A stretch of 64,000 nucleotides of DNA from Micromonospora rosaria (GTDB lineage: Bacteria > Actinomycetota > Actinomycetes > Mycobacteriales > Micromonosporaceae). The DNA lies in NCBI RefSeq assembly GCF_001567585.1, contig NZ_LRQV01000008.1, forward strand, positions 1 to 64,000. The letters are read 5' to 3'. How positions within the stretch are numbered: position 1 is the stretch's first letter; each line of letters opens with the position of its first letter. A program made the translations under genes and the position numbers. Below the pieces are notes generated by a model, which was not told the DNA's origin, did no database searches, and saw only the letters and a list, made by a program, of their open reading frames with translations. Shown here piece by piece: positions 1 through 64,000 of the stretch.

Positions 1-2292
1 CTCCTCCAGCTCGGCCAGGGCAATCAGGTCCCGTTCCCGGGCGGCCTCGGCGCGGGCCCGGGACTCGCCGAGCCGGTCGGTCTCGGCCTTGGCGGAGCGG
101 GCGGCGGCGCCCAGTTCGGCGAGCCGCCGGGCGGCGGCGTTGCGGTGGCTCTCCGCCTCCCGCTTGGCGGCGGCGGCGTGCTGGACCGCGTCCTTCGCGG
201 CGGCCACCTCGGCGCGGGCCTCGACGAGTTGGTCGCGCAGTCCGGTGGCGGTCCGCTCGGCGGTGAGCCGGTTGCTCCGGGCCTCCTCGACGGCGGCCTG
301 CACCTCGATGAAGCTGGGGGCCTTGGCCGACCCGCCGGCCGCCGCGTACGCACCGACCACGTCCCCGTCCGGGGTGACCGCGCGCAACTCCGGGCTCCCG
401 GCGACCAGCTCCGAGGCGGCGGCCAGGTCGTCGACCAGGACCACGTCGCGCAGCGCCCGGTACACCGCCGGGCGGAGGTCGGCGGGGCACTCCACCAGGT
501 CCGGTGCCCAGTGGGCGTGCTCCGGCAGCTTCGGCCGCAGCGCGTCGGCGGGCCCCTCCATGCCCGGCCCGGCGGGGCTGCCGACCAGCAGGCCGGCCCG
601 GCCGGCGTCGGAGATCTTCAGCAGCCGCATCGCCTCGACCGCCTCGTCCACCCCGCTGACCGCGACCGCGTCGGCGAGCCCGCCCAGCGCGGCGGCGAGC
701 GCGGCCTCCCGACCGGGCGCGACGGTGAGCAGCCCGGAGAGGCTGCCGAGCAGGCCGGGTACCTGGTCGGCGCGGGCCAGCAGGGCACCGGCGCCGTCCT
801 TGCGGCGCAGCCCGAGGGCGAGCGCCTCCTCCCGGGCCTTCCAGGTGGCGGCGTCCTTCTCGGCGGTCCGCTCGGCGTCGGCGAGGGAGCGGACGGTGGC
901 CTGCGCCTTCTCCTGCCCGGCGACCGCCTCGGCGTGCCGGGCGTCCAGGTCGGCGTTGTCCCGGTCGGCCTCGGTGGACTGTTCGGCCACCGCGTCCACC
1001 TCGGCCTGGGCCTGCTCGGCGCGGGCCATCGCGTCGGCGTGCGCGGTGGCGAGGCGTTCGATCTCCTCCCCCGCGCTGGTGGTCCGGGCGCGGGCCGAGT
1101 TGACCTGGCCGGTCAGTTTGGCCAGGCCCTCCCGCCGGTCGGCGATGGCCTTGGCGGCGGCGACCAGTTCCCGTTCCGCGGCGGCGAGCTGCCGCTCCAG
1201 CTCCTGACGGTGCTCCACCGCCTCGGCGAGCCGGATCTGGTCCTCGGTCAGCGCGGCCCGCAGCTCCTCCTCCTGCTCACGGATCCGCTCGGCCTCGGCC
1301 TCCAACTGGTCCGGGTCGCGGCCCGGTCGCTCGTCGTCCCCGCCGGCACTGAGGTGACGCAGCCGTTCCCGGGCGAGCTGCTCGATGGAGCGGAACCGCT
1401 CGGCCAGGGCGGAGAGCTTGTACCAGGTGTCCTGCGCGGCGGCGAGCAGCGGGGCGTCCTCGGCCAGGACCGCCTCCAGCTCGCCGAGCCGGCCCTGCAC
1501 CTCGGCGTGTTCCGCCTCGACCTGCTCACGCCGCTCACGGACCGCCGCCTCGTCGGCGATCTCCCGGTCCAGCGTGCTCCGCAGGGTGTGCAGGTCGTCG
1601 GCGAGCAGCCGCAGCCGGGCGTCGCGCAGGTTGGCCTGGATGGCGGCGGCCCGCCGGGCCACCTCGGCCTGCCGGCCCAGCGGCTTGAGCTGGCGGCGCA
1701 GCTCGGCGGTGAGGTCGGTGAGCCGGTTGAGATTCACCTGCATCGCGTCGAGCTTCCGCAGCGCCTTCTCCTTGCGCTTGCGGTGCTTGAGGACGCCGGC
1801 CGCCTCCTCGATGAACGCCCGCCGGTCCTCCGGCTTGGCGTGCAGCATGCCGTCGAGGCGGCCCTGCCCGACGATGATGTGCATCTCGCGGCCGATGCCG
1901 GAGTCGCTGAGCAGCTCCTGGATGTCCAGCAGCCGGCAGGAGTCACCGTTGATCTCGTACTCGCTCTCGCCGGAGCGGAACATCCGGCGGGTGATGGAGA
2001 CCTCGGTGTACTCGATCGGCAGCGCGCCGTCGGTGTTGTCGATGGTGAGGGTGACCTCGGCCCGACCCAGCGGCGCCCGCCCGGCGGTGCCGGCGAAGAT
2101 GACGTCCTCCATCTTGCCGCCGCGCAGCGCCTTGGCGCCCTGCTCGCCGAGCACCCAGGCGATGGCGTCGACGACGTTGGACTTGCCGGAGCCGTTCGGG
2201 CCGACCACGCAGGTGATCCCGGGTTCCAGCTTGAACGTCGTGGCGGAGGCGAAGGACTTGAACCCCTTCACCGTCAGGCTCTTGAGATGCAC
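1..2292 (-). CDS. smc: Chromosome segregation protein SMC (N-terminal part, runs off the window)
   Basis: Cohesin/condensin-type ATPase that organises the chromosome; with ScpA and ScpB it forms the condensin ring. The visible 764 codons have no stop and continue past position 1, so about two thirds of a protein of roughly 1,190 residues is present. It opens MHLKSLTVKGFKSF, with the Walker A motif GPNGSGKS at residues 31-38. A long Glu/Ala/Arg-rich coiled coil follows, interrupted by a globular hinge at about residues 510-680, and then the start of the returning coiled coil. The start is GTG at 2290-2292, with GAGG nine nt upstream. The signature motif and Walker B near the C terminus lie outside the window. 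Confidence 0.97.
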   Translation of the reverse strand, partial: MHLKSLTVKGFKSFASATTFKLEPGITCVVGPNGSGKSNVVDAIAWVLGEQGAKALRGGKMEDVIFAGTAGRAPLGRAEVTLTIDNTDGALPIEYTEVSITRRMFRSGESEYEINGDSCRLLDIQELLSDSGIGREMHIIVGQGRLDGMLHAKPEDRRAFIEEAAGVLKHRKRKEKALRKLDAMQVNLNRLTDLTAELRRQLKPLGRQAEVARRAAAIQANLRDARLRLLADDLHTLRSTLDREIADEAAVRERREQVEAEHAEVQGRLGELEAVLAEDAPLLAAAQDTWYKLSALAERFRSIEQLARERLRHLSAGGDDERPGRDPDQLEAEAERIREQEEELRAALTEDQIRLAEAVEHRQELERQLAAAERELVAAAKAIADRREGLAKLTGQVNSARARTTSAGEEIERLATAHADAMARAEQAQAEVDAVAEQSTEADRDNADLDARHAEAVAGQEKAQATVRSLADAERTAEKDAATWKAREEALALGLRRKDGAGALLARADQVPGLLGSLSGLLTVAPGREAALAAALGGLADAVAVSGVDEAVEAMRLLKISDAGRAGLLVGSPAGPGMEGPADALRPKLPEHAHWAPDLVECPADLRPAVYRALRDVVLVDDLAAASELVAGSPELRAVTPDGDVVGAYAAAGGSAKAPSFIEVQAAVEEARSNRLTAERTATGLRDQLVEARAEVAAAKDAVQHAAAAKREAESHRNAAARRLAELGAAARSAKAETDRLGESRARAEAARERDLIALAELEE

Positions 2293-2715
2293 CTTCTCGA
2301 TCCTCGTCCGGTGGCCGCCGCAGGCGTCGCGGGCTGCGCGGACCTGGTGAACCCGCAGACTAACCCCCGGCCGGCGGGGCCGGAGCACGCGACCCGCCCC
2401 CGACGTGCGGTGGAACCGGCGGTGACGCGGGGCGGACGGCCTGCGGCCGGCCCGGCGGGACGGCCCCCGCGGTGCGGCGGGGCGGTCGGTCCGGGTCCGG
2501 CGGGGCGGTCGGTCCGGCGCGACCCGCGGCGACCCGAGCGATTTCCGGTCGGGGCGCAAACTGCGCCCGGTGGGCTCCCGGGACGGTGACGTGACCATCC
2601 CCACAAGATCAATAAATGGCGGCGGCGAAAAGTGTCCGGACAAGGCTGCGCGCCGGAACAAAACCGTCCGGCGCGCTTTTTCGTGTACTGCGATTCAGTT
2701 TTCCGACCCTGAAGA
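2293..2715. other. Non-coding stretch between smc and the small coiled-coil gene
   Basis: 423 nt with no convincing gene. The smc-proximal half is uniform GC-rich sequence. The distal half (2600-2700) is more AT-rich and carries the plus-strand intrinsic terminator listed separately. The smc promoter should lie here but no clear hexamers are visible. Confidence 0.5.
2648..2681 (+). terminator. Intrinsic terminator on the plus strand, no upstream plus-strand gene
   Basis: Perfect 10-bp stem (2648-2657 with 2667-2676, GCGCGCCGGA pairing TCCGGCGCGC), a 9-nt loop and five T residues at 2677-2681. The T-tract orients it to the plus strand, yet both neighbouring genes are on the minus strand. Confidence 0.7.
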
Positions 2716-2910
2716 TCAGGTCAGCGCCGGCTCGGCCAGCCGGAGGAGGTCGTCCGCCTCCGACACGGCCGCCGCGAGCCGATCGTTCTCGGCGCGCAGG
2801 CGCGTGATCTCGAACTCCATTGCCTGAACCCTGGCACGCAAGCGGGTGACCTCGTCGAGCAGGCGCCGGTCGGGCGCTGCACCTACGTGGCCGTAGAGGG
2901 CCTTCGCCAT
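2716..2910 (-). CDS. Small conserved actinobacterial coiled-coil protein (64 aa)
   Basis: Begins MAKALYGHVG and continues into a predicted coiled coil of about 40 residues rich in Leu, Arg and Glu, ending AEPALT. Closely similar small proteins beginning MAKALLGYVG occur widely in actinobacteria with no known function (family recognised from memory, unverified). The start is ATG at 2908-2910 behind a strong AAGGAG; the open frame extends upstream to 3141, but that part has no ribosome site. A possible promoter (TTGACG at 3048-3053, TATATA at 3022-3027, spacing 20) lies upstream. It is transcribed toward smc but separated by more than 400 nt. Confidence 0.85.
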   Translation of the reverse strand: MAKALYGHVGAAPDRRLLDEVTRLRARVQAMEFEITRLRAENDRLAAAVSEADDLLRLAEPALT

Positions 2911-3282
2911 GCTGACTCCTTGATATGCGCTGCCGGAAAGGCCGGCCAACGCGCGCCCACGTGATTCGCGACTGCCATCCCCTGCGTTATGCGGGCACGA
3001 CCGGGCGCGACTGGCGACACCTATATATTGAGCCGAAACCCCTCCTTCGTCAAGTTCCCGCAGGCCGTAGATCATCTCCACGTCAACCTGTCCACTTGCC
3101 GGGGGGCCGCCGCAAGGCTCGGACACGCTCTGTCCGGACACCTTTACTGTACGCCGGATCCCTGAACAGGGTACGGAGCAGTTCGACTTCGCCTTAACTC
3201 TTTCTTAGCCACGTTGCCGCTGCTCACGACGCTCACGTAGCGTCACCTGCGCCCGTCAACCGAAGCTTTGGAGGCACCCGGC
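2911..3282. other. Divergent intergenic region with candidate promoter
   Basis: 372 nt between the small coiled-coil gene (minus) and the CAP protein gene (plus). On the minus strand TTGACG at 3048-3053 and TATATA at 3022-3027 are candidate -35 and -10 boxes, although the 20-nt spacing is long. No reading frame here looks coding. Confidence 0.45.
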
Positions 3283-4926
3283 GTGTACGGCTCGACCGAC
3301 CCGATGGACCCGGATCGCGCCCACCGACGCGAGGAGCCGGCCGGCGAACCGACCTGGCTCACGGACCGTCCGGAACCCCGGTCGGCGTACCTGTTCGGTG
3401 ACGACCCCGAGCCAACGGACGGGCCCTGGCAGCCGGGCGGGCGGGGCGACGCCCGCCCGGCCGACCAGCCCGCCGTCGACCGGCCCCGCACGGACCGGCC
3501 CCGCGCCGACCACCCCCGTACGGACCAGCCCCGCGCCGACCAGACCGGTGTCGACCGGACCGGCGTGACGCCGGAGGGCCGGTGGCCCGACGAGCCGGCC
3601 CCGGACCGGTGGACGGCCGAGGCGGCCCCCGACCGGTGGACGACCGGCCCGGCGCGCGAGCGGTGGGAGACCGACGCGACCGACGGCCACGGGCAGCTCG
3701 ACCCGGGACACCACCGGTGGGCCGACCAGCGACCCGACGACCGGTGGACCGACACCGACAGCCAGCGCTCCGACCACCGGCCCGACAGCCGGTGGGCCGA
3801 CCAGCCGGCCCCGGACCGGTGGACCGGGCAGACGGCACAGGGCCCCTGGGCCGACGAGCCGGCGGACGGCCGGTGGGCCGAGGAGCCGGCGCAGGGCCGG
3901 TGGACCGGCACCGACGGCCGGTGGGCCGACGGTGCGACGGACGACCGGGCCGCCGGGGAGCCGGGCTACGGCTGGCAGCCGGACGGCCCCGAGCAGCAGT
4001 GGGCGGCCGACCGGACCACCCAGCGGTGGGCAGCCACCCCGACCGGCTCCGACGCCGGGCCGGCCACCTCGGAGATCCCGGCTGTCGGCGTCGCCGGCCC
4101 GACCGCACGTCCGGGGACCGACGCCGACCGTACGCCGGGTGAGGGCCGGCACCGCCCGCCCCGCCGCCTGCGCCGGCCGGCGCTGGTCGGCGCCGCCGCG
4201 GCGGCCACCCTCGCGGTGAGCCTCGGCGTGGGCGCCCTGGTGCTGCCCGGCGACGACGGCCCGGCGGCCTTCACCGGTACGGCCGAGGAGCGGACGGCGG
4301 CTCCGCTGCTGGCCGACCCGCTGCCCGGCGCCCCGAGCGGTACGCCCGACGTGGCGTCGCCCACCCCGTCCGCGTCGCCGTCGGCGTCCCCGTCGGCGTC
4401 CCGTCCGGCGCCGTCGCCGAGCCGGACCAGCAAGCCGACCCCGGCGGCGGACCGGTCCACCACCGCCCCGTCGCGGCGCAACGTCGAGCGGAGCAGCGCC
4501 CCGGCCACCACCGCCCCGAAGTCCGTCGCTGGCGGCGGCGCCGTCAGCGGCCAGGCGCAGCAGGTCGTCGACCTGGTCAACGCCGAGCGCGCCAAGGCCG
4601 GCTGCAAGGCCGTGCAGGTCGACGAGAAGCTGATGACGGCGGCCCAGCGGCACAGCCAGGACCAGGCCGACCACCAGGACATGTCGCACACCGGCAGCGA
4701 CGGCAGCGACGTGGGCCAGCGGCTCGACCGCGTCGGGTACGCGTGGCGGACCTACGGGGAGAACGTCGCCTGGAACCAGCGGACGCCGGAGTCGGTGATG
4801 ACCGCCTGGATGAACAGCCCCGGCCACCGGGCCAACATCCTCAACTGCGCCTTCACCGAGATCGGTGTCGGCATCGCGACGAGCAACGGGCCGTACTGGA
4901 CGCAGAACTTCGCCGCACCGCGCTGA
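3283..4926 (+). CDS. Membrane-anchored CAP (SCP/PR1) domain protein with long RW-rich N-terminal region
   Basis: 547 residues. Residues 1-295 are low-complexity and charged, with about twelve Arg-Trp repeats between residues 98 and 247 (PDRW, DGRW, DSRW and similar). A basic RRLRRP stretch precedes one membrane helix at about 300-321, so the N terminus is probably cytoplasmic. A Ser/Pro/Thr linker follows, then a CAP domain at about 424-547 (VDLVNAERAKAG, YGENVAW, HRANILNC). CAP domains are extracytoplasmic cysteine-rich-secretory-type modules; bacterial functions are poorly defined. GTG at 3283 has GGAGG eight nt upstream. It converges on mutM with a shared terminator. Confidence 0.9.
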   Translation: MYGSTDPMDPDRAHRREEPAGEPTWLTDRPEPRSAYLFGDDPEPTDGPWQPGGRGDARPADQPAVDRPRTDRPRADHPRTDQPRADQTGVDRTGVTPEGRWPDEPAPDRWTAEAAPDRWTTGPARERWETDATDGHGQLDPGHHRWADQRPDDRWTDTDSQRSDHRPDSRWADQPAPDRWTGQTAQGPWADEPADGRWAEEPAQGRWTGTDGRWADGATDDRAAGEPGYGWQPDGPEQQWAADRTTQRWAATPTGSDAGPATSEIPAVGVAGPTARPGTDADRTPGEGRHRPPRRLRRPALVGAAAAATLAVSLGVGALVLPGDDGPAAFTGTAEERTAAPLLADPLPGAPSGTPDVASPTPSASPSASPSASRPAPSPSRTSKPTPAADRSTTAPSRRNVERSSAPATTAPKSVAGGGAVSGQAQQVVDLVNAERAKAGCKAVQVDEKLMTAAQRHSQDQADHQDMSHTGSDGSDVGQRLDRVGYAWRTYGENVAWNQRTPESVMTAWMNSPGHRANILNCAFTEIGVGIATSNGPYWTQNFAAPR

Positions 4927-4940
4927 CCCGCCCACCCGTT

Positions 4941-4970
4941 CCGCCCCGGCCGGCTCGACGGCCGGGGCGG
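4941..4970. terminator. Hairpin between convergent CAP gene and mutM
   Basis: Perfect 12-bp GC stem (4941-4952 with 4959-4970) with a 6-nt loop, between the two convergent stop codons. There is no T-tract, as is usual for actinobacterial terminators. Confidence 0.65.
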
Positions 4971-4987
4971 CTCGGCACCGGAGCGGC

Positions 4988-5839
4988 TCAGCCCCGGGTA
5001 CGGGGGCGGGGCTGACAGCGGGGGCAACTGTAGGACGAGCGGTTCATGAACGCCTCGCGGCGCACCGGCGCCCCGCAGCGGTCGCACGGCTCGCCCTCCC
5101 GGCCGTAGACGTGCAGGGACCGGTCGAAGTACCCGCTCTCGCCGTTGACGTTGACGTACAGGGCGTCGAAGCTGGTGCCGCCGGCGGTGATCGCCTCCGC
5201 GAGGACGTCCCGGACGTGCCCGAGCAGCCGGGTCGCCGCCGGCCCGGTCAGCGCGTCGGTCGGCCGGGTGCCGTGCAGCTTCGCCCGCCAGAGCGCCTCG
5301 TCGGCGTAGATGTTGCCCACCCCGGAGATCAGCGTCTGGTCGAGCAGCGCCCGCTTGACCTCGGTACGCCGGCGGCGCAGCGCCGTCACGAAGCCCGCTT
5401 CGGAGAAGTCCGGGTCCATCGGGTCCCGGGCGATGTGCGCGATCTCGGCGGGCAGCTCCGCGCCACCGGCCGAGACCGCCAGCCCGCCGAACGTCCGCTG
5501 GTCGACGAAGCGCAGCTCCGGGCCGGCATCGGCGAAGCTGAACCGCACCCGCAGGTGCAGCTCGTCCGCCGCGTCGTGCGGCTGCACCAGGAGTTGGCCG
5601 GACATGCCGAGGTGTCCGACGATCGCGTCCCCGCTGTCCAGCGGCAGCCAGAGGTACTTGCCGCGCCGCCGGACGTCGAGCACCCGCCGTCCGGCGAGGA
5701 CGTCGGCGAAGTGGACCGCGCCGGGGAGGTGGCGGCGGACCGCCCGGGGATGGCGTACCTCGACGGCGGTGATCTGCCGGCCGGTCACCCAGCGGGCCAG
5801 GCCCTGCCGGACCGTCTCGACCTCGGGCAGTTCAGGCAC
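4988..5839 (-). CDS. mutM: Formamidopyrimidine-DNA glycosylase (Fpg/MutM)
   Basis: Bifunctional base-excision repair glycosylase/AP lyase that removes 8-oxoguanine and formamidopyrimidines. 283 aa, the normal family length. It starts MPELPEVE, supplying the catalytic Pro2 and Glu3, and contains the helix-two-turn-helix region [14 protein letters not shown]. It ends in a zinc finger with Cys252, Cys255, Cys272 and Cys275. Its start overlaps the end of rnc by 8 nt, so it is probably translated from the rnc message. Confidence 0.97.
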
Positions 5840-6833
5840 GGCGCTCGCCGGCCAGCCCGGTCTCCACCCCGCCCGGGGCGCCGGTCGTCTCGACGCCCAC
5901 CTCGGCCCGCCCCACCTCCGTCGCCGGGGAGACCCCGGCGGGAGACCCCACGTCGGCCGTCGCCGTCGCCTCGGCAGGTCGCCCAGCCGCCGCCTCGGCG
6001 GCCCGCACAGCCTCGGCAGCCCGTGCCGCCTCAGCCGTCTCAGCCGCCCGCACAGCCTCGGCAGCCCGTGCCGCCTCAGCCGTCTCAGCCGCCCGTGCCG
6101 CCTCAGCCGCCCGGGTCGCCTCGGCCTGCTCGTTGAGGATGCGCCAAGCGGACTCGGCGGCGCGCTGCTCGGCCTCCTTCTTGCTGCGCCCCTCCGCCCC
6201 GCCGTACCGGTTGCCGGCCACCACCACCCAGGCGGTGAACGTCTTGAGGTGGTCCGGGCCGGTGCCCTCGATGCGGTACTCCGGGACGCCCAGCCCCAGC
6301 GCGGCGGTGAGTTCCTGGAGGCTGGTCTTCCAGTCCAGCGCCGCGCCCCGGCCGGCCGACTCGGCCATCAGCGGGTCGAAGAGCCGGTGGATCACGATCG
6401 CGGCGGTGTCCAGCCCGTACTGGAGGTAGATCGCCCCGAGCAGCGCCTCCAGCGTGTCGGCGAGGATGCTCGCCTTGTCCCGGCCGCCGGTGGTCTCCTC
6501 CCCCTTGCCGAGCAGCAGGTACGCGCCGAGCCCGTCGGGGCCGAGCCGCCGCGCCACCTCGGCCAGCGCCCGCATGTTGACCACGCTGGCCCGCAGCTTG
6601 GCCAACTGCCCCTCGGGCAGGTCCGGGTGGTTGTGGAACAGCGCCGTGGTGATCACCACCCCGAGCACCGAGTCACCGAGGAACTCCAGGCGCTCGTTGG
6701 TGGGCAGACCGCCGTTCTCGTACGCGTACGACCGGTGGGTCAGCGCCCGTTCCAGCAGTTCCGGGTCGAGTGTGACGCCGAAGGCGGCCTCCAGGTGGCC
6801 GACGGGAGCACGTCGCCGCTTGTCGTTGGTCAT
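5832..6833 (-). CDS. rnc: Ribonuclease III with extended Ala/Glu repeat tail
   Basis: Double-stranded-RNA endonuclease that processes rRNA precursors and structured mRNAs. 333 aa. The RNase III signature [12 protein letters not shown] is at residues 46-57, with acidic metal ligands Glu50 and Asp54. A second catalytic-domain segment ([16 protein letters not shown]) and a dsRNA-binding domain at about 165-235 follow. Residues from about 240 onward form an extra tail of roughly 90 residues built on AARAAEA-type repeats and encoded by a 45-bp tandem duplication; the tail is longer than in the typical enzyme of about 230-270 aa. The start overlaps the plsX stop by 4 nt. Confidence 0.96.
6001..6090. 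repeat. Perfect 45-bp tandem duplication inside the rnc tail
   Basis: Positions 6001-6045 are repeated exactly at 6046-6090, followed by a degenerate partial third copy. The unit is 15 codons, so the reading frame is kept and the Ala-rich tail of RNase III is lengthened. Confidence 0.9.
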
Positions 6834-7921
6834 GATGCGGTTACCTCGGTGTCGGTGGTGCGGTCGGTTCGGTCACCCGGCCCGTCCCCGGCCAGCAGCG
6901 CGGAGACGGTGTCGGTGGCACCCCGACGCCACAGGTGGGCGGCGAGGGCGATGCCGGAGGCGATGTCGTCGGCGCGGGCCGCGCCGTGGCAGACGACCAC
7001 GGTGCCGGAGATCCCGAGCAGGGCGGCGGCCCGGGGGGCGCCTCCGCCGGCCGGTGCCCCGCCGGCCATGGCGTACGCGCCCTCGATCGCCTTGAGCAGC
7101 ACGTTACCGGTGAAGCCGTCGGTGACCACGACATCGGCGCGCGCGCCGAGCGTCACGTCGTACCCCTCGACGAGGCCGACGTAGCGGGCGTCGCACGGCA
7201 GCGGGCCGACGGCGAGCAGCGGGTCGGCGGCCCGGCGGGCGCGGTCGCCCTTGCCGGCCTCGGTGCCCACCGAGAGCAGCCCGACCCGGGGCGCGGTGAT
7301 GCCGTGCGCGACCGCCGCGTAGGCGGCGCCGAGCACGGCGTGCCGGGACAGGGTCGCCGGGTGGGCCTCCAGGGCCCCGCCGACGTCGAGCAGGACCACC
7401 GGGCCCTCGACCGCCGGCAGGGTGGCGACCAGCGCGGGGTGCCGTACCCCCGGCCAGCGGCCGAGGCCGAGCACGGCGGCGGTGACGGTGGCGCCGGTCG
7501 AGCCGGCGGAGACCAGGGCGTCGGCCGTGCCGGCGCGGACGGCGGCGACGGCCGCGCGGACCGTGCTGTGGGCACGGGCCGCGCGGGTGGGAGATTCGGT
7601 CATGGCGACGGCGTCCCGCACCGGGCGCACGGCGACCCGGGCCCGCTGGGCCGGGTCGAGGGCGTCGGTCACCTCGGCGGCGGTCTCCGCCGGACCGACG
7701 AGAAGCAGGTGCAGGTCAGGGTCGGCACGCATGGCCCGCAGAGCGCCGTCAACCACGACGGCGGGAGCGTCGTCCCCGCCGAGGAGGTCAACGGCGATCC
7801 GTACGGTGCCCGGCCCCGTCGCGACGCCGGCCGGAGCGGGCCGGCCGGCGTCGGCAGCCACCGGGGTGGCGGGCGATCGCCAGGTTGGACGCGCCACCCG
7901 ACCTCGGGTCGGAGGCGTCAC
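6830..7921 (-). CDS. plsX: Phosphate acyltransferase PlsX
   Basis: Makes acyl-phosphate from acyl-ACP for the PlsX/PlsY route to lysophosphatidic acid. 363 aa. The core begins at about residue 40 ([20 protein letters not shown]) and includes [21 protein letters not shown] and [17 protein letters not shown], all typical of the family. The first 38 residues are a nonconserved Pro/Ala-rich extension, so the true start may lie downstream; no in-frame site with a better ribosome-binding sequence was found. It is embedded in the common rpmF-plsX-rnc order; its stop overlaps the rnc start. Confidence 0.94.
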
Positions 7922-7933
7922 GGGGCGAACCCG

Positions 7934-8107
7934 TCAGACCTCGATGACCTGGCGGCCGTTGTAGGTGCCACAGACGGAGCAGGCGGTGTGCGGCAGCTTG
8001 GCCGACTTGCACTGCGGGCAGGCCACCGTCGCGACCGGCGTCGCCTTCCACTGCGCCCGACGGGACCGGGTGTTGCTGCGCGACATCTTGCGCTTGGGAA
8101 CGGCCAC
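7934..8107 (-). CDS. rpmF: 50S ribosomal protein L32
   Basis: 57 aa. It begins [17 protein letters not shown] with a GTG start at 8105-8107, and ends [11 protein letters not shown]. Four cysteines (30, 33, 43, 46) make the zinc-binding CxxC...CxxC form of L32. The stop is TGA at 7934-7936, 12 nt before plsX. It follows the YceD gene by only 5 nt, the classical yceD-rpmF pair. The reading frame is short and easily missed among overlapping frames. Confidence 0.96.
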
Positions 8108-8112
8108 GGTTC

Positions 8113-8676
8113 TTACTCCTCTTCACGATTCAGTTGCGACAGGCCCGCCCAACGCGGGTCGATCTGCTGGTGGCTGTGGTCGACCGGCAGTTCGTCCCGG
8201 TGCACCCCGCATTCGGGGCACAACCCTGGGCAGTCCTGGCGGCAGATCGGGTTGGTCGGCAGGGTGAGCACCACCGCGTCCCGAACCGCCGGCTCCAGGT
8301 CGATCAGGTCGCCCTGGAGTCGGCCCACCTCATCCTCCTCGGTCGTGACGTCCGTGGTGCTGTTCGCGTAGGCGTACAGCTCCTGGACGGTCACGGCCAC
8401 CGTGTCGTTGATCTCACGCAGGCAGCGACCGCACTCGCCCCGGACGGGGCCGCTGACGGTCCCGGAGACGAGCACCCCCTCGGACACCGACTCCATCCTC
8501 AGGTCGAGGGTGAGGTCCGCGCCCTCCGGCACGCCGATCAACTCCACGCCGAGGTCCGCCGGTGCCGGCACGACCCGATCGACCGTACGCAAGGCGCCAG
8601 GTCGACGCGGCAGTTCCCTCGTGTCGAGGACCAGCGGCGACCTGGGGTCGAGTGAGCTCGGTGTGTGCTTGGGCAT
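8113..8676 (-). CDS. YceD/DUF177 family protein
   Basis: 187 aa from ATG at 8674-8676 ([11 protein letters not shown]), preceded by a GGAG-type site. YceD proteins are linked to large-subunit (23S) rRNA accumulation and are usually cotranscribed with rpmF, as here. A CGRC motif near the middle and a C-terminal [13 protein letters not shown] cluster suggest a metal-binding C-terminal region, as in other actinobacterial members. The open frame extends 27 codons further upstream, but that part has no start signal. Confidence 0.92.
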
Positions 8677-8785
8677 AGTCAGACTCCGGCCGGTGAGAGG
8701 CCGACACACGAGGTTACCTGGGCGACCACCCCACCGTCGAACCGGGGCGACGCCCACCCCGTTCGGCCGGCTGGTGCGGTACCGG

Positions 8786-9283
8786 TCAGAAGGTTATCGG
8801 GCGCTCCGTGTCGTCCCCCGCGAAGGTGCCGATCTCCCGCAGCGCGTGCATCTTGTCCCGGCCCCGCTCGATCGAGGCGAGCGCCCGGGTGAGGAACTGC
8901 TCGAAGTTGGCCAGCGCGGTGTCGACGTAGTCGTCGACCTCCGAGCGCAGCCGCTGCGCCTCGGCGCGGGCCTCGGCGATGATCCGGGCCCCCTCGTGCT
9001 CGGCGGAGACGGTGATCTCGTTCACCGAGACCAGGCGGGCGTGTTCCGCCTCGCCCTCGCTGATGATCCGGTCCGCCTCCCGCTTGCCCGCCTCCATGAT
9101 CTTGTCCCGCTCCTCCAGGAGGGCGGCGGCCCGGCGCAGGTCGGCGGGGAGGTCGGCGCGCATCTCGTCCAGCGCGGCGATCATCTCGCCCCGGTCGACC
9201 ATGCAGTTGTTCCGGGACATCGGAACGGAGCGGGCCTGCTCCACCATGGCGATCAGTTCGTCGATGCGATCGAGCGGGTCCAC
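8786..9283 (-). CDS. sepIVA: SepIVA/DivIVA-like coiled-coil cell-division protein
   Basis: 165 aa. GTG start at 9281-9283 (VDPLDRIDELIAMVEQAR) with GAGG upstream. Apart from a short N terminus with the conserved SVPMSRNNCMVDR segment, it is almost entirely coiled coil (Glu/Ala/Arg-rich, about residues 45-150). It matches the mycobacterial SepIVA family, a septum and elongation regulator essential in mycobacteria, and sits in the same neighbourhood (smc, fpg, rnc, DUF177). Family members are often misannotated as ATP synthase subunit b. Confidence 0.85.
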   Translation of the reverse strand: MDPLDRIDELIAMVEQARSVPMSRNNCMVDRGEMIAALDEMRADLPADLRRAAALLEERDKIMEAGKREADRIISEGEAEHARLVSVNEITVSAEHEGARIIAEARAEAQRLRSEVDDYVDTALANFEQFLTRALASIERGRDKMHALREIGTFAGDDTERPITF

Positions 9284-9452
9284 CGGTACCTCACTCCTGT
9301 CGTCCGTCGGCCGACCTCCATGATGCGGGCTGCGGCCGTCCTCCCGCTCCACCATGATGTCGCGCACGGGCCACCCGCGCCCCATCCGCCCCGGGTCCGG
9401 CGCGTCGCGCCGGCCGCGGGACGGGTCCGGGCGCGTCCGGCGCCGGCTGCGG

Positions 9453-9941
9453 TCAGCCGCGGACGGACGGGTCGAGGCGGAGGCTGAGCGCCTCCCGGAC
9501 CACGTCGGGGACGTGCGGCGAGACGTCCCCGCCCCACTTCGCCACGTCCTTGACCAGGCTGGAGGAGAGGAACGAGTAGAGCGGGTTGGTCGGCATGAAG
9601 AGGGTCTCCACCCCGGCCAGGCCGATGTTCATGTGGGCCATCTGCAACTCGTAGTCGAAGTCGCTGACCGCCCGCAGGCCCTTGACCAGGACGGTCGCCT
9701 GCTGGGCCCGGCAGAAGTCCACCAGCAGCCCCCGGAACGACTCGACCCGGACGTTGTCGTACGAGGCGGTCACCTGGCGGAGCATGTCGATCCGCTCCTC
9801 GACGGTGAACAGCGAGTTCTTCGACTGGTTGATGGTGACCACGACGATCACCTCGTCGAAGAGCCGACTGGCCCGGCCGACGATGTCGAGGTGACCGTTG
9901 GTGACCGGGTCGAAAGAGCCGGGGCATACCGCACGTCTCAT
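9453..9941 (-). CDS. coaD: Pantetheine-phosphate adenylyltransferase
   Basis: Penultimate step of CoA synthesis: 4'-phosphopantetheine plus ATP to dephospho-CoA. 162 aa. It starts MRRAVCPGSFDPVTNGHLDI, containing the TxGH nucleotidyl-transferase motif, followed by VKGLRAVSDFDYE, MPTNPLYSFLSSSLVKDVA and a normal C terminus. The ATG at 9939-9941 overlaps the rsmD stop (ATGA), so the two are translationally coupled. The frame extends six codons upstream without support. Confidence 0.97.
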   Translation of the reverse strand: MRRAVCPGSFDPVTNGHLDIVGRASRLFDEVIVVVTINQSKNSLFTVEERIDMLRQVTASYDNVRVESFRGLLVDFCRAQQATVLVKGLRAVSDFDYELQMAHMNIGLAGVETLFMPTNPLYSFLSSSLVKDVAKWGGDVSPHVPDVVREALSLRLDPSVRG

Positions 9942-10501
9942 GATCGGCGACCGTACCAAAGCGTGGTCTCCCCGTAACGCCGACTACGCTCGCAGGTGAC
10001 GTCCTGCACCCAGTCGAACGGTGGGGTCCGGGTGGACCGCTCCACCACGACCAGCGCCCCGTCGGCCAGCCACCCCCCGTCGCGCAGCGCGGCCAGCATG
10101 GCGGTCACCTCCGCGCCGGGCATCGCGTACGGCGGGTCGGCGAAGACCACGTCGTACGGACCGCCGTCCGGACCGGCGGCGAGCACGGTGGCGACCCGCC
10201 CGGTGACCAGCCGGGCGGCGGGCCCGGCCCGGACGGCGGCGAGGTTCTCCCGGGTCACCCGGGCGGCCCGGGGGTCGGACTCCACCAGCAGGACGTGACC
10301 GGCGCCCCGCGACAGCGCCTCCAGCCCGACCGCGCCGGAGCCGGCGTACAGGTCGGCGAAGCGCGCCCCGCCGAGGTCGACCACGGCCTGCACCGCGCTG
10401 AACAGCGCCTCCCGCACCCGGTCGGTGGTGGGGCGGGTGCCGGCGCCCGGGGGCGCGGCGATCCGCCGCCCGCCGAGCGCTCCGGCCACGATCCGGGTCA
10501 C
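9938..10501 (-). CDS. rsmD: 16S rRNA (guanine(966)-N2)-methyltransferase RsmD
   Basis: 187 aa SAM-dependent methyltransferase modifying G966 of 16S rRNA. It begins MTRIVAGALGGRRI, with RPTTDRVREALFSAV, the SAM-binding loop FADLYAGSGAVGLEALSRGA and the catalytic DPPY motif, all diagnostic for RsmD. The rsmD-coaD order with a 4-nt overlap is conserved in actinobacteria. Confidence 0.96.
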   Translation of the reverse strand: MTRIVAGALGGRRIAAPPGAGTRPTTDRVREALFSAVQAVVDLGGARFADLYAGSGAVGLEALSRGAGHVLLVESDPRAARVTRENLAAVRAGPAARLVTGRVATVLAAGPDGGPYDVVFADPPYAMPGAEVTAMLAALRDGGWLADGALVVVERSTRTPPFDWVQDVTCERSRRYGETTLWYGRRS

Positions 10502-10833
10502 CGGCTCCTCCTGCGCGCACCCTGCGACGTTCTCACGGCCCCGACGCTACGCGATCACGGTACGCGACCGGCCCACACGGTCGGTATCGACCGGTGTGCG
10601 GACGAACTACCGTCCGTGCATCAATGATCTCAAATTCATAACATGATGATGAGTGGGGCCTGTGGGCTGTTTCGTACCGGTTGCCCTCGCTAGGGTCTGC
10701 CCGTGCCGGCGGTGCTTCCGCCGGCCTCACGGCACCGGGGAGGCACCGTCGCGGGACGCGCCCGAGATCCGGCAGCGACCGCCCACCGCCGCCCCCGCCG
10801 TACCCCTTGACGCCCTTCACCCCGGGAGTACGT
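10502..10833. other. Divergent region between rsmD and the LPVTG protein gene
   Basis: 332 nt with no gene. An imperfect hairpin at 10573-10599 (CACACGGTCG against CGACCGGTGTG, one bulge) is followed by an AT-rich island at about 10617-10652. TAGGGT at 10691-10696 is a candidate -10 box for the plus-strand surface protein; its -35 is unclear. Confidence 0.4.
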
Positions 10834-12102
10834 GTGATCCGTCCCCCGCTGTCGCTGCGGCGACCGCTCGCCGTGGCCGCCGCCGCGCTGCTCGGCTTCG
10901 CGGCCGTCACGGTGCCCTCGCCCGCGAGCGCCCGCATCCCCTCGCCGGAGCCCTCCCCCTCGGTGACCGAGTCCGCCGAGACCGTTCCGACCACGCCGCC
11001 CGCGACCCCGCCGCCCGGCCCCGAGTGCGTCGACGCCGAGAAGGCCCGCTACACCCACGAATTCGCAGGCCGAGAGGGCACCGCCAAGATCACCCTGACC
11101 AACGGCCCGCTCTGCGCCGGTCAGGAGCAGGACGTGGCCCTGGTGTCGTACCTGGCCCCGTCGGCGCGCTTCGCCACCCCGCAGTACGTCTTCGACACGT
11201 CGGTGAAGAAGTTCGCCGGGGTCGGCGAGGGTGAGCTCCAGCAGGCCACGCTGGAGTTCAAGGTCGAGGTGCCGGCCTGCTTCACCCAGGTCGACTTCGT
11301 CTTCGGCAGCGAGATCATCGACCCGCTGGACGACGACAGCCCCCGGTACGACAACCGCAAGATCGGCAGCGACAGCGGCATCGGCGCCCGGTCCGAGGGC
11401 CCGCCGGCCTGGTACAACGGCGGCGAGGACACCTGCGTCGCCGCGCCCGCCGTCGAGCCGACCTTCGACTGCGAGGGCAGCGTGACGCTGGCCCTCACCA
11501 ACCGGGGCAACATCAAGACGACCTTCACCATCACCGCCAGCGGGGAGTACCGCAAGGACGTGACCGTGCCGGCGAGCGAGGTGGTCAACCACAAGCTCGA
11601 CCCGGCGAACTCGCGGAACATCACGGTCACGGCCAAGGGCATGGAGACCTTCGAGGGGGGCCACGAGCAGCCCGAGGACTGCAAGCAGCCCGAGGTCGGC
11701 ACCCCGGAGGGCACCTACACCTCCAGCTGCGACGAGATGATCTTCGAGATCAAGAACCCCACGGACGGGGCCACCGTCACCAGCACCTTCACCCCGAACA
11801 AGGGCGAGGCCAAGACCGTCACGGTCAAGCCGGGCAAGACCGAGAAGGTCACCTTCAAGGCCAGCAAGGGCTTCACCGTCACCGTCACCGGTGACCTGGA
11901 CTCCGGCGGCCCGCTCGCCTGGACCGAGCCCAAGGACTGCGACGAGACCGACGGCGGCGCCGGTGGCGGCGAGGAGGAGCCCGGCCTGCCGGTGACCGGC
12001 GCGGCGGCGGGCGGCATCGCCGCCGGTGCGCTCGCCCTGCTCGCCCTGGGCGCGGTGCTCTTCGTGGTCGCGCGGCGGCGTCGGGTGCACTTCACCGCCT
12101 GA
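10834..12102 (+). CDS. Secreted surface protein with LPVTG sortase signal
   Basis: 422 aa. GTG at 10834 behind GGGAG. A Sec signal peptide (RRPLAVAAAALLGFAAVTV, cleavage near PASA) and a Thr/Pro-rich stretch lead into a cysteine-containing N-terminal domain, followed by two similar beta-rich segments of about 75 residues (each with an NRGN/NPTDGAT-type strand, TFTIT/TFTPN and an Asp-Cys-Lys end). The C terminus is a complete sortase sorting signal: GLPVTG, a hydrophobic segment and the basic tail RRRR. It is probably covalently attached to peptidoglycan. No sortase gene is in the window and the ligand is unknown. Confidence 0.9.
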   Translation: MIRPPLSLRRPLAVAAAALLGFAAVTVPSPASARIPSPEPSPSVTESAETVPTTPPATPPPGPECVDAEKARYTHEFAGREGTAKITLTNGPLCAGQEQDVALVSYLAPSARFATPQYVFDTSVKKFAGVGEGELQQATLEFKVEVPACFTQVDFVFGSEIIDPLDDDSPRYDNRKIGSDSGIGARSEGPPAWYNGGEDTCVAAPAVEPTFDCEGSVTLALTNRGNIKTTFTITASGEYRKDVTVPASEVVNHKLDPANSRNITVTAKGMETFEGGHEQPEDCKQPEVGTPEGTYTSSCDEMIFEIKNPTDGATVTSTFTPNKGEAKTVTVKPGKTEKVTFKASKGFTVTVTGDLDSGGPLAWTEPKDCDETDGGAGGGEEEPGLPVTGAAAGGIAAGALALLALGAVLFVVARRRRVHFTA

Positions 12103-12129
12103 CCCGCTCCGCCCCACCTGATCGACCCC

Positions 12130-12163
12130 GAGGGCGCGTCGACCACCCGGTCGGCGCGCCCTC
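12130..12163. terminator. Hairpin terminator between LPVTG gene and recG
   Basis: GAGGGCGCG pairs with CGCGCCCTC and the inner CGACC pairs with GGTCG, with a single mismatch between the two stems. It lies between convergent genes. Confidence 0.65.
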
Positions 12164-12235
12164 ACCCCGTCCCCGGGAGGTCCGCGCACCGCCTCGGACG
12201 TCAGGCCCGCGCAGCGCCCTCGGTGGACGTCGGGG

Positions 12236-14437
12236 TCAGCCCTTCTCCAGGTACTCCGCGCGTTCCTCGTCGACCAGGGTGGCGACCGAGGCGGCCAGCG
12301 CCGGGTGCCGGGCCAGCTCCGGGTCCTCCTCGACCAGGGCGATCGCCTCGGTACGGGCGTCCCGGATCAGGTCGGTGTCGCGCAGCAGCGACAGCAGCCG
12401 CAGGTGCGACCGGCGACCCGACTGGGTGGCCCCCAGCACGTCGCCCTCCCGGCGCTGCTCCAGGTCCAGTTCGGCGAGCTTGAAGCCGTCCGTGGTGGAC
12501 GCGACGGCGTCCAGGCGCTCCCGCGCCGACGAGCCCTCGGCCGCCTCGGTGACCAGCAGGCAGAGCCCGGCCGCCGAGCCCCGGCCCACCCGGCCCCGGA
12601 GCTGGTGCAGTTGGGAGACGCCGAACCGGTCCGCGTCCAGCACGATCATCACGGTGGCGTTGGGGACGTTGACGCCGACCTCGACCACCGTGGTGGCCAC
12701 CAGCACGTCCAGGTCACCGGCGGCGTAGGAGCGCATCACCGCGTCCTTCTCGTCGGCTGGCAGCCGCCCGTGCAGCACGCCGATCCGCAGCCCGTGCAGC
12801 GGCCCCTCGGCGAGCAGCGGGGCGACCTCGGTCACCGCCAGCGGGGGTCGCCGGCCGGAGTCGTCCTCCCGGGGCGGCTCCTCGTCGCTCTGTGGCCCGT
12901 CCCCGATCCGGGGACAGACCACGTACGCCTGGTGGCCGGCGGCCACCTCCTCGCGCAACCGCCGCCAGGCCCGGTCCAGGAAGGCCGGCTTGTCGGCGGC
13001 CGGCACCACGTGCGAGGCGATCGGCGAGCGGCCCTGCGGGAGCTGGGAGAGGGTGGACGTCTCCAGGTCGCCGTAGACGGTCATGGCGACCGTCCGGGGG
13101 ATCGGCGTGGCGGTCATCACCAGCACGTGCGGCGGCTGGTCGGCCTTGGCCCGCAGGGCGTCGCGCTGCTCCACCCCGAACCGGTGCTGCTCGTCGACCA
13201 CCACCAGACCCAGGTCGGCGAAGTCGACCCCCTCGTAGAGCAGGGCGTGGGTGCCGAGCACGATGCCGGCCCGGCCGCCGGCCACCTCGGCGAGCGCCCG
13301 GCGGCGGGCCGCCGCGCCCAGCGAGCCGGTGACCAGCTCGACCCGGGTGGCGACGTCGTCGGCGCCCAGCTCGCCGGCCTGCGCGAGCGGACCGAGCAGG
13401 TCCAGGATGCCCCGGTGGTGCTGGGCGGCGAGCACCTCGGTCGGGGCCAGCAGGGCGGCCTGCCCACCGGCGTCGACGACCTGGAGCATCGCCCGCAGCG
13501 CCACCACCGTCTTGCCCGAGCCCACCTCGCCCTGGAGCAGCCGGTGCATCGGGTGGGCGGTACCCAGGTCGGCGGCGATCTCCGCGCCGACCGTGCGCTG
13601 GCCCGGGGTCAGCTCGTAGGGCAGCCGGGCGTCGAACCGGTCGAGCAGCCCGCCGGGGCGCGGCGGCCGGGCCTTCGCCGGCCGCGCGGCGGCCCGGATC
13701 TTGCGTTGGACCAGGGTGAGCTGCACGGCGAACGCCTCGTCCCACTTGAGCCGGCGGCGGGCCCGGTACAGCTCCTCCTTGCTGGACGGGCGGTGGATCT
13801 CGCGCAGCGCGGGGCCGATCCCGACCAGGTTGCGGCCGGCCCGCACGCTCGACGGCAACGGGTCGTCCGGCGGGGTGAAGGTGTCCAGCACCACCCGGAC
13901 GCACCGGGCGATCACCCAGGTCGGCACCGCCGCCGCGGCCGGGTAGACCGGGATCAGCGCCCCGGCGAACTCCTCGACCTCCTCGGTGGCCGCCGCCTCG
14001 CCGTCGGTGGAGTCGCCGAGCAGGACGTACTCCGGGCCGTTGAGCTGGCGTTTCCCCCGGAACTCGGTGACCTTGCCGGCGAACATCCCCCACCGGCCGG
14101 GCCGCAGCTCCCGTTCCCGCCACGCCTGGTTGCCGAAGAAGGTCAGGGTCAGCGTGCCGCCGGAGGAGTCCCCCACGGTGACCTCCAGCAGGTTGCCCCG
14201 GCGCTGGCGCATCGGGCGGACCGCGGTGCGCTGCACCTGGGCCAGCACGGTGACCTGCTCGCCGACGTCCAGCGCCCGGATGTCGGTGTGCTCGCCGCGC
14301 TCGTCGTACCGGCGCGGGAAGTGGTAGACCAGGTCACCGGCGGTCAGCAGGTCGAGGTGGTCGGCGAGCGCCTTGGCGGTCTTCGCCCCGACCAGCTTCG
14401 ACAGCGGTGTGTCCACCGTGGACGACTCGGACGTCAT
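12236..14437 (-). CDS. recG: ATP-dependent DNA helicase RecG
   Basis: 733 aa branched-DNA helicase that remodels stalled replication forks and Holliday junctions. It has an N-terminal wedge/OB domain (LTAGDLVYHFPRRYDE, VTVLAQVQ), Walker A GEVGSGKT, the DEQHRFGV box, the helicase C domain (QLHQLRGRVGRG) and a TRG-like C-terminal region. The Asp/Glu-rich insertion around residue 525 (SDEEPPREDDSGRR) is lineage-specific. The ATG overlaps the DAK2 gene stop by 4 nt. Confidence 0.97.
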   Translation of the reverse strand: MTSESSTVDTPLSKLVGAKTAKALADHLDLLTAGDLVYHFPRRYDERGEHTDIRALDVGEQVTVLAQVQRTAVRPMRQRRGNLLEVTVGDSSGGTLTLTFFGNQAWRERELRPGRWGMFAGKVTEFRGKRQLNGPEYVLLGDSTDGEAAATEEVEEFAGALIPVYPAAAAVPTWVIARCVRVVLDTFTPPDDPLPSSVRAGRNLVGIGPALREIHRPSSKEELYRARRRLKWDEAFAVQLTLVQRKIRAAARPAKARPPRPGGLLDRFDARLPYELTPGQRTVGAEIAADLGTAHPMHRLLQGEVGSGKTVVALRAMLQVVDAGGQAALLAPTEVLAAQHHRGILDLLGPLAQAGELGADDVATRVELVTGSLGAAARRRALAEVAGGRAGIVLGTHALLYEGVDFADLGLVVVDEQHRFGVEQRDALRAKADQPPHVLVMTATPIPRTVAMTVYGDLETSTLSQLPQGRSPIASHVVPAADKPAFLDRAWRRLREEVAAGHQAYVVCPRIGDGPQSDEEPPREDDSGRRPPLAVTEVAPLLAEGPLHGLRIGVLHGRLPADEKDAVMRSYAAGDLDVLVATTVVEVGVNVPNATVMIVLDADRFGVSQLHQLRGRVGRGSAAGLCLLVTEAAEGSSARERLDAVASTTDGFKLAELDLEQRREGDVLGATQSGRRSHLRLLSLLRDTDLIRDARTEAIALVEEDPELARHPALAASVATLVDEERAEYLEKG

Positions 14438-16038
14438 TCGACCCCCACCAGGAGCGGATAGTGCGGTTGCCCGCCCGGGTACGCCTGCACCTCGACGAAC
14501 GGCCAGCGCCGCCCGACGTGCTCGCGTACCGCCTCGGCGAGCCCGGCCGGGGCGTCCGCCCCGGAGAGCAGGGTGACCAGCTCACCGCCGCCGCCGAGCA
14601 TCCGGTCGACGACGCCGGTGCAGGTGTCGACCAGGTCCGCGCCGATCAGGTGCACCTCCCCCTCGACCAGGGCCAGCACGTCGCCGGGGCGGCACGGGCC
14701 GGCCACGGTCAGCGCCTCCCGGCCGGCGTAGCAGACCTCGGCGTACCGGCAGGCGCCGGCCGCCTCGGCCATCGCGATCACGTCGTCCTCGAAGCGGCGG
14801 CCCGGGTCCCGGACCGCGAGGGCGGCCAGCGCCTGCACCGGGGAGCGGGTCGGCACCACGGCGACCCGGACCCCCACGCCGTCCGCCTCCCGCGCGGCCA
14901 GGCCCGCCACCGCCTGGGTGGCCGGGTCGTTGGGCAGCAGCACCACCCCGGCCGCGCCGGTGGCCCGGATCGCGGCCAGCAGGTCACCGGTGGACGGGTT
15001 GCCCGGCACCACCGCCGCCCCCTCCCGGGCGAACAGCTCGGTGATGCCCGCGCCGTCGGAGACCACCACCGCCGCCCGGCCGGCCTGCTCCGGCGGTGGC
15101 GCGCCGGGCGGCGGCTGGTCGGCGAAGCGGCTGACGGTGATCCGGTACGGCCGGCCGGCGACCACGCCCGCCTCGACGGCCGCCCCGATGTCGTTGACGT
15201 GCACGTGCACGTGCCAGGTCCGGTCGCCGCCGACCACGACCAGGGAGTCGCCCAGCGCGGCCAGGTCGGCGCGCATCCGCCGTACCGCCGCCGGCTCGGC
15301 GTCGAGCAGGAACTGCACCTCGTAGGCGTACTCCGGGGAGCCGGTCTCCCGCACGGCCACCGGCGGCGGGCCGACCGGGCGCGGCGCGGTGGCCGGCCGC
15401 TCCGGGCGCTCGCCGGTGACGACCTCGACCAGGGCGTCGAGCAGCAGGCAGAACCCCCGCCCGCCGGCGTCGACCACCCCGGCGCTGGCCAGCTCCGGCA
15501 ACTGCCCCGGGGTACGACCCACCGCGTGCGCCGCCGCGTCGGCCGCCGACCGCGCCACGGTGGGCAGGTCGTCGCTCGCCGCCGCCTCGGCCGCGCCGGC
15601 CGCCGCGGCGACCACGCTGAGCAGGGTGCCCTCGACCGGCTGGGCCACCGCGGCGTACGCGGCGGTGGTCGCCGCCCGCAACGCCGTGGCCAGCGCCCGG
15701 CCGCGCACGGCCGGCACCTCGGCGACCGCGTCGGCGAGACCGCGCAGGATCTGCGCGAGAATCACCCCGGAGTTGCCCCGAGCGCCGAGCAGCGCCCCCT
15801 GGGCCATCAGCCGCAGCGCGTGCCCGTGGCCGGTCGCCCCGTCGTCGGGCAGGGTGCCCAGGTCCATCGCCAGCGCCTGCTGGGCCGAGGTGAGGGTGAG
15901 CACCAGGTTGGTGCCGGTGTCGCCGTCCGGGACGGGGTAGACGTTCAGCTCGTCGATCTCGCCCTGGTGCTGCCGGAGCACGGCCAGCCCGCCCGCGCAC
16001 CAGCGGCGCACCGCGGCGGCGTCGAGGGTCTCCAGCAC
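14434..16038 (-). CDS. DAK2 (DhaL)-domain, FakA-like protein
   Basis: 534 aa from GTG at 16036-16038 (VLETLDAAAVRRWC). The N-terminal DhaL/DAK2 domain carries the nucleotide/Mg-binding ELNVYPVPDGDTGTN and GARGNSGVI motifs; the middle and C-terminal parts correspond to the FakA/YloV architecture (HVHVHVNDIGAAVEAG, EVCYAGREAL). FakA phosphorylates fatty acids bound to a FakB (DegV) partner. The actinobacterial homologue sits upstream of recG, as here, and its substrate is unproven. The weak ribosome site makes the exact start uncertain; the frame is open for another 50 codons. Confidence 0.85.
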   Translation of the reverse strand: MLETLDAAAVRRWCAGGLAVLRQHQGEIDELNVYPVPDGDTGTNLVLTLTSAQQALAMDLGTLPDDGATGHGHALRLMAQGALLGARGNSGVILAQILRGLADAVAEVPAVRGRALATALRAATTAAYAAVAQPVEGTLLSVVAAAAGAAEAAASDDLPTVARSAADAAAHAVGRTPGQLPELASAGVVDAGGRGFCLLLDALVEVVTGERPERPATAPRPVGPPPVAVRETGSPEYAYEVQFLLDAEPAAVRRMRADLAALGDSLVVVGGDRTWHVHVHVNDIGAAVEAGVVAGRPYRITVSRFADQPPPGAPPPEQAGRAAVVVSDGAGITELFAREGAAVVPGNPSTGDLLAAIRATGAAGVVLLPNDPATQAVAGLAAREADGVGVRVAVVPTRSPVQALAALAVRDPGRRFEDDVIAMAEAAGACRYAEVCYAGREALTVAGPCRPGDVLALVEGEVHLIGADLVDTCTGVVDRMLGGGGELVTLLSGADAPAGLAEAVREHVGRRWPFVEVQAYPGGQPHYPLLVGVE

Positions 16039-16234
16039 GGCCAGAAGCCTACTGGCGGAGACCGACAGCCGCCGGGCTCGGCCGGTTCCCGGTGGCGTCG
16101 CCGTCCGGCCGCCGCCCAGGTCGGCCCGGCAGGGGCGGTTGGCCGACCCGGCGGACCATCGGGTAGCCTGGCCGGGTTGTCCGGGCAGCACCCTGCCGGC
16201 GACCTCATGAACGTTTCAATCTCAGGAGTATCCC

Positions 16235-16426
16235 GTGGCTAGCGTGTGCGACGTCTGTGGCAAGGGGCCGGGCTTCGGCCACAACGTGTCCCACTCGCAC
16301 CGGCGGACCAACCGCCGCTGGAACCCGAACATCCAGTCGGTGCGCACCCCCGCCGGTGGCGGCACGACCAAGAAGCTGAAGGTCTGCACCTCGTGCATCA
16401 AGGCCGGCAAGGTCACCCGCGCCTGA
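16235..16426 (+). CDS. rpmB: 50S ribosomal protein L28
   Basis: 63 aa. GTG at 16235 with GGAG five to eight nt upstream. It starts [20 protein letters not shown] and carries two CxxC pairs (CDVC, CTSC), the zinc-binding form of L28. It diverges from the DAK2/recG operon, as in many actinobacteria, and is followed by a strong hairpin. Confidence 0.97.
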
Positions 16427-16458
16427 CGCGGTAGCCCGCCGCTCCGATCACCGCCACT

Positions 16459-16486
16459 GCCGGCGGACCGTTCCCGGTCCGCCGGC
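16459..16486 (+). terminator. Terminator after rpmB
   Basis: Perfect 11-bp stem (16459-16469, GCCGGCGGACC, with 16476-16486) and a 6-nt loop, 33 nt after the rpmB stop. Confidence 0.7.
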
Positions 16487-16546
16487 TCTGTCGTGCCCGC
16501 CGCCGGCCGGACCGGCCTCCGCGCCGCTCCCGGGCCGGCCGCTGCC

Positions 16547-16700
16547 CGTGCACCGACCAGCTTGTGTGCCGACCAGCCTGTTCACCGACCGACCTGTTTG
16601 CCGACCGGCCCGTTCAGCGACCGGTCTGTTCGCCCACCAGCCCGTTCACCGACCGGACCGTTCGCCGGCCGGACCGTTCGCCGGCCGGACCGGCCGGCGT
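16547..16700. repeat. Degenerate 16-bp tandem repeat array
   Basis: About nine consecutive units resembling CGACCGGCCTGTTCGC with drifted copies (CGACCAGCCTGTTCAC, CGACCGACCTGTTTGC, CGGCCGGACCGTTCGC). The period of 16 is not a multiple of three and the array lies outside any supported gene, in the 373-nt gap between rpmB and the GNAT gene. Confidence 0.8.
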
Positions 16701-16799
16701 GCCGAACGACCCCGCCCCCCGGTCGACCGGCGCGCAGCCGGTCGCCGGCACCCGCAGGACCAGGCCCGGCCGGGTCGGCGAACGGGCCGGTGCGCCCGG

Positions 16800-17267
16800 T
16801 CAGAGCGGGCGGCCGAAGGAGAGGCAGCCGGGTGAGTCCCGGTAGAAGCCGAAGTTCGGGATCCGCTCGTACCCGAGCGCGAAGTACATCGCGATCGCCT
16901 CGGGCTGCCGGTCCCCGCACTCCAGGATGATCTGCTTGCGCCCGTGCTCCCGGGCGGAACTCTCCACCGCCGCCAGCACGGCCCGGGCCACCCCCCGGCC
17001 CCGGACGGCCGGGGCGGTGTACATCCGCTTCAACTCGGCGATCTCCCCGGAGTCGCCGTGGCTGCGCCAGCCGGCACAGCCGACCGGCGTGCCGTCCAGC
17101 CGCGCCACCAGGAACATCCCCGCCGGGGGCTCGAACTCGGTGGCGTCGATCGGGGTGTCGTCGCCGCTGCCGCCGTACCGGGCCCCCAGGTCGGCCATGG
17201 CGTCCCGGATCAACAGCCGGGCCACCGGCGAGTCGAAGGGCACCGGGCGAATCTCCAGCTCACTCAC
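16800..17267 (-). CDS. GNAT family N-acetyltransferase
   Basis: 155 aa, single GNAT fold. The acetyl-CoA loop is MYTAPAVRGRGVARAVLAAVE (Q/RxxGxG/A form), preceded by the beta-strand segment PVGCAGWRS, with a C-terminal FALGYERIPNFGFY typical of small-molecule or protein acetyltransferases. The substrate is unknown. GTG start at 17265-17267; no purine-rich ribosome site, but TACCCT six nt before the start could be a -10 for a leaderless message. It follows thiL by 18 nt. Confidence 0.88.
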   Translation of the reverse strand: MSELEIRPVPFDSPVARLLIRDAMADLGARYGGSGDDTPIDATEFEPPAGMFLVARLDGTPVGCAGWRSHGDSGEIAELKRMYTAPAVRGRGVARAVLAAVESSAREHGRKQIILECGDRQPEAIAMYFALGYERIPNFGFYRDSPGCLSFGRPL

Positions 17268-17285
17268 GGGTGAAGGGTACGACCG

Positions 17286-18257
17286 TCACCGGAAGTGATC
17301 CCAGCCGGCCGGCCCGTCGTACCGCTCCCCGTCCACGGTGACCCCGCCCCCGGCCGCCCCGCCACCCTCGGTCACCACGCCGCCCTCGGTCACCACGCCG
17401 ATCGGCCGCCACGGGGCGGGCAACGCCACGGCGGGCGGGAAGGTGGCCGCCAGGGCGTGGTCGTCACCGCCGGCCAGCAACCAGGTGTACGGGTCGACGC
17501 CGAGCGCCTGGGCGGCGTCCCGCATCTGCCGGGGTACCTCGAAGGCGTCCCGGTGCACGTCGATGCCGACCCCGCTGGCCCGCGCCACGTGCCCCAGGTC
17601 GGCCAGGAGCCCGTCCGACACGTCGATCATCGCGGTGGCGCCGAGCCGGGCGGCGTGCGGCCCGGCGGGGTACGGCACCTCGGGCCGCCGGTACGCCTCC
17701 ACGAGCAGCTTCGGGGTACGGAAGCCCCGGGAGAGCACCGTGCACCCGGCCGCCGCGTACCCGACCCGTCCGGCCAGCGCGAGCACGTCGCCGGGACGGG
17801 CGCCGGAGCGCAGCACCGGGGCCCGGCCACCGAGGTCGCCCAGCGCGGTGACGGCGACGGTCAGCGTCGGGCTGGCCGACATGTCCCCGCCCACCACGCT
17901 CGCGCCGACCTTGGCGGCCTCGGCCGCGAGCCCGTCGGCCAACTGCTCGGCCCAGCCCGGTTCCAGCCCGGGCGGCAGGCAGAGGGCGACCAGCAACGCG
18001 GTCGGGGTGGCCCCCATCGCCGCGATGTCGGCCAGGTTGGCCGCCGCCGCCCGGTGTCCGAGGTCCACCGCGCCGCCCCAGTCCCGCCGGAAGTGCCTCC
18101 CCTCGACCAACACGTCCGTCGAGGCGACCACCCGGCTGTCCGGGGCGGCCACCACCGCGGCGTCGTCCCCGGGGCCGACCAGGCACGCCGGCCCGGCCCC
18201 CAGCCGGGCGGTCACCCGGTCGATCAACCCGAACTCACCGACACCCGCGACGCTCAC
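17286..18257 (-). CDS. thiL: Thiamine-monophosphate kinase
   Basis: 323 aa. Phosphorylates thiamine monophosphate to thiamine diphosphate, the cofactor that IlvB (also in the window) requires. Family motifs: GEFGLIDRV at the start, LVGPGDDAAVV, TDVLVEGRHF, GATPTALLVALCLP, the dimer-interface GGDMSASP and C-terminal LAGGDDHAL. GTG at 18255-18257 was chosen because the conserved N terminus begins there; the open frame runs much further upstream only because of GC bias. Divergent from the RAM-domain gene. Confidence 0.95.
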   Translation of the reverse strand: MSVAGVGEFGLIDRVTARLGAGPACLVGPGDDAAVVAAPDSRVVASTDVLVEGRHFRRDWGGAVDLGHRAAAANLADIAAMGATPTALLVALCLPPGLEPGWAEQLADGLAAEAAKVGASVVGGDMSASPTLTVAVTALGDLGGRAPVLRSGARPGDVLALAGRVGYAAAGCTVLSRGFRTPKLLVEAYRRPEVPYPAGPHAARLGATAMIDVSDGLLADLGHVARASGVGIDVHRDAFEVPRQMRDAAQALGVDPYTWLLAGGDDHALAATFPPAVALPAPWRPIGVVTEGGVVTEGGGAAGGGVTVDGERYDGPAGWDHFR

Positions 18258-18380
18258 GCCGTCCCGCTCCGCTCGCTCACCGCTTCTCCTCGACCACCGA
18301 TAGGGATCACACCTGGTCCGTAGGGTATTTTCACCCTTCGGGCCGCCCAGGCGGCGACGGCGACAGACGGAGGTCGAGTC

Positions 18381-18614
18381 GTGGTTCAGGCGTACATCCT
18401 CATCCAGACAGAGGTGGGCCGGGCACGGGACGTGGCCGGTCTCATCTCCGGTCTCGCCGGCGTGGTGCGCGTCGACGCCGTCACCGGGCCGTACGACGTG
18501 GTCGTCCTCACCGAGGCCAACACCGTCGACGAACTCGGCAAACTCATCGTCAGCAAGGTGCAGATGGTGCCCGGCATCACCCGCACCCTCACGTGTTCGG
18601 TGGTGCGCCTGTAA
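18381..18614 (+). CDS. Stand-alone Lrp/AsnC ligand-binding (RAM) domain protein
   Basis: 77 aa consisting only of the AsnC-type effector domain (VQAYILIQTEVGRARDVAGLI through GITRTLTCSVVRL), without the helix-turn-helix. Such free RAM proteins bind amino acids and form ring oligomers; here it may modulate a full-length Lrp-type regulator (inference). GTG at 18381 with GGAGG ten nt upstream. Its stop is immediately followed by the GTG of the DUF3515 gene. Confidence 0.92.
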   Translation: MVQAYILIQTEVGRARDVAGLISGLAGVVRVDAVTGPYDVVVLTEANTVDELGKLIVSKVQMVPGITRTLTCSVVRL

Positions 18615-19342
18615 GTGGACACGATCACGCCTTCCCCCGCCGACCGGCGGCCCGACGAGCAGCCCACCGACGCGCAGTCTGCCGACGCGCAGTCTGCCGA
18701 CGCGCAGTCTGCCGACCAGCGGCCTGACGGGCAGCCTGCCGACGGGCCCACCGGTGCGACGCCGGCCGCCCGGACGCCGGACCGGACCAACCGCACCGCC
18801 GCGCTGCTCGCCACGGCGGTCGCCGTCCCGGTGACCCTGCTGGTCGCCGGGGTCGCCTTCGCCCAGATCAGGTCGGACGTCGGCACCGACGCGGCCCCGA
18901 CCGCGTCGCCCACCGTGGTCCAGCCGCAGTCGACCACGCCGGTCGAGATGGCCGCCCCGAAGCTGGCCGAACGGCCCGCCACGGTGTGTCGCGCCCTGCT
19001 CTCGCACCTCCCGGCGACCGTCGGCGAGCTCGCCCAGCGTCCGGTCACCGCCGGCCCCGAGCAGAACGCCGCGTACGGCGACCCCGCCCTCACCGTGGCC
19101 TGCGGCGGCCCGGCCGCCACCGTGCCGGACACCGACGAGGTGTGGACGGTCAACAACGTCTGCTGGCACGGCACCACCGAGGGCGACCGCACCACCCTGA
19201 CCACCCTCGACCGCGAGGTCCCGGTCCGGGTGAGCGTGCCGGCGACCCACGGCCAACCGTTGCAGCTCCCCCCCCCCTCGCCGACGCGATCGTGGCCTCG
19301 GTCCCCTCCGGCGGCACCCCCCCCACCGGCTGCCACCGCTAA
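18615..19342 (+). pseudogene. DUF3515 family lipoprotein/secreted protein, frameshifted at a C10 run
   Basis: The GTG directly follows the upstream stop. A repeated AQSAD stretch (three 15-bp copies) is followed by one membrane/signal helix (TAALLATAVAVPVTLLVAG), and then the DUF3515 body (VCRALLSHLP, VWTVNNVCWHG). The frame breaks at a run of ten C (19268-19277). The usual end, LADAIVASVPSGGTPPTGCHR followed by TAA at 19340-19342, is present but in the +2 frame. One extra base or loss of two would restore a protein of about 240 aa. This could be a sequencing error, a true mutation or a slippery switch. As written, frame 0 would read on for more than 450 spurious codons. Confidence 0.75.
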
Positions 19343-19400
19343 CCCCCGCTCCCCCACCCCGTCCCCGCCCCCTCCCCCTCCCCCCGCCCCGTCTCCATGC

Positions 19401-19461
19401 GTTGATCATGGAGTTGGCGGCAGGCGGAGCGTCCCTCCATGCCGCCAACTCCATGATCAAC
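19401..19461. repeat. Dispersed inverted repeat, copy 1 (22-bp arms)
   Basis: Perfect 22-nt arms (19401-19422 and 19440-19461; arm starts GTTGATCATGGAGTTGGCGG) around a 17-nt loop. It is preceded by a C-rich tract (19343-19400) and followed by a G-rich tract (19462-19526). The same arms recur at 59992-60049. It lies between the DUF3515 gene and ddl, which converge. Confidence 0.92.
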
Positions 19462-19526
19462 GGGGTGAGGGGGGGGAGGGGCGGAGCCGGGAGGGGATGA
19501 GAGAGGGGTGGGGGCAGGGGGGTGGG

Positions 19527-20633
19527 TTAGTGGAGGCCGGTGCCTCGGCGGAGGGCGGTGCGGATGAGGCGGTTGACCAGCTTCGGGTACTCCAGGCCGG
19601 AGGCAGCCCACATCCGGGGGAACATCGACGACGGGGTGAACCCGGGCATCGTGTTGATCTCGTTGAGGTAGACCCGCAGGTCGGGGGTGACGAAGAAGTC
19701 GACCCGGGCCAGCCCGGCGCAGTCGAGCGCGGTGAACGCCCGGACCGCGTACTCCTGCACCTGCCGGGTGACCTGGTCGGGCAGTCCGGCCGGGATGTCG
19801 TACTCGCAGGACTGCTCGGAGTCGATGTACTTCGCCTCGAAGTCGTAGAAGTCGTGGTCGGCGACGACCCGGACCTCGGCCAGCACCGACGCCTCGGGCG
19901 ACCCGGCCGCCTCCCCCTCCAGCACGCCGCACTCGATCTCGCGGCCGACGATCGCCCCCTCGACCAGCACCTTCGGGTCGATCTGCCGGGCGACGGCGAC
20001 GGCCTCGTCGAGCTTCGCCCAGTCGTCGACCTTGCTGATGCCGAAGGACGACCCGGCCCGCGACGGCTTGACGAAGACCGGCAGGCCCAGCCGCTCCTTG
20101 TCCTCCTCGGTCAGCGTCATCCCGCTGCGCAGCACCACGTACGGGCCGACCGGGATGCCCTCGGCGGCGCAGAGCTTCTTGGTGAACTCCTTGTCCATCG
20201 CGGCGGCCGAGGCGAACACGTTCGCCCCGACGTACGGGATGCCGGCCATCTCCAGCATCCCCTGGATGGTGCCGTCCTCGCCGTACGCGCCGTGCAGGAC
20301 CGGGAAGACGACGTCCACGTCGGTCAGGGCCCGGGGCCCCTCCCCCGGCTCGAGCACCAGCAGCCCGTTGCCGGTGGGGTCGGCACGCAGCACCAGGTCG
20401 ACGCCGGAGGCAGCGGTGATCTCCGGAAGCTGACGCGCGTGGATCGCCAACTCCTCCGCGGTGCCGTTGGTCAGCACCCACTGTCCGGCCCGGGTGATGC
20501 CGACCGGTACCACCTCGAACTCGTCCGGGTCCAGCGCGCCGAGCACGCTGCCGGCGCTGACACAGGAGATGCCGTGTTCCGGGCTACGGCCGCCGAAGAC
20601 GATTGCCACGCGGGTCTTGCCTGGGGTGGTCAC
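19527..20633 (-). CDS. ddl: D-alanine--D-alanine ligase
   Basis: ATP-grasp enzyme making the D-Ala-D-Ala terminus of the peptidoglycan stem peptide. 368 aa from the GTG at 20631-20633, which has GAGG eight nt upstream; another GTG lies three codons earlier. Motifs: [76 protein letters not shown]. Full-length and intact. Confidence 0.96.
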
Positions 20634-20862
20634 TGGGGTCACCTCTTCGGTCCCGACTGCGAAACTCGCTGTGGCGCCGGTGGCGCTCACGCGGTCGACC
20701 TTACTGTGCGTGGCGGAGGGCCGGTGGGCATACCCAGGGAGAGGCGGCGGGACACCGCAACCGGTCAACCCGCCTTATACATAGCGTAATCACCCCATGC
20801 CGGACGGGACCCGGCCGGGAGGGCGGCCCGACGACGTACCCCTTCGCTACGCTGCTGGTCCT

Positions 20863-22122
20863 ATGAGCACCGACCCCCTGCTCGACAGCCTGGCGGCGGC
20901 CCTCGACGCCCGCCCGGACGACCTGCCCCTGCGCCTGCACCTGGCGGCGTTGCTGCTGGAGCGGGGACGCGGCGCCGAGGCGATCGGGCACATCGGTCAG
21001 GCGCTCGCCCGTGATCCGGCCCACGTCGAGGCGCGGGCGCTGATGCAGCGGGCGCTCGGCACGGCCGTACCCGGGCCGCCACCGGCCGCCGCGACGACGC
21101 CGGACCCCCCGGCGGCCGGCGCGGCCCCGGCCGGCGGGGACGACCCGCTCGCCGCGTACGAACGGGAACTCGCCGACGTCGTGCCGCCGCGCTTCCTGCG
21201 GGCCGGCGACGAGCCCGAGCCGGTCTCCGGCGACGCCGACCGGGTGTACGACGTGGAGTCGGCCAGCGTCCGGCTCTCCGACGTGGGCGGCATGGCGGCG
21301 GTCAAGGAGCGGCTGGAGCTGGCCTTCCTCGGCCCGCTGCGCAACCCGGAGCTGCGCCGGGTGTACGGCAAGAGCCTGCGCGGCGGGCTGATGCTCTACG
21401 GCCCGCCGGGCTGCGGCAAGACGTTCCTGGCCCGCGCCGTGGCCGGGGAGATGGGCGCGAAGTTCCTCTCGCTGTCCATCGTGGACGTGCTGGACATGTG
21501 GATCGGCAATTCGGAGCGGAACCTGCACGAGTTGTTCCAGGCCGCCCGCCGCAACGCCCCGTGCGTGCTCTTCCTCGACGAGGTCGACGCGCTGGGGCAC
21601 AAGCGCTCGCAGGTGGGGTCCAGTGCGATGCGGACGCTGGGCAACCAGTTGCTGGCCGAACTGGACGGCATGGAGGGCAGCAACGACGGGGTGTTCGTGC
21701 TGGCCGCCACCAACACCCCGTGGGACGTCGACCCGGCGCTGCGTCGCCCGGGGCGGCTCGACCGGGTGGTGCTGGTGTTGCCGCCGGACCCCGAGGCACG
21801 TGGGGCCATCCTGGAGTACCACCTGCGCGACCGGCCCATCGCCGGGATCGACCTGCGCCGGGTGGTGGCCGCCACCGAGGACTTCTCCGGCGCGGACCTG
21901 GCGCACCTCTGCGAGACCGCCGCGGAGTTCGCGATGGCCGACTCGGTACGCCGGGGCGAGGTCCGCATGATCGAGCAGCGGGACCTGGAGCGGGCGCTGA
22001 AGGAGGTCCGCCCCTCGACCCGGCCCTGGCTCGCCACCGCCCGCAACGTCGCCATGTTCGCCAACGAGGGCGGCGTGTACGACGACCTGGTGGCGTACCT
22101 CAAGCACCGTCGGATACTCTGA
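20863..22122 (+). CDS. TPR-AAA ATPase
   Basis: 419 aa. The N-terminal 75 residues form TPR-like helices (LLERGRGAEAIGHIGQALARDP), followed by a Pro/Ala linker. A single AAA module at about 150-400 has Walker A GPPGCGKT, Walker B VLFLDEVDA, sensor-1 VLAATNTPWDVD and the arginine-finger region LRRPGRLDRVV. The arrangement resembles FtsH/CDC48-type ATPases without the protease. Substrate unknown. The start at ATG 20863 fits the domain limits but has a weak ribosome site. Confidence 0.88.
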   Translation: MSTDPLLDSLAAALDARPDDLPLRLHLAALLLERGRGAEAIGHIGQALARDPAHVEARALMQRALGTAVPGPPPAAATTPDPPAAGAAPAGGDDPLAAYERELADVVPPRFLRAGDEPEPVSGDADRVYDVESASVRLSDVGGMAAVKERLELAFLGPLRNPELRRVYGKSLRGGLMLYGPPGCGKTFLARAVAGEMGAKFLSLSIVDVLDMWIGNSERNLHELFQAARRNAPCVLFLDEVDALGHKRSQVGSSAMRTLGNQLLAELDGMEGSNDGVFVLAATNTPWDVDPALRRPGRLDRVVLVLPPDPEARGAILEYHLRDRPIAGIDLRRVVAATEDFSGADLAHLCETAAEFAMADSVRRGEVRMIEQRDLERALKEVRPSTRPWLATARNVAMFANEGGVYDDLVAYLKHRRIL

Positions 22123-22124
22123 CC

Positions 22125-22150
22125 CGCGCCCGGCCCGCACGACGGGCGCG
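22125..22150. terminator. Short hairpin between convergent genes
   Basis: 8-bp stem CGCGCCCG/CGGGCGCG with a 10-nt loop, immediately after the AAA ATPase stop codon. Confidence 0.45.
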
Positions 22151-22158
22151 ACGCCGGG

Positions 22159-22419
22159 TCAGCAGGTCCGTTCCGACGCCCGGTCCAGCACCACCCGGCC
22201 GGGCTCGCCGGTCAGCCGGCGGCCGACGGCGAGCACCTTCACCCGCTGCCGGCCGGCCCGCACCATGCCCAGGGCCATGAACGCCCCGGCGATCCGGTCG
22301 GCCGCCTCACGGTTGCTCGCCCCCACCACCTGCCGCCGCCGCTCGGGCGCGGTCCGCTCGTTGCGGCTCGCCCCGTCGAGCAGCCGGACGTCGGTGAGCA
22401 CCACGAGGAAACGGGTCAT
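22159..22419 (-). CDS. Small hypothetical protein (86 aa)
   Basis: Begins MTRFLVVLTDVRLLDG with a good GGAGG six to seven nt before the ATG at 22417-22419. A short hydrophobic beta-strand start, a basic middle and a second strand (QRVKVLAVGRRLTG) suggest a compact alpha/beta fold. No family recognised. It is 48 nt downstream of the 69-aa gene on the same strand and probably cotranscribed with it. Confidence 0.6.
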   Translation of the reverse strand: MTRFLVVLTDVRLLDGASRNERTAPERRRQVVGASNREAADRIAGAFMALGMVRAGRQRVKVLAVGRRLTGEPGRVVLDRASERTC

Positions 22420-22467
22420 CGCCACCCTCCGCGGGTCGGGCCCGGCCCGCCGTGGGTGGGGGTCGGT

Positions 22468-22677
22468 TCAGGAGGCATAGCGGACCACCTCCGGCTCGGC
22501 CGTGGTGGCGGCCAGCCCTCCACCCGAGTCCCGGCAGACGTAGCTGAGACCGCCGCCGCCGTCCCGGCAGACGTAGGCGAGGTCGGCATGGATCCAGGCG
22601 CCGTCGTTGTCGCGCAGCACCGGCCGCGCACACCACCGACACCGCGACACACGGGGCCATCGTCCGGCTGCCGTCAT
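22468..22677 (-). CDS. Small Cys-containing hypothetical protein with internal duplication (69 aa)
   Basis: Starts at ATG 22675-22677 behind a purine-rich AAGGGGAG. A CRWCARPV knuckle and HADLAYVCRD suggest a zinc-ribbon-like site. The segment YVCRDGGGGLS is tandemly repeated as YVCRDSGGGLA, matching a 33-bp DNA duplication. No known family. Divergent from the XRE regulator gene with a 14-bp-stem hairpin between them; probably heads a two-gene unit with the 86-aa gene. Confidence 0.6.
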   Translation of the reverse strand: MTAAGRWPRVSRCRWCARPVLRDNDGAWIHADLAYVCRDGGGGLSYVCRDSGGGLAATTAEPEVVRYAS

Positions 22678-22714
22678 CCGTCTCCCCTTCCGGTGACCTC
22701 GTGGTCGGGTGGCA

Positions 22715-22812
22715 CGCGGCGATCGGGTACGGGGGAGAAAAAACCCGATCGCCGCGCGCCCCATCCCCTCCGGTCGCTCACCACTACCGTCGCCACGACA
22801 ACCAGTGGTGAG
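22715..22812. promoter_or_regulatory. Two inverted repeats upstream of the XRE gene
   Basis: Arms 22715-22728 and 22743-22756 (14 bp; arm contains GCGGCGATCGGGT) enclose a 14-nt purine-rich loop. A second repeat, CTCACCACT at 22777-22785, pairs with AGTGGTGAG at 22804-22812. TTGACA at 22827-22832 could be a -35 box for the XRE gene. These are candidate operator sites in the divergent promoter region. Confidence 0.5.
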
Positions 22813-22910
22813 GACGCCGTCACAGGTTGACACCTCCATGGGGATGAATGCAACTCTCATCGCGGTTCTCTCATGCACACTTTCCCAGAGACGTGTGCGA
22901 CTATCGATGC

Positions 22911-23756
22911 ATGGCTCCGAAGACCGCCCGAGCACGGCGACTGGGCATCGCCCTGCGTGCGCACCGGGAGGCGGCCGGCCTCACCCTGGAGGCCGCCGCC
23001 GACGAGATCAACAGCACCCGCAGCACGCTGTCCCGGTACGAGAACGCCCAGACCCTGGTCAGCCCGGCCACCGCCCGCGCCCTGCTCACGTTGTACGGGG
23101 TAGCGGCCGAGGAGGTCGCCGCCGCCGTGCAGCTCGCCAAGGACGCGCGCAAACCCGGCTGGTGGGTGTCCTACTCGTACCTGCTCGACCGCCGCACCAT
23201 CGACTTCATCGCGCTGGAGGCGGAGGCGACCGGGATCGCCAACTTCGAGCCGTCCGTCGTGCCGGGGCTGCTCCAGACCGCCGACTACATCCGCGCGGTG
23301 ATGCTCGGCGGGCCGCACACCCTCAGCGACGAGGACGTCGAGCAGCGGGTCCACGTCCGACTCGACCGGCAGCAACGGCTGACCGGCGACCAACCGCCCA
23401 TCCTGGACACGATCATCGACGAGGGAGCACTGCTCCGCCCGGTGGGCGGGCAGGCGGTGATGGAGGCGCAGATACAGCACCTACTCAAGATCGGCGAACT
23501 GCCGAACATCACCGTCCAGGTCGTCCCGCTCTCCGCCGGCTACCACCGGGGCACCCGAGGCTCGCTGCACATCCTCGAGTTCGCCGACCCGGAGGACCCG
23601 ATCATCGCCTCGGTGGAGACCGTCGCCGGTCAGATGATCCTCGACCGCCCCGGCGACCTGCGTACCTGCACCAAGATCATGGAACACCTGCGATCCGTCG
23701 CGCTCAGCCCGGCGGCAAGTCGCGACCAGCTCGTTCGAATCCTGAAGGGACGGTAG
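22911..23756 (+). CDS. XRE-family regulator with DUF5753 domain
   Basis: 281 aa. Helix-turn-helix at about residues 10-65 (LRAHREAAGLTLEAAADEINSTRSTLSRYE), then a DUF5753 domain (ANFEPSVVPGLLQTADYIRAVM, ITVQVVPLSAGYH). Actinobacterial genomes hold many such regulators paired with a small DUF397 protein; Streptomyces Scr1/Scr2 is the studied pair and affects antibiotic production. ATG at 22911 is followed directly by the conserved region; a leaderless start is possible because no ribosome site is evident. Confidence 0.93.
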   Translation: MAPKTARARRLGIALRAHREAAGLTLEAAADEINSTRSTLSRYENAQTLVSPATARALLTLYGVAAEEVAAAVQLAKDARKPGWWVSYSYLLDRRTIDFIALEAEATGIANFEPSVVPGLLQTADYIRAVMLGGPHTLSDEDVEQRVHVRLDRQQRLTGDQPPILDTIIDEGALLRPVGGQAVMEAQIQHLLKIGELPNITVQVVPLSAGYHRGTRGSLHILEFADPEDPIIASVETVAGQMILDRPGDLRTCTKIMEHLRSVALSPAASRDQLVRILKGR

Positions 23757-23761
23757 GCACC

Positions 23762-23980
23762 ATGACCCCGACGACCAGTCCGGCGCTGACGACAGCCCAC
23801 TGGCGCAAGAGCAGCCACAGCGGCGACGAGGGCGCCTGCGTCGAGATGGCGGACATCCCCGGCGCGGTCGCGGTCCGCGACTCGAAGGACCCGAACGGGC
23901 CGGCGCTGCTCTTCGCCCCGGCCGCCTGGACCACCTTCGCCGCCGCCCCGCCCGTGCCACCGGCCCACACCGACCGCTGA
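23762..23980 (+). CDS. DUF397 small protein, partner of the XRE regulator
   Basis: 72 aa. Contains the family core AHWRKSSHSGDEGACVEMA and VAVRDSKDPNGPALLFAPAAWTTF. Five nt after the regulator stop, so cotranscribed. DUF397 proteins usually accompany XRE-DUF5753 proteins and are thought to antagonise or assist them. Confidence 0.93.
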   Translation: MTPTTSPALTTAHWRKSSHSGDEGACVEMADIPGAVAVRDSKDPNGPALLFAPAAWTTFAAAPPVPPAHTDR

Positions 23981-24288
23981 CCCGGGTCGGCTGCGGAGCC
24001 GGCTCGACGGCGCAGCCGTGGCGAGCCGGAAGCACTCGACCCGCCGGCCCGGCGTCCCGGCCGCCACCGAGGGCGCCGGGCCGGCCCACGCCCACCGCGT
24101 GGCCGCCCGGCGGCAGCGACTACTTCTGAGCGGTATACCTGTCAGGCATAAATATGCCTGACAGGTATACCGCTCATCCGCATGGTCCTCCCCGGAGCGA
24201 GACACGCCCGGTCCAAGACACGCCCCGGACCGGCGGCCCGGAAGAAAGGGCCGGCACGGCACGGCCAGCACGGCATCGGCCCGCGTCG
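23981..24288. other. Convergent gap with terminator hairpin and long palindrome
   Basis: 308 nt. A hairpin at 23988-24018 (CGGCTGCG/CGCAGCCG) probably terminates the DUF397 gene. The only other structure is the AT-rich palindrome at 24127-24176; the rest is featureless GC-rich sequence. Confidence 0.55.
24127..24176. repeat. 50-bp near-perfect palindrome with 24-bp arms
   Basis: Arms 24127-24150 and 24153-24176 are exact reverse complements, separated by two nt. Each arm contains the nested palindromes GGTATACC and CCTGTCAGG. Base composition is about half A+T, in sharp contrast with its surroundings. Confidence 0.93.
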
Positions 24289-25074
24289 TCAGGGTGGCCG
24301 GCGGGCGACGAGGGCGGTGGCGTCCAGGTCCGCGCTGCGGACCACCCGGGGCTCCAGCCCGTACCCCCGCAGCGCGGCCTGCAACGCCCCGGCCTGGTCG
24401 GCGGCGACCTCCACCGCCAGGTGGCCACCGGGGGCCAGCCAGCGCGCCGCCTGGGCGGCGACCCGGCGCAGCACCGCCAGCCCGTCCGGGCCGCCGTCGA
24501 GGGCCAGCCGCGCCTCGTGCAGCCGCGCCTCGGCCGGCATCATGGCCACCGCCCCGCTGGGCACGTACGGGGCGTTGGCCACCACCAGGTCCAACCGCCC
24601 CCGCCACCGCTCGGGCAGCGGATCGAACAGGTCGCCCTGGAAGACCGGTACGCCGAGCGGGGCGAGGTTGCCCCGGGCACAGTCCACGGCGGCCGGGTCG
24701 AGGTCGACGGCGGCCAGCCAGCGGCAGGCCAGCCGGTGGGCGAGGGCCAGCGTGGTGGCACCGGAGCCGCAGCAGAGGTCCACCACCGCCGGGGCCGGAC
24801 CGGTCGCGGCCACGGCCGCCTCGACCACCAGCGCGGTCCGGCTACGCGGCACGAAGACCCCCGCGTCCACCCGGACCCGCAGGCCGCAGAACTCGGCCCA
24901 GCCGAGCACGTGTTCCAGCGGTTCGCCGGCGATCCGGCGCTCGACCAGCCCGGCCAGCGCCCCGGTCGAGGCGGCGGCGGCGAGGAGCAGCTCCGCCTCG
25001 TCCTCGGCGTAGACGCAGCCGGCGGCGCGCAGCCGCTGCACGAGGGTGGGGCGGTCGGTACGGGGCGACACCAT
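24289..25074 (-). CDS. PrmC/HemK-related protein-(glutamine-N5) methyltransferase
   Basis: 261 aa from ATG 25072-25074 (MVSPRTDRPTLVQRLRAAG) with GAGAGG upstream. SAM motif VVDLCCGSGATTLALA, followed by LAAVDLDPAAVDCARGN. The catalytic NPPY of classical PrmC is NAPY here, as in the PrmC-related actinobacterial subfamily of unknown substrate. It is not the canonical release-factor methyltransferase by motif, and has no prfA neighbour. Confidence 0.85.
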   Translation of the reverse strand: MVSPRTDRPTLVQRLRAAGCVYAEDEAELLLAAAASTGALAGLVERRIAGEPLEHVLGWAEFCGLRVRVDAGVFVPRSRTALVVEAAVAATGPAPAVVDLCCGSGATTLALAHRLACRWLAAVDLDPAAVDCARGNLAPLGVPVFQGDLFDPLPERWRGRLDLVVANAPYVPSGAVAMMPAEARLHEARLALDGGPDGLAVLRRVAAQAARWLAPGGHLAVEVAADQAGALQAALRGYGLEPRVVRSADLDATALVARRPP

Positions 25075-25210
25075 GGCAGGCCTCTCGGGAACGCTGGGCG
25101 GCGCTCCCGCCGGCACTACCGGCGCGACGGGGGCGCGGAGGAAAGCGCCGGTCCTGTTGTCGGATGGATCGGACTCACCTCCTCGACGTCGCCGCCCGCG
25201 ACGGGCCAGA

Positions 25211-26347
25211 TCACGATAGCGGACCCGGCGCCCCGGCGGCGTCCAGCGCGGCACCGATGTCGGCCACCAGGTCGGCCGGGTCCTCCACGCCGCAGGAGAG
25301 CCGGACGAAACCGGGTGCGGTGTCGTCGCCCCACTGGGCCCGCCGGTCGGCGGTGGTGTGCAGCCCGCCGAAGGAGGTCGCCGCGGCGACCAGCCGGGCG
25401 GCGACGACGAAGCGGGCCACCCGGTCGGCGTCGCCGAGGTCGAACGAGAGCACCCCCGGCATCCGGCGCATCTGCCGGGCGGCCACCGGGTACGCCGGGT
25501 CGGTGGGCAGCCCCGGCCAGCGCAGCCCGGCCACGTCCGGGCGGGCGGCCAGCGCCCGCGCGACCGCCTCGGCGTTGGCCGACTGCCGGCCCAGCCGCAG
25601 GTCCAGGGTGGCCAGCGACCGGTGGGCCAGCCAGGCGTCGAACGCCCCGGGCACCGCGCCGGTGGTGGTACGCCAGCCGGTGACCGCGTCCAGCAACGCC
25701 CCCGACCGGGTGGCGACGTACCCGAGCAGCAGGTCCGAGTGGCCGGTGAGCGCCTTGGTGCCGGAGGCGACCACCACGTCCGCCCCGAGGCCCAGCGGGC
25801 GCTGCCCGAGCGGGGTGGCGGTGGTGTTGTCCACCGCCAGCAGGGCCCCGGCCGCGTGCGCCGCCTCGGCCAGCGCCGCGATGTCGGCCACGTCCAGGCC
25901 CGGGTTCGCGGGGGTCTCCAGCAGCACCAGCCGGACCCCCGCGAACGACGGGTACGGCCCGACGGTCGGGGCGTAGCGCACCGTGACGCCGATGGTCTCC
26001 AGGGTGTCGGCGGCGAAGGCCCGCACCGGGAAGTACCCGTCGGCGGGCAGCACCACCGTGTCGCCCGGCCGCAGCACGGCCAGCAGCAGGCCGGTGATGG
26101 CCGCCTGCCCGCTGGCGAAGACCCGGCAGTCGCCGCCCTCCAGCTCGCCGACGGCCGCCTCCAGCAGCCGCCGGGTCGGGTTGTCCGGTCGGCCGTACCC
26201 GTTCGGCGCGGCCTGCGGCCCCTGCCACGGGTCGAGGTGGTACGGCGCGGCGAGGACCGGCCCGGGGAGGAACGGGTCGCCCGGCGCGGGCTCGGGCAGC
26301 CCGGCGTGCACGCACCGGGTGCCGTCGCGGTAGTCCTGGTCAGTCAT
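25211..26347 (-). CDS. Cystathionine gamma-synthase/lyase-family PLP enzyme
   Basis: 378 aa Cys/Met-metabolism PLP enzyme. The PLP lysine lies in ASGTKALTGHSDLLLGYV; other motifs are GRPDNPTRRLLEAAVGELEGG, FASGQAAI, TPANPGLDVADI and the C-terminal FVRLSCGVEDPADLVADI. The order with gpsA (6-nt gap) is that of a common actinobacterial cystathionine gamma-lyase. Sequence alone does not separate lyase from synthase activity. Confidence 0.9.
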   Translation of the reverse strand: MTDQDYRDGTRCVHAGLPEPAPGDPFLPGPVLAAPYHLDPWQGPQAAPNGYGRPDNPTRRLLEAAVGELEGGDCRVFASGQAAITGLLLAVLRPGDTVVLPADGYFPVRAFAADTLETIGVTVRYAPTVGPYPSFAGVRLVLLETPANPGLDVADIAALAEAAHAAGALLAVDNTTATPLGQRPLGLGADVVVASGTKALTGHSDLLLGYVATRSGALLDAVTGWRTTTGAVPGAFDAWLAHRSLATLDLRLGRQSANAEAVARALAARPDVAGLRWPGLPTDPAYPVAARQMRRMPGVLSFDLGDADRVARFVVAARLVAAATSFGGLHTTADRRAQWGDDTAPGFVRLSCGVEDPADLVADIGAALDAAGAPGPLS

Positions 26348-26353
26348 GGCGGC

Positions 26354-27388
26354 TCACTCGTACGACTCGGGTTTGGCGGTCCGGCTCATCAGCACGTCCA
26401 CGGCGATCCGGGGGTCGAGGCCCTCGTGGCAGACTCGTTCGACCTGCTCGGTGATGGGCATCTCGACCCCGTGCGCGCGGGCCAGGTCACGGACCGCCAG
26501 GGCGCTCTTGACGCCCTCGGCGGTCTGCCGGGTCGCCACCCGGGCCTCCTCCAGCGTCGCGCCCCGCCCCAGGTGCTCGCCGAAGGTGCGGTTGCGGGCC
26601 AACGGCGACGAGCAGCTCGCCACCAGGTCCCCCATGCCGGCCAGCCCGGCGAAGGTGATCGGGTCCGCGCCGAGCGCCACCCCGAGACGGGCGGTCTCGG
26701 CCAGCCCCCGGGTCATCAGCATCGCCCGGGTGTTGTCCCCGAAGCCCATCGCGGTGGCGATCCCGTACGCCAGGGCGATCACGTTCTTGACCGCGCCGCC
26801 CAGCTCGCAGCCGATCACGTCGTCGTTGGTGTACGGGCGGAAGTAGGTCGTCCGGATGGACGCCTGCACCAGCGCCGTCCGGGCGGCGTCGGTGCCGGCG
26901 ACCACGGTGGCGGCCGGCTGCTCGGCGGCGATCTCGGGGGCGACGTTGGGGCCGGAGACCACCACCACCCGCTCCGGGGTCACCCCGGCGGTCTCCACGA
27001 TCACCTCGCTCATCCGCTTGGTGGTGCCCAGCTCGATCCCCTTCATCAGGGAGACCAGGGTGGCGTCCGGGTGCAGGTGCCCGGCCCACTCGGCGAGGTT
27101 GCCGCGCAACGTCTGCGAGGGCACGGCCAGCACCACCAGTTCGGCGTCCGTGATCGCCTCGACGGCGTTCCCGGTCGCCCGGACCCGGTCCGGCAGCCGC
27201 AGGTCGGGCAGGTAGTCGGGGTTGCGCCGGTCCCGGCGGATGCCGTCCACGACGCTGGGCCGGCGGGCCCAGACGGTCACGTCCCGGCCGGCGTCGGCCA
27301 GGATCTTGGCGAAGGCCGTCCCCCACGACCCGGCCCCCAGCACCGCCACGTGCCCGCCGCCGCCGGCGCTGTCACGTCGCCCGCTCAC
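26354..27388 (-). CDS. gpsA: Glycerol-3-phosphate dehydrogenase [NAD(P)+]
   Basis: 344 aa. Produces sn-glycerol-3-phosphate for phospholipids, the substrate on which PlsX/PlsY and PlsC act. NAD-binding loop [21 protein letters not shown]; also [21 protein letters not shown] and the catalytic region [20 protein letters not shown] start at 27386-27388 overlaps the plsC stop by 4 nt. Confidence 0.97.
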
Positions 27389-28122
27389 GCCGCCGCCTCC
27401 GGCCGCTCGCCGCCGTCGCCGGCCCGGGCGGGACGTTGCCACAGCGGCGGCGGTGTGCCGCCCCGGATCTCGGCGAGCAGGTCGCGCAGGCGCAGCATGA
27501 TCTCGTCGGTCATCTCCTCCAGGGTGGCCCGGGTCGGCGTGGCCCCCTGCCAGCGCCCCAGGTCGACGGGGGGCCCGGCGGAGACGCTGACCGGGATCCG
27601 GGGCCGGACGCTGAACCGCTTGGTCCGGGGGTCGAACATCCGCTCCGGACCCCACATGGCCAGCGGGACCACCGGGGCGCCGGTGGCCAGCGCCAGCCGG
27701 GCGGCCCCGGTCTTGCCCCGCATCGGCCACAGGTCGGGATGCCGGGTGGTGGTGCCCTCCGGGTAGATGACCACCGCACCGTCCTCGTTCAAAGCGGCGA
27801 CCAGGGCGTCGAGCGACTTGACCGCGTCGACCGTGCCGCGCTCCACCGGGATCTGCCGGCACCTGTGCAGCAGCCAGCCGACCACCGGCACCCGGAAGAC
27901 GCTGGCCTTGCCGAGGAACCGGGGCCAGCGGCCGGCGTCGTAGACGAAGTGCGCGGAGACCAACGGGTCGGCGTGCGAGATGTGGTTCGCCACGATGATC
28001 ACCCCGCCGTCGCGGCGCAGGTGCTCCATGCCCCGCCAGGTGCGCCGGGTCCAGACTGTCATCACGGGCTTGACCACGACCACGGCGAACCGCTGCCAGA
28101 ACCCCAGCTTCCGGCGCCCCAC
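27385..28122 (-). CDS. plsC: 1-acylglycerol-3-phosphate O-acyltransferase (PlsC)
   Basis: 245 aa. Acyltransferase motifs NHISHADP (NHxxxxD) at about residue 55, [29 protein letters not shown] (motif III) and a Pro motif [12 protein letters not shown] at 28120-28122 with GAGGAGG upstream. Operon with gpsA, so precursor and acylation steps are co-expressed. Confidence 0.93.
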
Positions 28123-28242
28123 CCTGCCTCCTCGTTGCCCGACCGCACCCGCGTCCACCGCTGACACCCGCAGCGAAATCATGCCTGCTCGCCCCCGGGA
28201 CGGCCAGTGAGGGTACCGGTGCGCGGCTGGCAGGATTGTGCC

Positions 28243-29088
28243 GTGTCCCAGACCTGGACCGTGGTGGTGCCGGTGAAGCGCCTCGGCGTGGCGAAGAGCC
28301 GGCTGCGGGGCGCGCTGCCCGCCGTACCCCACGAGAGCCTGGCGCTGGCCCTGGCGGCCGACACGCTGCGGGCGGTGGCCGCCTGCGCCCCGGTCGGCGA
28401 GGTGGTGGTGGTCACCGACGACGCCCGGGTGGCGGCGGCGACCCGGGACACCGGGCGTGCCGGACGACGGGCCCGACTGCGGGTGGTACCGGACGTTCCG
28501 GCCGCCGGCTTGAACGCGGCCCTGCGGCACGGCGCGGCGCTGGCCGGCGGGACCGGGGTGGCCGCGCTCACCGCCGACCTGCCGGCGCTGCGCCCGGCCG
28601 ACCTGGCGGCGGCGCTGCGGGCGGCGGCCGGGGTACGCGGGTACGTGGCGGACGCCCCCGGCGACGGGACCGTGCTGCTCACCGCGCCGGCCGGGGTACC
28701 GCTCGACCCGCGTTTCGGGGCCGGCTCGGCCACGGCGCACGCGGCCAGCGGGGCGGTGCCGCTCACCGGCGACTGGCCGACCCTGCGCCGCGACGTGGAC
28801 ACCCCGGCCGACCTGGTGGCCGCCGCCCGGTTGGGGCTCGGCCCCCGCACGGCCGCGCTCGTCGGCGGTGGCGCGGTGTACGGTGACGCCATGCAGGGGA
28901 CGGTGGCCAGCTACGACGCGGCGACCCGCAGCGGGGTGCTGCTGCTCGACGACGGCACCGAGCTGCCCTTCCCGGCGCGCGCCTTCGACGCCTCCGGCCT
29001 GCGGATGCTGCGGCTGGGCCAGCGGCTGCGGGTGGAGACCGACGCGGCCGGCGAGGTGGTCCGGGTGACCTTCCCGACGATGGCGTGA
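28243..29088 (+). CDS. cofC: CofC/FbiD guanylyltransferase fused to a cold-shock-like domain
   Basis: 281 aa. Residues 1-216: nucleotidyltransferase making the guanylylated lactyl precursor (phospholactate or phosphoenolpyruvate) of coenzyme F420, with [40 protein letters not shown] and [10 protein letters not shown]. Residues 217-281: a small OB-fold segment beginning [19 protein letters not shown]. No stop separates them; an internal ATG at 28891 has only a poor ribosome site. GTG at 28243 was chosen for the conserved start [12 protein letters not shown]. In streptomycetes the second part is, as far as I recall, a separate gene. Divergent from plsC. Confidence 0.9.
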
Positions 29089-29100
29089 TCACCCGACCAA

Positions 29101-29122
29101 GTTCATTTTGCGTTAACCCGCA
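29101..29122 (+). promoter_or_regulatory. Candidate PHO box upstream of ppk
   Basis: Two adjacent 11-nt units, GTTCATTTTGC and GTTAACCCGCA, match the direct-repeat layout of PhoP-binding PHO boxes (consensus core GTTCACC) known in Streptomyces. It lies 18 nt before the ppk start. Phosphate control of ppk is known in streptomycetes. Confidence 0.5.
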
Positions 29123-29140
29123 TCGGGTGATTATGGGCTG

Positions 29141-31597
29141 GTGAGCACCCCTCGCGAACAGCGCACCAACCGCCGTCGGACCACCGGAGCGACCACATCC
29201 CGTGACGGGTCCCGGCACCGGGGCGCCGACGGCCGGTTCCGGCCCGGCCGACCGTCGCCCGCCACCGACCCCGAGCCCACCGACCCCGCCGACCCCACCG
29301 ACCACTCCGAGCCGGTCGGCGGGCCGCCGGCGGCGGACCCGCCCCCGGCCGCCGGCGAGGCGGCCCGGACCGACGACGGTACGGCCGGGCCGCCGGGACC
29401 CGAGCGGCCCGACCGCGACCGGCGGGCCCGGGGCACCGACCGGCTCGACGCGGCGGCGGCCTCGGCCGGGCTGGAGGAGGTGCTCGACGAGGGCCCGTAC
29501 GTCGAGGAGGCGGACGCGGAGCCCGGCCCGGCGGCGCTGCCCGAGGACCGCTTCCTCAACCGGGAGCTGTCCTGGCTCGACTTCAACGCCCGGGTGCTGG
29601 CGCTGGCCGAGGACCCGCGCACCCCGCTGCTGGAGCGGGCGAAGTTCCTGGCCATCTTCGCCAGCAACCTCGACGAGTTCTTCATGGTCCGGATAGCCGG
29701 ACTGAAGCGCCGGCTCCAGGCCGGGCTGCCCGTGCGGGGCGGCGACGGCCTGCCGCTGCGGACCCAGTTGGAGCTGATCGCCGAGAAGACCGCGATGCTG
29801 GCGGGCCGGCAGGCCGGCTGCTTCGTCGACGACGTGCTGCCGAAGCTGGCCGCCGAGGACATCCGGATCCTGCGCTGGGGCGACCTCGACGACGCCGAGC
29901 GGGAACGGCTGCGCACGTACTTCCGGGAGCACATCTTCCCGGTGCTCACCCCGCTCGCCGTCGACCCGGCGCACCCGTTCCCGTACATCTCCGGGCGGTC
30001 GCTGAACCTGGCCGTGGCGGTCCGCGACCCGGACGGCGGCTCGGAGCTGTTCGCCCGGGTGAAGGTGCCAAACAACGTACCCCGGTTCGTGCGGGTGTGC
30101 CGGGACCTGCCCGGGGTGCGGTTCCTGCCCGTCGAGGACCTGATCGCGGTCCACCTCGGGCAGCTCTTCTCCGGGATGCAGGTGGTGGAGTGCCACCTGT
30201 TCCGGGTCACCCGCAACGCCGAGGTGGAGGTGGACGAGGACCGCGACGAGGACCTGCTCCAGGCCCTGGAGCGGGAGCTGGCCCGGCGCCGGTTCGGCCC
30301 GCCGGTGCGGCTGGAGGTGGCCGCCGACATCTCCGACCACATGCTGGAGCTGCTCGTCCGGGAGCTGGACATGGACGCGCACGACGTGCTGCGGGTCCGG
30401 GGCCTGCTCGACCTCTCCGCGCTCTGGCAGGTCTACGGCGCGGCCGACCGCCCCGACCTGAAGGACCCGCCGTTCGTGCCGGCCACCCACCCCCGGCTCG
30501 CCGAGGGGGAGGTGCCGCGCAGCGTCTTCGCCACCCTGCGCGACGGCGACGTGCTGGTGCACCACCCGTACCACTCGTTTGCCACCAGCGTGCAGCGCTT
30601 CGTCGAGCAGGCCGCGGCCGACCCGAACGTGCTGGCCATCAAGCAGACCCTGTACCGCACCAGCGGGGACTCCCCGATCGTCGACGCGCTGGTCGACGCC
30701 GCCGCCGCCGGCAAGCAGGTGGTGGTGCTGGTGGAGCTGAAGGCCCGGTTCGACGAGGTGGCCAACATCGGCTGGGCGCGGACCCTGGAACGGGCCGGCT
30801 GTCACGTGGTGTACGGCCTGGTGGGGCTGAAGACGCACTGCAAGACCGCGCTGGTGGTCCGCCAGGAGGGCAACCAGATCCGGCGGTACTGCCACATCGG
30901 CACCGGCAACTACCACCCGAAGACCGCCCGACTGTACGAGGACTTCGGCGTGCTCACCGCCGACCCGGAGATCGGGGCGGACCTGACCGACCTGTTCAAC
31001 GTGCTGACCGGGTACAGCCGGCAGACCACGTTCCGGCGGCTGCTGGTGGCCCCGCAGGGCATCCGGCGCGGCCTGGTGGAGCGGATCGAGCGGGAGATCT
31101 CCCACGTCCGGCTGGGCATGCCGGGGCTGGTGCAGCTCAAGGTGAACTCGCTGGTCGACGAGCAGATCGTGGACGCGCTGTACCGCGCCTCGCGGGCCGG
31201 GGTGCACGTGGACCTGCTGATCCGGGGCATGTGCACGCTGCGGCCGGGGGTGCCGGGGCTGTCGGAGAACATCCGGGTCCGCTCGATCCTGGGCCGGTTC
31301 CTGGAGCACTCCCGGGTCTTCCGGTTCGGCAACAACGGCGACGCGGAGTTCTGGCTCGGCTCGGCCGACCTGATGCACCGCAACCTGGACCGGCGGGTGG
31401 AGGCGCTGGTGCAGGTGAGCGACCCGGTGGCCCGCGCCGAGCTGGACCACGTGCTGGCCGCCGCGTTCAGCCCGGAGGTGGAGGCGTTCGAACTCGCCGC
31501 CGACGGGAGCTGGAGCCGGCGTACCGGGCTGCCGGAGACGCCGCTGACCCACCTCCAGGATCTGTTGCTGCGCCGGGTCGGTGGCCGGTCCGGGTGA
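29141..31597 (+). CDS. ppk: Polyphosphate kinase 1
   Basis: 818 aa. Polymerises the gamma-phosphate of ATP into polyphosphate. A variable Pro/Asp/Arg-rich extension of about 135 residues precedes the conserved [23 protein letters not shown] and [16 protein letters not shown]. The phosphorylated histidine region [19 protein letters not shown] starts at about His585; later [11 protein letters not shown]-type and [13 protein letters not shown] segments complete the family. GTG at 29141. Followed by CHAD and Nudix genes of polyphosphate and nucleotide metabolism. Confidence 0.97.
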
Positions 31598-31624
31598 CCC
31601 GTCGACGGGCATAGGGTGGGCGGA

Positions 31625-33181
31625 ATGCGGGAAGAGGAACGCAAGTACGAGGTGCCGGAGGGATTCACGGTCCCCGACCTGTCCACCGTCGCCCCGACGG
31701 ACGGCCGGGTGGAGCTGCGGGCCCCGGTCCGGCTGGTGGCGACGTACGTCGACACGGCCGACCTGCGGCTGACCCGGGCCGGTGTCTCGCTGCGGTACCG
31801 CCGGGGCGAGCCGGAGCCGTGGACGGTGAAGCTGCCCACCGGGTCGACCGGGGTACGGCACGAGATCTCCCGGCCCGGCCGGCGCGGCACCGGGGTGCCG
31901 GAGGAGCTGCGGGACCTGGTCACGGTGCACACCCGGGGCGCCGAGCTGGCCCCGGTGGCGATGATCCGTACTGAGCGGCACCGGCACCAGGTCCGCGCCG
32001 CCGACGGCGCGCTGCTGGCCGAGGTGGCCGACGACCGGGTCACGGTGCTCGACGAGGGCGGCCGGCCGGCGGGCGGCTTCCGCGAGGTGGAGGTGGAACG
32101 CCGGGCCGGGGACACCGCGCTGCTCGACCGGATCGGCCGGCTGCTGGCCGACGCCGGGGCCACCGAGGGCGAGTTCGTGCCGAAGCACCGCCGGGCGCTC
32201 GCGGTGGTGCTGCCGGCGCACGTCGGGGCGCTCGGCGCGGCCGTCGACGGCGAGCCCGACCTGGTCGCCCCGACGGGCCTGCCGGCCGAGCCGACCGGCG
32301 GGGACGTCGTCACCGAGGCGGTCCGCCGGGCGGTGCGGCGGGTGCTGACGCACGACCCGCTGGTCCGGCTGCGCGCCCCGGTACCCGGGCACCGGACGGC
32401 GCTGCAACAGATGCGGGTCGGCTGCCGGCGGCTCCGCAGCGACCTGCGGACGTTCGCCCCGCTGCTGGTACCGGAGTGGGCCCGGCCGCTGCGCGAGGAG
32501 CTGGCCTGGCTCGCCGGGGTGCTCGGCGCGGCCCGGGACGTGGAGGTGCTGCGGGACCGGCTGCGCCGGACCGCCGCCGCCGACCCGCTGGCCCCGCTGG
32601 ACCCGGCGGCGGTGGACCGGCTGGACGCCGTCCTGGCGGCCCGCCAGGAGGCCGCCCTGGCCGAGGTGGACGCGGCGCTGCGTACGCCCCGGTACGTGGC
32701 GCTGGCCGACGCGCTGGTGTTGGCCGCCCGTGCGCCCCGGTTGCGGCCCCGGGCCGCCGAGCCGGCCGCTGAGGTGTCGCCCCGGCTGGTCCGTCGGCCG
32801 TGGCGGAAGCTGACCGGGCCGCAGGGTGGCGACGCCCTCGACCCGCTCGGCCCCGACGAGCCGTGGCACGAGGTCCGCAAACAGGCCAAGCGGGCCCGGT
32901 ACGCGGTGAACGCGGTCGTACCGGTGGTCGGCAGGGACGCCCGGAAACTGGCCGGGGCCCTGGCCGACGTGCAGCGTCTGCTCGGCGAGCACCAGGATGC
33001 GGCGGTGGCCGCCGAGACCTGGCCCGCCGTGGCGGACTCCCGGCCGGACGACCTGCGGCTGGCCTTCGTCGCCGGCCGGCTGGCCGAGCGCGAGCGGGCC
33101 ACCATCCACCGGGTACGGGCCGAGTTCCCCGACCTCTGGCGGCGGGCGGGCGACAAGCGGTGGACGGGATGGCTGCGGTGA
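31625..33181 (+). CDS. CYTH and CHAD domain protein
   Basis: 518 aa. The N-terminal CYTH domain (EEERKYEV, the ExExK signature; residues 1-200) belongs to the triphosphate tunnel metalloenzyme family. The C-terminal CHAD domain (about 230-518) is histidine-rich and alpha-helical (RVGCRRLRSDLRTF, WHEVRKQAKRARYAV), a known polyphosphate-binding module. Placement directly behind ppk supports a role in polyphosphate hydrolysis or binding. It overlaps the next gene by 4 nt. Confidence 0.95.
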   Translation: MREEERKYEVPEGFTVPDLSTVAPTDGRVELRAPVRLVATYVDTADLRLTRAGVSLRYRRGEPEPWTVKLPTGSTGVRHEISRPGRRGTGVPEELRDLVTVHTRGAELAPVAMIRTERHRHQVRAADGALLAEVADDRVTVLDEGGRPAGGFREVEVERRAGDTALLDRIGRLLADAGATEGEFVPKHRRALAVVLPAHVGALGAAVDGEPDLVAPTGLPAEPTGGDVVTEAVRRAVRRVLTHDPLVRLRAPVPGHRTALQQMRVGCRRLRSDLRTFAPLLVPEWARPLREELAWLAGVLGAARDVEVLRDRLRRTAAADPLAPLDPAAVDRLDAVLAARQEAALAEVDAALRTPRYVALADALVLAARAPRLRPRAAEPAAEVSPRLVRRPWRKLTGPQGGDALDPLGPDEPWHEVRKQAKRARYAVNAVVPVVGRDARKLAGALADVQRLLGEHQDAAVAAETWPAVADSRPDDLRLAFVAGRLAERERATIHRVRAEFPDLWRRAGDKRWTGWLR

Positions 33182-34068
33182 CGGGCGGTCCGGCGACGGC
33201 GACCGACGAGGTACGCGCGGCGGGTGGGGTGGTGTGGCGGGCGACCGACGACGGCGTCCAGGTCTGCCTGGTGCACCGCCCCCGGTACGGAGACTGGACG
33301 GTGCCGAAGGGGAAGCTGGAGCCGGGCGAGCACCCGCTGGTGGCCGCCGTCCGCGAGGTGGCGGAGGAGAGCGACGTCCGGGCGGTGCCGCAGGTCCGGC
33401 TGCCCACCGCGCGGTACCTCGTCGACGGCCGGCCGAAGGTGGTCGACTACTGGTCGATGCGGGCCGTGGCGACCGGTGGGTTCGAGGCGGGCACCGAGGT
33501 CGACGAGGTGGGCTGGTTCGACGTGGACGACGCGGCCCGCCGGGTCAGCTACCCGCACGACGCCGAGGTGCTCGCCGCGTTCGCGGCCCTGCCGTCGGCC
33601 ACCGGCACGGTGCTGGTGCTGCGGCACGCCCGCGCCGGCCGGCGGGCCACCTGGTCCGGGCCGGACTCCGCCCGACCGCTGGACCCGGCCGGGTGGGCGC
33701 GGGCGGTCGCGTTGGCGCCGCTGGTGGCGGCGGTCCGCCCGGAGCGGCTGCTCTCCGCCTCGGCCCGCCGGTGCGTGCAGACCCTGGATCCGGCCGCCGC
33801 CCGCCTCGACCTGCCGATCGAGGTGACCGGCGACCTGGACGAACCGGCCCCCGGCCAGGTGCCGGAGGAGTGCGTGCTGGCCGCCGCGGCCCGGCTGGCC
33901 GAGCTGGGGGCGGGCGGGGTGTCGGCGGCGGTGTGCAGTCAGGGCAAGGTGATTCCCGGTGCCCTGGAACGGCTGGCCGGCGCCCCCGGCGACTTCGGTA
34001 CCCCGAAGGGCGGTGGGTGGCTGCTCGCCTTCGCCGCCGGCCGCCTGCTGGCCGCCGACCCCGTCTGA
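33178..34068 (+). CDS. mutT1: Nudix hydrolase-histidine phosphatase fusion (MutT1-like)
   Basis: About 296 aa. N-terminal Nudix domain with box residues GKLEPGE...REVAEES; C-terminal histidine-phosphatase domain with LRHARAG and VCSQGKVIP. This two-domain layout is that of mycobacterial MutT1, which degrades 8-oxo-dGTP and diadenosine polyphosphates. GTG at 33178 overlaps the upstream stop as GTGA; an ATG three codons earlier (33169) is an alternative. Confidence 0.92.
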   Translation: MTGGPATATDEVRAAGGVVWRATDDGVQVCLVHRPRYGDWTVPKGKLEPGEHPLVAAVREVAEESDVRAVPQVRLPTARYLVDGRPKVVDYWSMRAVATGGFEAGTEVDEVGWFDVDDAARRVSYPHDAEVLAAFAALPSATGTVLVLRHARAGRRATWSGPDSARPLDPAGWARAVALAPLVAAVRPERLLSASARRCVQTLDPAAARLDLPIEVTGDLDEPAPGQVPEECVLAAAARLAELGAGGVSAAVCSQGKVIPGALERLAGAPGDFGTPKGGGWLLAFAAGRLLAADPV

Positions 34069-34104
34069 CCCGCCCCGCCCCCGGGGAGAGCGGGCCGGGA
34101 CACG

Positions 34105-34139
34105 CGCAGGGCGCCCACCGGGACGGTGGGCGCCCTGCG
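34105..34139. terminator. Bidirectional terminator between mutT1 and hupS
   Basis: Perfect 16-bp stem (34105-34120 with 34124-34139) closed by a GGA loop, centrally placed between convergent genes. Confidence 0.8.
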
Positions 34140-34155
34140 AACCGGACCGGAACGG

Positions 34156-34872
34156 TCAGCGCTTGGTCGCTGCCTTCTTCGCCGGGGCCTTCTTGGCCGG
34201 CGCCTTCTTCGCCGCCGTGCTCTTGCTGGCCGCCGTGGCCTTGCTGGCCGCCGTGGTCTTCTTCGCCGCGGTGGTCTTCTTCGCCGCCGTCGACCGGGCC
34301 GCGGCGGTGCTCTTCTTCGCCGGCGCGGCCTTCTTGGTGGCGGTGGTGGCCTTGGCGGTGGTCTTGGTCGCCTTCGCCGCGGCGGTCTTCTTCGCCGGGG
34401 CGGCGGTCTTCCGAGCGCCGGTCGCCTTCGCCGTGGTCGCCTTGGCGCCGGCCGCCTTGGCCGTGGTCGCCTTCGCGCCGGTGGCCTTGGCACCGGTCGC
34501 CTTGGCCCCCGCCGCCTTGGCCGTGGTCGCCTTGGTGCCGGTGGTCTTGGCGGCGGCCGTGGTGGTCTTCTTCGCCGCCGCCGGGGCCTTCGGCACCTTG
34601 CCGTTGGCCACCATCTCCTTGAAGCCGGCGCCCGGCCGGAAGGTCGGCACGGATGTCTTCTTGACCTTCACCGCCTCACCGGTGCGCGGATTGCGCGCTG
34701 TTCGTGCCCCCCGGACGCGCTTCTCGAACGCTCCGAAACCGGTGATCGCCACTTTCTCGCCCTTGGTGACCGCCGCCTGGACCTCAGCGAGGACCGCGTC
34801 GAGCGCGGCCGTCGCCGTTTTCCGGTCCCCCAGACGAGCGGCGAGCGCCTCGATGAGCTCGGCCTTGTTCAC
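34156..34872 (-). CDS. hupS: HU-family nucleoid protein with Lys/Ala tail (HupS type)
   Basis: 238 aa. The N-terminal ~90 residues are an HU fold ([47 protein letters not shown]). The remaining 145 residues are histone-H1-like [14 protein letters not shown] repeats that bind DNA nonspecifically. In streptomycetes the equivalent HupS is a sporulation nucleoid protein adjacent to leuCD, as here. GTG at 34870-34872 with GGGAGG seven to eight nt upstream. Confidence 0.96.
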
Positions 34873-34943
34873 GACTTCCTCCCGATTGTGCAACTGACTC
34901 GACGCGAGCCATTCTGCGCGCACCGTATGCCCTGTGCTGCCAG

Positions 34944-34978
34944 GACACAAACATTCGGGGGAAAAAAGCCCTTGTGTC
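34944..34978 (-). promoter_or_regulatory. Inverted repeat in the hupS leader
   Basis: GACACAA (34944-34950) pairs with TTGTGTC (34972-34978) around a loop containing six consecutive T on the minus strand. It lies 70-105 nt upstream of hupS and could be a leader hairpin. Confidence 0.4.
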
Positions 34979-34988
34979 GTAACGGATT

Positions 34989-35015
34989 CCCCCCGCCGGG
35001 CGGGCCGGCGGGGGG
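34989..35015 (-). terminator. Terminator after leuCD
   Basis: 11-bp GC stem (34989-34999 with 35005-35015) and a GCGGG loop, about 30 nt after the leuD stop. Confidence 0.7.
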
Positions 35016-35044
35016 TGGAAATAGCGCTCCGGTCGGGCGAACGG

Positions 35045-35632
35045 CTACGCCACGGAGGGCAGGAACGGCGGTCGCGCCGCCTCGAACTCACCGATCGCGG
35101 CCTCGTGGCGAAGGGTGAGTCCAATGTCGTCCAAGCCCTCCATCAGCCGCCAGCGGCTGAAGTCGTCCAGCGGGAAGGACCACGTGGAGTTCCCCGCCCG
35201 GACCTCCCGGGCGACCAGGTCGACGGTGACCGGGGCGGCGGGGTCGGCCTCGGCCAGCGCCCAGACCTGCTCGATCGCCGCCAGGTCCAGCTCCACCGGC
35301 AGCAGCCCCTCCTTGAGGGCGTTGCCCCGGAAGATGTCGCCGAAGCGGGGCGAGAGGACCGCTTTGAAGCCCCAGTCGCGCAGCGCCCACACGGCGTGCT
35401 CCCGGGAGGACCCGGTGCCGAACTCCGGCCCGGCGACCAGCACCGACGCCCCGGCGTACGCCGGATCGTTGAGGACGAACGACGGGTCCTCCCGCCAGGC
35501 GCTGAACAGCCCGTCGGCGAAGCCGGTCCGGGTCACCCGCTTGAGGTACACGGCCGGGATGATCTGGTCGGTGTCCACGTTGGACCGGCGCAGCGGCACG
35601 GCGGCGCCGGTGTGGGTGGTGAACCTCTCCAT
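35045..35632 (-). CDS. leuD: 3-isopropylmalate dehydratase small subunit
   Basis: 195 aa. Begins [33 protein letters not shown]; the [17 protein letters not shown] and [20 protein letters not shown] motifs form the swivelling active-site domain. It pairs with LeuC to isomerise 2- to 3-isopropylmalate in leucine synthesis. 16 nt after leuC, one operon. Confidence 0.98.
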
Positions 35633-35648
35633 CTGCTCGACTGCCCTT

Positions 35649-37091
35649 CTACAGATCGGCGGGGGCGGCCAGCCGGCCGGCCACGGCGGTGGCGGCGGCG
35701 ACCGGCGGCGAGACCAGGTGGGTACGGCCACCCCGGCCCTGCCGGCCCTCGAAGTTACGGTTGGAGGTGGAGGCGGAGCGCTCGCCCGGCTTCAGGGTGT
35801 CCGGGTTCATGCCCAGACACATCGAGCAGCCGGCGAACCGCCACTCGGCACCGGCGTCGGTGAAGACCTTGTCCAGCCCCTCCGCCTCGGCCGCCTCGCG
35901 GACCACCGCGGAGCCGGGCACGACGAGCATCCGGACGCCGTCGGCGACCCGCTGGCCGCGCAGCACGTCCGCGGCGGCCCGCAGGTCCTCCAGCCGGCCG
36001 TTGGTGCAGGAGCCGACGAAGACCACGTCCACGGCCAGGTCCCGCAGCGGGGTGCCGGGGGTGAGGTCCATGTACTCCAGCGCGCGGCGGGCGGCGGCCC
36101 GCTCGGGCTCGGTGGCGAACGACTCCGGGTCCGGCACGGCGCTGCCCAGCGGCGCGCCCTGCCCCGGGTTGGTGCCCCAGGTGACGAAGGGCGTGATCCG
36201 GGCGGCGTCCAGGGTCACCTCGGCGTCGAAGACCGCCCCCTCGTCGGTGGGCAGGGTCCGCCAGTACTCCAGGGCGGCGTCCCAGGCGTCCCCCTGCGGC
36301 GCGTTCGGCCGCCCCTTCAGGTACGCGAAGGTGGTCTCGTCCGGCGCGATCATGCCGGCCTTGGCGCCCCACTCGATGGACATGTTGGCGATGGTCATCC
36401 GCCCCTCCATCGAGAGGTCGCGGATCGCCTCGCCCCGGTACTCCACGATGTGCCCGCGACCGCCGCCGGTGCCGACCTGGGTGATCAGGGCCAGCACCAG
36501 GTCCTTGGCGGTGACGCCGGGGCCCAGCTCGCCGACCACGTTGACCGCCATCGTCTTCGGCCGGGCCTGCGGCAGCGTCTGGGTGGCCAGCACGTGCTCG
36601 ACCTCACTGGTGCCGATGCCGAAGGCGAGCGCACCGAACGCGCCGTGGGTGGCGGTGTGCGAGTCGCCGCAGACGATCGTCATGCCCGGCTGGGTGAGGC
36701 CGAGCTGCGGGCCGATCACGTGCACGATGCCCTGGTTCTCGTCGCCCAGCGGGTGCAGCCGGACCCCGAACTCGGCACAGTTGCGGCGCAGCGTCTCGAT
36801 CTGGGTGCGGGAGGTGGGGTCCGCGATCGTGAGCAGGTCGCCACGCCGGGTCCGGAACGACGGATCGGCGTACCCGGTCGGGGTGTTGTGGTCCTCGGTG
36901 GCCAGCGTCAGGTCGGTCCGCCGGACCGGGCGGCCGGCCATCCGCAGCCCGTCGAAGGCCTGCGGGCTGGTCACCTCGTGCAACAGGTGCAGGTCGATGA
37001 AGAGCAGGTCCGGCTCCCCCTCGGCGGAGCGGACCACGTGCGCGTCCCAGACCTTCTCGGCCAGGGTCCTCGGTTGAGTGTCTCCCACCAT
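35649..37091 (-). CDS. leuC: 3-isopropylmalate dehydratase large subunit
   Basis: 480 aa aconitase-family [4Fe-4S] enzyme. Cluster ligands are the Cys of VGSCTNGR and the two of CSMCLGMN. Other signatures: [33 protein letters not shown] and [25 protein letters not shown] at 37089-37091 with AGGA seven nt upstream. Only 37 nt separate it from divergent ndgR, the presumed regulator. Confidence 0.98.
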
Positions 37092-37101
37092 CTGGACATC
37101 C

Positions 37102-37122
37102 TAAATTCTGGGAGGTAAATTT
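37102..37122. promoter_or_regulatory. AT-rich operator candidate between leuC and ndgR
   Basis: TAAATT occurs twice (37102-37107 and 37116-37121), giving both a 14-nt direct repeat and the inverted pair AAATT...AATTT. This is the only AT-rich patch in the 37-bp divergent gap, which must hold both promoters. NdgR-type regulators bind their own and leuCD promoters. Confidence 0.55.
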
Positions 37123-37128
37123 CGGCTT

Positions 37129-37827
37129 GTGGGACACAGTATGAGCGGTGTCGGCGTTCTCGACAAGGCGGTGGTCATCCTGGCCGCCTGTGTCGACGGC
37201 GCCAGCCTGGCCGAACTCGTTGAACGCACGAAGCTCCCCCGCGCCACCGCACACCGGTTGGCCCAGGCGTTGGAGATCCACCGGATGCTCGTCCGGGACA
37301 CCCAGGGCCGCTGGCGCCCGGGGCCCCGGCTGGGCGAGTTGGCGAACGCCGCACCGGACGTGCTGCTGACCGCGGCGGAGCCCCTGCTCGCCGCGCTGCG
37401 GGACGCCACGGGCGAAAGCGCCCAACTTTACCTGCGCCGCGCCGACGAACGCATCTGCGTCGCCGCCGCGGAGCGGGCCAGCGGGCTGCGGGACACCGTG
37501 CCGATCGGCTCGGTGCTCCCGATGACCGCCGGCTCGGCGGCGCAGATCCTGCTCGCCTGGGAGCCGCCGGAGGCGGTGATGCCGCTGCTGCCCCGGTCGA
37601 AGTTCACCGGGCGGACCCTCGCCGAGGTGCGCCGCCGGGGCTGGGCGCAGAGCGTCGCCGAACGCGAGCCCGGTGTGGCGAGCGTCTCCGCGCCGATCCG
37701 GGACCGGACCGGCCGGGTGATCGCCTCGATCAGCATCTCCGGCCCGATCGAGCGGCTGGGTCGCCGGCCCGGCGAGCGCCACGCGATGGCCGTGGTCCGC
37801 GCCGGCCAACGCCTCTCCGGCCTCTGA
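37129..37827 (+). CDS. ndgR: IclR-family regulator of leucine/branched-chain metabolism (NdgR/LtbR type)
   Basis: 232 aa. Winged helix (VLDKAVVILAACVDGASLAELVERTKLPRATAHRLAQAL) at residues 9-50 and an IclR effector domain (GESAQLYLRRADERICVAAAER, SAPIRDRTGRVIASISISGP). NdgR in Streptomyces and LtbR in Corynebacterium occupy the same position divergent from leuCD and control them. GTG at 37129, or ATG at 37141 (MSGVGVLDK); GGGAGG at 37110-37115 favours the former. Confidence 0.93.
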   Translation: MGHSMSGVGVLDKAVVILAACVDGASLAELVERTKLPRATAHRLAQALEIHRMLVRDTQGRWRPGPRLGELANAAPDVLLTAAEPLLAALRDATGESAQLYLRRADERICVAAAERASGLRDTVPIGSVLPMTAGSAAQILLAWEPPEAVMPLLPRSKFTGRTLAEVRRRGWAQSVAEREPGVASVSAPIRDRTGRVIASISISGPIERLGRRPGERHAMAVVRAGQRLSGL

Positions 37828-38043
37828 CCGTCACCTCCACCACCACCCCCGCCCGTCGACCGCGAGGTTGTCGCCGGCCCACCGAAGTGCCGGGCCGACA
37901 GCCTCCCCCTACCGCTGCGGGCACCACGGGACCCGCCGGGCACCACCGCGACGGGGACGGGCATGAGCCGCCCGGGAGTGGGAAGGACCGGACGGGAAAA
38001 GGAAGCGGCCCGCCCCACCGGAGTGGAACGGGCCGCTGTGTCG

Positions 38044-38116
38044 TAGCCCCGACCGGATTCGAACCGGCGCTACCGCCTTGAGAGGGCGGCGTCCTGGGCC
38101 GCTAGACGACGGGGCC
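38044..38116 (-). tRNA. tRNA-Glu (CTC)
   Basis: 73 nt, no encoded CCA. Acceptor GGCCCCG pairs CGGGGCT; the D arm contains GTCTAGCGGCC; the anticodon loop CTCTCAA gives anticodon CUC; the T arm is GCCGGTTCGAATCCGGT. All stems form, with a G-U closing pair at 1-72. Confidence 0.96.
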
Positions 38117-38135
38117 AGAACTTTCTTCCTGCTCT

Positions 38136-38151
38136 CCGCCCTTTCGGGCGG
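38136..38151. terminator. GAAA-tetraloop hairpin between the tRNA genes
   Basis: CCGCCC/GGGCGG with a GAAA loop on the minus strand, 20 nt upstream of tRNA-Glu and downstream of tRNA-Gln. A terminator or processing signal for the first transcript. Confidence 0.4.
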
Positions 38152-38255
38152 TGCCGCTGTACTCTATCAGAGATCTTTTCCCGCCCCCCTCGCGGGGGGC
38201 TGGAGTCGAACTCCAGCAGAAGCCAGCGACCGACGCTCACGGGGAACGTCGGTTG

Positions 38256-38327
38256 CTGGGGTACCAGGACTCGAACCTAGACTAACTGAACCAGAATCAG
38301 TCGGGCTGCCAATTACCCCATACCCCA
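38256..38327 (-). tRNA. tRNA-Gln (CTG)
   Basis: 72 nt, no encoded CCA. Acceptor TGGGGTA pairs TACCCCA, discriminator G; the anticodon loop TTCTGGT gives anticodon CUG; T loop TTCGAGT. Upstream of tRNA-Glu on the same strand, 139 nt apart. Confidence 0.96.
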
Positions 38328-38435
38328 TTGGCACCTTGCGGCGCCGGGGATGAACTTTACCCTCCCCGCGCCGGCCGGCCAAATCGGGTTACCGAAACCA
38401 GCCCTGACCAGCGGTTTCGGCCCTCCCGAGCGGTG

Positions 38436-39236
38436 TCAGACCGGGACCACCGGGTTGGTCAGCTCCCCGATCCCCTCGATCCGCACGGTGACCGTATCCC
38501 CGTCCGTGAGCGGGCTAACCCCCGCCGGCGTGCCGGTCAGCACCACGTCCCCGGGGAGCAGCGTCATCACGTGTGAGATGTAGGACACCAGGGCGGGGAC
38601 GTCGAAGACCATGTCCCGGGTCCGGCCGAGCTGGCGGACCTCCATCTCCTCCGGGTCGCGCCCCACCTCGCAGCGGACCTCCAGGTCCCGCACGTCCAGC
38701 CCGGTGGTGATCCACGGGCCGATCGGGCAGAACGAGTCGAAGCCCTTGGCCCGGGTCCACTGGCCGTCGGAGTGCTGGAGATCCCGCGCGGTGACGTCGT
38801 TGGCACAGGTGTAGCCGAAGATGGCCCGCTCGGCGGCGGCCCGGTCGGCCCGCCGCGCGCCCGGCGCCCCGATCACCACGGCCAGCTCCGCCTCGTGCTC
38901 GACCTGCTTGGAGAAGACCGGCAGCCGGATCGCGTCCCGGGGGCCGATCACCGACGTGGACGGCTTCAGGAACAGCAACGGCTCCGCCGGCACCTGGTTG
39001 CCCAGCTCGGCGGCGTGCTCGGCGTAGTTGCGGCCGACGCAGACGACCTTGCTGGGCAGGATCGGCGAGAGCAGCCGGACGTCCGACAGGGCCCAGCGGC
39101 CCCCGGTGAAGGTGAGCTGGCCGAACGGATGGCCGGAGATCTCGGCCACGGTCAGCCCCTGCGGGCCGGCCTCCGGCTCACCCTCGACGACCCCGAACGA
39201 CATTCCCTTGGCATGAGCGAAACGAGCGATACGCAC
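38436..39236 (-). CDS. Fumarylacetoacetate hydrolase (FAH) family protein
   Basis: 266 aa. FAH fold with VCVGRNYAEHAAELG, PLLFLKPSTSVIGP, the metal-binding E-x-E segment VEHEAELAVVIG and YTCANDVTARDLQ, then LTGTPAGVSPL. Such enzymes hydrolyse or decarboxylate beta-diketo or oxaloacetate-like substrates; the actual one is unknown. GTG at 39234-39236. TAGATT six nt upstream could be a -10 for a leaderless transcript. Confidence 0.92.
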   Translation of the reverse strand: MRIARFAHAKGMSFGVVEGEPEAGPQGLTVAEISGHPFGQLTFTGGRWALSDVRLLSPILPSKVVCVGRNYAEHAAELGNQVPAEPLLFLKPSTSVIGPRDAIRLPVFSKQVEHEAELAVVIGAPGARRADRAAAERAIFGYTCANDVTARDLQHSDGQWTRAKGFDSFCPIGPWITTGLDVRDLEVRCEVGRDPEEMEVRQLGRTRDMVFDVPALVSYISHVMTLLPGDVVLTGTPAGVSPLTDGDTVTVRIEGIGELTNPVVPV

Positions 39237-39364
39237 CCGGCCAATCTAGCCCGACACCAGGTCCCGCACTGTACGTGAGCCGCCGGTCGCCGGGGTGGAG
39301 TTCGGCACTTCGTACCCGCACGACGTCACCGCGCCCCTAGCGTCGGCGGCGGAGGTTCGTTCGT

Positions 39365-40780
39365 ATGCCTGCATCGAGACGACACCACAGGGCCATCGCG
39401 GTGCTCGCGCACTGCCTCGGCATCCTCGCCACCGTGCCGGCGCTCCCCGCGCTGACCGGGCCGCCCGGGGCCAGAGCCCCGGCGACACCCGGGGGCACAC
39501 CCACTCCGGCCGTGCTCACCACGCCGTCGTCGGCAGCACTGGTCGCCCCGGCCCGGGCCTCGACGATGCCGTCCGCGCCACCGGCGGTACCGACGCCCAC
39601 CCGGGCACCGCTGCGGGCGCCCGCGCCGACCGTCACCGTGGCGGTCGCGTCGGCGGGCACCCCGGCACCCGCGTACCGGATCCAGGTGCGCAACGTCGGC
39701 GACGCGCCGGTGGACACCACGGTCCGCCAGGAACTGCCCTCGGGCGCCTCGGCCACCACCATCACCGGCGGTGGGCGGGCCACCCGCGCCGCCGGGGGGC
39801 CCGCCGAGGTGACCTGGCGGCTCACCCTCCCGCCGAAGGGCAGCACCACGCTGCACACCGCGCTGCGCACCAGCGCCCCGGACCGTCCGCTGGCCGCACC
39901 GGCCTGCGCGTACGGCGCCGACGGGCGGCGGCCGTACGACTGCGGCACCGCGACGTGGACCGCCGCCGTGACCCGACCGAGCGACGAGCCGGCGGCGGCG
40001 CCGTGGTGGCGCCTGCCGGCCCTGCTCGGCGGGCTGGCCGTGCTGCTGGTGCTGGGCGGACTGGGCCTGTGGCGGTGGCAACGCCGCCGCCGGCTACGGG
40101 CCTGGGCGGCGGCCTCCGGCACCCCGGGCGACGCCCCGCCGGGCGCGGCCGGGCCGGTCGTCGGCGGCGGAGGGCAGCCCGCCGGGGCCGGGCGGACGGG
40201 GCCGTCGCGGGGGACGGTGTACCCGCTGCCGGACGCGCCCCGCCCCACCACCCGACGGCGTACCCCACCGGTCTGGCTGACCGTGACCGGTGCCACGGTG
40301 CTCCTGGCCGGGGTGGTCGCCGTCGCCGGCTGGACCGGCACCCGCCAGGTCACCGCGATCGACACCGACCAGCAGCCGACCAGCGGAGCCTGGGTGGGCC
40401 AGGGCGCCACGGGGCCGATCGGGGTGCCGCTGCGGGAGACGGCGTTCGAGTTCACCGTCTACCGGGTCGCCTGCGGCACGGCGACGGTGGCCGGCCGGCG
40501 CTGCGAGGCCACCGTCGGGGTGCGCAACATCACCCCCGAGAAGCAGGCCTGGCACGGCCAGATGCAGCGGGCCTACCTGCCCGGCGGCACCTGGGTCAAC
40601 GCCGACGCGCTGGCCACCCGCGCGGTGAACCAGGGCCGGGACATCTTCGCCGAGCCGGTCGACGCCGGCAGCCGGGTGGTGCTCCCGATGGTCTTCACCG
40701 TCGCCGGTCGGGAGCCGCCGACCCACCTGGAGCTGCGCAGCGGGGTCTTCTCCGCCGGGGTCCGGGTCGAGGTGCCCTGA
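39365..40780 (+). CDS. Membrane protein with two extracytoplasmic beta domains
   Basis: 471 aa. Signal-like N terminus (AIAVLAHCLGILATVPALPAL), Ala/Pro/Thr-rich linker, then an N-terminal domain resembling DUF11/CARDB (YRIQVRNVGDAPVDTTVRQELPSG). A membrane helix at about 218-238 is followed by a basic RRRRLRAW segment, a second helix at about 307-325, and a C-terminal domain (FEFTVYRVACG, GVRNITPEKQAWHGQMQRAY, LELRSGVFSAGVRVEV) like DUF4352. Function unknown. ATG at 39365 with GGAGG ten nt upstream. Confidence 0.8.
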   Translation: MPASRRHHRAIAVLAHCLGILATVPALPALTGPPGARAPATPGGTPTPAVLTTPSSAALVAPARASTMPSAPPAVPTPTRAPLRAPAPTVTVAVASAGTPAPAYRIQVRNVGDAPVDTTVRQELPSGASATTITGGGRATRAAGGPAEVTWRLTLPPKGSTTLHTALRTSAPDRPLAAPACAYGADGRRPYDCGTATWTAAVTRPSDEPAAAPWWRLPALLGGLAVLLVLGGLGLWRWQRRRRLRAWAAASGTPGDAPPGAAGPVVGGGGQPAGAGRTGPSRGTVYPLPDAPRPTTRRRTPPVWLTVTGATVLLAGVVAVAGWTGTRQVTAIDTDQQPTSGAWVGQGATGPIGVPLRETAFEFTVYRVACGTATVAGRRCEATVGVRNITPEKQAWHGQMQRAYLPGGTWVNADALATRAVNQGRDIFAEPVDAGSRVVLPMVFTVAGREPPTHLELRSGVFSAGVRVEVP

Positions 40781-40813
40781 CGGAAGCGGGGCGGCGGTCG
40801 TACCCTCGGGTGC

Positions 40814-41677
40814 GTGACCGCCGCCCTCGCTCCCGCCGCCGCGCTCGACGCGGTCGACTGGCGGGCCCGCCGACGGGCCCACGAGCACCGGGTCGACACC
40901 TGGCTCACGCCGCATCTGGCCCGGCGGCACCGGGGCGAGAAGCACCCGGTGGAGGACTTCCTCTTCACGTACTACTCGCACCGCCCCGCCCAGTTGCGGC
41001 GCTGGCATCCGGGCCCGGGGGTGCTGCTGCGCGACGCGGACCCGGCCGAGTTCGGCCGGGACTACCGCGCCACCGCCGCCGGGGTCACCCTCGACACCGC
41101 CCGGGTACGCGAGCGCCGGGCCGAGTCGGTCGAGTGGATCCGCACCCTGCTCGCCGCCACCGCCGGTCGCCCGGCCCAGCTCGGCTGTTTCGGGATGCAC
41201 GAGTGGGCGATGGTGTACCGGCAGACCCAGCAGGAGGTCCGCCACAACGCGTGGCCGCTGCGGCTCACCCCGGAGCGCACCGCCGCCGTGGTCGACGAGC
41301 GGGGCGTGCGGTGCAGCCACTTCGACGCGTACCGGTTCTTCACCGCGCCCGCCCGGCCGCTGAACGTGCTCACCCCGACCCGGGAGACCCAGCACGCCCA
41401 CGAGCAGCCGGGCTGCCTGCACGCCAACATGGACCTGTACAAGTGGGCGTACAAACTCTCCCCGCTGGTGCCGAGCGAGCTGGTCGCCGACGCCTTCGCG
41501 CTGGCCCGGGAGATCCGGACGCTGGACATGCGGGCCAGCCCGTACGACCTGGCGGCCCTCGGGTACCCGCCGGTGCGGGTGGAGACCCCCGAGGGCCGGG
41601 CCGAGTACGCGGCCACCCAGCGCGGCTTCGCCGAGCGCGCCGCCGTCCTGCGGCACCGCCTGCTCGCCGCGCTGTAA
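40814..41677 (+). CDS. Conserved protein annotated in relatives as 3-methyladenine DNA glycosylase
   Basis: 287 aa, GTG start. Distinctive conserved blocks: EHRVDTWLTPHLARR, GEKHPVEDFLFTYYSHRPAQLRRWHPG, CFGMHEWAMVYR and CLHANMDLYKWAYKLSPL. I recall this actinobacterial family carrying the 3-methyladenine glycosylase label, but none of the standard AlkA/TAG/AAG motifs is visible, so the activity is unproven. Its TAA stop lies within the 53-bp dispersed element. Confidence 0.8.
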   Translation: MTAALAPAAALDAVDWRARRRAHEHRVDTWLTPHLARRHRGEKHPVEDFLFTYYSHRPAQLRRWHPGPGVLLRDADPAEFGRDYRATAAGVTLDTARVRERRAESVEWIRTLLAATAGRPAQLGCFGMHEWAMVYRQTQQEVRHNAWPLRLTPERTAAVVDERGVRCSHFDAYRFFTAPARPLNVLTPTRETQHAHEQPGCLHANMDLYKWAYKLSPLVPSELVADAFALAREIRTLDMRASPYDLAALGYPPVRVETPEGRAEYAATQRGFAERAAVLRHRLLAAL

Positions 41678-41726
41678 GGAAGGGCCCCCTCTTAACGCAT
41701 ACGGTCGAGAAGGGGCCCCTTCTCAC
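41674..41726 (+). repeat. 53-bp dispersed palindromic element, copy A
   Basis: Starts GTAAGGAAGGGCCCCC, contains the exact 18-nt palindrome GAGAAGGGGCCCCTTCTC and ends CTCAC. Same length as the inverted copy at 50126-50178, with most positions identical. The TAA of the preceding gene is nucleotides 2-4 of the element. Confidence 0.93.
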
Positions 41727-41741
41727 CCCTGCCGTCGGCGG

Positions 41742-42905
41742 TCAGCTCGCCGTGCAGGTGAGCGTGGGCGTACCGGGGCTGCCGTTGCCGAGGTACCCGA
41801 AGGTCGTCGTCGCCCCGGCGGCCAGCGACCCGTTCCAGCCGACGTTGCGCGCGGTGACCGTCGACCCGGTCCCGGTCACCTCGGCGTTCCACGCCTGGGT
41901 GAGCTGGCTGCCCGCCGGCAGGGTGAGGCCGACGCGCCAGCCGGCGATCCCGGCGGTACCCGTGTTGCGCACGGTCACCTCGCCCTGGTAGCCGCCCTGC
42001 CACTGCCCGATCACCCGGTGCGTCGCGGCGCAGCCCGCCCCCGCGCCCGGCGGCGTCGTCGGCGGAGTCGTCGGCGGAGTCGTCGGAGGCGTGGTCGGGG
42101 GCGTGGTGGGCGGAGTCGTCGGAGGCGTCGTCGGGGGCGTGGTGGGCGGCGTGGTCGGGGTGGTGCCGGAGAGGGCGGCGACCACGGCCGGGTACCAGCG
42201 GGCGGCGAGCTTTTGGTCCCCGGCCGCGTTCTGGTGCACCCCGTCGTAGGTGTCGGTGGCGGTGCTGAACCCGGTCCACTGGTCGATGACCGTGATCGGG
42301 GAGGCGGCGGTGGTCTTGCCGGCCGCCCAGCCGTCGATGGTCGCGTTGAGCGCCACCACCCGCTGGCCGCACTCGCCGCAGGTGGGCGGGGCCATCGGCG
42401 GGAGCTTCGCGACGATGACCTTCATCGCCGGGTTGTCGGCCCGCATCTGGTCGACCAGCTTGCTGTACGCGGCGAGGATGGTGGTCGGCGGGATGGCGTT
42501 CCACACGTCGTTGGTGCCGAACTGCATCATCACCACGTCCGGGTGGGTCGCGGCGAGCCAGCCGGGCAGCAGGTTCTGGTTGGCGACGTTGGTCACCAGG
42601 GCGCCGCCGTGCCCCTCGTTGTCCCCGTCGTACGGCTGACCGCAGCCCTGCGGGCCGAGGGTGCCGACGAAGTCGATGTCGGTGTGCCCGGCCGACTGCA
42701 ACTGGTTCCAGAGGATGGCCCGCCAACAGCCGGGCGAGCCGGTGAGCGAGTCGCCCAGCGGCATGATCCGTACCGGCGCGGCAGCGGCGGCCGGCGCGGC
42801 GGTGGCGGGTGAGGTGGGCGCGGTGGTCGCCAGGCCGACGGCGGCGGCCAGCGGCAGCGCCGCCAGGGCGGCGAGCAGGGACCTGTGCAAGGACCTTCGG
42901 AGCAT
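41742..42905 (-). CDS. Secreted SGNH hydrolase with TTPP linker and CBM2 cellulose-binding domain
   Basis: 387 aa. Sec signal peptide (about 1-38). SGNH/GDSL esterase domain with block I LGDSLTG (Ser53), the GTNDVWN block and DGVHQNAAG, which carries the catalytic Asp/His. A linker of TTPP repeats (about 250-285) leads to a C-terminal CBM2 (CAATHRVIGQWQGGYQGEVTV, GWNGSLAAGATTTFGYLGNG). Likely an acetyl-xylan-type carbohydrate esterase acting on plant cell walls (inference from architecture). ATG start; a palindromic candidate operator lies upstream. Confidence 0.93.
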   Translation of the reverse strand: MLRRSLHRSLLAALAALPLAAAVGLATTAPTSPATAAPAAAAAPVRIMPLGDSLTGSPGCWRAILWNQLQSAGHTDIDFVGTLGPQGCGQPYDGDNEGHGGALVTNVANQNLLPGWLAATHPDVVMMQFGTNDVWNAIPPTTILAAYSKLVDQMRADNPAMKVIVAKLPPMAPPTCGECGQRVVALNATIDGWAAGKTTAASPITVIDQWTGFSTATDTYDGVHQNAAGDQKLAARWYPAVVAALSGTTPTTPPTTPPTTPPTTPPTTPPTTPPTTPPTTPPTTPPGAGAGCAATHRVIGQWQGGYQGEVTVRNTGTAGIAGWRVGLTLPAGSQLTQAWNAEVTGTGSTVTARNVGWNGSLAAGATTTFGYLGNGSPGTPTLTCTAS

Positions 42906-42985
42906 GGTGGAGGAACTCCCGTCAGGGGTACGACGAATGCGATCGATGACGGCCCGTGCTCCCGCGAGAATTCAACCAGGAAGAC

Positions 42986-43001
42986 CGATCGATATCAATC
43001 G
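42986..43001. promoter_or_regulatory. 16-bp imperfect palindrome upstream of the SGNH hydrolase gene
   Basis: CGATCGATATCAATCG has one mismatched pair and sits 81-96 nt before the start codon, in a locally AT-rich patch. Typical size for a LacI/TetR-type operator. Confidence 0.4.
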
Positions 43002-43025
43002 ACCCGAGGACGGTCGGCCCGAGGG

Positions 43026-43451
43026 TCAGTCGCCGTCGACCCGGCGCTCCCGCTTGCGCTGCGACTGGCGCTTCTTGTCGGCCAGGCGGCGCTCCTTGGC
43101 GCCCCGCGAGGGACGGGTCGGCCGACGCGGGGGCGGCGGCGGGGCGACCGCCTCGCGCAGCAGCGCGGCCATCCGCTCCCGGGCCGCCTCCCGGTTGGCC
43201 AACTGCGCCCGGTGTTCGCTGGCGGCCACCGTGAGCACCCCGTCGACCAGCCGCCCGGCGAGCCGGTCCAGCGCCCGGGCGCGCAGCGGCTCGGGCAGGC
43301 TCGGCGAGCGGGCCAGGTCGAAGCTCAGCTCGACCCGCGAGTCGGCGGTGTTCACGCCCTGCCCACCCGGGCCGGACGACCGGGAGAAGCGTTCCCGCAG
43401 TTCGGTGCCGGGCACCGTGAGCCGGTCGGTGACCCGCAGTCCGTCGTCCAC
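43026..43451 (-). CDS. arfB: Alternative ribosome-rescue factor ArfB (YaeJ)
   Basis: 141 aa. Peptidyl-tRNA hydrolase that rescues stalled ribosomes. The GGQ motif sits in SRSSGPGGQGVNTADSRVEL at residues 24-43, and the C-terminal tail is basic (KERRLADKKRQSQRKRERR) and binds the mRNA channel. No codon-recognition domain, so it is not a normal release factor. Confidence 0.94.
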   Translation of the reverse strand: MDDGLRVTDRLTVPGTELRERFSRSSGPGGQGVNTADSRVELSFDLARSPSLPEPLRARALDRLAGRLVDGVLTVAASEHRAQLANREAARERMAALLREAVAPPPPPRRPTRPSRGAKERRLADKKRQSQRKRERRVDGD

Positions 43452-43460
43452 CCCCTGAGG

Positions 43461-43769
43461 CTAGCGCTGCGGCGCGGCCCCGGTGGTGGCCGACGGGGTG
43501 GGTGCGGGATCCGCCCCGCCCGGCCCGGAGTCGGCGTCGGAGCCGACGGCGGCGTACGCCACCGCCCCGGCCAGCAGCAGGGTGATCACGCCGACCTTGG
43601 TGGTGACGGCCCGGATCAGCAACCAGGCGGCCCGCCGGGCCCCCGGCACCGCCCGGCGGGCGGCCTGGTAGTCCGTCCACCCCCGCCGGGCCCGGGTGTA
43701 CGCGGCGCCCACACCGGACCCTACGAGCAGGCCGAGCAGCAGCAGAACTGCTAGGAGAGGTTGGTCCAC
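43461..43769 (-). CDS. Small two-helix membrane protein
   Basis: 102 aa, GTG start. Membrane helices at about 5-25 (LLAVLLLLGLLVGSGVGAAY) and 58-72 (VGVITLLLAGAVAYAAV), with a basic loop between and a Pro/Ser/Thr-rich C terminus. No family recognised. The start codon lies five nt after a 16-bp palindrome, and CATACT seven nt before it could be a -10 for a leaderless message. 9 nt before arfB, so probably cotranscribed. Confidence 0.7.
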   Translation of the reverse strand: MDQPLLAVLLLLGLLVGSGVGAAYTRARRGWTDYQAARRAVPGARRAAWLLIRAVTTKVGVITLLLAGAVAYAAVGSDADSGPGGADPAPTPSATTGAAPQR

Positions 43770-43774
43770 CCCCG

Positions 43775-43790
43775 TGAGTATGCATACTCA
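43775..43790. promoter_or_regulatory. Perfect 16-bp palindrome over the start region of the small membrane protein gene
   Basis: TGAGTATGCATACTCA, half A+T in GC-rich surroundings. On the minus strand it contains CATACT, seven nt before the GTG, consistent with a promoter -10 inside an operator. Confidence 0.6.
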
Positions 43791-43801
43791 GCGTGATATC
43801 G

Positions 43802-43858
43802 CTACGGGCCGATGGGCATACGCCGGATATCTGACAATTTCCGATATCCCGCCCGTAG
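43802..43858 (-). terminator. Nested hairpin downstream of the HtrA-like protease gene
   Basis: Outer arms CTACGGGC (43802-43809) and GCCCGTAG (43851-43858), inner arms GGATATC and GATATCC. It begins 23 nt after the protease stop. Confidence 0.5.
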
Positions 43859-43880
43859 TCGATCGCACACTCTCCGCAGC

Positions 43881-44738
43881 TCAGCCGCCCTTTCCGATGA
43901 TCGTGTCGGCGGTCTGCTGCACCTGGTCGATCGGAATCGCGAAGCCGATGCCGATCGAGCCGTTGCCGTCGATGGTGGCGATCGCCGTGTTCACCCCGAC
44001 CACCTCACCTCGGGCGTTGACCAGCGGACCACCCGAGTTGCCGGGATTGATGGAGGCGTCGGTCTGCACGGCCGTGTGCCGGTTCGCGCCGAGCCGGACC
44101 TGACGGTCGAGCGCGCTGACGATACCCGCTGTGACGGTGCCGGAGAGCCCGAGCGGCGAACCGACCGCGAGCACCGGCTCGCCCACCCGGGTCGCGCCCG
44201 GCTTCGCCAGCGGCAGCGGGGACAGGCCGGCCGCCGGGGAGACCCGCAGCACGGCCAGGTCGCTGCCCGGTTCGCGGCCCACCACCTCGGCCGGGAACCG
44301 GCGGCCGTTGGGCGCCTCGACGGTGACCCCGGCCGTGTCCCCCTTGGCCAGGATGTGGTCGTTGGTGATGATGTGCTGCTGGTCGTCGATGGCGAAGCCG
44401 GACCCGGTGGCCGAGCGGCCACCGCCCCCGCCCACCAGCACCGACACCACGCCGGGCACGGTCTTCTCGGCGGCGGTCACCAACTCCGCCGGCACCGGCG
44501 CCGCCGAGGCCGCCGACTCGGGCCGGTCCGCCTGAGTGGCGACCCAGCCGCCGGCCACCGCGCCGGAGAGGGTGGACAGCGCCACCACCGTCAGGCCGGC
44601 CACCAGACGGCCCGGCCGGCGCCGCCCGGGGTCCAGCCCCACCCCGGGTACGTCCCACCGCCCCCGGCCGTCCGGGCCGAGTTCCGGCGAGACGAACCAC
44701 GGTCCCCGGGGCTCTCCCAGTCCGGTCTGTGCTGCCAT
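43881..44738 (-). CDS. HtrA/DegP-like membrane-anchored serine protease lacking PDZ
   Basis: 285 aa. Cytoplasmic N terminus, one membrane helix (LVAGLTVVALSTLSGAVAGGW) at about 50-70, then a trypsin-like domain with the triad His of ITNDHIL, Asp of GSDLAVL and Ser of GNSGGPL. It ends right after the catalytic domain, so the PDZ domain usual for HtrA is absent. ATG at 44736-44738 with GAGGAG. Likely an envelope quality-control protease. Confidence 0.92.
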   Translation of the reverse strand: MAAQTGLGEPRGPWFVSPELGPDGRGRWDVPGVGLDPGRRRPGRLVAGLTVVALSTLSGAVAGGWVATQADRPESAASAAPVPAELVTAAEKTVPGVVSVLVGGGGGRSATGSGFAIDDQQHIITNDHILAKGDTAGVTVEAPNGRRFPAEVVGREPGSDLAVLRVSPAAGLSPLPLAKPGATRVGEPVLAVGSPLGLSGTVTAGIVSALDRQVRLGANRHTAVQTDASINPGNSGGPLVNARGEVVGVNTAIATIDGNGSIGIGFAIPIDQVQQTADTIIGKGG

Positions 44739-44845
44739 CCGTCGCTCCTCACTGCCGTGCCGGTGCGCTGCTCGTGTCGGTGACAGGCGGTGCCCCGCGG
44801 GCCGCCCCCGCCCTGGCCGGGGCCGCCCGGGACGGGGTAGCCGGG

Positions 44846-45805
44846 TCAGGGCAGGCGGGAGAACCACCGCATGGACCCGGCCGCCGCCCCCATCGCGAAG
44901 ACCAGACCGATTCCGATGAACCGGGCCGAGACGTCCTGCCGCTGTGTGCGGTAGCCGACCGAGGTGCCGATGTCCTCGTAGACCGCCCGGAGTTCCGCGC
45001 TGGTGCTGGCCTCGTGGAAGCCGCCCCCGGTCTCCTGGGCGACCGCGCGCAGCGTCTGCCCGTCGACCGGCACCTGGATCGGCCGGCCGCCCCGGTCCAC
45101 CGACCCGGACGGGGTACCGAACGAGATGGCGTGCACCGGCACCTCGACCGCGACCGCCTCCGCCGCCGCCTCCATCGGGTCCATCCCGGACGTGTTCGCC
45201 CCGTCGGAGAGCAGGATGATCCGGGCCGGTGGGGGCTTCGTCGCCGCCTCGCTGTCCAACGCCCGGATCGCGCCCAGGGAGGTGCTGATCGCCTCGCCGA
45301 TCGCGGTGCCCTGCACGCCGGTGACCCCTTCGGCCAGCCGCTCGATGCCGTCGTGCAACGCCTCCCGGTCGGTGTCCGGCGGCACCAGCACGGCGGCGCT
45401 GCCGGCGAACGCCACCAGCCCGACGTTGAACTCGTCCGGCAGCCCGTCGACGAACCGGCGGGCCGCCGACTTGGCCGCGCTGAGCCGGTCCGGGCCGACG
45501 TCGGTGGCCAGCATCGACGTGGAGACGTCCACCGCGACCACCACGGTCGCCCGTTCCCGGGGCACCCGTACCTCCGCGCTGGGCCGGGCGAACCCCATCA
45601 CCAGCAGCGCCAGCATGGCCAGGAAGAGACCGGCCGGTACGTGCCGCCGCCAGGCCGGGCGCTGCGGCGCGACCCGGTCCAGCAGCCGCAGGTTGGTGAA
45701 GCGGACGGCGTACCGGCTGTGCCGGCGCTGCACCGCCAGGTACCCGACGGCGAGCGCGGCCACCCCGAGCAACAGCCAGAGGCGCAGGGGCGACTCCCAG
45801 CTCAC
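44846..45805 (-). CDS. VWA-domain membrane protein (BatA-like)
   Basis: 319 aa. Two N-terminal membrane helices, a von Willebrand factor A domain with the MIDAS sequence VAVDVSTSM (DxSxS) and LSDGANTSG, and one C-terminal helix (FIGIGLVFAMGAAAG). With MoxR and DUF58 genes upstream it forms the widespread MoxR-VWA chaperone cassette. GTG at 45803-45805 with GGGAGG; overlaps the DUF58 stop by 4 nt. Confidence 0.93.
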   Translation of the reverse strand: MSWESPLRLWLLLGVAALAVGYLAVQRRHSRYAVRFTNLRLLDRVAPQRPAWRRHVPAGLFLAMLALLVMGFARPSAEVRVPRERATVVVAVDVSTSMLATDVGPDRLSAAKSAARRFVDGLPDEFNVGLVAFAGSAAVLVPPDTDREALHDGIERLAEGVTGVQGTAIGEAISTSLGAIRALDSEAATKPPPARIILLSDGANTSGMDPMEAAAEAVAVEVPVHAISFGTPSGSVDRGGRPIQVPVDGQTLRAVAQETGGGFHEASTSAELRAVYEDIGTSVGYRTQRQDVSARFIGIGLVFAMGAAAGSMRWFSRLP

Positions 45806-46824
45806 GCGGTACCTCCCCGGGCGGCGGCGGGCACGGCGGCCAGGTGCCGCTGGGTGTGCACGTACCGGACGATGTCGACGGTCCAGTCCCGGTCGGTCCG
45901 CAACGGCAGGTGGGCCGCCCCGCACCGGCGCAGCGCCTGGCGTACCTGGTCGCGCTGACCGGCGGCGGCGACCGCGTACCGCCGGCGCAGCACCGGGTCG
46001 GAGGTGCAGACCTCCCGGCGGCGCCCGGACTCCGGGTCGACCAGGGTGACCACCCCGACGTCCGGCAGTTCCAGCTCGCGCGGGTCGGTCACCTCCACCG
46101 CGAGCACCTGGTGCCGGACGGCGAGCCGGCGCAGCAGCGGCTCCCACGGCGCGGCCTGCCCGGGGTCGTCCGGCAGGCCGTCGAGGAAGTCGGAGACCAC
46201 CACCACCAGGCCCCGGCGGTGGGCGGCCCGGTGCGCGGCGGCCAGCGCCTCGACCAGGGTCGGCCCCGGCTGCCGGTCGACGACCGCCCCGGGGGCCGGG
46301 TCCACGGTGGTCCGGGGCGCGGCCAGCAGCCGGCGGAGCAGCCCGAGCAGATGGGTACGGCCGGCCCGGGGCGGGAACCGGTGCACCCGCTCGGCGTCGA
46401 GCACCTGCGCGCCGAGCCGGTTGCCGACGCCTGCGGTGAGGAACCCGACGGCGGCGACCGCCGCCACCGACAGTTCCCGCTTGTCCAGGTCGGCGGTGCC
46501 GAACTCCATACTGGGGCTGGCGTCCACCACCAGCCAGGTGGTCAGTTCCCGGTCGGCCTCGACCTCCCGGACGTGCGGCACCGTGGTCCGCGCGGTGACC
46601 GCCCAGTCCATCCGGCGTACCTCGTCCTCCCCGGGCCGGTACTCGCGGCTGCCGGCCGGCTCGCTGCCCGGCCCGGGAAGCAGGCCCCGGTACTGGCCGT
46701 GCAGCAACCCGTCCAGCCGGCGGGTGACGGTCAACTCCAGCCGACGCAGCCGGTGGTCCGGCACCAGGTCGGGCAGTCCCGGCTCGGGACCGACTGCGCT
46801 GACGCGCTCGCTGCGCTCGCTCAT
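45802..46824 (-). CDS. DUF58 domain protein
   Basis: 340 aa. Starts MSERSERVSAVGPEPG, preceded by GAGGCGGTGGC. The DUF58 core has YRPGEDEVRRMDWAVTART and a VWA-like metal site VDASPSM. Middle gene of the MoxR/DUF58/VWA cassette. The first 8 residues are encoded by the third copy of the 71-bp repeat, so they may be an added sequence rather than an ancestral N terminus. Confidence 0.92.
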   Translation of the reverse strand: MSERSERVSAVGPEPGLPDLVPDHRLRRLELTVTRRLDGLLHGQYRGLLPGPGSEPAGSREYRPGEDEVRRMDWAVTARTTVPHVREVEADRELTTWLVVDASPSMEFGTADLDKRELSVAAVAAVGFLTAGVGNRLGAQVLDAERVHRFPPRAGRTHLLGLLRRLLAAPRTTVDPAPGAVVDRQPGPTLVEALAAAHRAAHRRGLVVVVSDFLDGLPDDPGQAAPWEPLLRRLAVRHQVLAVEVTDPRELELPDVGVVTLVDPESGRRREVCTSDPVLRRRYAVAAAGQRDQVRQALRRCGAAHLPLRTDRDWTVDIVRYVHTQRHLAAVPAAARGGTA

Positions 46825-46895
46825 GCCACCGCCTCGCTGCGCTCGCCCACGGCACGAAGGCCGACACCGACGATTCGCTCGCTGCGCTCGCTCAT
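46821..46895 (-). CDS. Micro-ORF 2 (24 aa) in the moxR-DUF58 gap
   Basis: ATG at 46893-46895 to TGA at 46821-46823, which overlaps the DUF58 ATG. Peptide MSERSERIVGVGLRAVGER... Preceded by a GAGGTGGCGGC ribosome-like site. It may be translated purely to couple moxR and DUF58; whether it is a functional peptide is unknown. Confidence 0.4.
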   Translation of the reverse strand: MSERSERIVGVGLRAVGERSEAVA

Positions 46896-46966
46896 GCCGC
46901 CACCTCGCTGCGCTCACCGACGGCACGAGGAACGACCCGGATGATTCGCTCGCTGCGCTCGCTCAT
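46824..46966. repeat. 71-bp tandem repeat carrying ATG-containing units
   Basis: Start codons at 46966, 46895 and 46824 are exactly 71 nt apart. Each begins ATGAGCGAGCGCAGCGAGCG; two full units plus the beginning of a third. Confidence 0.9.
46892..46966 (-). CDS. Micro-ORF 1 (24 aa) in the moxR-DUF58 gap
   Basis: ATG at 46964-46966 overlaps the moxR stop; ends TGA at 46892-46894, overlapping the ATG of micro-ORF 2. Peptide MSERSERIIRVVPRAVGER... See the entry for micro-ORF 2. Confidence 0.4.
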   Translation of the reverse strand: MSERSERIIRVVPRAVGERSEVAA

Positions 46967-48042
46967 GCCGCCGCCAGGTCGGCGCGGTTCGGGCCGCCGG
47001 TTCCGGTGCCGGCGGGACGCTCGTCCCGGCCGGGTGCGATGCGGGGCGGCGGCACCGCGGCGACCAGCCGCCGGACCACCGACTCGGCGGTGATCCCGTC
47101 GGCCACCGCGTCGAAGGAGAGCACCAGCCGGTGGGCCAACACGTCCACCGCCAACTCCCGGACGTCCTCGGGCAGCACGTACTCCCGGCCGCGTAGCAGC
47201 GCCTGGGCCCGCGCGGCGGCGACCAGGCCGAGGGTGGCCCGGGGACTCGCCCCGTACGCCAGCATCGGCGCGATCTCCGGCAGCCCGAAGCGGGCCGGGT
47301 CGCGGGTGGCGAGGATGAGCCGGACGACGTACTCGGCCACGGCGTGATGGACGAAGACCTGCTCGGCGCGGCGTTGCAGCGCACGCAGTCGCAGCGGGTC
47401 GAGCACCTGCCGGGCCCGGGGCCGCTGGCTGCTCATCCGGTAGAGGATGGCGAGTTCGTCGGCGTCGCCGGGGTAGTCCACGACGATCTTCATCAGGAAC
47501 CGGTCCCGCTGCGCCTCCGGGAGCTGGTACACCCCCTCCGACTCGATCGGGTTCTGGGTCGCCAGCACCAGGAACGGCTCGGGTACCTCGAAGGTGCGCC
47601 CGCCGATCGAGACCTGGCGTTCGGCCATCGCCTCCAGCAGGGCCGACTGCACCTTCGCCGGCGCGCGGTTGATCTCGTCGGCGAGCAGCAGATTCGCCAT
47701 CACCGGGCCGAGTTCGACGTCGAAGGTCTCCGTCGACGCCCGGTAGATGCGGGTGCCGACGATGTCCGAGGGGACCAGGTCGGGGGTGAACTGCACCCGG
47801 GAGAAGCTGCCGCCGACCACGGTGGCGAGGGTCTGCGCGGCGAGCGTCTTCGCCACCCCGGGTACGCCCTCCAGCAGGCAGTGCCCGTCGGCGAGGAGCG
47901 CGGTGAGCAGGCGGTCGACCAGCCGGTCCTGCCCGACGATCACACGTTTGACCTCGAAGAGGGTCTGTTCCAGCTCGGCGCCGGTCGCGTCGGGATCGAC
48001 CGGGGTGGGCAGGCTGGCCAGGGTGTCCGAGATGTCCGTCAC
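46963..48042 (-). CDS. MoxR-family AAA ATPase
   Basis: 359 aa. Walker A EGVPGVAKT, Walker B LLLADEINRAPAKVQSALLEAM, sensor LATQNPIESEGVYQLPEAQRDRF. MoxR ATPases act as chaperones that assemble or activate partner complexes with VWA proteins. GTG at 48040-48042 (VTDISDTLASLP). First gene of the cassette. Confidence 0.95.
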   Translation of the reverse strand: MTDISDTLASLPTPVDPDATGAELEQTLFEVKRVIVGQDRLVDRLLTALLADGHCLLEGVPGVAKTLAAQTLATVVGGSFSRVQFTPDLVPSDIVGTRIYRASTETFDVELGPVMANLLLADEINRAPAKVQSALLEAMAERQVSIGGRTFEVPEPFLVLATQNPIESEGVYQLPEAQRDRFLMKIVVDYPGDADELAILYRMSSQRPRARQVLDPLRLRALQRRAEQVFVHHAVAEYVVRLILATRDPARFGLPEIAPMLAYGASPRATLGLVAAARAQALLRGREYVLPEDVRELAVDVLAHRLVLSFDAVADGITAESVVRRLVAAVPPPRIAPGRDERPAGTGTGGPNRADLAAA

Positions 48043-48206
48043 GGTGCTTGCTTCCCGGGCCGGCGGCTCGACAAACGTCGGACTTCCCGCGCCAGAGGCA
48101 CCCTTTCCGGGCCTCGGCGGCAGCATCGCCACCGGGACCGGACAACCTGGACGACGCAGCGGTGCCGACCCCCGTCGCGGGAGCCGGCACCGTGCGGCGG
48201 TACGGG

Positions 48207-48731
48207 TCAGTACGTGAAGATCGCCAGGTGGAACGGCAGGTCGGCCGGGACCCCGGCCGAGGTGTAGGTCTGCACGAAGACCGCGTTCGGCGTACCCAGC
48301 CGGGGCGCCACCGAGACCTGGCCGGCCGGCGGGACGCAGCACTCGGTGTTCGTCCCGATGGTCGCCACGTAGCCGCCCCGGACCACGTTGCGGTTGAACA
48401 CGACCTGGTACTGCCCGGGGCCGTACTTCTTCGACGAGACCGCGTCGTAGCCGCGGATATAGCCGCCGGCGCCGTTCACCAGCGCGTAGGAGGTCGAGCC
48501 GGGCACGGCGTTGGTGCCGACGGACTTCTTCAGCGCCGCCTTGGCCTCGCGGGCCTCCGCGGCGGTGACCTGCGGCTGGCCGCCGGAGACGCCCGGCGCG
48601 GCGGGCTGGACGGAGTCGAGCGGGGCCTTCAGCGACGTCGACTGGGCGGCGGCGACGCCGCCGCCGCCGAGGGTCAGCGCCAGCGCGCTGAGCGCCACCG
48701 CGGCTGATCTACGGGAAAAGAACTTGGCCAT
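48207..48731 (-). CDS. Secreted hypothetical protein
   Basis: 174 aa. Sec signal peptide (MAKFFSRRSAAVALSALALTL..., cleavage near VAAAQS). The mature part has an Ala/Lys helix region and then a beta-rich domain with YEVVFNR-like strands (GQYQVVFNRNVVRGGYVATIG) and an ECC pair. No known family. ATG behind a strong AAGGAG. A near-consensus promoter lies about 200 nt upstream. Confidence 0.85.
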   Translation of the reverse strand: MAKFFSRRSAAVALSALALTLGGGGVAAAQSTSLKAPLDSVQPAAPGVSGGQPQVTAAEAREAKAALKKSVGTNAVPGSTSYALVNGAGGYIRGYDAVSSKKYGPGQYQVVFNRNVVRGGYVATIGTNTECCVPPAGQVSVAPRLGTPNAVFVQTYTSAGVPADLPFHLAIFTY

Positions 48732-49059
48732 GACGGGTTCTCCTTGAATGGACCGGGGTGATACGGCCGACCCGCTGACCGCGGGTCGGATAATTGCAGC
48801 GCAGATTTCACCCGAGCGGGAACGACAATTCCGCACCAGGATTCAGACCGAGCCACAGGCGCCGGACGAGCGCGCCCCAGACCCGACCTGAACAGGCTTT
48901 ACCACGTTGTGTTTCGGCACCGTAACCAGGTGGAACCTAGCACCGAAAAAACAACACAGTCAATAGTTGATCACCGCATGTCGCGTCATTGCTCGAAGTG
49001 CCCACACATCGCGAAATACGAAGGCGCAACCATTCACGAAATGGCGGCGGAGATCCGCT
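48732..49059. other. Divergent AT-richer intergenic region
   Basis: 328 nt containing the strong minus-strand promoter at 48934-48963 and a leader hairpin at 48767-48789 (CCGACCCGC/GCGGGTCGG) inside the predicted 195-nt leader of the secreted-protein gene. No gene seen. Confidence 0.6.
48934..48963 (-). promoter_or_regulatory. Near-consensus vegetative promoter for the secreted-protein gene
   Basis: TTGACT (48958-48963), an 18-nt spacer with a TTTTTT run, and TAGGTT (48934-48939), read on the minus strand. Matches the HrdB-type consensus well. Confidence 0.65.
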
Positions 49060-50061
49060 ATGGTGACCGGCGTGACCATCGAGACCGACCGGCCGACGAC
49101 GCCGAGGCAGTCGCGCCGGACCGCGCTGTGCTGGGTCGCCGTGGCCCCCGGGGCCGGCTGGGCCCTCGCCCGCCTCCTCGGCGTCGAGCCCGGCCCGCTG
49201 GTGCAACTGCTCGCCTTCACCCCGTACGTCGCCGCCGGGTCGCTGGTACCGCTGCTGCTCGCGCTCGCGCTGCGCCGCCGCTGGCCGGCGGTGGTCGCGG
49301 CCGGCACGGCGCTGGCGCTGCTCGCGGTGGTGGCGCCCCGGGCGCTCGGCAGCCCGCAGCCGGCGACCACCGGGCCGATTCTGCGGGTGCTCACCGCCAA
49401 CGTGCTGGCCGGCGCGGGCGACGCCCGGACCGTGGTCGACCTGGTCCGGGCCCACCGGGTCGACGTGCTCGCCCTCCAGGAGTTCACCCCGGACACCCAG
49501 GCCGACCTGGACCGCCTCGGGCTGGCCGGGCTGCTGCCGCACCGGCGGACCAACCCGCAGGTCGGCACCGCCGGCTCCGCCCTCTACACCCGCTTCCCGC
49601 TCACCGGGGACGGCGTCCGGCACAACCGGGGCGGCTGGGGCTTCAGCCAGGCGTACGGCACGGTCACCCCGCCCGGTGCTCCCCCGGTCCGGGTGGAGTC
49701 GGTGCACCCGGCCGCCCCGTACGCCCTCGACCAGAACGGGCACTGGCGCGCCGACCTGGCGGCCCAGCCCCCGGCCACCCCCGACGGCACGCTGGGGATC
49801 CTCGCCGGGGACTTCAACGCCACGCTCGACCACGCGCCGCTACGGACCCTGCTGGACACCGGGTACGTCGACGCCGCCGCCGCGGTGGGCGCGGGCCTGA
49901 CCGGCACCTGGGGCCCGTACGACGGGCACCCGATCCCGCCGGTGGTCATCGACCACGTCCTGGTCGACCGGCGGATCGCGGTCCGCTCCGTCACCGTGCA
50001 CCCGGTGCCGGGCAGCGACCACCGCGCCGTCCTGGCCGAGCTACGGCTACCGGCCGCCTGA
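49060..50061 (+). CDS. Endonuclease/exonuclease/phosphatase (EEP) family membrane protein
   Basis: 333 aa. Three N-terminal membrane helices (about 20-105), then an EEP domain starting RVLTANVLAGAG, with LALQEFTPD, VESVHPAAP, LAGDFNATLDH and PGSDHRAV, covering the metal and catalytic residues of the DNase I/phosphodiesterase superfamily. Substrate unknown; extracytoplasmic orientation likely. ATG at 49060 with GGAG seven nt upstream. Confidence 0.92.
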   Translation: MVTGVTIETDRPTTPRQSRRTALCWVAVAPGAGWALARLLGVEPGPLVQLLAFTPYVAAGSLVPLLLALALRRRWPAVVAAGTALALLAVVAPRALGSPQPATTGPILRVLTANVLAGAGDARTVVDLVRAHRVDVLALQEFTPDTQADLDRLGLAGLLPHRRTNPQVGTAGSALYTRFPLTGDGVRHNRGGWGFSQAYGTVTPPGAPPVRVESVHPAAPYALDQNGHWRADLAAQPPATPDGTLGILAGDFNATLDHAPLRTLLDTGYVDAAAAVGAGLTGTWGPYDGHPIPPVVIDHVLVDRRIAVRSVTVHPVPGSDHRAVLAELRLPAA

Positions 50062-50125
50062 CCACCCCGCACCGGCACCCGCGCGCCCGCACTCCGCACC
50101 GCCCCCGCCCACCGGACGTCAGGGC

Positions 50126-50178
50126 GTGAGAAGGGAACCCTTCTCTACCGGAGGCGTTAAGAGGGGGCCCTTCCTTAC
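50126..50178 (-). repeat. 53-bp dispersed palindromic element, copy B
   Basis: Inverse orientation of copy A; starts GTAAGGAAGGGCCCCC on the minus strand and ends CTCAC. The TAA of cimA (50175-50177) is again nucleotides 2-4 of the element. Confidence 0.93.
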
Positions 50179-51758
50179 ACCGAGGCGCGGGCGACGCCGT
50201 AGGTGAGGGCGTCGACCAGGGCGTGCCAGCTCGCCTCGACCACGTTCGGGTGCACCCCGACGGTGGTCCAGTCCCGGCCCGCCCCGTCGACGGTCTCCAC
50301 CAGCACCCGGGTCACCGCGCCGGTGCCGTGGGTGCCCTCCAGGATCCGCACCTTGTAGTCGGCCAGCTCGAAGTCGCGCAGCTCGGGGTAGTGCTTGGTC
50401 AGCCCGACCCGCAGCGCCTCGTCCAGGGCGTTGACCGGGCCGTTGCCCTCGGCGGTGGCGATCACCCGCTCGCCCTGCACCCGGATCTTCACGGTGGCCT
50501 CGGAGACCACCGCGCCGTCCTCGCGGTGCTCGACCAGCACCCGGTACGACTCCAGGTCGAACGGTCGCGGCGGGGCGCCGTCCGGCAGTTCCGAGCGGAC
50601 CAGCAGCTCGAAGGACGCGTCGGCGGCCTCGAACGACCACCCGCCGGCCTCCAGTTCCTTGACCCGCTTGGTCACCCGGGACAGCGTCTCCGGATGGCCG
50701 GCCAGGTCCAGCCCGAGCTCGCGGCTCTTGAGCTCGATGCTGGCCCGGCCGGCCATCTCGGTGACGAGGATCCGCATGTCGTTCCCGACCACCGCCGGGT
50801 CCACATGGTTGTAGAGCAGCGGATCCACCTTGATCGCGCTCGCGTGCAGCCCCGCCTTGTGGGCGAAGGCGGCGGCCCCGACGTAGGCCTGGTGGGTGTC
50901 GGGGGCGATGTTGGCGATCTCACTGATGGCGTGCGAGACGCGCACCAGCTGCTCCAGGCAGCCCTCCGGTAGGACCGGCAGCCCGAGCTTGAGCTGGAGG
51001 TTGGCGACCACGGCGAAGATGTCGGCGTTGCCGGGGCGCTCGCCGTACCCGTTGGCGGTGCCCTGGAAGTGCAGCACCCCGGCCTCGACGGCGGCGATGG
51101 TGTTGGCCACCGCGCAGGAGGTGTCGTTCTGGCAGTGGATGCCGAGCAGCCCGGGGTCGACCCCGGTCCGCGCGGCCAGGTCGGCGATGGCGGCGGTGAC
51201 CTGCGAGGGGAGCATGCCGCCGTTGGTGTCGCAGAGCACGAACCGCTCGGCCCCGGCCGCCAGCGCGGCCTCGACCACCGAGGCGGTGTACGCCGGGTCG
51301 TGCCGGTACCCGTCGAAGAAGTGCTCGCCGTCGACGAAGACCCGCCGGCCCTGTGCGACCAGGTGCGCCACGGTGTCCCGGACCATCGCCAGGTTCTCCG
51401 CGCCGGTGGTCCGCAGCGCCCGCTCGACGTGCCGGATGTCCGCCTTGGCAACCAGGGCGATCGCCGGGGTCTCGGCGTCGAGCAGGCCACGCACCTGCGG
51501 GTCCTCGGTGACCGCGACGCCGGCCTTGCGGGTGGCGCCGAAGGCGACCAGCACCGCGTGCTTCAGGTCGAGTTCGGTACGGGCGCGGCGGAAGAACTCG
51601 GTGTCCTTGGGTACGGCCCCCGGCCAGCCACCCTCGATGAAGCCGACCCCGAGTTCGTCGAGCAGCCGGGCCACCGCGAGCTTGTCGACGACCGAGTACG
51701 TGAGGCCCTCTCGCTGGGCACCGTCGCGCAACGTCGTGTCGTACACCTGGAAGGTCAT
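50175..51758 (-). CDS. cimA: (R)-citramalate synthase
   Basis: 527 aa. Condenses pyruvate and acetyl-CoA, the threonine-independent entry to isoleucine. DTTLRDGAQREG, IEGGWPGAVPKD, DGEHFFDGYRHDP, LCDTNGGMLPSQ and IHCQNDTSCAVANT mark it as CimA rather than LeuA; the C-terminal LeuA-type allosteric domain is present. ATG at 51756-51758 with GGAG upstream. An attenuator with a V-L-I-I leader peptide precedes it. Confidence 0.96.
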   Translation of the reverse strand: MTFQVYDTTLRDGAQREGLTYSVVDKLAVARLLDELGVGFIEGGWPGAVPKDTEFFRRARTELDLKHAVLVAFGATRKAGVAVTEDPQVRGLLDAETPAIALVAKADIRHVERALRTTGAENLAMVRDTVAHLVAQGRRVFVDGEHFFDGYRHDPAYTASVVEAALAAGAERFVLCDTNGGMLPSQVTAAIADLAARTGVDPGLLGIHCQNDTSCAVANTIAAVEAGVLHFQGTANGYGERPGNADIFAVVANLQLKLGLPVLPEGCLEQLVRVSHAISEIANIAPDTHQAYVGAAAFAHKAGLHASAIKVDPLLYNHVDPAVVGNDMRILVTEMAGRASIELKSRELGLDLAGHPETLSRVTKRVKELEAGGWSFEAADASFELLVRSELPDGAPPRPFDLESYRVLVEHREDGAVVSEATVKIRVQGERVIATAEGNGPVNALDEALRVGLTKHYPELRDFELADYKVRILEGTHGTGAVTRVLVETVDGAGRDWTTVGVHPNVVEASWHALVDALTYGVARASV

Positions 51759-51779
51759 CCGGAGGGCCCTTTCATGAAG

Positions 51780-51813
51780 CAACAAAAAGACCCCCCGCGG
51801 ATGCGGGAGGTCT
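51780..51813 (-). promoter_or_regulatory. Attenuator terminator before cimA
   Basis: On the minus strand an 11-bp stem with one mismatch (AGACCTCCCGC/GCGGGGGGTCT), an ATCC loop and a TTTTTGTT tract. It lies between the leader peptide and the cimA start. Confidence 0.8.
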
Positions 51814-51841
51814 GCGCGCTGGCGGAGACGGAGCCGGCGCG

Positions 51842-51874
51842 CTAGGTGCTGATAATCAGGACGGACCTGGTCAC
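51842..51874 (-). CDS. cimA leader peptide
   Basis: GTG ACC AGG TCC GTC CTG ATT ATC AGC ACC TAG: ten residues VTRSVLIIST with consecutive Val-Leu-Ile-Ile codons, about 30 nt before the terminator stem. This is the layout of a ribosome-mediated branched-chain amino acid attenuator. The ribosome site is weak. Confidence 0.7.
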   Translation of the reverse strand: MTRSVLIIST

Positions 51875-52078
51875 GCTCGGTACTCTGCCACTCGCCGGGT
51901 GGCTCTGGGAGGCAAAATCCACATGTCGGGACGGCGGTCCGGGTCCGCCCGGCGTCACCGGCCCCGGCGATTTCGTCCCGTCTCGGGGGTGTAGCCGGCA
52001 AAGGCCCGGGTAGGAGTTTCGGGGACAGCGCAGATTACCTCCGAGACGGCCGGTCGACGGCCGGGACAGGAGCCCCCC

Positions 52079-52624
52079 GTGGAACGCATCGACACGCACA
52101 CCGCCCCGTTCGACACCCACACGCCGGAGTCCACCGGGCACAGCACCGGCGCGACCGCGCCGCAGGGCTACGATCGCACGCCCAACCCGACCGGCACCAC
52201 CCCCTTCGACCAGACCCAGGGCGCGGTCCCCGGCGGAGCGCCCGCCGGCTCGTTCGACCCCTGGCGGTACCGCGAGGACGCCGGGGTGACCGGCAGCGAC
52301 CTGACCGGCTACAAGGTCGAGGCGACCGACGGCAGCATCGGCAAGATCGACAACGCCAGCCACGCGGTCGACGACAGCTACCTCGTGGTCGACACCGGCC
52401 CGTGGATCTTCGGCAAGAAGGTGATGCTGCCGGCGGGCACCGTCAACCACGTCGACCACGACGAGCAGAAGGTCTACGTCGACCGGGAGAAGGACCAGAT
52501 CAAGGCCGCCCCGGAGTACGACGAGAGCAGCCACGGCGACCCGGCGTACCGCGAGCGGCTGGGCGGCTACTACGGCGAGCGGCACTCGGCGATGCCGCCG
52601 GGCAGCGCCGGGCGGATCATCTGA
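52079..52624 (+). CDS. PRC-barrel domain protein
   Basis: 181 aa, GTG start at 52079. A disordered Thr/Pro/Gly-rich first half is followed by a PRC-barrel at about residues 70-145 (LTGYKVEATDGSIGKIDNAS, YLVVDTGPWIFGKKVMLPAGTVNHV). PRC-barrels occur in RimM and photosynthetic reaction centres; free-standing actinobacterial members are often stress-induced. Divergent from cimA. Confidence 0.92.
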   Translation: MERIDTHTAPFDTHTPESTGHSTGATAPQGYDRTPNPTGTTPFDQTQGAVPGGAPAGSFDPWRYREDAGVTGSDLTGYKVEATDGSIGKIDNASHAVDDSYLVVDTGPWIFGKKVMLPAGTVNHVDHDEQKVYVDREKDQIKAAPEYDESSHGDPAYRERLGGYYGERHSAMPPGSAGRII

Positions 52625-52710
52625 CGACACTTCCCCGCCGACCGGAGGTCCATCCGAGGCGGCGGTGACGGCCGGTGGAGCACGGCTCCGCCGGCCGTTA
52701 CCGTGTCGAC

Positions 52711-53451
52711 GTGGACGTCACCGACAACAGCCGCCGGATCCCCTTCTCCGCCATGTTCAACTTCCGCGACGTCGGTGGCTACCGCGGCCACGACGGCCGC
52801 ACCGTACGGTGGCAACGGCTCTACCGCTCCGACTCGCTGCACCGCATCGACGACACCGACCGGGAGGCGTTCGCCGCCCTCGGCGTCCGGACCGTCGTCG
52901 ACCTGCGCCGCCCGTACGAGGTCACCCGCGACGGGCGGGTACCCGACTTCACCGGGCTGACCTGGCGGCACGTGCACCCCGAGCACGCCGAGTGGGACGA
53001 GAGCCCGTACCAGCCCGGCAGCGACCTGGCCCGGTACCTGGCCGACCGGTACGCCGACCTGGCCCAGACCGGTACCGCCGGCCTGGCCGACGCGGTCGGG
53101 GTGATCGCCGACAGCGCCAACGCCCCGGTGGTGGTGCACTGCGTGGCCGGCAAGGACCGCACCGGGATCGTCTGCGCGCTGACCCTGTCGGTGCTCGGGG
53201 TGGCCGACGCCGACATCGCCGCCGACTACGCGCTGACCGCCGAGGCGGCCCAACGCTTCGCCGCCTGGGCCGCCGAGGTCATGCCGGAGCGGGGCACCCT
53301 GCCGCCGGCCTGGCTCGCCTCACCGGCCGAGACGATGCTGCTGTTCCTCGCCGAACTGCGCGCCGCCCACGGCTCGGTCGAGGGCTACCTCCGCTCCGCC
53401 GGCGTCACCGACGCCCAGCTCACCGCCCTGCGCACCCACCTGCTCCACTGA
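52711..53451 (+). CDS. Tyrosine-protein phosphatase (dual-specificity fold)
   Basis: About 246 aa. P-loop phosphatase signature HCVAGKDRTG, with AMFNFRDVGGYR and RLYRSDSLHR N-terminal motifs typical of the MptpB/IphP-like family (Y_phosphatase3). The start is uncertain: GTG 52711 matches the conserved start, but the frame stays open to GTG 52675. Confidence 0.9.
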   Translation: MDVTDNSRRIPFSAMFNFRDVGGYRGHDGRTVRWQRLYRSDSLHRIDDTDREAFAALGVRTVVDLRRPYEVTRDGRVPDFTGLTWRHVHPEHAEWDESPYQPGSDLARYLADRYADLAQTGTAGLADAVGVIADSANAPVVVHCVAGKDRTGIVCALTLSVLGVADADIAADYALTAEAAQRFAAWAAEVMPERGTLPPAWLASPAETMLLFLAELRAAHGSVEGYLRSAGVTDAQLTALRTHLLH

Positions 53452-53490
53452 CCGCCGCCCACCCGCCTTCCGTCCACCCGTCCGAGCCGG

Positions 53491-53539
53491 CCGCCCGCGA
53501 CCCCGCCCCACCACGGCGGCGGCGCGGGGTCGCGGGCGG
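53491..53539. terminator. Strong hairpin after the phosphatase gene
   Basis: Perfect 16-bp stem (53491-53506 with 53524-53539) with a 17-nt loop; first of two between convergent genes. Confidence 0.75.
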
Positions 53540-53561
53540 GGCCGGGTTGGGTGGGACGCGC

Positions 53562-53597
53562 GACGGCCGGCACCGTGTGGCAACGGTGCCGGCCGTC
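53562..53597. terminator. Second hairpin, upstream of the ilvE stop
   Basis: Perfect 14-bp stem (53562-53575 with 53584-53597) with an 8-nt loop. Confidence 0.75.
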
Positions 53598-53630
53598 TGG
53601 CACGCCGGATCGGGTGGTGGGCGGTCGGGG

Positions 53631-54728
<1,098 letters not shown>

Positions 54729-55069
54729 CGCGCTGACCTCCAAGAATCGTCCCGGCACGCCGAGGTTGGCGGACCGGTGTCAGATGTTCTGCAACTTACC
54801 CCGAACGCTCGTTAAGCGAAAAGTGCCGCTCGGGGAAAGGTGGCCTTCGTGGTGGCGCCCGGCCCGCCACCGTCGAGCGGAAAGCCGCCCACCGGAGGGC
54901 AGGACACCGGCGTACGGGCCCAGCGGGACGGTACCGCGAACCGGGCCGGCACCGCACCCGGGTCGCGGGTCGGCGCCCACCCCGGTCGCGCCGCGCCGGC
55001 CGGCGCCACCGCCAGCCGGTCGGGCGCCGGACGGGCCGCCGACAGCCCGGCGACCCCGCGCGCCCGGGA
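54729..55069. other. Gap between leuB and ilvE
   Basis: 341 nt. The ilvE-proximal part contains CCCCGA (54801-54806) and TCGGGG arms around CGCTTAACGAGCG, a possible leader hairpin. The rest is Pro/Arg-rich coding-like sequence in every frame without a start signal; no gene supported. Confidence 0.4.
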
Positions 55070-56101
55070 TCAGGCTACGGCGTAGCCGGCGAGGCGGTCG
55101 CCCACCTCGGCCGTGTTCAGGGGTACGCCCGGGGCGCGGCTGGCCAGCTCGGTGGCGACGGCGTCGGTGACCCGGGCCGCGGCCTCCGGGTGCCCGAGCT
55201 GGTCGAGCAGGAGGGCGGCGGAGAGGACGGCGGCGACCGGGTCGGCCACGCCCTTGCCGGCGATGTCCGGGGCCGAGCCGTGCACCGGCTCGAACATCGA
55301 CGGGTACCGGCCGTCGGGGTTGATGCAGCCGCTGGCGGCCAGGCCGATGCCCCCGGTGACCGCGGCGGCGATGTCGGTGAGGATGTCGCCGAAGAGGTTG
55401 TCGGTGACCACCACGTCGTACCGCTGCGGCTGGGTGACCAGGAACATCGCCGCCGCGTCGACGTGCTGGTACTCGGTGGTGACGTCGGGGTGCTCGGCGG
55501 CGACGGCCTCGAAGGCGCGGGCCCACAGCGAGCCGGCGTGGGTGAGCACGTTGGTCTTGTGCACCAGGGTCACCTTGCGCTGCTCGCGGCGGCCGGCGCG
55601 GGCGAAGGCGTCGCGGATCACCCGCTCCACCCCGTGCCGGGTGTTCAGGCTCTCCTCGGTGGCCACCTCGGCCGGGGTGTCCCGGTGCAGGGTGCCGCCG
55701 GCGCCGGCGTACAGCCCCTCGGTGCCCTCCCGGACCACGACCAGGTCCACCTCGCCGGGCTTGACGTTGGCGAGCGGGCCGGCCGTGCCGGGCCAGAGCC
55801 GCGACGGACGGAGGTTGACGTACTGGTCGAAGGCGAACCGGAGCTTGAGCAGCAGGCCCCGCTCCAGCACGCCCGGCGGGACGGTCGGGTCACCGACCGC
55901 GCCCAGCAGGATGGCGTCGTGCCCGGCCAGCTCGCTCAGGACCGAGTCGGGCAGCACCTCGCCGGTGCGGTGCCAGCGCGCGGCACCCAGGTCGTACTCG
56001 GTGGCCTCGACTCCGGGGAGCACCGCGTCGATGACCTTGCGGGCCTGCGCGACCACCTCGGGCCCGATCCCGTCCCCGGCCACCACCGCGATCCGTGCCA
56101 C
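55070..56101 (-). CDS. leuB: 3-isopropylmalate dehydrogenase
   Basis: 343 aa. Oxidative decarboxylation step of leucine synthesis. [76 protein letters not shown] and [20 protein letters not shown] at 56099-56101 with GAGGAG six nt upstream. Confidence 0.97.
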
Positions 56102-56323
56102 CCTGCGCTCCTCTGCGTCGTCGGTCACGTCGACGGTACGACGCCATCCCGTCCCCCGGTACACATCGTCCGCATCGTGGGAAAGCGAGATGCACAGGCC
56201 CTTTCCAGGTGGCATTCATGGTCCGGTCAACTTCGCTGCCTACCGTGAACGTGCCCGGGTCGCCGGGCCCGGTGACCCGGGTGACCACAGCGACGCGGCA
56301 CCGCCTGCGAGGGAGCACGCCAG

Positions 56324-57172
56324 ATGCGGATCGACGGACAACCGCGGACCAGATGGGTGGACCAGCCGGCCCACCGCAGTCGCCGGCCCGACCTGCGCCT
56401 CGGCCCCCGCGACACCCGGCCCGACCGGGCCGGCGCCACGGCCACCGGCCGGCTCAGCGCCACCCACACCGTCCGGACCTCCACCGCCGAGTACACCCTC
56501 TTCCTGAACGCCCCCCACGAGCTGGGCCGGCGGGCCGTCGGCGAGGCGCTGCGGGACGCGGTCGCCGAACTGCGGGCGATCGACCTCACGTACGGGCCGA
56601 ACCGGCCGGACAGTCTCGTCTCGCGGCTGCGCCGGGGTGAGATCAGCCCCGAGTCGTACCCGCCGCTGGCGGACCTGGTGGACCGGTGCGCGGCGATGCG
56701 GGCCGCCACCGACGGGTGGTTCGACGCCTGGGCCGTACCGGGCGGGTTCGACCCGGGCGGGCTGCTCGGCGGCTGGGCGGTGGAGCAGGCCGCCGCCCGG
56801 CTGCGGGCCGCCGGGGTCACCGACTACGCCGTCCTCACCGGCGCGGACCTGGTGGTACGCGGCACCGCCGCGCACGGCGGGCCCTGGCGGGTGGCGGTGC
56901 ACCACCCGACCGACAGTCGGCGGGCCCCGCTGGTGCTGGAGATGACGGCGGGGGCGGTCGGCACCTCCGGGGTCACCGGACGGCAGGGACACGTGGTGGA
57001 CCCGCACACCGGGGAACCCGCCGACCAGCTCGTCGCCGCCACGGTGGTGGGGCCCGACCTCGCCGTCGCCGACGCCTACGCCACCGCCCTGTACGCGGCC
57101 GGCCCGACCGGCCTGGCCTGGTTCCGCGCCGATTCGGAGTACCGCGCGCTCTTCGCGCACCGCCGTCGCTGA
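56324..57172 (+). CDS. ApbE-like FAD:protein FMN transferase
   Basis: 282 aa. Weakly conserved ApbE fold: STAEYTLFLNAP, NRPDSLVSRLRRGE, FDPGGLLGGWAVEQAAARL (the FDPGGxxKG-like motif with Gly-Trp in place of the usual Lys-Gly), GAVGTSGVTGRQGHVVDPHTG and VADAYATALYAAG. ApbE attaches FMN to threonine of flavoproteins; the altered motif makes activity uncertain. Divergent from leuB. Confidence 0.82.
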   Translation: MRIDGQPRTRWVDQPAHRSRRPDLRLGPRDTRPDRAGATATGRLSATHTVRTSTAEYTLFLNAPHELGRRAVGEALRDAVAELRAIDLTYGPNRPDSLVSRLRRGEISPESYPPLADLVDRCAAMRAATDGWFDAWAVPGGFDPGGLLGGWAVEQAAARLRAAGVTDYAVLTGADLVVRGTAAHGGPWRVAVHHPTDSRRAPLVLEMTAGAVGTSGVTGRQGHVVDPHTGEPADQLVAATVVGPDLAVADAYATALYAAGPTGLAWFRADSEYRALFAHRRR

Positions 57173-57578
57173 CCGCCACCGGCCGACCGTGGTCGCCACG
57201 GACAGATCACCGGCTGTCGGCCGGGCCCACCACCGACCGCACCGCCACCGACCGACCGTCGTCGGCCCGGGCGTCGTCGGCCGGGCCTGCCCGCGATCGG
57301 CCCCCACCATCTCGGCAACGACCGTGGGGGCCGGTCAGCGACGAGTGCGCGTGGCTTGCGCAATCGAGGGGCGCGGGCCGGTCGACCAGGGCGCCGGACC
57401 TCGCCACCCGAAGACGGGTCGACACCACGAGCACGGCCGGTAGCCGCAGGGCAACGCTATCGAATCGACGCAACTCGACGCAAGGGTCTCCACAGCGGAC
57501 CGTCGAGACAGGATTTTCGCCAAACCGGTACACGGGGTAGTTGCGCTGTGATGACCGGCGGATGGCACGCTGTCCGCC
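57173..57578. other. Gap with terminator between ApbE-like gene and small hypothetical
   Basis: 406 nt. A 10-bp stem (57298-57307, CGGCCCCCAC, with 57324-57333) is a likely terminator. Around 57500-57570 the sequence is less GC-rich and should hold the next promoter. No gene supported. Confidence 0.5.
57298..57333. terminator. Hairpin in the ApbE downstream gap
   Basis: Perfect 10-bp stem, 16-nt loop. Confidence 0.5.
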
Positions 57579-57953
57579 GTGAGTTTCGATCTGAGCGTGT
57601 GGGCCATGTGGGACGGGGCCTCCCCCGCGGACGTGCGGGCAGCGGTGCAACGGTGCCGGCAGGGACAGCATGTGGAGCGCTACCCCGACCCCCGGGTGGT
57701 GGCGTTCTACCGGGCCGTCACCGCCATCTACCCCGACCGCCCGGCCACGCCGGGCACCCCGTGGGAGCGGGCGCCGCTGCACGCCGCCAGCGACCACGTC
57801 GAGATGAACCTCTTCCCCACCTGTGCCGACCAGGTGCTGCTCGACATCGAACGGCTCGCCGGCGAGCACGGCCTGATGCTCTTCGACCTGCAGGACGGCT
57901 CGGTCTACCCGCCGCCTCCCGGGCAGCGACCGGTGCCCGTCCAGGGCCGGTGA
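57579..57953 (+). CDS. Conserved hypothetical protein (124 aa)
   Basis: GTG start. VSFDLSVWAMWDGASPADVRAAVQRC at the N terminus, a central HVEMNLFPTCADQVLLDIERLAGEHGLMLFDLQDGSVYPPPP. Soluble, no transmembrane segment; resembles small proteins found singly in actinobacterial genomes. Function unknown. Followed by a strong bidirectional terminator. Confidence 0.8.
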   Translation: MSFDLSVWAMWDGASPADVRAAVQRCRQGQHVERYPDPRVVAFYRAVTAIYPDRPATPGTPWERAPLHAASDHVEMNLFPTCADQVLLDIERLAGEHGLMLFDLQDGSVYPPPPGQRPVPVQGR

Positions 57954-57971
57954 CGCCGGGGCGGCCCGGAC

Positions 57972-58011
57972 GACGAAGGGGCCCGGCCGCGTACGGCCGG
58001 GCCCCTTCGTC
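57972..58011. terminator. Bidirectional terminator before serA
   Basis: Perfect 18-bp stem (57972-57989 with 57994-58011, arm GACGAAGGGGCCCGGCCG) with a CGTA loop, between convergent genes. Confidence 0.85.
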
Positions 58012-58068
58012 TGTCCTGCCGGGAGCTGTCCCCTGGCTCACCCGGACCTGTCCGGTCCGGCCCCGGAC

Positions 58069-59667
58069 CTACTCGTCGCGCAGGTCGGCGGCGCTGGCCG
58101 AGGTCGCGCCGATCGAGTCGGCGGCCGAGGTGAGCAGGTCCGCCCCGAGCGCCTGGTCGACGGTGAGGGTCATCAGCGTCTCGCCCCCGGCCTCCCGGCG
58201 GGCGACCTGCATCGCGGCGATGTTGATGCCGGCCTCGCCGAGCAGGGTACCGACGGTGCCGACCACACCCGGCCGGTCGGCGTAGCGGAGGAAGAGCAGG
58301 ATGCCCTCCGCGCCGATCTCCACGTCGAAGCCGTCCACCTCGGTCAGCTTGAGCACGTCACGGTTGCCGGTGTGGGTCACCGTGCCGGAGACGCTGACGG
58401 TACGCCCGTCGGGCAGGGCGCCCCGGACGGTGACCAGGTTCGGGTGCTCGGTGGTCTCGACCTGGGTGGTCAGGGTGACCTCGACCCCGCGCTCGGCGGC
58501 CAGGTGCGGCGCGTTGACGTAGGTGACCTGCTCCTCGACGACCGAGCTGAACAGCCCCTTGGTCGCGGCGAGCTTGAGCACCGAGACGTCGTGGTTGACG
58601 ATCTCCCCGCGTACCTCGACGGTGACGCTGGCGGCGACGCCACCGGCCACGGCGGTGAAGGCCCGGCCGAGCTTCTCGGCCAGCGGCAGCAGCGGGCGGA
58701 CGTCCTCGGCGACCACGCCGCCGGCCTGGACGTTCACCGCGTCCGGGACGAACTCGCCCTGGAGCGCGAGCTTGACGCTGCGGGCCACCGCGAGACCGGC
58801 CTTGTCCTGCGCCTCGGCGGTGGAGGCACCCAGATGCGGGGTGGCCACCACGTTGTCGAACGCGAACAGCGGCGAGGAGGTGCAGGGCTCCTTGGCGTAC
58901 ACGTCGACACCGGCGCCACCGACCCGGCCCTCGGCGATCGCGTCGGCCAGCGCCTGCTCGTCGACCAGACCACCCCGGGCGGCGTTGACGATCCGCACGC
59001 CGGGCTTGACGATCGCCAGCTCCTTCTCCCCGATAAGCCCGACGGTCTCCGGGGTCTTGGGCAGGTGGATCGAGATGAAGTCGCTCTCCCGCAGCAGCTC
59101 CTCCAGCCCGACCAGGCGGACGCCGAGCTGGGCGGCGCGCGCCGGCTGGATGTAGGGGTCGTACGCGATCAGCCGGGTGCCGAAGGCGGCGATCCGCTGC
59201 GCGAAGAGCACGCCGATGCGGCCGAGACCCACCACGCCCACGGTCTTGCCCTGGATCTCCACGCCGGTGTACTTCGACCGCTTCCACTCCCCCGCCTTCA
59301 GCGCGGCGCTGGCGCTGGCGGTGTTGCGGGCGACCGCGAGCAGCAGCGCGAGGGCCTGCTCGGCGGCGGATACGATGTTCGAGGTGGGGGCGTTGACGAC
59401 CATCACACCCCGGGCGGTGGCGGCCGGCACCTCGACGTTGTCCAGACCCACCCCGGCCCGGGCGACCACCTTCAGCCGCGGCGCGGCGGCGACCGCCTCG
59501 GCGTCGATCTGGGTGGCGCTACGGACGATCACGGCGTCCGCCTCGGCGAGCGCGGAGAGCAGAGCCGGACGGTCGGTGCCGTCGACGTGACGGACGTCGA
59601 AGTCGTGCGCGAGTACCTCGATGGCGGCAGGGGCGAGTTCTTCGGCGATCAGTACGACAGGATTCAT
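58069..59667 (-). CDS. serA: D-3-phosphoglycerate dehydrogenase
   Basis: 532 aa, long (type I) SerA. First and committed step of serine synthesis. VVLIAEELAPAAIEVL, NAD loop VVGLGRIGVLFAQR, VNAARGGLVDEQALADAI, TPHLGASTAEAQDKAG, then the ASB (intervening) domain and a C-terminal ACT domain (FLRYADRPGVVGTVGTLLGEAGINIAAMQVAR) that binds serine for feedback. ATG with GAGG upstream. Confidence 0.98.
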   Translation of the reverse strand: MNPVVLIAEELAPAAIEVLAHDFDVRHVDGTDRPALLSALAEADAVIVRSATQIDAEAVAAAPRLKVVARAGVGLDNVEVPAATARGVMVVNAPTSNIVSAAEQALALLLAVARNTASASAALKAGEWKRSKYTGVEIQGKTVGVVGLGRIGVLFAQRIAAFGTRLIAYDPYIQPARAAQLGVRLVGLEELLRESDFISIHLPKTPETVGLIGEKELAIVKPGVRIVNAARGGLVDEQALADAIAEGRVGGAGVDVYAKEPCTSSPLFAFDNVVATPHLGASTAEAQDKAGLAVARSVKLALQGEFVPDAVNVQAGGVVAEDVRPLLPLAEKLGRAFTAVAGGVAASVTVEVRGEIVNHDVSVLKLAATKGLFSSVVEEQVTYVNAPHLAAERGVEVTLTTQVETTEHPNLVTVRGALPDGRTVSVSGTVTHTGNRDVLKLTEVDGFDVEIGAEGILLFLRYADRPGVVGTVGTLLGEAGINIAAMQVARREAGGETLMTLTVDQALGADLLTSAADSIGATSASAADLRDE

Positions 59668-59914
59668 TGGTCCTCGTAGATGTCGAAAGCGTGGTGAGGT
59701 GTGCGACGCCGACGCCGCACTGCGCCCTGCGCCGACCGGATACGGCCGTGGGTGCCGCTTGCGCACCTCACGCCGATCGTAGGGGTCAGGCCGGCCGGGA
59801 TGCCCCGACGACCAGCGTGAGTGCCCTCACAAACCCGACCTAACACCCGATCACCCCACCCCACCCTCCCCCCTCCACCCCCTCCCACCCCCGATCCCCC
59901 CGCCCCCGGTCCCC

Positions 59915-59989
59915 GGTCCCGCCCACCGCGGTCCCGCCCACCGCGTTCCCGCCCACCGCGGTCCCGCCCACCGCGGTCCCGCCCACCGC
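59915..59989. repeat. 15-bp tandem repeat, five copies
   Basis: GGTCCCGCCCACCGC in copies 1, 2, 4, 5 and GTTCCCGCCCACCGC in copy 3, directly abutting the inverted repeat. Confidence 0.93.
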
Positions 59990-59991
59990 GT

Positions 59992-60049
59992 TGATCATGG
60001 AGTTGGCGGCACCCCAGGGGCTGGCCTGGTGCCGCCAACTCCATGATCA
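59992..60049. repeat. Dispersed inverted repeat, copy 2 (22-bp arms)
   Basis: Perfect arms 59992-60013 and 60028-60049 (arm TGATCATGGAGTTGGCGGCA...) with a 14-nt loop. Same core arm as 19401-19461; the loop sequences are unrelated. Confidence 0.92.
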
Positions 60050-60092
60050 TCCGGGTGGGCGGGGGGTGGGGTGGGCGGGGTGGGGTGGTGAA

Positions 60093-60122
60093 GGGGGTGG
60101 GGGTGGGGGTGGGGGTGGGGGT
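60093..60122 (+). repeat. (GGGGGT)5 run
   Basis: Five consecutive GGGGGT hexamers, with further G4 runs from 60061. Strong intramolecular G-quadruplex potential on the plus strand, C-rich on the ilvC mRNA strand. Confidence 0.9.
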
Positions 60123-60154
60123 GGTCCGCCGGGGCCGGGAGGCGCCGGCGGACC
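60123..60154 (-). terminator. Terminator after ilvC
   Basis: 10-bp stem GGTCCGCCGG/CCGGCGGACC (60123-60132, 60145-60154) with a 12-nt loop, about 40 nt after the ilvC stop. Confidence 0.65.
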
Positions 60155-60195
60155 ATCCCTGGGCGGGTGAGCGCCCGGGTGGTACGGGTGACCGC

Positions 60196-61910
<1,715 letters not shown>

Positions 61911-61971
61911 TGCTGTGCCTTCCTCGTCATGTCCTCACGGCCCTCGCTGCGCTCGGTGCGATCGGCCACGA

Positions 61972-63858
61972 CTAGATGTCGTCCTCGTCGAAGACGGGGC
62001 GGACGCCCCGGGCGAACATGATCTCGTCGTTGCTGGTGCCGGCGGGGACCATCGGCCACACCATGGCGTCCTTGCCGACCACGAAGTCGACCACGACGGG
62101 CGCGTCGTTGATCGCCATCGCCGCCTCGATGGTCTTGTCCACGTCGGCGGCGTTCTCGCAGCGCAGCCCGACGCAGCCGAGCGCCTCGGCCAGCTTGACG
62201 AAGTCCGGGATACGGTGCTTGTGGGTGCCCAGCTCGGTGTTGGAGTAGCGCTCACCGTAGAACAGGGTCTGCCACTGCCGGACCATGCCGAGGTTACCGT
62301 TGTTGATCACGGCGATCTTGACCGGGATGCCCTCCAGGGCGCAGGTGGCCAGCTCCTGGTTGGTCATCTGGAAGCAGCCGTCGCCGTCGATCCCCCAGAC
62401 CACGGTGTCGGGCTTGCCGACCTTCGCGCCCATCGCCGCCGGGACCGCGTACCCCATGGTGCCGGCACCGCCGGAGTTCAGCCAGGTGTACGGCTTCTCG
62501 TACGAGATGAACTGGGACGCCCACATCTGGTGCTGGCCGACGCCCGCCACGAAGATCGTGTCCGGGCCGGCGATCTCGCCCAGCCGCTTGATCACGTACT
62601 GCGGGGAGAGGGTGCCGTCGCCCGGCTCCTCGTAGCCCAGCGGGTACCGGTTGCGCAGGTCGTCGAGCTGGGCCCACCAGTCGTCGTGCCCGGTGACCCG
62701 CCCGGCGGCCCGCTCCACGGTCACCGCGGCGATCAACTCGTCGATGACGTGCCGGGCGTCGCCCACGATCGGCACGTCGGCGTGCCGGTTCTTGCCGATC
62801 TCGGCCGGGTCGATGTCGGCGTGCACCACCGTGGCGTCCGGGGCGAACGAGTCGAGCTTGCCGGTGACCCGGTCGTCGAAGCGGGCGCCCAGCGCGACGA
62901 TGAGGTCGGCCTTCTGCAGGCCGTACACCGCGGCCACCGTGCCGTGCATGCCGGGCATGCCCAGGTGCTGCGGGTGCGAGTCGGGGAACGCGCCGAGCGC
63001 CATCAGCGTGGTGATCACCGGGATGCCGGTCAGCTCGGCGAGCTTGCGCAGCCCCTCGGTGGCGCCGGCCTTGAGCACCCCGCCGCCGACGTACAGCACC
63101 GGCCGGCGGGCGCCGCTCATCAGCCGCGCCGCCTCCCGGATCTGCTTGCCGTGCGGGTGCAGGGTCGGCCGGTACCCGGGCAGGTCCAGGGTGGGCGGCC
63201 AGGTGAAGGAGGTCTGCGCCTGGAGGACGTCCTTGGGGATGTCGACCAGGACCGGGCCGGGCCGGCCGGTGGCGGCCAGGTGGAACGCCTCGGCGAGGAT
63301 CTGCGGGATCTCCTCGGGGGTCTGCACCAGGAAGTTGTGCTTGGTGATCGGCAGGGTGATCCCCTGGATGTCCGCCTCCTGGAAGGCGTCCGTGCCGATC
63401 GCGGGCCGGGCCACCTGGCCGGTGATCGCGACGATCGGCACCGAGTCCATGTACGCGTCGGCGATCGGGGTGACCAGGTTGGTCGCGCCGGGGCCGGAGG
63501 TGGCGATGCAGACGCCGACCTTGCCGGTGGCCTGGGCGTACCCGGTGGCCGCGTGGCCGGCGCCCTGCTCGTGGCGGACCAGGATGTGCCGGACGGCGGA
63601 GTCGTAGAGCGGGTCGTACGCCGGCAGGATCGCCCCACCGGGGATGCCGAAGACGACGTCGACGCCGAGCGCCTCCAGGGACCGCACCAGCGAACCGGCG
63701 CCCGAGAGCGCGGCCGGCTCGGGGGTCCGGGCCACCGGGGTGGTCGGGGCCACGGCGGCGCGGGCGGTGGGCGTGTGGTCGACGTCGCCCGCCGGCTCGG
63801 CGGCGGCGCGGGCCCGCCGGGCGGAGTGGGCGAGTGTCTCGGGCGTTGGTCTCGTCAT
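61972..63858 (-). CDS. ilvB: Acetolactate synthase large (catalytic) subunit
   Basis: 628 aa ThDP- and FAD-dependent enzyme, first common step of Val/Leu/Ile synthesis. [17 protein letters not shown], catalytic Glu in [19 protein letters not shown], ThDP motif [12 protein letters not shown]...[18 protein letters not shown] 50-residue Ala/Pro-rich extension precedes the core. ATG with a GAAGG site. The upstream attenuator-like hairpin is at the window edge. Confidence 0.97.
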
Positions 63859-63906
63859 GACGGTTCTGGCCTTCGGCTGGAGTGGTCAGGCTCTTCTGGC
63901 AGTGCA

Positions 63907-63925
63907 ACACGGGCGGAGCCCGTGT
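63907..63925 (-). promoter_or_regulatory. Hairpin in the ilvB leader
   Basis: ACACGGG/CCCGTGT around a 5-nt loop, between the attenuator terminator and the ilvB start. Confidence 0.5.
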
Positions 63926-63945
63926 CGGTCAAGTTCCGACGGCAT

Positions 63946-63976
63946 GAAAAAAGCCCTCGTGCAGGATGCACGGGGC
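63946..63976 (-). promoter_or_regulatory. Attenuator terminator before ilvB
   Basis: On the minus strand GCCCCGTGCA pairs with TGCACGAGGGC (one mismatch) across a 3-nt loop, then TTTTTTCA. Sits 90-120 nt upstream of ilvB. The leader peptide would lie beyond position 64000. Confidence 0.75.
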
Positions 63977-64000
63977 CAGCGCACTCTCGACAACAGGAGA

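Follow-up and report, generated by a model that had tools for sequence, protein, structure and literature searches.

A probable isoleucine-reading transcription attenuator upstream of cimA in Micromonospora and other actinomycetes

Leader peptides at branched-chain genes and the cimA locus

The ilv, leu, his and trp attenuators of enterobacteria carry codons for the end product in a leader peptide that precedes an intrinsic terminator. For actinobacteria, a survey of S. lividans reports eight leaders, and neither 'cimA' nor 'citramalate' occurs in its text (PMC8079986). The S. lividans leader peptide IlvL, MRTRILVLGKRVG, is reported to be leaderless (PMC8079986; IlvL also in PMC1262725), and leuA is described as having no typical terminator (PMC8079986). 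Substitution of the regulatory codons in the S. coelicolor ilvB leader was reported to have no effect on regulation, which argues either against simple codon control of this scaffold or for a non-classical mechanism; the effects seen at leuA likewise did not fit classical attenuation (PMC1262725). In Corynebacterium, control by rich versus minimal medium has been shown for the ilvB-II motif, in which an antiterminator is drawn between the loop of the first hairpin (P1) and the right shoulder of the terminator (PMC10272879).

The element in front of cimA that we describe here resembles each of these systems in part. Like the LEU element of actinobacterial leuA, it has a leader ORF with many codons for the end product, but for the LEU element a pseudoknot is described, the base stem of which is formed between the Leu codons and the Shine-Dalgarno sequence (PMC1262725). 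With the ilvB-II motif it has in common a leader ORF and two hairpins, the second being the terminator, for which ribosome-dependent attenuation was proposed; the ORF of that motif spans most of P1, whereas at cimA P1 follows the Ile codons (PMC10272879). The open-access PMC literature that we searched describes ilvB and leuA leaders, and no cimA attenuator was found there, in line with an earlier note on this DNA that knew of none.

The window, a stretch of 64,000 nucleotides from Micromonospora rosaria, carries the element on its minus strand (Table 1). The earlier note had proposed a 10-residue ORF with Val-Leu-Ile-Ile codons ahead of a terminator and cimA, and all of these parts were found in place, including the identity of the downstream gene. 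The distance from the leader to the terminator, put at about 30 nt, is 28 nt from the leader stop codon to the terminator stem, and the 22 nt between the end of the TTTTTGTT tail and the cimA ATG was confirmed. A terminator scan found a single terminator-like site in 51600-52200, with the tail TTTTGTTGCT, where shuffled sequences average 0.1 sites. The hairpin P1 between leader and terminator had gone unmentioned; its first base doubles as the third base of the leader stop codon. The whole leader folds only somewhat better than its shuffles (z -1.7; 9 of 200 shuffles were equally good). An attenuator in the broad sense is thus present in its parts, with end-product codons in a leader ORF and an intrinsic terminator between this leader and cimA, whose product opens the route from pyruvate to isoleucine.

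Table 1. The cimA leader of Micromonospora rosaria and neighbouring genes in the window
Feature	Position	Strand	Basis
cimA, citramalate synthase, 527 aa, ATG at 51758	50175..51758	minus	TIGR00977 596.6 bits (cut-off 450)
U-tract TTTTGTT, extends the T closing the terminator stem	51781..51787	minus	sequence
GAAAGGG, likely Shine-Dalgarno of cimA	51767..51773	minus	read from sequence
Intrinsic terminator AGACCTCCCGC - ATCC - GCGGGGGGTCT, adjoins P1 without a gap	51813-51788	minus	11 pairs, -21.4 kcal/mol
Hairpin P1, GCGCGCCGGC - TCCGTCTCC - GCCAGCGCGC	51842-51814	minus	-16.2 kcal/mol
Tandem Ile codons ATT ATC, 8 nt 5' of P1	51851..51856	minus	sequence and conservation
Leader ORF GTG ACC AGG TCC GTC CTG ATT ATC AGC ACC TAG = VTRSVLIIST*, 10 codons	51874-51842	minus	
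Extended -10-like element TGGCAGAGT, 7 nt 5' of leader start codon	51882..51890	minus	pattern conservation
Closest gene-like ORF upstream of the leader	52079-52624	plus	no NCBIfam match (judged by eye)
ilvE	53631-54758	minus	
leuB	55070-56215	minus	
ilvB	61978-63732	minus	

Spread and layout of the element

A search of genome contigs for CimA returned 381 relatives, and the best 80 of these 381 were kept; they are the nearest kin, all from Micromonosporaceae (Micromonospora, Verrucosispora, Plantactinospora, Phytohabitans, Salinispora, Asanoa, Nucisporomicrobium and one 'Micromonosporaceae bacterium'). The patterns for P1 and the terminator matched at all 80 cimA loci, and a leader ORF could be placed in every one. 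Relative to a strict regular expression, the terminator stem has a base change in 17 of 81 Micromonosporaceae sequences. Using 42 of the Micromonosporaceae sequences, we built a covariance model, R1, and applied it to 196 genomes drawn from the class, 158 of which encode CimA at E <=1e-60. R1 matched in 141 of the 196 at E <=1, with places taken from among the matches listed. Across the class, own genome included, the element was present in 109 of 139 cimA upstream regions, one of which (L127) was counted by eye at only 17.3 bits, and in 26 of 31 anonymous families. The M. rosaria genome itself has one R1 match below E 1, at cimA. This conservation, far beyond the genus, makes the leader-peptide attenuator that the earlier note placed before cimA very likely.

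The element is not universal. It is found in all regions of families f17 (18/18), f15 (18/18) and f18 (17/17), in 9/13 of f23, and in none of f16 (0/15) or f22 (0/6). Its absence from 30 of the 139 regions indicates that it is dispensable in some lineages. In eight of the regions without it (the six of f22, L097 of f34 and L110 of f30) a frame resembling IlvE, with 52-55% identity to the IlvE of the window, lies directly 5' of cimA, and it is possible that a leader lies farther upstream there, beyond this frame. No Ile-Ile leader or T-run was found in the stretches searched of the f16 cimA regions.

In four f16 genomes of one genus (g55, L291-L294), the scaffold was instead seen to precede a gene resembling threonine ammonia-lyase, the other entry to isoleucine. 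Two of the encoded proteins score 299.9 and 294.0 bits against NF005600 and 285.8 and 282.1 bits against TIGR01127, all below the cut-offs, and the other two were assigned by eye. The leaders there have a single Ile codon (..MGIT* in L291, ..MAIT* in L293 and ..MAITWARD* in L292; none by our rule in L294). Two loci of genus g56, L233 and L236, with elements at 3001-3092 and 3001-3091 of the minus strand, were observed to have a second Ile-rich leader, VMFALVIIM* and MFTPRIII*, respectively. These second leaders precede an ORF of ~107 aa, which has a weak ACT-domain match in L233 (PF13291, E 0.0014, below the gathering score) and was judged by eye in L236.

Beyond the class, R1 matched at E <=0.001 in 14 of 149 genomes of a phylum sample, 8 of them from other classes. 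The element precedes ilvB in five of these eight (G224 by NCBIfam; G225, G256, G305 and G315 by eye), and the remaining three are G240 and G247, with other genes, and G257. The 34-bit match in G240 (L297) has a frame ending VAIA* before a gene that looks by eye like isocitrate lyase, and may be due to chance. In G247 (L301), a frame ending VLLIT*, a hairpin and a terminator are followed by a 92-aa ORF and an ORF that appears by eye to be related to prephenate dehydratase.

Both helices are upheld by compensatory changes. The class alignment (94 rows, one of them spurious) was collected and fitted with a model of this structure and so leans towards it; 97.2% of its cells pair, both sides have changed at 15 of 20 pairs, and 179 cells show such double changes compared to 35.5 in shuffled and at most 21 in slid alignments. 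In the same alignment, changes on both sides were found at 10 of the 11 terminator pairs, and the outermost terminator pair is open in 26/91 sequences. At the base of P1, GCGC is almost invariant and holds the most conserved pairs, in a set whose model favours GCGC; the fifth pair is G-C in 82/93 and A-U in 11/93 rows. Above it, the stem covaries and the loop varies freely. The loop measures 3 to 16 nt, and 26 of 70 non-redundant elements have one of just 3-4 nt, while 2 to 58 nt lie between the modelled arms of P1. The junction with the terminator is far more constant, with a gap of 0 nt in 163, 1 nt in 15 and 2 nt in 2 of 180 cimA elements, as measured on minimum-energy folds, whose helices are apt to come out too long. 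Of 78 parsed Micromonosporaceae, 75 have a spacer of 8 nt between the last Ile codon and P1; in the rest of the class it is 3-8 nt in 96/102 and at most 5 nt in 57/102.

The near-invariance of the P1 base would be expected if a trans-acting factor or small molecule, rather than the ribosome, read P1 as a protein site or riboswitch, albeit in a set collected with a model that favours this very sequence. We consider such a reader highly improbable: the free loop and the covarying upper stem speak against it, as does the codon content of the leader, which switches with the gene from Ile at cimA to Val/Leu at ilvB (see below). Rfam 15 offers no matching family either. At gathering thresholds, it returned two tRNAs only from the window, and at E up to 1, ten loci gave only sub-threshold matches to Atu_C8 and PyrR205 and no T-box.

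The leader peptide and its ilvB counterpart

An in-frame ORF that starts with ATG or GTG and contains Ile was found in 185 of 187 elements, L208 and L212 failing by this rule. Ile-Ile occurs in 171 of these 185 cimA leaders, where nucleotide shuffles lead one to expect ~2: in 78/81 from Micromonosporaceae, window included (shuffled mean 0.7), and in 93/104 from the rest of the class (shuffled mean 1.2). The 14 leaders without Ile-Ile comprise three from Micromonosporaceae (VTSNALILSN, VTSSALILSN and VTCSLLIST) and others such as MGDMQHRIRIP, VFSLSMIMGSRRAGPQ and VPSRRISRPRTG. The leader is 10 codons long in 80 of 81 Micromonosporaceae, again with the window, and 9 in the other. The frame is kept while the stop codon shifts: relative to P1 it falls at -5 to -1 nt in one group of leaders and at +7 to +23 nt, inside the hairpin, in another, with MTFCLIIT*, VAQALIIG*, MPSQVLIIVRRAG* and VLSFAMIIGSRRAGPQ* as examples. 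The residue preceding Ile-Ile is variable (Leu, Arg, Val, Met, Gln, Ala or Ser in 64 sequences).

The Ile codons are also unusual in kind. The rare ATT accounts for 298 of 390 Ile codons in cimA leaders: 149/160 in Micromonosporaceae, compared to 15/1207 in their 80 cimA genes, and 149/230 in the rest of the class, compared to 87/469 in 26 cimA genes. Val GTA (3/92) and Leu CTT (6/139), on the other hand, are near the levels of the cimA genes themselves (152/4608 and 45/1432 for GTA; 46/4074 and 84/1304 for CTT). Isoleucine, as charged tRNA-Ile, is very probably the residue sensed at cimA. The earlier note had named tRNA-Ile, -Leu and -Val together; of these, Ile stands on its tandem and rare codons, and Val and Leu are rejected for their variable positions and ordinary codons.

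Directly upstream, the pattern TGNYANNNT lies 5-9 nt 5' of the leader start in 78/81 Micromonosporaceae (shuffled mean 0.285) and in 72/103 class leaders (shuffled mean 0.415). This -10-like element, which was first spotted by eye and then counted, is at a fixed 7 nt from the leader start in 75 of 81 Micromonosporaceae. A sigma-70 consensus scan of this region of the window gave no promoter match and did not pick it up, and the pattern was found before none of 45 ilvB leaders. Its position suggests that the cimA leader mRNA is leaderless and starts at the GTG. Other actinobacterial leaders have been published as leaderless transcripts (PMC8079986).

The 22 nt between the tail and the cimA start in the window would be compatible with a cimA promoter downstream of a terminator that is constitutive or ends an upstream transcript, the short ORF being incidental. 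That is very unlikely, since Ile-Ile, frame, stop, P1 and spacing are kept across families and the -10-like element keeps its distance from the leader. Moreover, the nearest gene-like ORF upstream, judged by eye, lies on the plus strand, which seems to leave no nearby gene that could be transcribed into the terminator.

The closest counterpart of the element is the actinobacterial ilvB leader. ilvB was found in 192 genomes and 50 upstream regions were examined, 30 because they best matched one ilvB and 20 by choice, so that the sample is not random. All 50 have a leader, 42 by filter and 8 by eye, and both helices are present in 44 of the 45 tabulated. The terminator is flush with P1 (gap 0) in 39/44, and the spacer from the end of the first run of branched-chain codons to P1 is 0-5 nt in all 44 parsed. 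None of the 45 ilvB leaders has Ile-Ile; their Val codons are GTA in 58/82, their Leu codons CTT in 31/98 and their Ile codons ATT in 25/31 cases, in a set where the filter demands at least four branched-chain codons in five and thereby biases the codon content of the 42 upward. The published S. lividans IlvL, MRTRILVLGKRVG, is contained letter for letter in three of our ilvB leaders (L274-L276). In M. rosaria itself, the ilvB leader MSSHRSLRVLT* lies at 64042-64007 on the minus strand of the same contig (L271), just beyond the end of the window, and carries CTG, GTA and CTT codons; a hairpin and a terminator follow, arranged as at cimA.

The two leaders thus share a short ORF, a hairpin just after the control codons and a flush, U-tailed terminator, and they differ in that ilvB leaders are Val/Leu-rich, with rare GTA and CTT, whereas those of cimA have Ile-Ile. 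R1, although derived from cimA, itself finds nine elements before ilvB. By these comparisons the cimA element and the ilvB leader appear to be one scaffold with exchanged control codons, for which we infer a common origin, and the cimA attenuator would be a variant of the amino-acid attenuator, on the scaffold of the ilvB leader, that is undescribed in the open-access papers searched.

Rare synonyms (ATT, GTA, CTT) were seen to be enriched at the sensed residue and not elsewhere in cimA leaders. Since a single tRNA normally decodes both ATT and ATC, selection may act on the speed of decoding and not on which tRNA is used.

Alternative pairings and possible mechanisms

Taken as a whole, the element is probably a ribosome-dependent transcription attenuator that reads charged tRNA-Ile and controls cimA; in the model that we favour, more tentatively, P1 acts as the antiterminator. 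Classical enterobacterial attenuators have a conserved antiterminator, and the cimA element differs from them in that none was found. We looked for one with a swap test, in which a species' own segments are compared with segments exchanged between species; if an alternative helix were functional, own segments should pair better than swapped ones. The test was run on 64 non-redundant rows and, in a second parse, on 70 cimA and 30 ilvB rows. It detected the known helices (P1, z -14.5; terminator, z -13.1) and, as a control of its power, an implanted 7-nt complement (z -15.9 for cimA and -10.8 for ilvB). In contrast, the P1 loop plus 3' arm against the terminator 3' arm gave z -0.5 with 64 rows and -0.6 in the second parse. 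The P1 3' arm alone against the terminator 3' arm gave z -1.1 (P 0.13) and +1.0 at cimA, and the leader showed no significant coevolution with P1 or the terminator (64 rows). The second parse gave no significant pairing in the 70 cimA rows or in the 30 ilvB rows, the most negative value at ilvB being leader against P1 3' arm (z -1.2, P 0.11). The terminator 5' arm, if anything, avoids pairing with the parts upstream of it (z +0.8 to +3.6; +3.6 for the P1 3' arm in the second parse). The swap test is blind to a helix formed by segments that do not vary; the terminator, however, has changes on both sides at 10 of its 11 pairs, which makes an invariant pairing partner unlikely.

The mutually exclusive antiterminator pairing that marks the trp/his type was sought and not found, and we do not class the element as a classical attenuator, as the earlier note had done. 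That note had also named conserved leader codons, a terminator and an antiterminator pairing as the features to look for in aligned Micromonosporaceae; the Ile codons and the terminator are indeed conserved, and it is the covarying pairing that did not appear.

A classical switch would have the ribosome, held at Ile, block the 5' arm of P1 and thereby leave the loop or the 3' arm free to pair with the terminator. Such a pairing can be formed with -17.0 kcal/mol in a Micromonospora (L001) and a Plantactinospora (L040) locus, and in the 57/102 class elements whose spacer is at most 5 nt, a stalled ribosome could open P1. An antiterminator of this kind is the one drawn for the Corynebacterium ilvB leader (PMC10272879); at cimA, the corresponding loop-shoulder pairing, though formable in some members, showed no covariation. 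The loop-terminator candidate has good energies in some Micromonosporaceae, but the loops of other genera lack a complement, its swap z is about 0, and a shuffled-loop test gave a mean z of -0.15 (79 rows). With a P1 loop of just 3-4 nt in 26/70 members, a variable terminator and no coevolution in tests that respond strongly to the 7-nt implant, we regard the classical scheme as unlikely.

If there is no alternative fold, P1 folded or open is the only difference that the ribosome can make to the RNA. The mechanism that we consider most likely, P1 as antiterminator by its presence, would run as follows. Transcription would start at or near the leader start codon, and a ribosome would load at once and translate towards P1. 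With ample Ile-tRNA, it would open the 5' arm of P1 and end at the stop codon, the terminator would close and cimA would be off. With scarce Ile-tRNA, it would stop at the Ile codons and leave P1, ahead of it, folded. Folded P1, abutting the terminator without a linker, would then hinder the basal terminator pairs from closing in the exit channel of RNA polymerase, giving readthrough into cimA; the antiterminator would be P1 itself, with no alternative base pairing. We infer the direction of control from physiology.

The steric step by itself, folded P1 blocking the terminator, is put forward tentatively and may well prove wrong, as judged from the layout of the sequences. What we count in its favour, besides the lack of a covarying alternative pairing and a stop codon placed at -5 to +23 nt of P1, is that the gap to the terminator stays constant (0 nt in 163/180) while the loop and the stretch between the P1 arms vary widely. 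At the 8-nt spacing of Micromonosporaceae, P1 would stand just in front of a ribosome at the Ile codons and would have to open one codon on; a stem is found just ahead of the ribosome entry site at such spacing at frameshift sites. Against P1 staying folded are the spacers of 5 nt or less (57/102 in the class; 44/44 at ilvB), with which a stalled ribosome may reach into P1. We know of no measured case in which an abutting hairpin blocks a terminator. 1:2 hairpins pause RNA polymerase, and P1 may do so too.

The same geometry could work in the opposite sense. Since a zero gap permits coaxial stacking, P1 could instead stack on the terminator and strengthen it, and a stalled ribosome would peel off the basal P1 pairs and weaken termination. 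The basal GCGC, which lies next to both ribosome and terminator, has the most conserved pairs in sequence, and the short spacers (57/102 in the class, 44/44 at ilvB) would let a stalled ribosome, given the size of its footprint, reach a few nucleotides into P1. We rate this polarity as a serious but rather unlikely rival: the 8-nt spacer in 75/78 Micromonosporaceae should leave P1 nearly untouched, and at some -18 to -21 kcal/mol the terminator hardly needs stacking energy.

Returning to P1 as antiterminator, it is conceivable, if doubtful, that these leaders form a modular family without antiterminators, in which one scaffold before different branched-chain genes is retuned by its leader codons and a flush hairpin blocks termination by its presence alone. 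The absence of a covarying antiterminator from both the cimA and the ilvB sets would make a new mechanism directly testable, and it bears on the puzzling codon mutations reported for the S. coelicolor ilvB leader (PMC1262725). In the exchange of codons between the two leaders, nature offers an experiment on codon choice, in which the sensed residue is written in rare codons and its neighbours are not. If our reading is true, actinomycetes, including the main antibiotic producers, would have a sensor for isoleucine specifically on the citramalate route, distinct from the ilvB leader of the same genome, which reads Val and Leu.
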